Source of the DNA: Gammaproteobacteria bacterium
GTDB taxonomy: Bacteria; Pseudomonadota; Gammaproteobacteria; GCA-001735895
Assembly (NCBI GenBank): GCA_029862125.1
Contig: JAOTXY010000035.1
Span: 1 to 32,598, forward strand
Direction of reading: 5' to 3'
Length of the DNA: 32,598 nucleotides
A program made the translations under genes and the position numbers. Of this stretch, positions 1 through 32,598 are shown piece by piece. Numbering within the stretch: the stretch's first letter is position 1; the number at the start of each line of letters is the position of its first letter. Below the pieces are notes generated by a model, which worked only from the letters and a program-made list of their open reading frames with translations, made no database searches and was not told the origin of the DNA.

Positions 1-1
1 T

Positions 2-685
2 GATTTCGCGGTGCTATCCGACATTCTCGGCGACGAAGATCATCTGGGTGATATGGATTTCAAGGTTGCCGGATCTACCGAAGGCATTACCGCATTGCAA
101 ATGGATATCAAGATTGACGGTATCACCACCGAGATCATGCAAAAGGCACTGGACCAGGCAAAGGATGGGCGCTTGCATATCCTGGGTGAAATGGCGAAGG
201 TCATTTCCGAAAGCCGTGAAGAAATGTCTGAATACGCGCCACGCCTGATCACCTTTAAAATTAATCCTGAAAAAATTCGCGATGTGATCGGTAAGGGCGG
301 GGCAACGATCCGTTCGATTACCGAGGAAACCGGTGCCACGATCGAGGTTGATGATGACGGCATGGTGAAAATCGCGTCGGTTGAGAAAGCCGCGGGTGAT
401 GAAGCCAGGCGCCGCGTCGAGCAGGTGACCGCCGATGTTGAGGTTGGCGTCATCTATGAAGGCAAGGTTGCCAAGATCATGGACTTCGGTGCCTTTGTTA
501 ACATCTTGCCGGGCAAGGATGGGCTAGTGCATATCTCGCAAATTTCTGACGAACGCGTCGAAAACGTCAGTGACAAACTGTCGGAAGGCGACATGGTTAA
601 GGTCAAGGTGCTTGAAGTTGATCGGCAGGGTCGTATTCGCCTGAGCATGAAGGCTGTCACCGAAGGCGAGGCCGCTGCGGTCTAG
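2..685 (+). CDS. pnp: polyribonucleotide nucleotidyltransferase (PNPase), 3' part
   Basis: PNPase degrades RNA 3' to 5' by phosphorolysis and is a core part of the degradosome. Only the C-terminal part, about 227 residues, lies in the window; the reading frame is open from base 2 with no start, so the gene begins upstream. The visible protein begins at the end of the second RNase PH domain ([17 protein letters not shown]). A KH domain follows, with its loop at [11 protein letters not shown], and then an S1 RNA-binding domain from about [17 protein letters not shown] to RIRLSMKAV. This is the normal PNPase domain order and a normal C-terminus. A strong terminator follows within 30 bases of the stop, so pnp is the last gene of its transcript. 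In related bacteria it follows rpsO, which would lie outside the window. Confidence 0.97.
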
Positions 686-711
686 CTAAGTAAGTAATAG
701 TCCAGGTAACG

Positions 712-738
712 AAGGGGAAACAATGTTTCCCCTTTTTT
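712..738 (+). terminator. rho-independent terminator after pnp
   Basis: A perfect 10-base-pair stem (AAGGGGAAAC at 712-721 with GTTTCCCCTT at 725-734) closes a three-base loop and runs directly into a T tract ending at 738. It lies 27 bases after the pnp stop. Read on the minus strand there is no comparable T run, so it appears to serve pnp rather than the converging zinc-finger operon. Confidence 0.9.
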
Positions 739-856
739 GTGCCTGCAAGGAATGTTGATTCTAGTTTAAAACCTGAGCTTCGAAGTTGAAGCGCAGCTGC
801 GAGTGACTGATAACTGTGGTTTAGCCTGGGCTCTGCGGTATTCCGCGAGTAGAGAT

Positions 857-1069
857 TTAAAGTAGTTTGAATAGCGCACCGCAGTAGGGGCACCTGGCTT
901 CGCCACCATTCTCCGCAACGGGAATATAAACCTTAGGATGTGAATTCCACAAACTGGAACCTTCCTGCGGGCAGTGGATTGGCAAATCATCCATTTTAAC
1001 TTCAACTGCGGTTTTCGCATTGGGTGTCGAAAATGCGCCCTGATTAGATGCTGTATCTGGATTGACCAT
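857..1069 (-). CDS. small CHCC-type zinc-finger protein
   Basis: This 70-residue protein carries the pattern Cys33, His44, Cys60, Cys63 (IHCPQEGSSLWNSHPKVYIP and then RCPYCGALFKL). That pattern fits the zf-CHCC family, which is related to the zinc-binding mitochondrial complex I subunit NDUFS6. The bacterial proteins have no firmly assigned function. The gene starts 7 bases after the ilvE stop, so it is the last gene of a glnE-ilvE-zinc-finger operon; as I recall, a similar order occurs in other gammaproteobacteria. The first 22 residues look disordered and the metal-binding core fills the rest. The 686-856 spacer downstream holds the pnp terminator and only a weak stem (777-792) as a possible terminator for this strand. 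Confidence 0.82.
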   Translation of the reverse strand: MVNPDTASNQGAFSTPNAKTAVEVKMDDLPIHCPQEGSSLWNSHPKVYIPVAENGGEARCPYCGALFKLL

Positions 1070-1076
1070 GGATTAT

Positions 1077-2000
1077 CTATTTTATAAAAGTTAGCAAGTC
1101 TAGGTATTTTTCGTTACGACCATGCACCAGATCAAAATAATCGGATTGCAGGCGCTCGGTTATCGGGCCGCGCGTGCCACTGCCAACAGGTCGATTATCA
1201 AGCTCAGCAATAGGTGTGACCTCTGCCGCGGTGCCCGTGAAAAAAGCTTCGTCGGCAACATAAATTTCATCGCGTGTGAGTCGCTTTTCAATAATCTCCA
1301 GGCCCTGGTCTGCGGCGAGATTGAAAATGGTCTTGCGCGTAATGCCGTTTAATGCGGTTGTCGTTTCAGGCGTATAGATTACGCTATCGCGAATGACAAA
1401 GATATTCTCACCGCTGCCTTCGGCGACATATCCTTCAGGGTCGAGCAACAGGGCCTCGTCGTAACCGTCTTTCAGTGCCTCACCGAGTGCGACCATCGAG
1501 TTGATGTACTGTCCGTTTGCCTTGGCCTTGGTCAGGGCGATATTCGGATGATGGCGCGTATAGGAAGAGGTCTTGATGCGAATTCCTTTTTCCAGTCCCT
1601 CCTGGCCAAGGTAGGAACCCCATTCCCAGGCGGCGACGATGCAGTGCACGCTCAGGTTGTCAGCGCGCAAACCCATGCCCTCGGAGCCGTAAAAGACCAT
1701 CGGCCGGATGTAGGCGCTTTCAAGATCATTGTCGCGTACCGCGGCGACCTGGGCCTCCATCAATTGCTTTTTGTCAAAAGGAATCGCCATGCCGAGTACC
1801 TTGCAGGAATCCAGCAGGCGCGAGGTATGCGCGTCCAGCGCGAAAATTGCAGTACCCTGGTCGGCATGATAAGCACGCACACCCTCAAAGCAGCCCATGC
1901 CATAGTGCAAGGTGTGGGTTAAGACGTGTACCGTGGCATCACGCCAGGCGACCATTTCGCCGTCAAACCAGATGAAGCCATCGCGATCATCCATCGACAT
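1077..2000 (-). CDS. ilvE: branched-chain amino acid aminotransferase
   Basis: IlvE is a cytosolic PLP enzyme that catalyses the last step of leucine, isoleucine and valine synthesis by transferring the amino group from glutamate. Fold type IV features are visible: WFDGEMVAWRDATVHVLTHT and the glycine-rich HYGMGCFEGVRAY near the N-terminus, the PLP-lysine region NIALTKAKANGQYINSM, and VAEGSGENIFVIRD plus TGTAAEVTPI in the C-terminal half. The frame could open at 2027, but I chose the ATG at 2000 because an AGGAGA ribosome site sits 7 bases upstream. This gives 307 residues, close to the 309 of E. coli IlvE, and leaves only 2 bases after the glnE stop. Expression is therefore probably coupled to glnE, tying branched-chain synthesis to a nitrogen-control gene. 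Confidence 0.93.
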   Translation of the reverse strand: MSMDDRDGFIWFDGEMVAWRDATVHVLTHTLHYGMGCFEGVRAYHADQGTAIFALDAHTSRLLDSCKVLGMAIPFDKKQLMEAQVAAVRDNDLESAYIRPMVFYGSEGMGLRADNLSVHCIVAAWEWGSYLGQEGLEKGIRIKTSSYTRHHPNIALTKAKANGQYINSMVALGEALKDGYDEALLLDPEGYVAEGSGENIFVIRDSVIYTPETTTALNGITRKTIFNLAADQGLEIIEKRLTRDEIYVADEAFFTGTAAEVTPIAELDNRPVGSGTRGPITERLQSDYFDLVHGRNEKYLDLLTFIK

Positions 2001-2002
2001 TT

Positions 2003-4837
2003 TCAATTCTCCTGCAAGCTGAAACATTCGTTCCAGCAGTTAACAACATGGTTTACCTGCTCAGCAATTATTTCGGCGTCAACTTCGGCGGACTGGTTTT
2101 GCAGCACGGATTCGTGCAACAACCGATGATAGGTCTGGTAAATTTCAACCAGTTGCGATTGCGAACTGGTGATCAGATTTAACCGAAATAACTCGTTTAG
2201 CAGGCGAATATTATCAGAATATAAACAATCGGAGCCAATATTATTTGCCTCTGCAAGCACCCAGAATTGCACCAGGAATTCGATGTCGACCATACCGCCG
2301 CGAGATTGTTTCAAATCTATACGCTCACCCTCCGGGGGGCGCTTGTTGCGATATATCCGTTCCCGCATTTCAGCGATATCATGGCGCAGTTTGTCAAGGT
2401 CGCGCGGTATCCTGAGTACCTGTTCGCGGATGCGATTAAACTCGGGCACCAGGGCCGGGTCACCGGCAACCACGCGGGCGCGTACCAGCGCCTGGTGCTC
2501 CCAGGTCCAGGCCTTTTCCAGCTGGTAACGCAGGTAGGCCTGCGTCGATGATACCAGCAGACCCGAAGATCCTTCCGGCCGCAGCCTGGAGTCGATTTCA
2601 TAAAGTTTGCCCGACGCTGTCAGTACGCTGGTCATGGAAATAATTTTCTGTGCCAGGCGCGCAAAATAGGTCGAGTTTTCGACCGACTTGTCACCGTTGG
2701 TATGCTGTTGTTCACCCTCGGAGTCGTGCAGGAAAATAAGGTCGAGGTCCGACTGGTAGTGCATCTCGGAGCCGCCAAGCTTGCCGTAGCCCACGATCCC
2801 GAAATTTGCCTTACGGCGGATTCCGGCAACACTGCATTCTGGTATGCCGAACTGTTGTTGCAAGGCTTTTTCGGCTAGCTGGTAGACTGACTCCAGCACG
2901 ACCTCCGCGAGTTCACTGAGGCAGCGGCTAACCTGGTCGGCGTCGATCTCTTCGGCCAGCTCCGCGCAGGCGATCACCAGGGTTTGTTCGCGTTTGAATA
3001 ATCGCAGGCTATCAAGTTCGAGCTCGGTATCGCCCTCGATGTTGGCAAGCTGCTGTTGCAAACGCTGCAGTAAAACTGCTTTATCGAATCGGTTCTGGTC
3101 ACCCGCCTGGATCAGGTTCTCGAGCAACATGGGGTACTGCGAGACTTCCCCGGCAATCCAGGCACTTTTTTCGAACAGGGAGGAGAGTTTTTGCAATAAG
3201 GCCTGGTTCTGAAACAGCAGTTCAAAATAGACACTGCGTCCCGCTATCGATGAAAACAAGCGCATGAAACGTTGAAACAGGATATCGGGATTGGCACTGG
3301 GTCGAATGGCCTCGATCAAAATCGGCATCAGGGTGCCGAAGCGCTGCTTGGCCTTGGCTGACATAAAGCTCCAGGCTTTAGATTGCAGGAACCGGTTGAG
3401 CAGCTGGTTAATAGCCTCCGCCTTGTCGATATTGGATTTAGTGATGAACTCCCACTCTCTGCTGTCGTCGGTAGCGTCGGCGAAACCGTCGTCAAGAACC
3501 GGTTCAGCAATAGATGCGACTTCCTGTTTGAACAACTCGCTAAAATAAAAACTGACCCGGTCCCGATGTTGTTGCAGTTGAACAAGCAGCGTATCCCAGT
3601 TGGCAATGTTCATGGTCTTGGCAATGCGGGCCTGTTGCTCCAGGTTATCCGGTAAATCATGGGTTTGCTGGTCGTTGTACATCTGGATGCGATTTTCAAG
3701 CAACCTTAGAAAGCAATAGGCTTCACGCAGTTTTTGAATGGTTTCGCTATCGACAATTTCATCTTGCTCGAGCGCGTCAAAGCAGGCAAAAATCCCGGTC
3801 TTCTGTAACTGGTGATTACGTCCGCCCTTCAGGATTTGAAATGCCTGCACGAAAAACTCGATTTCCCGAATCCCGCCCTGGCCAACCTTTATATTGACTC
3901 GCATCCGTCCGGATTTCGCCTGCGAATCAATCTTTTGCTTGAGCCCGGCAAGGCCATCAAACACCCGGTAATCGTGATACTTGCGGTACACAAAGGGTTT
4001 GAGCATTGATACAAGGTATTTGCGACTGGCCTCGCTACCCGTTAACACGCGAGCCTTGACCATGGCATACTGTTCCCACTCGCGCCCGTGTAGCTGGTAG
4101 TAGTGCTCGAGCGCACTGTGACTCAGGGCCACCGGTCCGGATTCCCCCCAGGGTCGCAAGCGCAGGTCAACTCGATAAACGAAACCTTCTGCAGTCGCTT
4201 CGCTCAGCACCTGGCTGGTGAGCCTTACCAGGCGATTAAAGTATTCCTGGTAACTCAGTTGTCCGTAGCCGGAGAGTTCTCCATCGCTGTCATAACAGCA
4301 GATCAGATCGATATCGGAAGAAAAATTAAGTTCGCGCCCACCCAGTTTACCCATGGCGATAACATTCAACTCCATCACGTCGCCGTTAGATTCCAGGGGT
4401 TGACCATGTTTTGCCGATAATTGCAGTTGGCAGGCCTTGAGGGCGGTCCTGATCGACTGGTCGGCGAGGTCGCTCAAATGACGCAGGATCATCTCGACCG
4501 GGATAGAGGCCACCACGTCGAGATAAATAATCTCGACCATTTTTTGATGTCGATACAGGCGCAATTGTTTCTTGAGGTGTTGCAGATCAATTTTGTCCTG
4601 TGCCTCGAGGTCAATGATTTCCAATTCCAATGTAAATTTTTCGAGTCGGGGCAGGGCGTCAATCCAGTCCGGGTGGCGATGTAGTTGCTGCAGGGCATAG
4701 GGGCTCGCGATCGCGAGACGTTCGATATTTTCGATCACCCCGGCCCCGACCTGTTTCGATTCGAGGTATTCGGCGACCCCCTGCCACTGGATACGATTTT
4801 CAGCTGACAGGGTTTGATTATCCGGAATGGTATTCAT
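2003..4837 (-). CDS. glnE: bifunctional glutamine synthetase adenylyltransferase/adenylyl-removing enzyme
   Basis: GlnE attaches AMP to glutamine synthetase to switch it off and removes it to switch it on, under control of P-II and glutamine. The 944-residue length matches the family (E. coli 946). Two nucleotidyltransferase domains are visible. The N-terminal one has GKLGGRELNFSSDIDLI at about residues 163-179, with Asp175 and Asp177 as metal ligands. The C-terminal one has GKLGGSEMHYQSDLDLIFL near residues 680-700. Each is followed by the usual helical region, with VNIKVGQGGIREIEFFVQ and LKQSRGGMVDIEFLVQFW as signatures. It is the first gene of the minus-strand operon, starting at the ATG at 4837. 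A P-II gene, its expected regulator, lies about 25 kb away at 29295. Confidence 0.97.
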   Translation of the reverse strand: MNTIPDNQTLSAENRIQWQGVAEYLESKQVGAGVIENIERLAIASPYALQQLHRHPDWIDALPRLEKFTLELEIIDLEAQDKIDLQHLKKQLRLYRHQKMVEIIYLDVVASIPVEMILRHLSDLADQSIRTALKACQLQLSAKHGQPLESNGDVMELNVIAMGKLGGRELNFSSDIDLICCYDSDGELSGYGQLSYQEYFNRLVRLTSQVLSEATAEGFVYRVDLRLRPWGESGPVALSHSALEHYYQLHGREWEQYAMVKARVLTGSEASRKYLVSMLKPFVYRKYHDYRVFDGLAGLKQKIDSQAKSGRMRVNIKVGQGGIREIEFFVQAFQILKGGRNHQLQKTGIFACFDALEQDEIVDSETIQKLREAYCFLRLLENRIQMYNDQQTHDLPDNLEQQARIAKTMNIANWDTLLVQLQQHRDRVSFYFSELFKQEVASIAEPVLDDGFADATDDSREWEFITKSNIDKAEAINQLLNRFLQSKAWSFMSAKAKQRFGTLMPILIEAIRPSANPDILFQRFMRLFSSIAGRSVYFELLFQNQALLQKLSSLFEKSAWIAGEVSQYPMLLENLIQAGDQNRFDKAVLLQRLQQQLANIEGDTELELDSLRLFKREQTLVIACAELAEEIDADQVSRCLSELAEVVLESVYQLAEKALQQQFGIPECSVAGIRRKANFGIVGYGKLGGSEMHYQSDLDLIFLHDSEGEQQHTNGDKSVENSTYFARLAQKIISMTSVLTASGKLYEIDSRLRPEGSSGLLVSSTQAYLRYQLEKAWTWEHQALVRARVVAGDPALVPEFNRIREQVLRIPRDLDKLRHDIAEMRERIYRNKRPPEGERIDLKQSRGGMVDIEFLVQFWVLAEANNIGSDCLYSDNIRLLNELFRLNLITSSQSQLVEIYQTYHRLLHESVLQNQSAEVDAEIIAEQVNHVVNCWNECFSLQEN
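2008..2013 (-). promoter_or_regulatory. ribosome binding site that fixes the ilvE start
   Basis: On the minus strand AGGAGA lies 7 bases before the ATG at 2000 and within the last codons of glnE. It favours the 2000 start over the upstream in-frame codon at 2027 and suggests translational coupling between glnE and ilvE. Confidence 0.75.
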
Positions 4838-4845
4838 AATTTAAT

Positions 4846-4864
4846 GCGAATGAGAACTGTTATT
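4846..4864. promoter_or_regulatory. candidate Fur box upstream of the iron transporter
   Basis: The 19 bases agree with the classical Fur consensus at 12 of 19 positions. The inner part is an imperfect 7-1-7 inverted repeat (TGAGAAC, T, GTTATTA) with 5 of 7 pairs. It lies in the 199-base spacer between divergent glnE and the ferric permease gene, where an iron-responsive operator would be expected. The match alone is marginal; the position is what makes it plausible. The rest of the spacer is AT-rich and holds a small CGTGG/CCACG stem (4908-4930). Confidence 0.45.
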
Positions 4865-4991
4865 ATTTACGTTCTTATCTATATTCATTAGAATCTGTGC
4901 GTATTTTCGTGGTTTTGGGTTATTTCCACGTATGGCAAGTTTAGCGCTGAAACGAGTATGCAAACCAGTTAATTTAGCTGGATTGAGGAAA

Positions 4992-5030
4992 ATGAAACTG
5001 CCGGGTTTTAAGGAATCCTGGCGGCCTTAA
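4992..5030 (+). other. possible 12-codon leader ORF before the permease
   Basis: An ATG at 4992, preceded closely by GAGGA, opens a short frame reading MKLPGFKESWRP and then TAA. It is in the same frame as the permease gene downstream, which has no strong ribosome site of its own. It may be a leader peptide, the remnant of an older N-terminus cut off by a stop, or chance. Confidence 0.25.
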
Positions 5031-5036
5031 CTATCT

Positions 5037-6707
5037 TTGGGTTGTAACCATCAGACTACAGTGACCGCAAGCTATCCCTACCTGCAACGACTATGGAAAC
5101 CCGGAATACTACTGGTTGCACTGCTGTTCAGTTTGCCGATTTTCACCATCGCGAGTTTTATCATCCATCCAACTAACGAGGTCTGGCAGCATTTACTCGA
5201 TACGGTACTGAGTGAGTACCTGGTAAACTCGGCGCTGCTGATGTTGGGTGTCGGCGCTGGCACCCTGGTGATCGGGGTTGGATGTGCGTGGTTGACCAGC
5301 GTATGTATTTTTCCAGGGAAGCGTTTTTTTGCTTGGGCCTTGCTGCTACCGCTGGCTTTTCCGGCCTACATAATCGCCTATACCTATACCGGGATGTTCG
5401 ATTATGCAGGCCCGGTGCAAACCTGGATCAGGGACACGACCGGCTGGGGATTGCACGATTACTTTTTTCCCGAGGTGCGTTCGCTGGGTGGTGCGGTAAC
5501 GATGTTTTCGCTGGTGCTTTATCCCTACGTATACCTGCTCTCGCGTGCTGCCTTTCTTGAGCAGTCAGTTTGCGTGCTGGAGGTGAGCCGGACCCTGGGT
5601 TGTTCGGTCTGGTCGAGTTTTTACCGGGTCGCATTGCCGTTGGCCCGGCCTGCGATTGTCGCGGGTTTATCGTTGGCACTGATGGAAACCCTGGCCGATT
5701 ACGGTGCGGTTTCCTATTTCGGATTAGGCGTTTTTACGACCGGGATATTTCGTACCTGGTTCGGGCTTGGCGATGGTACCGCGGCGGCCAAGCTGGCCGC
5801 TATCCTGCTGATGTTTGTATTCGTGCTTGTCGTCATCGAGCGCTGGTCACGCAAGCAGTCCCGGTATCATCATACTTCGAATCGCTACAGTGCCTTACCC
5901 CAGTATCGGCTCGTTGGATACCATGCCGGCCTCGCGTTTTGCGCCTGTTTTATCCCGTTACTGCTGGGTTTCCTGCTGCCGGCCTACCAGCTTGCCGCCT
6001 GGGCATTTGAAACCTACGAGCACATGATCGATATCTCCTTCGTGAAACTCACTCTCCATTCGATCAGCCTCGCATTAAGCGCTGCGGCGCTCGCGGTTGT
6101 GATTGCACTTTTCCTGGCCTACGGTAAACGGCTGTTCAGCAGCAATACGGTTGCGACATCGATTCGCATGGTCGCAACCGGTTATGCGATACCCGGTACC
6201 GTGGTTGCCGTTGGCGTCATCATTCCCTTCGCGTGGATCGACAACAGCCTCGACAGCCTAATGCGCGAACATTTCGGATATTCCACTGGATTACTGTTAA
6301 GTGGCAGCCTGTTTGCGGTGATGTTTGCCTACATGGTTCGTTTTCTCTCCGTTTCGATTCAATCGGTTGAATCGGGACTGGGCAAGATTAAACTGTCGAT
6401 GGACGAGGCCGCACGTTCGCTGGCGTACACGCCCATTGAAATTCTGATGAAGGTCCATTTACCCCTGATGAAAGGGACGGTGCTGACAGCATTTCTGATC
6501 GTATTTGTCGACGTCATGAAAGAACTGCCGGCGACGCTGATACTGCGTCCCTTCAATTTCAACACGCTTGCGGTACGCGCATTCGAACTTGCGTCGGATG
6601 AACGCCTGGCCGATTCGTCTACCGCGGCCTTGATGATAGTGGTTGTGGGACTGGTGCCTGTTATCCTGTTAAGCCATAGTATTAGCGCTTCACGAGTTGG
6701 CTCATGA
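5037..6707 (+). CDS. fbpB: ferric iron ABC transporter permease (FbpB/SfuB type)
   Basis: This is the membrane channel of a binding-protein-dependent ABC importer of the ferric iron family. The 556-residue protein is a fused double permease: a first transmembrane segment at about residues 22-45, then two halves each with a coupling (EAA) loop. The loops are EVSRTLGCSVWSSFYRVALP near 181-200 and DEAARSLAYTPIEILMKVHL near 455-475. The length and double-permease form are typical of FbpB/SfuB. The start is uncertain: the frame opens with TTG at 5037, GTG at 5061 is an alternative, and neither has a good ribosome site. The stop overlaps the ATPase start by 4 bases. No periplasmic FbpA-type gene is adjacent. 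A sulfate or other substrate cannot be excluded, but the double-permease form and the Fur-like site favour iron. Confidence 0.85.
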   Translation: MGCNHQTTVTASYPYLQRLWKPGILLVALLFSLPIFTIASFIIHPTNEVWQHLLDTVLSEYLVNSALLMLGVGAGTLVIGVGCAWLTSVCIFPGKRFFAWALLLPLAFPAYIIAYTYTGMFDYAGPVQTWIRDTTGWGLHDYFFPEVRSLGGAVTMFSLVLYPYVYLLSRAAFLEQSVCVLEVSRTLGCSVWSSFYRVALPLARPAIVAGLSLALMETLADYGAVSYFGLGVFTTGIFRTWFGLGDGTAAAKLAAILLMFVFVLVVIERWSRKQSRYHHTSNRYSALPQYRLVGYHAGLAFCACFIPLLLGFLLPAYQLAAWAFETYEHMIDISFVKLTLHSISLALSAAALAVVIALFLAYGKRLFSSNTVATSIRMVATGYAIPGTVVAVGVIIPFAWIDNSLDSLMREHFGYSTGLLLSGSLFAVMFAYMVRFLSVSIQSVESGLGKIKLSMDEAARSLAYTPIEILMKVHLPLMKGTVLTAFLIVFVDVMKELPATLILRPFNFNTLAVRAFELASDERLADSSTAALMIVVVGLVPVILLSHSISASRVGS

Positions 6708-7750
6708 CATCCCAGCTAGAGGTCGAGAAACTGGATGCTGGATATGGAGATCTGCAGGTCTTGAACCAGGTTACCTTTACGCTGCAACCGGGCGAAATTG
6801 GATGCATGCTGGGGCCTAGCGGTTGCGGTAAAACGACGGTTTTACGTGCCATCGCGGGTTTTGAACCGGCCTGGCGCGGGCGCATCCTGATAGACGATGT
6901 CGAAGTCAGTTCCAGGAAAATCTACCTGCCTCCCGAAAAACGTAATATCGGTATGGTGTTCCAGGATTTTGCACTGTTTCCGCATCTAAGGGTTGAAGAC
7001 AACGTGCGTTTCGGGTTGAAGGGTTTAAGCGGACAGGAACAGCAGACACGCATCCAGGAATTGCTTGCGATCGTTGGCATGCCCGCCTATGCGCACGCCT
7101 ATCCGCACCAGCTCTCGGGGGGGCAGCAGCAACGAGTTGCGTTGGCGCGTGCACTGGCTCCTCGTCCCAGTATCCTGTTGCTGGATGAGCCATTTTCCAA
7201 CATGGATGTGGAACTTCGTGAACAACTGGCGCGCGAGGTCAGAAGTATCCTTAAACAGGAGAACAATACCGCCATACTGGTAACCCACGATCAAAACGAG
7301 GCCTTTGCGATGGCCGACCAGATCTGCGTCATGAACGAAGGCAGCATCCTGCAGCAGGGCAGCGGTTATGACCTTTATCACCGGCCGGCTAATCGATTCG
7401 TGGCAGATTTTATCGGGCAGGGGGTCATTATTCCGGCGACGGTCGAGAGCGCGAATTCCGTCAAGACTCCGCTGGGTGTTATTGAAGGTGACAACAGGAT
7501 CGAAGCTGAACCCGGTTCGATGGTAGATGTATTAATTCGACCTGATGATGTTATCCATGATGACGAGTCTGATGACTCGGCGATTGTTGTCGAAAAGGCG
7601 TTTCGGGGTGCTGATTTCCTGTATTTTTTACGAATGGATAGTGGAATAGAGGTTATGTGCCTTGCACCGAGCCACCATAACCATAAAATTAACGAACGCA
7701 TCGGGATCCGGCTCAATGTTGACCACCTGGTCACCTTTTCCCGCAACTAG
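6704..7750 (+). CDS. fbpC: ferric iron ABC transporter ATP-binding protein (FbpC type)
   Basis: This is the cytosolic ATPase that powers the preceding permease. The Walker A motif is GPSGCGKTT (residues 37-45), the ABC signature is LSGGQQQR (137-144), and Walker B is ILLLDEPFSNMD (157-168), followed by the H-loop in ILVTHDQNEA. The C-terminal third, from about residue 235, has the beta-rich pattern expected of a TOBE-type regulatory domain (DVLIRPDDVIHDDESD). The 348-residue length matches FbpC and related sugar/iron importer ATPases. The ATG overlaps the permease stop (ATGA), so the two are made together, presumably under the upstream Fur-like site. The iron assignment comes from the partner permease; the ATPase alone would not settle the substrate. 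Confidence 0.88.
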   Translation: MTSQLEVEKLDAGYGDLQVLNQVTFTLQPGEIGCMLGPSGCGKTTVLRAIAGFEPAWRGRILIDDVEVSSRKIYLPPEKRNIGMVFQDFALFPHLRVEDNVRFGLKGLSGQEQQTRIQELLAIVGMPAYAHAYPHQLSGGQQQRVALARALAPRPSILLLDEPFSNMDVELREQLAREVRSILKQENNTAILVTHDQNEAFAMADQICVMNEGSILQQGSGYDLYHRPANRFVADFIGQGVIIPATVESANSVKTPLGVIEGDNRIEAEPGSMVDVLIRPDDVIHDDESDDSAIVVEKAFRGADFLYFLRMDSGIEVMCLAPSHHNHKINERIGIRLNVDHLVTFSRN

Positions 7751-7775
7751 AACTGAATTCGAAGCTCGAGTTTAA

Positions 7776-8138
7776 ATGATCAGCAAAATACTCGTTACCC
7801 TGGCGGTAATCGTCGCATGTATGTGGATGCTAGCGGCACGTTCGAAACCCGAACTCAGGAAGGTTGCAAATCCCGATGCCGAACGCAGGAAAAAACACCT
7901 GCGTAATGCGGCGATCGGGTTCATGATTATCATGTCGATCGCCGCCGGTGTGATGATTTATCTCGAGTTCGATAAGCGAACCGCGGTTGTAACCGTGCAC
8001 GTCATCAACACCCAGTCAGGCGCCAAGAAGTCTTACCGGGTTATGAAAGACGATATCCACAGCGATGGATTTACTACGCTCGACGGGCTGCAGGTATTCG
8101 TTGCAGGTATCGAGCGCATCGAAATCGAAACCCGCTAG
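7776..8138 (+). CDS. small two-segment membrane protein of unknown function
   Basis: I do not recognise this 120-residue protein. It has a hydrophobic segment at about residues 3-21 (ILVTLAVIVACMWMLAA), a basic stretch with RRKKHLRN at about 38-45, and a second hydrophobic segment at about 47-66 (AAIGFMIIMSIAAGVMIYLE). A short beta-rich tail of about 50 residues follows (AVVTVHVINTQSGAKKSYRV). If it is a hairpin in the inner membrane, the basic loop would be cytosolic and the tail periplasmic. The gene starts 25 bases after the transporter ATPase and ends 15 bases before the convergent adk stop, so it may ride on the iron-transporter transcript. Codon use looks like that of its neighbours and the frame is well used, which supports a real gene. 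Confidence 0.7.
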   Translation: MISKILVTLAVIVACMWMLAARSKPELRKVANPDAERRKKHLRNAAIGFMIIMSIAAGVMIYLEFDKRTAVVTVHVINTQSGAKKSYRVMKDDIHSDGFTTLDGLQVFVAGIERIEIETR

Positions 8139-8153
8139 ATTGACTACCAGGGA

Positions 8154-8789
8154 TTAAATCCGGTTCCTGATCGCTTCCATGACGCTATCGATATCAGATC
8201 CGGGTACACTGACCAACAGGCCCTCATCGCGATAAAACGCGACCAGTGGAGCGGTCAGTTGGTTGTATACCTGCAGGCGATTTTCGATTGCTTCTTCGGT
8301 TTCATCATCGCGCTGTACGATCTGGCTACCGCAGACATCACAGACGCCCTCGACCGTTGGCGGCTTGGTCTTAACATTGTAAATTTCTCCGCAGTTGGTG
8401 CAGGTTCGACGCGTGGTCAGGCGGTCGATAATGACGTCGCGCGGTATGTCCAACTCCAGTGCGCAATCGAGTTTTTCTCCGAGTTTTGCCAGCAGCGCTT
8501 TCAGGGCTTCTGCCTGGGGTATCGTGCGCGGAAACCCATCCAGTAAATATCCCTGCTTACAGTCTTCCTGCTGCAAACGTTGCTCCATGATTTCCATGAT
8601 GAGTTCGTCGGTAACCAGGTCACCGGCTGCCATTACAGCTTCCACCTGTTTTCCCAACTCGGTACCCGCGGCAATCGCCTCGCGCAGTATGTCTCCAGTT
8701 GATATCTGTACCGATCCGTCATGCTGCATCAAGGCTTTCGCGATCGTGCCTTTACCGGCGCCGGGTGGTCCTAACAGGATGATTTTCAT
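8154..8789 (-). CDS. adk: adenylate kinase with a zinc-binding lid
   Basis: Adenylate kinase interconverts ATP plus AMP with two ADP and balances the adenylate pool in the cytosol. The P-loop GPPGAGKGT is at residues 7-15, the AMP-site signature LLDGFPRT at 82-89, and the expected RLTTRRTC and DDETEEAIENRL stretches follow. The lid domain carries Cys130, Cys133, Cys150 and Cys153 (TCTNCGEIY and VCDVCGSQ), a Cys4 zinc site. That form is best known in Gram-positive enzymes; E. coli Adk lacks it. The length of 211 residues is usual for the long form. A strong AGGGGG ribosome site precedes the ATG at 8789. The gene stands alone between a convergent membrane protein gene and yjbQ. Confidence 0.96.
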   Translation of the reverse strand: MKIILLGPPGAGKGTIAKALMQHDGSVQISTGDILREAIAAGTELGKQVEAVMAAGDLVTDELIMEIMEQRLQQEDCKQGYLLDGFPRTIPQAEALKALLAKLGEKLDCALELDIPRDVIIDRLTTRRTCTNCGEIYNVKTKPPTVEGVCDVCGSQIVQRDDETEEAIENRLQVYNQLTAPLVAFYRDEGLLVSVPGSDIDSVMEAIRNRI

Positions 8790-8881
8790 GCTTGCCCCCT
8801 AAGTTGTTTGCCTGTTTTGTCTTCATTCTCCGGTTTTACGCGGTAATGGCAAGATTCAAATTTTTATGTGGACATTAATCT

Positions 8882-9298
8882 TTACGAACCGGTGAGTGTA
8901 ATCGTCAGGTTACGGCGATGAGCCCGGTAACGGTGCTCCCACAAAAATAGACCTTGCCAGGTGCCCAGCGCGAGCCTTCCGGCCTGGATTGGGATAGTGA
9001 TTTCGGACTGGGTTAGCACCGAGCGGATATGCGCAGCCATATCGTCGGGACCTTCCTGGTCATGCCGGTATGCAGGGTCTCCGTCGAGTACCAGTTTAGC
9101 AATATAGTTTTCGAGATCCCGGCGCACATCGCTATCCGCGTTTTCGGTAATTATCAGCGAAGCGCTGGTGTGATGTACAAAAACATGGCAAAGCCCCTGC
9201 ACAACTCCGGACGCTCGCGCCACCTCTTCAACCTCGCGAGTAATATTGATCGTCGCGCGTCCCTCGGTTTGTATCGAAATCGTCTCCTGCTCAATCAT
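8882..9298 (-). CDS. yjbQ: YjbQ family protein (UPF0047)
   Basis: The 138-residue protein matches the YjbQ/UPF0047 family in length and motifs: HVFVHHTSASLIITENAD in the first half, GDPAYRHDQEGPDDMAAHI in the middle, and GTWQGLFLWEHRYRAHRRN near the end. The conserved histidines suggest a small metal or phosphate site. Some members have been reported to have weak thiamine-phosphate synthase activity, but the true cellular role is unsettled. The gene lies 92 bases from adk on the same strand. Its upstream side faces the repeat-rich spacer at 9299-9724, which therefore separates it from nadB. Confidence 0.9.
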   Translation of the reverse strand: MIEQETISIQTEGRATINITREVEEVARASGVVQGLCHVFVHHTSASLIITENADSDVRRDLENYIAKLVLDGDPAYRHDQEGPDDMAAHIRSVLTQSEITIPIQAGRLALGTWQGLFLWEHRYRAHRRNLTITLTGS

Positions 9299-9351
9299 CC
9301 ATTCATTCTAACACCCAGACCTCAACTTAACGTAATTCAAAACCAGCGACC

Positions 9352-9489
9352 ATAGCCACCTCGGTATATGTCCCGCAAAAGGCGCTCCCAACCGGCGCTT
9401 GCGCGCCGGTTGGTCCATCCATGGAATCGCTTGGACCTCGGCATCCATGCCTCGGTACACTTTTGCGGGACATATACCGAGGTGGCTAT
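9352..9489. repeat. structured inverted-repeat element A with 30-bp perfect arms
   Basis: The arms at 9352-9381 and 9460-9489 are perfect 30-base reverse complements enclosing a 78-base core. Inside are a perfect 11-bp stem (9388-9413) and, on the minus strand, two mini-hairpins with the pattern CATGGATG: GGCATGGATGCC (9440-9451) and TCCATGGATGGA (9414-9425). The whole can fold into a long stem with a branched head in DNA or RNA. It contains no plausible gene. It resembles element B in architecture and core motif but, apart from a shared GGTATAT in the left arms, has different arm sequence. It is not an attC site or a transposon with a coding region. Confidence 0.85.
9388..9413. repeat. 11-bp perfect hairpin inside element A
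   Basis: CCAACCGGCGC at 9388-9398 pairs perfectly with GCGCCGGTTGG at 9403-9413 across a four-base loop. It is GC-rich and has no T tract on either strand, so it is a stable structure but not a classical terminator. Confidence 0.8.
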
Positions 9490-9561
9490 TAATACAAATC
9501 TTGGGTGTGCTTCAAAAATCTATTCTTCGAAAGCGATCAATATGAATTTTGGCACAATCGA

Positions 9562-9687
9562 GGCGAAGGCCCGGGTATATCTTTTCAGAACGCTGCGCAA
9601 CAGGGATGTTGTGATACGGCACTCCGGGCGCGAGCCTACATGGATGTATTAACGGCGCTTCTGAAAAGATATACCCGGGTTTTCGCC
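9562..9687. repeat. structured inverted-repeat element B
   Basis: A perfect 21-base inverted repeat (9570-9590 with 9659-9679) extends to 29 bases with only two mismatched positions (9562-9590 with 9659-9687). The 68-base core carries two mini-hairpins on the plus strand: CAACAGGGATGTTG (9598-9611) and TACATGGATGTA (9637-9648). These share the CAKGGATG pattern (K is G or T) seen on the minus strand of element A, so A and B appear to be oppositely oriented members of one family. Element B lies 38 bases beyond the nadB stop and could shape the 3' end of nadB mRNA, though no T tract follows it. Confidence 0.82.
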
Positions 9688-9724
9688 GGTTAGATGGCTT
9701 TCAAACAAAGTGTTTTCTGCGGGG

Positions 9725-11341
9725 TTAGATCGAGGCGAGCTTGGCTGGGCTTTTTTTGAGTTGGCTGGGGTCGAGTATGGTTGGGGCCAGGAACTTGTCG
9801 CTGGATTCCGGGTAGTCGAGGGTGAAATGCAGGCCACGACTCTCCTTGCGCATCAGCGCTGAGCGGATGATCAGGTCAGCAACCACGACCAGGTTACGCA
9901 GCTCCAGCAGATCGGGCGATACCTTGTAGTTGCCGTAGTACTCGTTGATTTCACTTTTCAGCAGCTCGGCACGGTGAAGTGCCCGCTCCAGCCGCTTATT
10001 GGTGCGTACTATGCCGACGTAATCCCACATGAAGCGCCGCAGTTCGTCCCAGTTGTGTGCCACCACGATGTCTTCATCCGAATCGGTAACCTTGGACTCA
10101 TCCCAGCGCTCGAGTGCCGGTAAGGCGGTCGTGGTATCGATCTCGGCGGTGATATTACTGGCTGCCGCCTGCGAAAACACCAGGCATTCGAGCAGCGAGT
10201 TGCTGGCCATTCGATTGGCCCCGTGCAGACCCGAGTAGGCTACTTCACCGACGGCATACAAATTCTCCAGGTCAGTGCGACCATTCATATCGACCATCAC
10301 GCCACCGCAGGTGTAGTGGGCTGCGGGTACGACGGGTATCGGTTGTTTGGTGATGTCGATATCGAAGTCCAGGCATCGCTGATAAATGGTTGGGAAATGT
10401 GATTTGATAAAAGCCCTGCTTTTATGGCTGATGTCGAGATACACGCAATCGATGCCGAGACGCTTCATCTCATGGTCAATGGCGCGCGCAACGATATCCC
10501 GCGGCGCGAGCTCTGCGCGTTCATCGAAGCGCTCCATGAAACGTTCGCCGTTGGGCAGCAATAATTTGCCACCTTCGCCACGTATCGCTTCGGTAATCAG
10601 GAAAGACTTTGCCTCCGGGTGATAAAGACAGGTCGGGTGGAACTGAATGAATTCCATATTGGCGACGCGACATCCGGCACGCCAGGCCATTGCAATGCCG
10701 TCACCGGTTGAGCCATCGGGATTACTGGTATAAAGATAAACCTTGCTGGCACCGCCGGTGGCCAGGATTATCTTACGAGCCCTGAACACGTCGACACGCT
10801 GACTCTTTCGATTAAAGGCATAAAGGCCGGCGCATTTCTGCTGCTTGTTAATCAGGTCGATCGCCACGTGCTGATTGAATATTTTAATGTTGTCGCGTTC
10901 GAGTGCGTGTGCTTCCAGCGTTTGTTGAAGAGCCTTGCCTGTGGCGTCGGCAGCATGTACAACCCGGCGGCGGCTATGTCCGCCTTCGCGAGTCAAATGA
11001 AAACCGCTGCTGCTGATATCCTGGCGATCGCGCGAAAACGGCATGCCCAGGTCTGCGAGCCATTCGATATTTTTCCTGCCGGCAGCGGCACAAAATTTTA
11101 CCACCGATGCGTCACACAGGCCGGCACCTGCCTCGATTGTATCGAGGGTATGCTGGTCGATACTGTCTTCAGGCTCGAGCACTGCCGAAATCCCGCCCTG
11201 CGCCCAGTAGCTTGAGTGCTGTTCACCGGGCGTTTTGGCAAGAATCGCGATCTTTAGCGATGTCGGCAAATGCAGCGCTGCTGACAGGCCGGCTGCGCCA
11301 GAACCGACGATGATTACGTCAAATTTAGATTGAATCGGCAT
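9725..11341 (-). CDS. nadB: L-aspartate oxidase
   Basis: NadB oxidises L-aspartate to iminoaspartate with FAD, the first step of de novo NAD synthesis; NadA uses the product. The FAD-binding motif VIIVGSGAAGLSAAL is near the N-terminus. Flavoprotein signatures typical of the succinate dehydrogenase/NadB family follow: YWAQGGISAVLEPEDS, GGHSRRRVVHAADATG, FIQFHPTCLYHPE, and the C-terminal FAD site AVGEVAYSGLHGANRMASNS. I placed the start at the ATG at 11341, which gives 538 residues (E. coli 540); the frame is open to 11389, but those residues are not part of the family. An AGGG sits just upstream. The gene is divergent from rpoE, as in E. coli, and its downstream spacer holds elements B and A. 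Confidence 0.95.
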   Translation of the reverse strand: MPIQSKFDVIIVGSGAAGLSAALHLPTSLKIAILAKTPGEQHSSYWAQGGISAVLEPEDSIDQHTLDTIEAGAGLCDASVVKFCAAAGRKNIEWLADLGMPFSRDRQDISSSGFHLTREGGHSRRRVVHAADATGKALQQTLEAHALERDNIKIFNQHVAIDLINKQQKCAGLYAFNRKSQRVDVFRARKIILATGGASKVYLYTSNPDGSTGDGIAMAWRAGCRVANMEFIQFHPTCLYHPEAKSFLITEAIRGEGGKLLLPNGERFMERFDERAELAPRDIVARAIDHEMKRLGIDCVYLDISHKSRAFIKSHFPTIYQRCLDFDIDITKQPIPVVPAAHYTCGGVMVDMNGRTDLENLYAVGEVAYSGLHGANRMASNSLLECLVFSQAAASNITAEIDTTTALPALERWDESKVTDSDEDIVVAHNWDELRRFMWDYVGIVRTNKRLERALHRAELLKSEINEYYGNYKVSPDLLELRNLVVVADLIIRSALMRKESRGLHFTLDYPESSDKFLAPTILDPSQLKKSPAKLASI

Positions 11342-11367
11342 GACTACCCTGGGTAGAAGTTCGACCC

Positions 11368-11394
11368 AGTATAGTGAAATCCTTCGCATCTCAA
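11368..11394 (-). promoter_or_regulatory. possible nadB promoter
   Basis: On the minus strand TTGAGA (11389-11394) and TATACT (11368-11373) are separated by 15 bases, slightly short for a sigma-70 promoter. The -10 element is good and lies about 27 bases before the nadB ATG. A perfect CTACCC-T-GGGTAG palindrome (11344-11356) sits between it and the start codon and could be an operator. Confidence 0.4.
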
Positions 11395-11410
11395 AACCCC
11401 GGAGTGGGTA

Positions 11411-11437
11411 GAACTTTTTGATATATAATCAGTCTCT
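11411..11437 (+). promoter_or_regulatory. sigma-E type promoter of rpoE
   Basis: GAACTT (11411-11416), the exact sigma-E -35 element, is followed after 16 bases by TCTCT (11433-11437), close to the TCTGA -10. This is the layout of autoregulated rpoE promoters. A TATAAT at 11424-11429 could also serve a housekeeping sigma factor. Transcription would begin near 11443 and leave a leader of about 60 bases before the rpoE ATG at 11502. Confidence 0.65.
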
Positions 11438-11501
11438 ATCACGGAGTACGGAGTATAAATTTCAGTTATCTCCGACCAATATAAACAAACCAGGGTTATC
11501 A

Positions 11502-12077
11502 ATGGGGACTAATCTGCTTGATGCAGAGTTGGTGAAAAGGGTACAGGCTGGAGATACTGGCGCTTTCGATATCCTGGTGCAAAAGTATCAGCACAAGGTA
11601 GTAAATCTGGTTGGCAGGTTTGTATCTGATCATGCCGAGTGCCAGGATATTGCGCAGGATTCTTTTATCAAGGCGTTTCGAGCGATCCAGAATTTCAGGG
11701 GCGATAGCCAGTTTTACACCTGGCTTTACCGGATTGCAGCCAATACGGCCAAGAATTACCTGGCGTCGCGGGCGCGGAAGTCTCCCGGGTATACGGTCGA
11801 TGTCGATGATGCCCAACATTTTGAGGGTGATTCGGGGCTCAAGGAATATTCCAATCCAGAAAACCTGTTGTTAACAGAGGAAATAAAGACAACGATTTTC
11901 AGCACTATCGAGAATTTACCGGATGATCTGAAGTCGGCAATTACCTTGCGCGAACTGGACGGTTTGAGCTATGAAGAGATTGCGGAAGTGATGGATTGTC
12001 CGATTGGCACGGTTAGATCGAGAATTTTTCGTGCCAGAGACGTAATCGATAAGGAACTTAGACCCCTGTTAGAGTGA
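11502..12077 (+). CDS. rpoE: RNA polymerase sigma factor RpoE (sigma-E/AlgU)
   Basis: RpoE is the ECF sigma factor that directs RNA polymerase to envelope-stress genes. Region 2 is visible as DILVQKYQHKVVNLVGRFV and QDIAQDSFIKAFRAIQNFRG with DSQFYTWLYRIAANTAKNY. Region 4 appears as LPDDLKSAITLRELDGLSYE and IAEVMDCPIGTVRSRIFRAR. The ATG at 11502, preceded by AGGG at a good distance, gives 191 residues, the same as E. coli RpoE; the frame is open to 11418 but that part overlaps the promoter. The neighbouring rseA, rseB, rseC and a MucD-like protease make this the full stress locus, and the promoter in front suggests that RpoE activates its own operon. Confidence 0.96.
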   Translation: MGTNLLDAELVKRVQAGDTGAFDILVQKYQHKVVNLVGRFVSDHAECQDIAQDSFIKAFRAIQNFRGDSQFYTWLYRIAANTAKNYLASRARKSPGYTVDVDDAQHFEGDSGLKEYSNPENLLLTEEIKTTIFSTIENLPDDLKSAITLRELDGLSYEEIAEVMDCPIGTVRSRIFRARDVIDKELRPLLE

Positions 12078-12105
12078 CTAAGTAACAGATAATAACAGCC
12101 GTAAC

Positions 12106-12759
12106 ATGAATAGTGGCTTAATACGAGACTTGGAAATGACAGATCTAGATGACAAATTATCGTTCCTTTTGGACGATCACCCCGGTGAAAATGCCGATGC
12201 TAACCTTGACGAAGTGATTGCTGATGTCAATTTGCAATATCGTGCACGGCGTTACCACATGATAGGTGAAGTCATGCGGCATGAATTACCCGAGGCGATT
12301 GATACCAGCTTCCACAGCAACGTCATGGCTCAAATACATGATGAAAACCTGCAGCAAGCCGCCGCGCAGCCGGTGACTGAAACGCCTGCAAGAAATGCTT
12401 CGATCCTGAGCTGGACACCATTGAAACCCTTTGCAGGGCTGGCCGTGGCAGCCAGTGTTGCGATAGTTACGGTCGCCTTGTGGCAACCGCTCAAGCAAGG
12501 GACGGGGCAAAACGATGACGGCCTCGTTTCGGCCGACCAGCAAAAAATTGAACAACTTGCCAAGCAGCAGATACAGGGTGGTGTGGTCACGGCTTCAACC
12601 AACGTACAACCACTCGGTATGCGCTGGAAGGTAGAGCGTGAATCACCCGGGCTACAACAGAAGTTGAATGCATACCTGGTAACGCACACCGAGTACTCTA
12701 ACTCAATGCAAAGTTTGATCCCACAGGCACGGGTGGCTGGATTTGATTCACAACAATAA
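12106..12759 (+). CDS. rseA: anti-sigma-E factor RseA (MucA type)
   Basis: RseA spans the inner membrane and holds RpoE inactive until stress triggers stepwise proteolysis by DegS/AlgW, RseP and ClpXP. The N-terminal part resembles the RseA domain (DDKLSFLLDDHPGENAD, then VNLQYRARRYHMIGEVMRHE). A single transmembrane segment, PFAGLAVAASVAIVTVALW, lies at about residues 108-126, and a periplasmic tail of about 90 residues follows. The C-terminal segment with RWKVERESPGLQQKLNAYLV resembles MucA proteins, where this part contacts RseB/MucB. The start is uncertain: ATG at 12106 or at 12136, neither with a strong ribosome site. It is 28 bases after rpoE and overlaps rseB, so it belongs to the same transcript. 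Confidence 0.9.
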   Translation: MNSGLIRDLEMTDLDDKLSFLLDDHPGENADANLDEVIADVNLQYRARRYHMIGEVMRHELPEAIDTSFHSNVMAQIHDENLQQAAAQPVTETPARNASILSWTPLKPFAGLAVAASVAIVTVALWQPLKQGTGQNDDGLVSADQQKIEQLAKQQIQGGVVTASTNVQPLGMRWKVERESPGLQQKLNAYLVTHTEYSNSMQSLIPQARVAGFDSQQ

Positions 12760-13741
12760 CCCGGGAAGCAAGTTGGCTTTTTTATCAAAGAGACTGGTTC
12801 CAATCCTGATATCGTCGCTGTTTAGCATTCCTGTTTTGGCTGACCCCGCGATGGATTGGGTGCAGAAGATGTCCGACGCGATGCGCAATCTCAACTATCG
12901 TGGCGATTTTGTTTACGTACACGAAAATCAGCTCGAAAGTATGCAGATCTCTCATTACAGGGACGCCCACGGAGAAAAGGAGCGCCTGGTTTCGCTTAAT
13001 GGCGAGGCGCGTGAGGTGATCCGTGACAATCAGAACCTGACCTGCATCTGGCCCTCGAGTCGCAAGGTTATCGTTGACTTGTCGCGCAAGAACAGTTTTT
13101 CTCCAATTTTTATCCCGGAAGACATCGCTCGGCTGGAAAAATATTACGAGATGAAACTGCTGGGTAAAGATCGCGTAGCTAACATGAATGCCGTGGTAGT
13201 GCATATCGATCCCAAAGACAAGTATCGATATGGTATGAAGTTCTGGATTAACGAGGACAATGGTTTAATGATGCAATCCAGCCTCATCAATGAAAACGGC
13301 ACGGTTGTTGAGAAAGTCATGTTTACCAGCCTGGAATTGTTTGAAGGCGAAGATAAACCGGTGATAGATACGATGCCGAAAATTGACGAAAATTTCACCC
13401 TGGTGCGTTTTCACAGTGGCGATAGCTCGCAATCTTTTGCGGCTGATAATTCCTGGCAGCTTGGGCAAACACCCGGTGGTTTCTGGCGCGAATCGGTAAT
13501 GAAACGCAAAATCCCGGGTTCTGATGACTTTGTGCATCAAATGGTTTATACCGACGGCCTGGCTTCGCTTTCGGTATTTATTGAACGTCAATCCGGCATC
13601 GCGTCGCAGGGCGGTTCGTCGATGGGCGCGGTTAACGCATTTATCCGAATTGTGAAAAATTATTCGGTGACTGCGATCGGTGAGGTACCCGCCGTGACCG
13701 TAAAGGAAGTTGCAGAATCGGTATCCTACCAGCAGCAGTAA
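12743..13741 (+). CDS. rseB: sigma-E regulatory protein RseB (MucB type)
   Basis: RseB is a periplasmic protein that binds RseA and shields it from proteolysis; lipid or lipopolysaccharide signals release it. A signal peptide is visible (KRLVPILISSLFSIPVLA) with cleavage before DPAMDW. The MucB/RseB N-terminal domain follows (MSDAMRNLNYRGDFVYVHE, with the later ERLVSLNGEAREVIRD). The C-terminal domain includes GGFWRESVMKRKIPGSDDF and MVYTDGLASLSVFIE. The 332-residue length is normal. The frame opens with TTG at 12743, overlapping rseA by 17 bases; TTG at 12773, preceded by GGGAAG, is a second option. Either rare start would keep RseB synthesis tied to upstream translation. Confidence 0.92.
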   Translation: MIHNNNPGSKLAFLSKRLVPILISSLFSIPVLADPAMDWVQKMSDAMRNLNYRGDFVYVHENQLESMQISHYRDAHGEKERLVSLNGEAREVIRDNQNLTCIWPSSRKVIVDLSRKNSFSPIFIPEDIARLEKYYEMKLLGKDRVANMNAVVVHIDPKDKYRYGMKFWINEDNGLMMQSSLINENGTVVEKVMFTSLELFEGEDKPVIDTMPKIDENFTLVRFHSGDSSQSFAADNSWQLGQTPGGFWRESVMKRKIPGSDDFVHQMVYTDGLASLSVFIERQSGIASQGGSSMGAVNAFIRIVKNYSVTAIGEVPAVTVKEVAESVSYQQQ

Positions 13742-13843
13742 TCATGAAAACGGGATTGGCTGCCCACACAATTATCGTGCAACCCAGCACAATAAATTGA
13801 TATCAAAATTGACTTATCTTCGGTTCGATCCGATTATACATGG

Positions 13844-14296
13844 ATGATTACTGAATCAGCAGTTGTCACACGGCGCGATGGCAAACTGGTTGAACTCGAG
13901 CTTCAACGCAACTCAACCTGTGGCCAGTGCGAACTCAGTAAGGGCTGTGGTACCGGTGCCCTCGGCCGCTTGCTCGGACATCGCAGTAAACCCATCCTGA
14001 TTGAAACCGATCATGATTTAAAGCCGGGTGACAGGTTGCAGTTGGGGCTGTCTGAATCAGCGCTGGTCAAGGCGAGCTTAACCATATACGGATTACCGCT
14101 GCTGGGAATGGTGTGCGCTGGATTTTTGGCCACGCTGCTGGCGGCGACCGAAGGACTGGTGGTTGTAGCCGCAATTGCGGGTTTCTTTGCTGGGTTTAAA
14201 ATAGCTAGTTTTATTATTTATTCTCTTGAAGGTCCGCAATTTAGACCCTATATCATTGATATCCATGTGAACCCCGGACCTCATACAAGGTCATAA
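13844..14296 (+). CDS. rseC: SoxR-reducing system / sigma-E modulator protein RseC (MucC type)
   Basis: RseC is an inner-membrane protein of the sigma-E locus that is also linked to reduction of the SoxR iron-sulfur cluster through the Rsx complex. The N-terminal cysteine cluster is Cys26, Cys29 and Cys35 (STCGQCELSKGCGTGAL). Two transmembrane helices follow, at about residues 78-98 (SLTIYGLPLLGMVCAGFLA) and 103-125 (GLVVVAAIAGFFAGFKIASF). Its 150 residues match the family. It begins 102 bases after rseB; the spacer contains TTGACT (13809-13814) and GATTAT (13832-13837) 17 bases apart, but a start of transcription there would fall at the ATG, so a separate promoter is doubtful. Confidence 0.9.
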   Translation: MITESAVVTRRDGKLVELELQRNSTCGQCELSKGCGTGALGRLLGHRSKPILIETDHDLKPGDRLQLGLSESALVKASLTIYGLPLLGMVCAGFLATLLAATEGLVVVAAIAGFFAGFKIASFIIYSLEGPQFRPYIIDIHVNPGPHTRS

Positions 14297-14327
14297 AACT
14301 GTATTTGAAATTATCTGGAAGTTACCA

Positions 14328-15743
14328 ATGAAAATTTTTAGTAAGTATATTTGCCAAACCGTTTTAGCGTTTATATTAATCTTGCCCCTGGCGACCCAGG
14401 CTGCATTGCCTGACTTCACGAAAATTGTCGATCAGGCTAAAGATTCAGTGGTCAATATCAGTACCAAGTCCAAACCGAGATCGTCCAGTACAAGGGAATA
14501 TAATATTCCCGAACTACCCGAGGGTTCACCTTTCGGAGAGCTGTTCGAGAAATTTTTTGATCGCGATGAATTCGATCGCAGACGTCGTGATGCACAATCC
14601 CTGGGCTCAGGATTCATCGTTTCCGAAGACGGTTATATTCTAACCAATCACCATGTCATTGACGGTGCCGATGAAGTCATCGTGCGTATGTCCAATCGCA
14701 AGGAATTCGTGGCCAAGATTATTGGTTCGGACCAGGCATCTGACGTTGCCGTATTAAAAGTTGATGCCGATGATTTACCGGTTCTGCAATTCGGAGATTC
14801 GGATGAGCTTAAAGTTGGCGAGTGGGTACTCGCGATCGGTTCACCTTTTGGGTTTGATCACAGTGTAACGGCCGGAATTGTAAGTGCCAAGGGTCGCAGT
14901 TTACCTAGTGACAATTACGTTCCTTTCATTCAGACCGACGTCGCAATCAATCCGGGAAATTCCGGCGGCCCGCTTTTTAACCTGGATGGTGAAGTGATTG
15001 GTATCAACTCGCAAATATATAGTCGCACCGGTGGTTTTATGGGATTGTCCTTCGCCATCCCGATCGAAATGGCAGTCGATGTTGCCGATCAGATAAAGGA
15101 AACCGGTTCGGTTTCCCGTGGTTGGCTCGGCGTGTTAATCCAGGAAGTCACGCGCGAGCTGGCGGAATCGTTTGGCATGGAAAATCCGCATGGTGCCCTG
15201 GTGGCCAAGGTTCTGGATGATAGTCCCGCAGCTGCGGCAGGCCTCGAAGTCGGTGATGTCATCGTCGAATTCAATGGCAAGAAAGTGATGCGTTCCAGTG
15301 GCTTACCGCCGCTGGTCGGACGCGCCAAGGTTGGCGAACAGGCTCGCGTTACGGTAATACGCGATAAAAAGCGACGTACCATTGGTGTTGATATTGCTCA
15401 ATTGCCGACCGCGATAACCCAGGCGTCATACACGCCTGATGAGAAGCAACACGGTGAGGATTCGGCGCTGGGTATGAAGGTCGAGGCATTGAGTAGTGAG
15501 GACGGCAAGCGGCTCAAAATCGAAAATGGAGTGCAGGTTGTCGAAGTGGACGAATACGGGCCTGCAAGCGATGCCGGAATTTTGAAAGGCGATGTAATCA
15601 CCATGATTGATAATCAGGAAATCGAGTCGCTGGATGATTTTGCGCTGATAACCGATGATTTGAAGGCCGGCAAATCGGTAGCACTTCTGGTGCAGCGCCG
15701 GGCCGGGCCGGTATTTCTCGCAATTCGCCCCGAGGATTCATAA
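14328..15743 (+). CDS. mucD: periplasmic serine endoprotease of the DegQ/MucD type
   Basis: This protease degrades or chaperones misfolded periplasmic proteins and lowers the signal that activates sigma-E. A signal peptide ends near residue 25 (FILILPLATQA). The trypsin-like triad is His109 (TNHHVIDGAD), Asp139 (SDVAVLKVDA) and Ser212 (NPGNSGGPLFN). Two PDZ domains follow, beginning near SRGWLGVLIQEVTRELAES and near NGVQVVEVDEYGPASDAG. At 471 residues it has the usual length of DegP/DegQ/MucD. It follows rseC by 31 bases, giving the order rpoE-rseA-rseB-rseC-protease, which is the Pseudomonas algU-mucABCD layout rather than that of E. coli, where degP lies elsewhere. The symbol mucD reflects that context; degQ or degP would be acceptable names. 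Confidence 0.93.
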   Translation: MKIFSKYICQTVLAFILILPLATQAALPDFTKIVDQAKDSVVNISTKSKPRSSSTREYNIPELPEGSPFGELFEKFFDRDEFDRRRRDAQSLGSGFIVSEDGYILTNHHVIDGADEVIVRMSNRKEFVAKIIGSDQASDVAVLKVDADDLPVLQFGDSDELKVGEWVLAIGSPFGFDHSVTAGIVSAKGRSLPSDNYVPFIQTDVAINPGNSGGPLFNLDGEVIGINSQIYSRTGGFMGLSFAIPIEMAVDVADQIKETGSVSRGWLGVLIQEVTRELAESFGMENPHGALVAKVLDDSPAAAAGLEVGDVIVEFNGKKVMRSSGLPPLVGRAKVGEQARVTVIRDKKRRTIGVDIAQLPTAITQASYTPDEKQHGEDSALGMKVEALSSEDGKRLKIENGVQVVEVDEYGPASDAGILKGDVITMIDNQEIESLDDFALITDDLKAGKSVALLVQRRAGPVFLAIRPEDS

Positions 15744-15758
15744 CCGGGAATCGGCTGA

Positions 15759-15998
15759 TTGGAGCTAACCCTCTATTACCGGGAACAATGCCACTTGTGC
15801 GATGCGATGCGCAAAGCACTGGTGGTATTTAACCGCCAACATCCATCGGTTAGCTGGCAGGAGATAGATATCGACCGGGATACCGGGCTAATCCGGCGCT
15901 ACGACGCCCGCGTTCCGGTGCTCTGTCACGGCGATACGGAAATCTGTCACTATTTTTTCGATGAATCGGCATTGATAGCTGCATTGGCTTTAGCGTAA
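15759..15998 (+). CDS. glutaredoxin-like (DUF836 type) protein
   Basis: This 79-residue thioredoxin-fold protein carries a CxxC redox pair at Cys11 and Cys14 (YYREQCHLCDAM). The cis-proline region, where these folds bind substrate, reads YDARVPVLCHGDTEI. It fits the short glutaredoxin-like DUF836 group; its redox partner is unknown. The start is TTG at 15759, 15 bases after the protease stop, with GGGAA upstream. In many gammaproteobacteria a gene of this type lies between the mucD-type protease gene and lepA, which is the position here. It may help keep periplasmic or cytosolic thiols in order during stress, but that is inference from place only. Confidence 0.82.
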   Translation: MELTLYYREQCHLCDAMRKALVVFNRQHPSVSWQEIDIDRDTGLIRRYDARVPVLCHGDTEICHYFFDESALIAALALA

Positions 15999-16094
15999 AC
16001 TCTGCAGGTTTTTTACACCCATAGCCAGGTTTCTATACGCTGGCATTCCACTTACTTTGTTAAATCATGAAGCCGGGCGGGACGGCTACTATTT

Positions 16095-17891
16095 ATGCGC
16101 ATGGAGCTAATACGCAATTTTTCCATTATTGCCCACATCGATCATGGGAAATCGACGCTGGCGGACCGCTTTATCCAGCTTTGCGGGGGTTTGAGCGAGC
16201 GCGAAATGGAAGCCCAGGTACTCGATTCCATGGACCTGGAACGCGAACGTGGCATCACCATCAAGGCGCAAAGCGTTTCACTAAAATATAAGGCCCGCGA
16301 CGGCAGGGAGTATTCCCTCAATTTTATCGATACCCCGGGACACGTGGACTTTTCCTACGAGGTGTCACGATCACTCGCGGCCTGTGAAGGCGCCTTGTTG
16401 ATTGTTGATGCCTCCCAGGGCGTCGAGGCGCAAAGCGTCGCCAACTGCTACACCGCGATCGACCTCGACCTGGAAGTCATTCCAGTGCTGAACAAGATAG
16501 ACTTGCCGGCGGCGGATTCAGAGCGGGTTAAACAGGAAATAGAACAAATCATTGGACTCGATGCTTCCGAAGCGATCGAAATCAGTGCCAAAACCGGTAT
16601 CGGAATCGAGGATCTGCTGGAGCAGATCATTGAAAAAATCCCGCCGCCGAGTGGTTCAGAGGGGAATAAGACCCAGGCGCTGGTAATCGATTCATGGTTC
16701 GATAACTATGTCGGAGTCATTACCCTGGTGCGCGTCATGGAAGGTCAGATCAGGCCCAAACAAAAGATCAAGATGATGTCGAGCGGGCAGGAATTTCTGG
16801 TTGAGAAGGTCGGAGTCTTTACGCCGAAACGCAAGGATACTGAAAACCTGCAAGCTGGCAGCGTAGGATTTATTATCGCTGGAATCAAGGATATCGAGTT
16901 AGCCCGGGTCGGCGATACCATAACCCTGGCGCAGCATCCGGCCGACAAGGCGCTGGCAGATTTCAAACAGGTCCAGCCACGGGTATTTGCCGGCCTGTTT
17001 CCTATCAGTGCTGACGACTATGAGGACTGCCGCGAGGCACTTAAGAAGCTGAAGCTAAACGATGCCGCGTTGCAGTTTGAACCGGAATCGTCGCAAGCGC
17101 TTGGTTTCGGGTTTCGTTGTGGTTTTCTAGGCTTGTTGCATATGGAAATCGTGCAGGAACGGTTGGAGCGTGAATATGATCTTGATCTTATTACCACGGC
17201 ACCTACCGTTGTTTACCAGGTGGAAACGACGGCCGGCGAACTGGTCGAAATTCATAACCCGGCAGATTTACCAGCGATTAACAAGATTAACGAAATTCGT
17301 GAACCGATTATCCAGACGAATATTCTGTTACCCGAAGCTTATATCGGCGCGGTGATTTCGCTTTGTATCGAAAAGCGGGGAGTGCAAAAAGATATGCAGT
17401 TTCTCGGCAACCAGGTGTCACTGGTTTTCGAGATACCCTTGAGCGAGGTTGTGCTCGACTTTTTTGATCGCCTGAAATCGGTTAGTCGCGGTTATGCTTC
17501 ATTCGATTACGAGTTTCTGCGCTTCGAGGCGTCAAACCTGGTTAAACTCGATGTACTGATAAATTCTGAAAAAGTAGATGCGCTGTCTTTGATCGTGCAT
17601 CGCAGTAACGCGGATTACCGGGGTCGGGAACTTGCTTCCAAAATGAAAGAGTTGATTCCACGACAGATGTTTGACGTGGCGATACAGGCTGCCATCGGTT
17701 CAAACATTGTTGCGCGCACGAATGTAAAGGCTTTACGCAAGAACGTAACAGCCAAATGCTATGGTGGTGATGTCACGCGAAAACGTAAATTGCTTGAGAA
17801 GCAGAAAGCCGGTAAAAAGCGTATGAAGCAGGTAGGCAGTGTCGAAATTCCACAGGATGCTTTTCTTGCAGTTTTGAAGGTAGATAGCTAG
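16095..17891 (+). CDS. lepA: elongation factor 4 (LepA)
   Basis: LepA is a ribosome-associated GTPase that affects translation initiation and elongation under stress. G1 is AHIDHGKST near residue 13, G2/switch lies in [13 protein letters not shown]3 is DTPGHVDF, and G4 is NKIDLP. The EF-G-like domains follow, and the LepA-specific C-terminal domain ends with [20 protein letters not shown] and [19 protein letters not shown]. It has 598 residues (E. coli 599). The ATG at 16095 is used; ATG at 16101 is possible. The 96-base gap upstream has a small GCCAG/CTGGC stem (16024-16044) but no clear promoter. It sits directly before lepB, as in E. coli. Confidence 0.97.
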
Positions 17892-17924
17892 TTACTGATA
17901 TTGCACGACGTAGAGACGTACTGA

Positions 17925-18755
17925 ATGTTCCATTTTGATTTTGAGTTTTTATTGCTGATTCTAACCGCGGTGACGGGCTTGTTATGGCTTGCCGATGTAC
18001 TGGTGTTCGCTCGTCTGCGGCAACCAACTGCAACCAGTAAAATTAAGAAGGAACCGCTGGTTATCGAATATTCTCGGGCCTTTTTTCCAGTGCTGATTGC
18101 GGTTCTGGTGTTACGCGCGTTTTTATTTGAACCATTCCGTATTCCTTCGGGTTCAATGATGCCGACGCTTTTAGTTGGCGATTTTATCCTGGTAAACAAG
18201 TTTACTTATGGCTTGAGATTACCGGTTTGGCAAACCCGCATTACCGACGGTAACAAGCCAAAACGTGGCGATGTCGTCGTTTTCCGCTATCCTAAGGATG
18301 AATCACAGGATTATATAAAGCGAGTTGTGGGATTACCCGGGGATCATGTCGCCATTTATAATCAACGCTTGTCGATTAATGGCAAACTGCTGGATATTGA
18401 GCCAGACCGTGTTTACGAGGGATTGGGCGATCTGAATAAGATGCAATACGCACATGGATGTGACCGGGCAGCTGCTAACTGCCAGGTGTATATCGAGAAA
18501 CTTGACCAGGCGGAATATACGATAATGAACAATCCTGGCTCGACATTTGGTGTTAATGGCGAAGTATTCATTCCCGAAGGGGAGTATTTCGTGATGGGCG
18601 ATAATCGCAATCACAGCAATGACAGCAGAATTTGGGGCAACGTACCCGAGGAAAACCTGGTTGGAAAAGCGGTGATGATATGGATGCACTGGGACTGGCG
18701 TAAGGATGGGACGGGATTAAATATATCCCGGGTTGGCGATAAAATTTCGAATTGA
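17925..18755 (+). CDS. lepB: signal peptidase I
   Basis: LepB cuts signal peptides from exported proteins at the outer face of the inner membrane. Two N-terminal transmembrane segments are at about residues 7-28 (EFLLLILTAVTGLLWLADV) and 51-68 (RAFFPVLIAVLVLRAFLF). The catalytic serine is Ser77 in PSGSMMPTL, and the general base is Lys132 in DYIKRVVGLPGD. The box VMGDNRNHSNDSRIWG follows in the C-terminal part. Its 276 residues are shorter than the 324 of E. coli but within the range of the family. It lies 33 bases after lepA, and the downstream gene starts 7 bases after its stop. Confidence 0.96.
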   Translation: MFHFDFEFLLLILTAVTGLLWLADVLVFARLRQPTATSKIKKEPLVIEYSRAFFPVLIAVLVLRAFLFEPFRIPSGSMMPTLLVGDFILVNKFTYGLRLPVWQTRITDGNKPKRGDVVVFRYPKDESQDYIKRVVGLPGDHVAIYNQRLSINGKLLDIEPDRVYEGLGDLNKMQYAHGCDRAAANCQVYIEKLDQAEYTIMNNPGSTFGVNGEVFIPEGEYFVMGDNRNHSNDSRIWGNVPEENLVGKAVMIWMHWDWRKDGTGLNISRVGDKISN

Positions 18756-18762
18756 GGAACTG

Positions 18763-19149
18763 ATGATGAAGAGATCAATGAGCTCGAGGCATCGACAAAA
18801 AGGCATGTCCAGTTTTGGCTGGATTGCCGTGTTCGGTATTTTTGCATTGTTGCTGATATTGTTATTAAAGGTTTTTCCAATGTATTACGGTAATTACCAG
18901 CTCAAGTCTACATTGGAGACATTGGTGATGGACGATCGATTGAACCCAAAATCCAAGAAGGAGATATGGGAATCCCTGCAAAGACGCCTGCTTATCAATG
19001 AGGTCAGATCCATCAAACGAGAGGATGTAACCATGAAACGCAAGGATGGCAAAACTACTATAACCGTCGATTACGAGGTCAGGAATAGTTTCATCGGGCC
19101 CTTGTTTATCGGCGCTCATTTCGTTGAAATCGCAGTGATCGATCGGTGA
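18763..19149 (+). CDS. DUF4845-type single-pass membrane protein
   Basis: This 128-residue protein has a basic N-terminus, one transmembrane segment at about residues 17-37 (FGWIAVFGIFALLLILLLK) and a soluble domain containing KREDVTMKRKDGKTTITVDY. It fits the DUF4845 family, which in gammaproteobacteria is commonly encoded between lepB and rnc; its function is not known. The frame is open from 18733 inside lepB, but GAGGA at 18754-18758 points to the ATG at 18763 or 18766. The stop overlaps the rnc start (GTGA). The predicted topology resembles pilin-like or secretion-related small proteins, but there is no clear prepilin cleavage site before FGWIAV. Confidence 0.85.
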   Translation: MMKRSMSSRHRQKGMSSFGWIAVFGIFALLLILLLKVFPMYYGNYQLKSTLETLVMDDRLNPKSKKEIWESLQRRLLINEVRSIKREDVTMKRKDGKTTITVDYEVRNSFIGPLFIGAHFVEIAVIDR

Positions 19150-19817
19150 ATGCCGATAAATTCTGCACGCTTACCGGATACCAATTCAAACGGCAGGATT
19201 TACTGGACCAGGCGCTTACCCATCGCAGCTATTCGCGCAGCAAAAATAACGAGCGGCTCGAGTTCCTCGGCGACAGCATCCTCAATCTGATTATTTCCAA
19301 TCATATCTACTTGCGCTTCACCGATGCCGACGAGGGGGACCTGAGTCGCATTCGCGCATCCCTGGTAAAAGAAGAATCACTGGCACAAATCGCCATGGAT
19401 ATTGGCCTGGGTGATCATATTCGCCTGGGTGGCGGCGAGTTGAAAAGTGGGGGATTTCGTCGAGCATCCATACTATCTGATGCACTGGAAGCATTGATTG
19501 CCGCCATTTACCTCGACAGTGATTATGCACAGACAGAAGCTACCGTTCTGCGTTTATACGAGGAACAGTTGCAAACCGTTGATGAAAACGCCAACCTACG
19601 TGATCCAAAGACCCAATTGCAGGAGTATCTGCAGGCGAGAAAGATGCATTTGCCCCGTTACCAGGTGGAACAAACCAGTGGTAAATCCCATAACCAGGTT
19701 TTTACCGTCAGCTGTAATATCACTGATCTCGAACTACAGAGTAAAGGCAAGGGGTCCAGTCGTAAAAAAGCGGAACAACAGGCCGCAAAAAAAATACTAG
19801 ACAAACTGGGAACATGA
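19146..19817 (+). CDS. rnc: ribonuclease III
   Basis: RNase III cuts double-stranded RNA, including the 30S rRNA precursor and structured mRNA leaders. The signature NERLEFLGDSILNLI is present with the catalytic acidic residues, the second acidic cluster is in LSDALEALIAAIYLDSD, and a double-stranded RNA-binding domain fills the C-terminus (KTQLQEYLQARKMHLPRY and SSRKKAEQQAAKKILDKL). It has 223 residues (E. coli 226). The start is GTG at 19146, which overlaps the preceding stop, and its own stop overlaps the era ATG (ATGA). This coupled rnc-era pair, often with recO, is the usual gammaproteobacterial order. Confidence 0.97.
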   Translation: MNADKFCTLTGYQFKRQDLLDQALTHRSYSRSKNNERLEFLGDSILNLIISNHIYLRFTDADEGDLSRIRASLVKEESLAQIAMDIGLGDHIRLGGGELKSGGFRRASILSDALEALIAAIYLDSDYAQTEATVLRLYEEQLQTVDENANLRDPKTQLQEYLQARKMHLPRYQVEQTSGKSHNQVFTVSCNITDLELQSKGKGSSRKKAEQQAAKKILDKLGT

Positions 19818-20713
19818 TTGACGAGTTTCAATGTGGTTACGTTGCACTGATTGGCAAACCCAATACCGGCAAATCGACATTGATGAATGCGCTAGTCGGT
19901 CAAAAACTCAGTATTACTGCGCACCGGCCACAAACCACCAGGCATCAAATTCTCGGTATCAAGACAACCGAGAAATACCAGTGTATTTTTATTGATACCC
20001 CGGGGATTCACGATAACAACAAAAAAGCGATCCACCGCTATATGAATCGTGCCGCAACCAGTATGCTGGATGATGCCGACCTGATATGTGTACTGCTCGA
20101 CGTTTCTCATTTCAACCAGGACGATGAAAAAATCCTGCAAAGAGTTGCACGCTATGACCGGGTTTTGATTGTGCTTAACAAGATCGATCAAAAAAGTCGC
20201 GAGTCCTGCCTGCCGATAATGGATCAAATCTCAAAGCAGGTTCCAGGATTCGAATGTGTGCCGGTGTCGGCCCTTACCGGCGATAACCTGGAGTACCTCG
20301 AGCAGCTTATAGTCGCCCGCCTGCCCGTTGGTGTACCGCAATTTCCAGACGATCAACTGACGGATAAATCGATGCGATTTATCAGTGCGGAAATCGTGCG
20401 TGAAAAACTGTTCCGCGAGCTCAAACAGGAATTACCCTATTCAATCACGGTTAACATAGATCACTACATCGAGGAGACGGATATCACGCGTATATCGGCA
20501 ACCATCTGGGTTGAACGTAAATCGCAAAAATCGATCGTCATCGGTAAAAGCGGAAACCTGTTGAAAAAGGTCGGATCGCTGGCGCGCAGTGATATAGAGC
20601 GACTGATAGATGCAAAAGTCTATCTGCAGCTGTGGGTGAAAGTTCGCGCTGACTGGTCTGATGACGAACAGTCGCTGGCAGCCTTTGGTTACTCGGATGG
20701 AACCCAGGGTTAG
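19814..20713 (+). CDS. era: GTPase Era
   Basis: Era is an essential GTPase that binds 16S rRNA near its 3' end during assembly of the small ribosomal subunit. G1 is GKPNTGKST near residue 15, G3 is DTPGIHD, and G4 is NKIDQK. The G2 effector region is RPQTTRHQILG. The C-terminal KH domain carries IVIGKSGNLLKKVG and ends with AKVYLQLWVKVRADWSDDE. Its 299 residues match E. coli Era (301). The ATG overlaps the rnc stop by 4 bases, and the recO start lies inside the last 17 bases of era. Confidence 0.97.
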   Translation: MIDEFQCGYVALIGKPNTGKSTLMNALVGQKLSITAHRPQTTRHQILGIKTTEKYQCIFIDTPGIHDNNKKAIHRYMNRAATSMLDDADLICVLLDVSHFNQDDEKILQRVARYDRVLIVLNKIDQKSRESCLPIMDQISKQVPGFECVPVSALTGDNLEYLEQLIVARLPVGVPQFPDDQLTDKSMRFISAEIVREKLFRELKQELPYSITVNIDHYIEETDITRISATIWVERKSQKSIVIGKSGNLLKKVGSLARSDIERLIDAKVYLQLWVKVRADWSDDEQSLAAFGYSDGTQG

Positions 20714-21395
20714 TGACCAGATTTCCTTTATTCTGCGTCGGCGTGACTGGCAGAATTCAAGCCTGATACTGGATTTTTTTACCCGCGATCATGGATGTAT
20801 CCGGGCGATTGCCAGGGGTGCCCGCCGGAATCCGGCAAAAACACCTTACCAGCCTTTTGTGATGCTCAGTATCAGCTGGACCGGAAGGCAGGAACTAAAG
20901 ACCCTGACCGGCATCGAAGGTCAGGCTTTACCGGTCGATGAAAAGAATTACCTGGCATTACTGTACGTGAACGAGTTACTGGGAGCGTTGCTGCCACAAG
21001 GTGAATCTAATCCGGCGATATTTGCGAGTTACCAGTCATTATTGCAACAGTCCGTCGACGATATCGGCGAAGCCGGGTTGCGAAGGTTTGAGCTCGAATT
21101 GATGAAGCAACTTGGTTACTTCCCCGATCTTACTGTTGATGCGGTTAGTGGGCAGGAGATCCAGGCGGAGGCGTTTTACCAGTTTGTAATCAATAGCGGC
21201 TTTGTTGCCTGTGCTGATTCTGCCAGGGATTCCGTAAGCGGGCGGGTGGTTATCGACTGGATCCGGGGCGATTACCAGCAGGATTCCGTGTTACGCCTGG
21301 CCAAAACGGTGTTGCGCAGTACTATTGACTTTAACTTGCACGGAAAAACGCTAAAATCGCGCGATGTCCTGCTTGAAATGATGAGGCGAAAATGA
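20697..21395 (+). CDS. recO: DNA repair protein RecO
   Basis: RecO helps load RecA on single-stranded DNA coated with SSB, acting with RecR in the RecF pathway. The N-terminal OB fold is visible ([20 protein letters not shown], then [15 protein letters not shown]). A helical C-terminal region follows ([20 protein letters not shown]). The frame is open from 20661 within era, but family alignment by eye favours the ATG at 20697, giving 232 residues (E. coli 242). It overlaps the era end by 17 bases and shares ATGA with pdxJ. The segment around [14 protein letters not shown] has one cysteine only, so the zinc site of some RecO proteins is absent. Confidence 0.94.
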
Positions 21396-22132
21396 CAACT
21401 GCTGTAACCCTGGGGGTCAATATTGACCACGTTGCTACCTTGCGCCAGGCTCGCGGTACCCGCTTTCCCGATCCTGTATACGCTGCCCAGGTTGCGGAGT
21501 ATTCCGGTGCGGATTCGATAACCTTTCATCTACGCGAAGACCGGCGTCATATCCAGGAACGCGATGCACTGTTGCTCAAGCAGGTGGTCAATACCAAGCT
21601 CAACCTGGAAATTGCCATCACTGACGAAATGATTACTTTTGCCTGCGAGCTCAAGACTGAAGATGTCTGCCTGGTGCCTGAAAAACGTGAAGAACTAACG
21701 ACTGAAGGCGGCCTGGATGTTGCAGGTCAGCTCGAACAGGTTCGCTCCGCCTGTGCTCGACTGGCAGAGGTCGGGACGCGAGTTTCACCCTTCATCGATG
21801 CCAGTCGGGATCAGATCGATGCGGTTATCGAGTGTGGCGCCCCCTGTATTGAAATTCATACCGGGCACTATGCCGATGCGCAGGGTGATGAAAAGCTGCA
21901 AAAACTGGCAGAAATAAACGAGGCGATAGCTTACGCGCATGTTAAAGGTTTACAGGTCAATGCGGGACATGGACTCAATCGGCATAATGTGCAACCGATT
22001 GCCGCCAACCCATTGGTAAGTGAATTAAATATTGGGCACGCAATTATTGCCGATGCCGTTTTCCTCGGGCTCGAGCAGGCGATCCGGGATATTAAGCGGC
22101 TGATTTTAGACGCCAGAAGCCAGGGATTATGA
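21392..22132 (+). CDS. pdxJ: pyridoxine 5'-phosphate synthase
   Basis: PdxJ joins 1-deoxy-D-xylulose 5-phosphate and 3-amino-2-oxopropyl phosphate to give pyridoxine 5'-phosphate, the last ring-forming step of vitamin B6 synthesis. The TIM-barrel signatures are clear: [17 protein letters not shown] at the start, [45 protein letters not shown], and the phosphate site [15 protein letters not shown] with [16 protein letters not shown]. It has 246 residues (E. coli 243). It is coupled by 4-base overlaps to recO before it and acpS after it, the pdxJ-acpS order seen in E. coli. Confidence 0.97.
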
Positions 22133-22506
22133 TAGTCGGCATTGGTGTCGATATCGCAGAAACCGCTCGCTTCGAAAAACTGAGTGCAAAGTTCGGTGAG
22201 CGTTTCGCGCGACGAATTTTGACCGACGACGAACTGACAGAGTTTGATCGACGTAAGCAATCCAATCTATTCCTGGCAACCCGATTTGCCGCGAAGGAAG
22301 CTGTGGCCAAGGCGCTGGGAACCGGAATTGGCGAACAACTCGGATTTCATTCGATTCAAATCGAGAATGACAAGCAAGGTAAACCACTGCTGCGATTCCT
22401 GGGTAGCGCCAATGATTTGATTGCTCGCCTCGAAATCAAAAATGCGCTGCTTTCACTGTCTGATGAAAAGCATTATGTCGTGGCAATGGTGGTGCTGGAG
22501 TCTTAG
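22129..22506 (+). CDS. acpS: holo-[acyl-carrier-protein] synthase
   Basis: AcpS moves 4'-phosphopantetheine from coenzyme A to a serine of acyl carrier protein and thus activates fatty acid synthesis. The family signatures are [17 protein letters not shown], with the metal-binding aspartate, and [18 protein letters not shown], with the catalytic glutamate. It has 125 residues (E. coli 126). It is the last gene of the plus-strand series that begins at rpoE. Its TAG shares bases with the stop codon of the convergent kinase gene, and no terminator separates them. Confidence 0.96.
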
Positions 22507-25229
22507 CCCGCTTTGCCTTCTGCGTCCATAAGTTCCAGGTAGCGATCAACTTCCAGTTTTACGGCGGTTAACTCCTTGTTCAATTTCTGTACTGGTTTTT
22601 CTAGCGGAATATTACTGTCGCGTGCCAGATGCTTTTGAAAGCCGAGAATATTACGCTGCAATCTTGGCAGGCTCGCGTAGCAGGTAACACCATGGAGTTT
22701 ATGAGCAATGGCTGCAAGACGCTGCTGGTCAAGCTCGGCCAGGGCGCTTTCGAGTTGTTGTTGTTGATCAGGAATGTCGCGCTGCAAGATTTCAAATATC
22801 TGCTTGAGCAAAGACTCGTTGTCTGCCGACAGGGCTAAAGACCTCTCGTAGTCCACCGAACAATCCCCACTGGAATCGGCAGTATCGGCTATTTCGGCAT
22901 CGACTGCCTTGTGTACCGGTTCACCGTCGAGTAAGCAGCGAAACTTCTCTTCATCCAGAGGTTTGCCGAGAAAGTAGTCGAATCCCAGTTCAATCAGTCG
23001 TCCAGCCTCGTCGTTCAGGACATTAGCGGTTAATGCGACAATGGGAGTCTTGTCCCCGGGGTTATGCTCCCGCATCATTTGTAACAGGCTGACACCATCG
23101 ATATCGGGCATTTGTATGTCGAGAATGATGATGTCGAAAGGCTCTTTGTTATAGTATTTCAGAGCTTCAATCCCGTTTTCCGCTTCTACGACTTCGTGTC
23201 CCCAGAGACGGATGAGTTCGCCTGCCAGTTTTAGATTGACCTGGTTGTCATCGACCAGCAAGACTCGCTTTTGCCTGATCTGTAACTCGTTTTCGTCCAT
23301 TTCTTTTTCGGTTTCCTTTCCAGTTACCCTCGCGGCTATCGCTGCAACAGCCTGGCTGGTATTAATGATCGAAACAAACTCAATCCTGCCTGGACTGATT
23401 GCTGACTGGAAGCCTTCGTCGTAGTCCATGACCAATATGCGAGCGTTGCCGGTAACCTCCCGGGCAACGACTTTTTCAAGATCAATACTTAAGTGTCGGA
23501 TATCGAAAATCAGCAATTCTACATATGCAAGGTTACGCTGGATGCACTGCAGGACAGGATCGGTCCCTTTTTGATTATCGATCAGGAAAGATTCGGTATT
23601 GACTCCTGCCCGATCAAAAAGTGTGCGGGTTTCCATCAGGCAATAATTATCGGCGGCGAATACCAGGGCTCTTGGATTTTCTGCCTCATTGAGAACAACA
23701 GTCCCGGCCTTTTCTCCCAGGTCGAATGGCAGGTTCAGGGTGAATTTCGAGCCTTCGCCCGGCGTCGAAACCATGGTGATGTCGCCACCCATCAGGGTTG
23801 CCAGGTTTTTACTGATAACCAGGCCCAAACCGGTACCTGCGAAGCGTCTCGTGTCAGAACTTTCAACCTGGCTGAAAGCCTGAAACAGGGATTGCTGGTC
23901 TTGTTCTGAAATGCCAATCCCGCTGTCTTCCACCGTGATTTTAATATCGACCTGCTCGAAACTCCTGTCTTCGAGGCTCACTTTTATCACCACCCGGCCG
24001 TGATCGGTGAACTTGATCGCATTGCCGATAAGATTTAGCAGGATTTGTTTCAGTCTTAATTTATCACCGACGATCCAGCGTGGCGTGTCACTATAAATAA
24101 TCAGGTTCAAATCGATGCTTTTTGTTAATACATTGATGAAAAGTATGTCACGGGTTTGTTCGAGCACTTCGTAGAGATCAAATTCTTCATCCACGAGTTG
24201 TAATTTACCGGATTCCATTTTCGAGAAGTCCAGGATTTCATTGACGATATTGGTGAGGTCGCTGGTGGATTTCAGGATAATATCGACATAACGCTGCTGC
24301 GATTGTTCAAGACTGGATTGACTCAGTAAGCTGATGAAGCCCTTGATGCCATTGATCGGGGTTCGTATTTCATGGCTCATGTTGGCGAGAAACTCGGACT
24401 TGGTCCGGTTTGCCTTTTGCGCCTCATCACGCGCCAGACCCAGTTCCCGGTTTTTTGTTTCGAGGTTGGATATTGCTTCGTTGAGTTGTTGAGTAGCCTG
24501 CTGAATTCTCCGGTTCAAATGGCGTCGGTTGGCGAGCAAGGCATGGGTCATGCGATTGAAACCCTTCTGCAGCGCACCAATCTCGTTCGCCTCCAAAGGT
24601 TCAATCGTTTTGCCGAGTTGACCGGTTTCGACGTACTTCAAATGCTCCATCAAACCAAAAATAGGTTGCGTGATTCTGCGACTGATAATCACGGTCAGGA
24701 TCACTGCCATGATTAATATCATGATAAAGAACACGATCGAGTCGCTGATGATCAGCCCGGTCGTCTGCTTTAATTGCTGGCGTGAAATGTAAAGGTGTAC
24801 CCAGCCAAGAACACTAGTCGAGCGCGCATCATTATTGTCAGGCGCAAACACGTCAGAGTGCTCATTGCTTTGCGACTGAATGGTCTCGCGAGAGTAATAG
24901 TATTCGGCGACCTCGGATTGCTGAAAATCCTTGGAAGCTGATTCCGCAATCAGTTTACCTTGCTGATCGTAAATCGAGGCCAATACAATATTGTTGCTAC
25001 CGACAGATTGCTCCAGCAGATACTGGATTTGACTATCGTTACCTGTAAACAGGTTGAATTCGGAAGCACCGGCGATCTGGCGGGCGATGATCTGGCCTTT
25101 ACTCTGTAGTTGTTCATTGGCCTGCTCGATGCTGCCATTAATATGTTGATAGGTAAAAAGCAGGTCAATCAGAAACACCGGAATGAGCGTGATCAGCAGG
25201 ATCTGATACTTGATGCCGAGGCGTTTCAC
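22503..25229 (-). CDS. barA: hybrid sensor histidine kinase of the BarA/GacS type
   Basis: BarA/GacS autophosphorylates and passes phosphate through its own receiver and Hpt domains to a UvrY/GacA regulator, which controls CsrA-binding small RNAs. The 908 residues show two transmembrane segments (about 9-27 and 163-183) around a periplasmic domain of about 135 residues. A HAMP domain (about 184-236) and a coiled coil (about 240-275) follow, then HisKA with His286 (FLANMSHEIRTPINGIKG) and a HATPase domain (NAIKFTDHGR, DSGIGISEQDQQ, GTGLGLVISKNL). A degenerate receiver (about 525-640), a true receiver with Asp704 (IIILDIQMPDIDG) and an Hpt domain with His843 (AIAHKLHGVTCY) complete it. This is the BarA order and length (E. 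coli 918). It overlaps the upstream periplasmic gene by 4 bases. Confidence 0.93.
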   Translation of the reverse strand: MKRLGIKYQILLITLIPVFLIDLLFTYQHINGSIEQANEQLQSKGQIIARQIAGASEFNLFTGNDSQIQYLLEQSVGSNNIVLASIYDQQGKLIAESASKDFQQSEVAEYYYSRETIQSQSNEHSDVFAPDNNDARSTSVLGWVHLYISRQQLKQTTGLIISDSIVFFIMILIMAVILTVIISRRITQPIFGLMEHLKYVETGQLGKTIEPLEANEIGALQKGFNRMTHALLANRRHLNRRIQQATQQLNEAISNLETKNRELGLARDEAQKANRTKSEFLANMSHEIRTPINGIKGFISLLSQSSLEQSQQRYVDIILKSTSDLTNIVNEILDFSKMESGKLQLVDEEFDLYEVLEQTRDILFINVLTKSIDLNLIIYSDTPRWIVGDKLRLKQILLNLIGNAIKFTDHGRVVIKVSLEDRSFEQVDIKITVEDSGIGISEQDQQSLFQAFSQVESSDTRRFAGTGLGLVISKNLATLMGGDITMVSTPGEGSKFTLNLPFDLGEKAGTVVLNEAENPRALVFAADNYCLMETRTLFDRAGVNTESFLIDNQKGTDPVLQCIQRNLAYVELLIFDIRHLSIDLEKVVAREVTGNARILVMDYDEGFQSAISPGRIEFVSIINTSQAVAAIAARVTGKETEKEMDENELQIRQKRVLLVDDNQVNLKLAGELIRLWGHEVVEAENGIEALKYYNKEPFDIIILDIQMPDIDGVSLLQMMREHNPGDKTPIVALTANVLNDEAGRLIELGFDYFLGKPLDEEKFRCLLDGEPVHKAVDAEIADTADSSGDCSVDYERSLALSADNESLLKQIFEILQRDIPDQQQQLESALAELDQQRLAAIAHKLHGVTCYASLPRLQRNILGFQKHLARDSNIPLEKPVQKLNKELTAVKLEVDRYLELMDAEGKAG

Positions 25230-26137
25230 GGTTGCAACTCGTCTATTCTTGATCGCAGTTCACGTTCCTCGGGTAAATCAATTCCCAGCGCATCTGCAAC
25301 TCGCAAGTTAGTCGTTATGGTGTAAAACCTTGCAAATTGAAACGGGGGGCCATTGTGAACCCCGTTATTCAGCTTTTGATTTAATAGCAATGCCAGGTGT
25401 CTGCCAATGTCAACTGGAGATGAAAAAATTGATGCAATGGCACCTGATTTTACATGGGCCGGGGAATAGCTGATTGCCGGCTTACGATTCCGATAGCTGC
25501 TCAGCAACACACCTTTAAGCGTGTCACGATTGTAAATCGATTGTCGGGGTAGCATCAGCAGTACATCGTTTTGGTTCAGTAGGTCTCGCAACACCGGTAG
25601 CAGTTTATTGGCCTTATCTATGCGGTACTGATTTAACCGGAGCTGAAATTTGTCCAGGATTTGAGTTCGATACTGGTTGGGATCGATTCGGTTTGCCTCG
25701 ATAACACCGATGCTTTCAATGTCGAGCATGAGCTTGCAAAAGGCGAGATAACGATGCATTGGTTGATCGAGCACAATGGTCAGATGGTGATTAAGATTCA
25801 GCTCCTGGTATTGCTCCAGTGTGAGGTAGGCATTAATAGAATCTGCCTCGGTGTCGAGTTGATTGACCGCTTCAACCGCCGATTGACCGAGGGCGACAAA
25901 GAGATCGCTGCGGCTGATACGGGTCAACTCATCGCCAAGCTCTGTTGCCTTCAGCACCTTGAATCGTGCAGCTGGATCAACATGTTTCTTCAGGGTACTG
26001 ATGGTTTGATCGAAATAGGCGTTATCGCTACTTTTCACGATGATGACCTGGCCGATCACGGGTTGGGCCGCGAACATGCCGCAAACCAGCACCAGTAATA
26101 CGCTGAAAATTGATTCTTTAAATCGGCGATTTAGCAT
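25226..26137 (-). CDS. ABC substrate-binding-like periplasmic protein coupled to the BarA-like kinase
   Basis: This 303-residue protein starts with a signal peptide (KESIFSVLLVLVCGMFAAQPVIG). It continues with a two-lobed pattern that resembles the ABC_sub_bind / COG2984 substrate-binding group: SDLFVALGQSAVEAVNQL, SIGVIEANRIDPNQ, NQNDVLLMLPRQSIYNRDTL, RKPAISYSPAHVKSGAIASI. No permease or ATPase is near. I set the start at 26137, where GAGGA lies 8 bases upstream; the frame is open to 26305 but the added part has no signal peptide. Its last bases overlap the kinase start (ATGA), so the two are translated together. The likely role is to bind a periplasmic ligand and report it to the kinase; ligand and mechanism are unknown. 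Similarity is by pattern only. Confidence 0.72.
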   Translation of the reverse strand: MLNRRFKESIFSVLLVLVCGMFAAQPVIGQVIIVKSSDNAYFDQTISTLKKHVDPAARFKVLKATELGDELTRISRSDLFVALGQSAVEAVNQLDTEADSINAYLTLEQYQELNLNHHLTIVLDQPMHRYLAFCKLMLDIESIGVIEANRIDPNQYRTQILDKFQLRLNQYRIDKANKLLPVLRDLLNQNDVLLMLPRQSIYNRDTLKGVLLSSYRNRKPAISYSPAHVKSGAIASIFSSPVDIGRHLALLLNQKLNNGVHNGPPFQFARFYTITTNLRVADALGIDLPEERELRSRIDELQP

Positions 26138-26293
26138 GAATCCTTTCCTCAGACTCCTTGAAGTCACACTAGCCCGGTGGTTACTTTTCCTGATACTGGC
26201 AGGAGATGCAGGCAGTTGCTTTGGCGTGCCCGACGCTATTAAAGTAAAATCTTTTTCTAAGATTCCGTCCTGGCTGGTTTGTCTTTCTATTTT

Positions 26294-27178
26294 ATGTTTT
26301 TGCATGATTATATCGGAAATACCCCTCTGATAACATTACAGCGGCTTAACGCCGGAAATGGTAATCAGATTTCGGTAAAACTTGAGGGCAACAATCCCGC
26401 CGGCTCGGTCAAGGATCGTCCGGCCTATAGCATGATCCGGCATGCCGAGGCGCGTGGTGAAATCAGGCCGGGTGATGCACTGGTCGAAGCAACCAGCGGA
26501 AATACAGGAATTGCCCTGGCCATGGTAGCGGCAATGCGTGGTTACCGTATGACATTGATCATGCCCGATAACCTGAGCCATGAGCGACTTACTACGATGC
26601 GGGCATTTGGCGCCGAAATTATCCTTGTCACCCAGGAAGAGGGTATGATGAAGGCACGTGATATTGCCGAAGAAATGAATGCGCAGGGGAAAGCAAAGAT
26701 GCTCGATCAGTTTGCCAATCCGGATAATCCCCGTGCGCATTACGAAACCACTGCACCTGAGATATGGCAGCAGACGAAGCAGGGGATAACACACTTTGTC
26801 AGCGCCATGGGGACTACGGGTACAATCATGGGTTGTTCGCGATATTTCAGCGAGGTCAATTCGCAGATCGAGATAATCGGCGTGCAGCCCGCGGACGGGT
26901 CTTCCATTCCCGGCATCAGGCGTTGGCCGGTGGAATATGTGCCGCGCATATATAACCCCGAGGCTGTCGATCGAATCATCGACGTGTCGCGCGAAGAAGC
27001 CGAGGAATTCACCCGCGAGCTGGCCGCCAGGGAAGGTCTGTTTTGCGGTATTTCTTCGGGCGGCAACCTGTGCGCGAGCTTACGACTCGCGCAGGAATTG
27101 TCCGATGCCCATATCGTGACAATCATGTGCGATCGGGGTGATCGCTACCTGACAACCGAAGTTTTCGATAATCCCTGA
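26294..27178 (+). CDS. cysM: cysteine synthase B
   Basis: CysM is a PLP enzyme that makes cysteine from O-acetylserine and sulfide, and can also use thiosulfate. The start of the fold is DYIGNTPLITLQRLN, the PLP lysine is Lys40 in NPAGSVKDRPA, the substrate loop is EATSGNTGIAL, the phosphate-binding glycines are in SAMGTTGTIMG, and the late SSGGN serine is in FCGISSGGNLC. It has 294 residues from ATG 26294, close to E. coli CysM (303); TTG at 26279 would add five residues. It is divergent from the kinase pair. The CysM assignment over CysK rests on the RRWPVEYVPRIYN stretch and length, and on the fact that barA-cysM-rlmD clusters are common in this class. Confidence 0.92.
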   Translation: MFLHDYIGNTPLITLQRLNAGNGNQISVKLEGNNPAGSVKDRPAYSMIRHAEARGEIRPGDALVEATSGNTGIALAMVAAMRGYRMTLIMPDNLSHERLTTMRAFGAEIILVTQEEGMMKARDIAEEMNAQGKAKMLDQFANPDNPRAHYETTAPEIWQQTKQGITHFVSAMGTTGTIMGCSRYFSEVNSQIEIIGVQPADGSSIPGIRRWPVEYVPRIYNPEAVDRIIDVSREEAEEFTRELAAREGLFCGISSGGNLCASLRLAQELSDAHIVTIMCDRGDRYLTTEVFDNP

Positions 27179-27191
27179 GACAGGCTTGAAG

Positions 27192-27957
27192 ATGAACGTT
27201 CTAGTGTTCGATATTGAAACTATTCCCGACATTGATGGCTGTCGCAAGATATATGATCTGCACGGTCTGTCGGATGATGATGTTGCAAAAGCCGTATTCC
27301 AGATGCGGCGGCAGCAGTCAGGAAACGAGTTCCTGCGGCACTATTTGCATCGCATCGTTGCGATATCGGCGGTATTGCGCACCCGGGATCAGTTCAAGGT
27401 CTGGTCGCTGGGAGACGTCGACGCGAACGAACAGGATTTACTGCAGCGATTTTACGGTGGCATCGAACGCTATACACCTCGCCTTGTTTCCTGGAATGGC
27501 AGCGGCTTCGATTTACCCGTTATGCATTATCGAAGCTTGCTTTATCCTATCAACGCGGCGCACTACTGGGAGACCGGACAAAGCGATAACAGTTTTCGCT
27601 ACAACAACTATTTAAGCCGCTTCCACGAACGTCACACCGACCTGATGGATGTTTTAGCGGCCTACCAGCCGCGTGCCAGCGCCCCGCTGGATGAAATTGC
27701 CGGTCTTTGCGGTTTTCCGGGGAAAATGGGCATGAGTGGCTCCAAGGTCTGGGATGCCTATCAACAGGGCCAGATAAAAGAAATCAGGGATTATTGCGAA
27801 ACCGACGTGCTCAATACCTACCTCGTTTACCTAAATTTTGAGCGTAGCCGTGGCAATTACGATCAAACCCGGTACCAGGCCGAATGTCAGCTGGTCAGGG
27901 AAGAATTGAAAGCTTCGGGTCAGCAGCACCTGCTCGAATTTGAAGCCGCGTGGCACG

Positions 27958-27965
<8 letters not shown>
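27192..27965 (+). CDS. predicted 3'-5' exonuclease of the PolB type
   Basis: This 257-residue protein matches the predicted 3'-5' exonucleases related to the proofreading domain of DNA polymerase B (COG3298, DNA_pol_B_exo2). ExoI is LVFDIETIPD, with Asp7 and Glu9 as metal ligands; ExoII is in RLVSWNGSGFDLPVMHY; ExoIII is DYCETDVLNTYLVYLNF. No polymerase domain is present, so it acts alone or with another protein. The frame opens at TTG 27186, but ATG 27192 begins just before ExoI and is preferred. It is 13 bases after cysM, and rlmD starts inside its last codons. The nucleic-acid substrate is not known; a role in DNA repair or RNA trimming is inference. Confidence 0.85.
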
Positions 27966-29633
<1,668 letters not shown>

Positions 29634-29691
29634 TAAGGCTAAAAATTTATTACTCTTAGATTCCGTGGAACTCTAGATGTGAGTGAAAGCG

Positions 29692-31041
29692 ATGAGTGCG
29701 AATGCTAATTTTGAAAATGAGATTGCTGAACACGCGTCACATGGAGCTAAGGAAGATATAGCTGTCTCGGCAAGGCCAGGGGTGATCCTGTCCGAACCGC
29801 GTAACACCCGCGTGACCCCCTCTGTTGTAACTCAACTGGACCGCTGGATTGCCCGGCAAATGCTGGAAGTGGTGGGAAATCCGCCCATTGTGCTAATTCT
29901 CTGGGATGGCGTCGCGGTTACACCGCCGGTCACGAATCCGATCGCGACTATTCGCTACTACAATCGCAGTGCGATGATCAAAACCATTTTGAATCCCGAG
30001 CTTTATTTCGGCGATTTGTATTCGACCGGTCAGGCCACGGTTGAAGGCGATCTGGTCAGGTTTTCGGAGATTATCTATTCGAATCTCGAGGACGGCGGCA
30101 GAGGCGGCTGGTTTAAGCGAGCCATAATTTGGCTGGGACACCGACGCATTGCCAACTCTCACGATAAGGCCAAAGACAATATCTATCACCATTACGATAT
30201 CGGTAACGATTTCTACAGGTTATGGCTGGATACCGAGGTCATGCAGTATACCTGCGCCTATTTTTCGGATCCGGATATGACGCTCGAACAGGCGCAGGTG
30301 GCCAAATTGCACCATGTGTGCCGCAAGCTGCAGCTCAAGCCCGGCGATAGCGTTGTCGAAGCGGGCTGTGGCTGGGGTGGGCTGGCGCTTTTCATGGCCA
30401 AGCATTACGGTGTCAACGTCAAGGCCTACAACATTTCAAAAGAGCAGGTTGCGCATGCCCATAGCGTGGCGGAAAAGGAAGGCCTGGCCGACAAGGTTCA
30501 ATATGTCCTCGACGACTATCGCAACATCAAAGGCCAATTCGACGCCTTTGTCTCGGTCGGAATGCTGGAGCACGTCGGTAAAGCAGATTTCCCAACCCTG
30601 GGCAAGGTATTAGACCGCTGCCTGAAGCCGGAAGGACGGGGGCTGATCCATACGATTGGCCGTAACCGTCCGGCGCCGATGAATGCCTGGATAGAGCGTC
30701 GCATTTTCCCGGGTGCTTATCCGCCGAGCCTCAGGGAAATGATGAAGATATTCGAACCGAATAAGCTATCGATTCTCGACACCGAAAACCTGCGCCTGCA
30801 TTATTCGAGGACGCTGCAACACTGGCTACACCGATACGAGCAAAACACCGACAAAGTTCGTGCGCTGATGGACGAGGAATTTGTCAGGGCCTGGCGGCTC
30901 TATCTTGCCGGCTCGATCGCGGCTTTCAACGTGGGCGAGTTGCAGTTGTTCCAGGTTGTATTTTCAAGAAGCCGAAATAACCAGTTGCCCTGGTCGCGTG
31001 CTCACCTTTACCGGGAACAAGTCACTCAATCTGAGCCCTAA
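29692..31041 (+). CDS. CFA-type S-adenosylmethionine-dependent lipid methyltransferase (cyclopropane fatty acid synthase family)
   Basis: Enzymes of this family add a methylene or methyl group across the double bond of unsaturated acyl chains in phospholipids. The visible signatures are NIYHHYDIGNDFYRLWLD, MQYTCAYFSDPDMTLEQAQ, the S-adenosylmethionine site VVEAGCGWGGLALFMAKHYG, AYNISKEQVAHA, SVGMLEHVGKADF, LIHTIGRNR and LHYSRTLQHW. The Cys, Glu, His and Tyr positions that hold bicarbonate in E. coli Cfa appear present (in QYTCAYF, MLEHVG, IHTIG, HYSRT). It has 449 residues from ATG 29692, longer than E. coli Cfa (382) by an N-terminal part. The neighbour converging from the other side is an FAD oxidoreductase of BfaA/TmsA type, so the product may be a methyl-branched rather than a cyclopropane acid. 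It starts 58 bases after glnB. Confidence 0.88.
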   Translation: MSANANFENEIAEHASHGAKEDIAVSARPGVILSEPRNTRVTPSVVTQLDRWIARQMLEVVGNPPIVLILWDGVAVTPPVTNPIATIRYYNRSAMIKTILNPELYFGDLYSTGQATVEGDLVRFSEIIYSNLEDGGRGGWFKRAIIWLGHRRIANSHDKAKDNIYHHYDIGNDFYRLWLDTEVMQYTCAYFSDPDMTLEQAQVAKLHHVCRKLQLKPGDSVVEAGCGWGGLALFMAKHYGVNVKAYNISKEQVAHAHSVAEKEGLADKVQYVLDDYRNIKGQFDAFVSVGMLEHVGKADFPTLGKVLDRCLKPEGRGLIHTIGRNRPAPMNAWIERRIFPGAYPPSLREMMKIFEPNKLSILDTENLRLHYSRTLQHWLHRYEQNTDKVRALMDEEFVRAWRLYLAGSIAAFNVGELQLFQVVFSRSRNNQLPWSRAHLYREQVTQSEP

Positions 31042-31118
31042 CGGGAACTGACTGACGCCTGATTGTCGCGCTGTAAGAACTGCCGTGCGTTGGCCGATGG
31101 ATAATCCGACCAGGTAAT

Positions 31119-32456
31119 TTATTGCTTGAGTACGCACTTCTGGTAGAGGTTTTTGAGGCGATCCTGCGGGTCGTATTTCTGCTTGAGCTTGAAATACTGC
31201 TCACCATCGTATAGCTGCCAGAATTCGTCCTCGTCATAGTAGGCATCGGAATAGAGAGATTTAATGCCGCCTAGCTGGCTCACTTTTGCCTCTATTTTCC
31301 GGTTGAAATAGCCGCTTTCATGTTTGTCGGGGTTGGGCACGATATCCCAGAAACCGAAATTGATGAAAAGTCCGTCTCCATGGAGCGGATATAACGGGTA
31401 ACGCCGTGTCGCGTCATGGCCGCCGATAGGGCACATCCAGACCGGGCGAATTCCAATCTCGTCGACAAAAAAACGCAGAAAATCAGGCGCCTTCTCGATC
31501 GGGATGTCAACATCCTGGACCACCCCTTCCGGGTGGCGATCCAGCAGTTTATTGATGAATGCGGTGAACCCGACACGATTATTCCAACGCATGACCTTCT
31601 GATAGGAAATCGAGTTGAGCCGTTTTCGACCGAGGATTAGCCGCATCGGCAGGTTTTGCACAAACAGGTTTTTCGAGCACCAAAACCAGTCCGTATCCCA
31701 GCGCCAGATATAATCGTGAATGCTCAGGTAATCCTCGCTGCGTTCCCGGATCGAGCGAAAGAATATCTTCAGCCAGGTGTAATCGCTGGTGTAGGGCGCC
31801 GTATCGGTAAACCTGCCCAGGGTCAGGTAAAGCTCGCGATCATTGAAAATCGAGCCATCAATAAAATCCACGTCGCTTTTACTGGCCTCATTGACAGCAT
31901 AAAAGTAGTCGTCAATATCGGTATAACGCAAGTGTCGCAGCTCGACAAAAGGTTTAACCGGCATGGTGCGGGCGCTGAGTTTGAGAATGTAACCCAGTGT
32001 CCCGTAAGAGTTCGGAATGCCGAAGAACAGGTCGGCATGTTCGTTCTCGGGGGTGCAGGTAACGACTTCACCGTCGGCAAGCAGGATATCCATACTGGTT
32101 ACCGACTCATGCGGCAGGCCATGGCGAAAAGAAGATGACTCGATGCCGATACCCGAAACCGCGCCACCGATCGTAATTGATTTCAGTTGCGGCACGACCA
32201 GCGGCATGCAGTGTTGTTGCAGACAGGCCTCGGTAAGCCGCTCGTAAGTCGTCATACCCTCGACCTCAACGACCTGGTTTGCCGAATCGACAACCAGCAC
32301 CTGGTTAAGTGAGCGAACGTCAAGCTTTGGTCCGCCTGCTTTACCGCGGGTTCTGAACAGGTTGGATGTGGCTTTTTCAAGACGAACGGCTTCTGTGCTG
32401 TGACGCAGCTGGGCGCTTAAATCCTGTTTCTTTTGCTGGTAAGTCGAATGGGTCAT
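31119..32456 (-). CDS. FAD-binding oxidoreductase of the DHCR24 / BfaA(TmsA)-like group
   Basis: This 445-residue protein has an N-terminal PCMH-type FAD domain: FRTRGKAGGPKLDVRSLNQV, EVEGMTTYERLTEACLQQH, MPLVVPQLKSITIGGAVSG and IGIESSSFRHGLPHESVTSM. These stretches closely recall, from memory, the mycobacterial Rv0449c/BfaA/TmsA protein. That enzyme reduces the methylene double bond made by a partner methyltransferase to give 10-methyl fatty acids such as tuberculostearic acid. It is also related to DHCR24 sterol reductases. ATG 32456 is chosen because the frame further upstream runs through the tRNA gene. It is convergent with the lipid methyltransferase, with a 77-base gap lacking an obvious terminator. 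Plant-type sterol or sugar oxidases of the same superfamily are less likely given the VVPQLKSITIGGA stretch. Confidence 0.82.
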   Translation of the reverse strand: MTHSTYQQKKQDLSAQLRHSTEAVRLEKATSNLFRTRGKAGGPKLDVRSLNQVLVVDSANQVVEVEGMTTYERLTEACLQQHCMPLVVPQLKSITIGGAVSGIGIESSSFRHGLPHESVTSMDILLADGEVVTCTPENEHADLFFGIPNSYGTLGYILKLSARTMPVKPFVELRHLRYTDIDDYFYAVNEASKSDVDFIDGSIFNDRELYLTLGRFTDTAPYTSDYTWLKIFFRSIRERSEDYLSIHDYIWRWDTDWFWCSKNLFVQNLPMRLILGRKRLNSISYQKVMRWNNRVGFTAFINKLLDRHPEGVVQDVDIPIEKAPDFLRFFVDEIGIRPVWMCPIGGHDATRRYPLYPLHGDGLFINFGFWDIVPNPDKHESGYFNRKIEAKVSQLGGIKSLYSDAYYDEDEFWQLYDGEQYFKLKQKYDPQDRLKNLYQKCVLKQ

Positions 32457-32501
32457 AAAACAATCGTCAAGGGCAGGCTGTTTTGTTCGACAGGAAAATA
32501 G

Positions 32502-32578
32502 TGGTGTCCCCGGCAGGAATCGAACCTGCAACCTACGCCTTAGGAGGGCGTCGCGCTATCCAGTTGTGCCACGGGGAC
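32502..32578 (-). tRNA. tRNA-Arg (anticodon CCT)
   Basis: On the minus strand a full cloverleaf is visible: acceptor GTCCCCG pairing with CGGGGAC, a D arm around TGGCACAACTGGATAGCGC, an anticodon stem ACGCC/GGCGT with loop CTCCTAA (anticodon CCT, reading AGG), a short variable loop and a T arm with GGTTCGATTCC. The CCA end is encoded (32502-32504). The 3' end lies 45 bases before the FAD oxidoreductase start on the same strand. Confidence 0.96.
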
Positions 32579-32598
32579 ATCGTTTATAAATCAATAAG

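Follow-up and report, generated by a model that had tools for sequence, protein, structure and literature searches.

Decoy RNAs such as CsrB, CsrC and RsmX/Y/Z concentrate many sites in one sRNA gene or a few, and the REP/BIME sequences of enterobacteria and Pseudomonas are dispersed inverted pairs of hairpin units of about 20-40 bp, located mostly 3' of genes. The elements described here have features in common with both systems. As at CsrA/RsmA sites, GGA is placed in short hairpin loops, but each element holds only two such sites, the family occupies dozens of loci and no promoter-like site was found at the pair analysed. With REP/BIME, the elements share a scattered arrangement of hairpin units as inverted pairs, mostly 3' of genes; in contrast, their units are about 110-245 bp long with branched cores and arms that are free to vary, and they have no clear tie to Y1 (RAYT) transposases. 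The closest relative is the Rfam family TwoAYGGAY (RF01731), listed in 2010 as a probable RNA from gut samples, Gammaproteobacteria and Clostridiales (PMC2864571) and proposed to be a CsrA-binding sRNA with a poorly conserved external stem (PMC4333381). This external stem corresponds to the arms of the elements seen here.

The window, i.e. the whole 32,598-nt stretch of gammaproteobacterial DNA that was analysed, contains two elements separated by a 72-bp spacer (9490..9561) and facing outward. Element A (9352..9489; type A, TwoAYGGAY-like, sense strand minus) is closed by 30-bp arms at 9352..9381 and 9460..9489, which pair at 30/30 positions (100% complementary) with 78 nt between them. Its core comprises two CsrA-type mini-hairpins with UGGA loops, both with CATGGATG on the minus strand, at 9442..9449 (stem GGCA/TGCC, loop TGGA) and at 9416..9423, and one long GC-rich hairpin with an 11-bp stem, CCAACCGGCGC / GCGCCGGTTGG (9388..9413, minus). 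Element B (9562..9687; type B, sense strand plus) has 29-bp arms at 9562..9590 and 9659..9687, identified like those of A by an inverted-repeat search, which pair at 27/29 positions (93% complementary) across 68 nt. The B core holds a GGGA-loop mini-hairpin (CAGGGATG at 9601..9608, plus, inside ACAGGGATGT) and a UGGA-loop mini-hairpin (CATGGATG at 9639..9646, plus, inside TACATGGATGTA). Both flanking genes are on the minus strand: a UPF0047 protein gene (8882..9298), presumably yjbQ-type, starts ~54 nt from A, and the gene of an FAD-dependent oxidoreductase with FAD_binding_2 and Succ_DH_flav_C domains (9725..11389), which we take to be the L-aspartate oxidase nadB, has its stop codon ~38 nt from B.

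A sequence-only reading of the locus had described two oppositely oriented repeats with inverted arms and two CA(T/G)GGATG mini-hairpins each. The inverted-repeat and motif counts confirm this description, and the strands and spacings that it gave are exact: A has CAKGGATG on the minus strand at 9416 and 9442 (26 apart), B on the plus strand at 9601 and 9639 (38 apart). When inverted repeats of 22 nt or longer within 300 nt are considered, the window has just one other, much weaker example (23 nt, 74%, at 20349). On both strands, the folds of A and B are far more stable than those of 200 shuffles, with z values of -8.3 to -13.9 for DNA and -8.8 to -12.5 for RNA parameters. CAKGGATG occurs nine times in the window compared to 3.0 expected from shuffles, a count reached by 1 of 100 shuffles; the five remaining occurrences are single and outside both elements. 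The reading had held that the core motif should not be equally frequent without arms. For the bare motif this fails (five outside versus four inside in the window), but same-strand pairs 20-45 apart are found there solely in the two elements. The arms of A and B do share the GGTATAT that it noted, but only four of the 147 armed elements of the four genomes introduced below carry it, the window pair and two further A elements, and the window pair is the only cluster to have it twice. This sharing is a local detail or chance.

A DNA search of the genome of the window returned 44 matching pieces, four of which are the window copy, and 30 further stretches were fetched from this genome. By their cores the elements are of three kinds: A with about 75 or 90 bp, B with 53, 68 or 83 bp, and C, which is larger and has an extra stem. 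Nearly all have two GGA-loop mini-hairpins, and some cores of A, B and C harbour an optional extra mini-hairpin, GGTCCGACGC[A/T]TCGG-like. This module is seen at differing places of the three cores, as if modular (L022, L023, L010, L016, L033 and others). Copies in further genomes were followed with models R1 (type A) and R2 (type B), which score 141.9 bits for window A and 95.4 bits for window B, respectively, with these copies included in the models. At E 1e-5, R1 matches 14 of 57 genomes and R2 20 of 57, the match numbers including cross-hits and antisense hits. The matches listed cover at least 236 non-overlapping places, a set that leaves out 11 R1 and 53 R2 rows, all under 69 bits, with up to at least 31 A and at least 17 B elements in one genome. 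An exact 37-base A core was recovered in 10 stretches, where the named genomes are uncultured Gammaproteobacteria MAGs. Layout and pairing were analysed in a four-genome sample of 91 stretches, 31 from the genome of the window (window included) and 20 each from three relatives, taken among the better hits; it comprises 158 elements, of which 147 are armed. The scan of this genome and its relatives that had been proposed yields many copies, whereas a failure to find further copies would have spoken against a family.

At gathering thresholds, an Rfam search across the window reports a tRNA gene alone (32505-32578, minus, 63 bits). With relaxed thresholds, element A aligns to RF01731 model positions 1-168, not cut off (9496-9345, minus; E 0.0016), with 33.3 bits, which is under the gathering cut-off of 43; B is not reported by the RF01731 search at E up to 10. 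Genome-wide, the same E limit yields 14 RF01731 matches, five of them above the cut-off (66.7, 61.0, 55.5, 52.8 and 46.6 bits). The four best are type-C elements in the fetched loci, and the fifth, C88, is located outside them. Class-wide, 18 of 274 genomes match RF01731 at E 0.001, 14 of them over the cut-off. Compared with AYGGAY, the loops read AUGGAU twice in A, and AGGGAU and AUGGAU in B, and the letters flanking GGA vary across the family. The elements resemble TwoAYGGAY in that a long outer stem of low conservation bears two hairpins with AUGGAU-type loops, and in their occurrence in Gammaproteobacteria, and differ from it by the long GC hairpin in the A core and the AGGGAU loop in B. 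We consider it very probable that the window pair belongs to a family of structured RNA elements that is scattered through the genome and related to TwoAYGGAY. The accessible text of PMC2864571 and PMC4333381 mentions for TwoAYGGAY neither a paired outward layout nor gene-end position or copy number. Among the papers listed on CsrA with repetitive extragenic elements, sponges, intergenic repeats or transposable elements and on TwoAYGGAY/AYGGAY, no title or abstract opening describes this arrangement. The picture here is of a TwoAYGGAY variant that is dispersed, sits in pairs at gene ends, comes in three core types, is under strand-specific selection and has the occupants of its sites replaced over time.

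The arms differ strongly between copies and stay complementary. RNAalifold finds two-sided changes at 31 of the 51 base pairs in A, 25 of 46 in B and 38 of 82 in C. In the B alignment (47 distinct rows), which was fitted to the model and therefore leans towards structure, 98.1% of the cells are paired and the covariation is 0.457, compared to 0.165 for shuffled and at most 0.097 for slid versions. The view of a family kept for its fold, put forward from the two window copies, is strongly supported by these many copies in this genome and its relatives. On the GGATG strand, the 147 armed elements have 3908 Watson-Crick, 152 G.U, 24 A.C and 66 other pairs, with G.U and A.C given equal scores in arm detection. 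The 53 armed elements of the genome of the window alone show 53 G.U versus 5 A.C (p 3.5e-11, with recurrent positions not independent). As a process acting on duplex DNA predicts equal numbers of G.U and A.C, the excess of G.U on the GGATG strand demonstrates that this one strand is selected for its single-strand fold. Changes between orthologous sites were counted in the 48 of 88 same-type comparisons that have homologous arms, the other 40 being set aside. These comparisons contain 137 two-sided compensations, and one-sided changes in either direction involve G.U in 60 cases, A.C in 9 and other mismatches in 19, with 7 of mixed kinds; the counts are not independent events. Among the three options that the sequence-only reading had offered, an RNA structure is best supported, by the strand-specific G.U excess, the TwoAYGGAY match and the CsrA-type loops. 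No observation made here hints at the chromosome-organising site that was another of these options.

A DNA fold of one strand could in principle be the source of a like G.T bias, and this bears on the alternative that survives best, although we regard it as unlikely. Here, the elements would be REP/BIME- or MITE-like repeats, mobile but non-autonomous, and a hairpin-recognising enzyme that acts on a single DNA strand would spread them. Its recognition signal would be the fold with the GGA loops, and the downstream position would only reflect tolerated insertion sites. Consistent with this, single-stranded DNA folding on one strand favours G.T over A.C too, the family is dispersed and multicopy, and sites free of the insertion exist: it is absent from the site equivalent to that of the window pair in at least three more distant relatives, where the aligned gene parts are 6 bp (G015), 59 bp (G017) and 75 bp (G025) apart, compared to 425 bp in the window. 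Occupants of orthologous sites also vary in type (A, B or C), orientation or arms, and truncated remnants are present. The window pair is nearly unchanged in G006, the orthologous site of G020 has A only, and at the G030 site, with a left flank 91% identical, the A arms are unrelated and B, at the contig end, matches poorly. However, most sites are old, as one or more of three relatives have an orthologous counterpart for 29 of the 31 clusters of this genome (for 28 on the basis of both flanks), and the arms go on co-varying in place. The sites are kept while the elements are swapped. The suggestion of a non-autonomous mobile repeat is therefore sustained as far as occupants are replaced over time, but not in that most sites are common to relatives and no mobilising gene emerged from the Y1 transposases searched.

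A Y1 transposase was considered as mobiliser, but Y1_Tnp hits show no clear agreement with element copy number: there is one in the genome of the window and none in G019, which has 13 R1 matches, whereas two genomes with 0 or 1 R1/R2 matches have many hits (G010, 8; G029, 9). An exception is G016, which is rich in both (8 Y1 hits, 27 R2 matches). A phage or plasmid origin was rejected, as the phage and plasmid collections contain no similar sequence, which also argues against mobile repeats. Two rearranged loci were seen by eye. At L089:1539-2122 of G006, the order B, spacer, C, inverted spacer, B seems to be a large inverted duplication centred on C, as if made by strand switching at a hairpin. 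In L112 and L092, a truncated A piece (5' arm and GTGTT) between B and C abuts C, a turnover remnant.

The layout of the elements is strongly biased. In the 91 stretches of the four genomes, neighbouring elements are divergent in 58 cases, tandem in 8 and convergent in none. Among the R1/R2 matches listed the respective numbers are 47, 3 and 0, and inspection by eye of the rows left out of this set, all below 69 bits, brings in one further tandem A-B pair (G020 C3:95174/95315) and none that is convergent. This extends to distant genomes with RF01731 hits (102 hits in six genomes, with pairs in four), where 20 of 21 neighbouring hits are divergent and one is convergent; outward pairing looks general for TwoAYGGAY. 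A rule that pairs always combine two different types was abandoned: it holds for 58/58 in the fetched loci, but 2 A-A and 4 B-B pairs are among the 47 divergent pairs listed, a count made without type C, and one of these B-B pairs (G006 C70) has a C between. Neighbouring elements are most often separated by 8-15 bp, while a second group of gaps extends to 132 bp, and 29 of the 58 divergent pairs have a gap of 20 bp or less, which is too short for promoters.

With genes called by a simple purpose-made hexamer score, 53 of the 92 clusters in these four genomes are located between convergent genes, 32 between co-directional genes and one between divergent genes, while 6 are without a called neighbour on one side. 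The single divergent-gene case is doubtful, as the called gene overlaps the cluster. On the stop-codon side, the median distance to the cluster is 38 nt (140 sides). An element-free baseline of gene orientation is biased in loci chosen for elements, and convergent and divergent settings were compared instead. Since gene strands alternate, convergent and divergent pairs are about equally frequent genome-wide, and the ratio of 53 to 1 thus indicates a strong gene-end bias. A similar bias would also be expected from a mobile repeat that is tolerated solely at a distance from promoters.

The strand of the elements relative to their genes is less simple. Among lone elements in co-directional settings, 11 of 15 are on the strand opposite to the upstream gene, so that read-through from this gene gives the antisense form, which counts against a role at transcript 3' ends. 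The 27 opposite-strand elements in co-directional settings, lone and paired, retain the G.U bias (23 G.U versus 3 A.C). That the bias persists in elements opposite to both neighbours would be expected of independent small RNA genes, CsrB/RsmZ-like decoys with their own promoters instead of mRNA 3' ends. The CsrA-type loops and the proposal of TwoAYGGAY as a CsrA-binding sRNA point the same way, as does a weak terminator-like site that overlaps the 3' end of A (9360-9345, minus; simple consensus at the window pair, 0.6 expected by chance). We nevertheless judge independent sRNA genes to be improbable, given that pair gaps are often 8-15 bp, that a simple sigma-70 consensus finds no promoter-like site in or near the window pair, spacer included, and that each element has just two GGA hairpins.

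The GGA loops provide the link to CsrA. In the model alignments, GGA is complete in 76/77 and 77/77 of the two A hairpins (eight B cross-hit rows dropped), in 46/47 (one further row gapped) and 46/48 of the B hairpins, and in 12/12 and 12/12 of the C hairpins. The letters flanking GGA are variable in five of these six hairpins and vary little in the second hairpin of A. This near-invariant GGA amid varying letters and the presence of two GGA hairpins in all three types are left unexplained if the elements are plain 3'-end stabilisers or bidirectional transcription barriers whose loops bind nothing, which we consider very improbable despite the very strong stems and their position after stop codons and between convergent genes. 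According to the accessible text of PMC7652899, SELEX gives the CsrA consensus RUACARGGAUGU, in which ACA and GGA are invariant and GGA mostly lies in a hairpin loop; a single CsrA dimer bridges two sites that are 10 to 63 nt from each other. The motif spacings are 26 or 41 in A, 23 or 38 in B and 28 or 43 in C, and this overall range of 23-43 would suit one CsrA dimer. The elements thus combine GGA hairpin loops near the SELEX consensus with two sites at a distance within 10-63 nt. The fit is better for the B hairpins, which contain ACAGGGATGT and ACATGGATGT, the former in agreement with the ACA, GGA and GU parts of the consensus, than for the A hairpins with GCATGGATGC and CCATGGATGG, which have GCA or CCA for ACA. 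From these sequence features, a CsrA-type protein probably binds the elements.

The genome encodes a canonical CsrA and a divergent paralog. The paralog has about 62 residues and 43 bits to PF02599 (L164:2042-2227, minus, in G000 C138; also L166, L167, L168, L170, L172 and L173). It is present in G000, G006, G008, G019, G020, G025 and G030, i.e. in all seven same-genus genomes with at least 7 R1 matches, and among the matches listed there is none for the other 24 genomes, four of which are without any CsrA hit. It is more diverged in G020 (69%) and G019 (60%), and in G025 it reads through a stop near the end. As most carriers form one clade in a nadB tree (G030 left out), its co-occurrence with A elements is a lead and not independent evidence. 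Near the divergent-paralog genes, R1 and R2 found no elements, nor did Rfam at five of these loci. Two tandem CsrA-like domains characterise another kind of CsrA paralog (L174:1924-2220 in G023; L171:1973-2269, minus, in G020; partial at L169:23-169 in G008), and a csrA-like gene split into two open frames has probably decayed (L165:2290-2443, minus, in G000 C52).

The reading that we favour, with a probability of roughly 55%, is that the elements are a TwoAYGGAY variant, predicted CsrA-binding RNA elements at transcript ends in both directions that would act as a distributed sponge. The functional molecule would be the RNA of the GGATG strand, in which a long stem, free in sequence if pairing is kept, would present two short GGA-loop hairpins, and both hairpins could be held by one CsrA/RsmA-type dimer. 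With the elements arranged mostly as outward pairs just downstream of stop codons, mainly between convergent genes, a transcript reading through from either side would cross one element antisense and then one sense, leaving one sense copy near its 3' end. There, the sense element may tether CsrA, may shield the 3' end or serve in its processing, or may do both, and many copies together may form the distributed CsrA sponge. This two-sided transcript model is consistent with the outward layout, the promoter-short gaps and the place after stop codons, and is weakened by the lone co-directional elements, mostly opposite to the upstream gene; such opposite-strand elements would need antisense transcription or their own promoters. 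As judged from sequence, the 3'-end sponge or tether role is tentative, and we hold it at somewhat short of even odds.

Since 2010, TwoAYGGAY has remained an orphan RNA family for which a link to CsrA is predicted. A wider and rather doubtful extension is that some gammaproteobacteria may use a genome-wide bidirectional 3'-end code, in which TwoAYGGAY pairs, facing outward at dozens of sites, would equip transcripts from both sides with a dock for one CsrA dimer and couple the ends of many genes to the Csr system, possibly via the divergent paralog accompanying the expansion. The family raises the possibility that CsrA may be titrated by repeats scattered across the genome instead of by a few decoy sRNAs.
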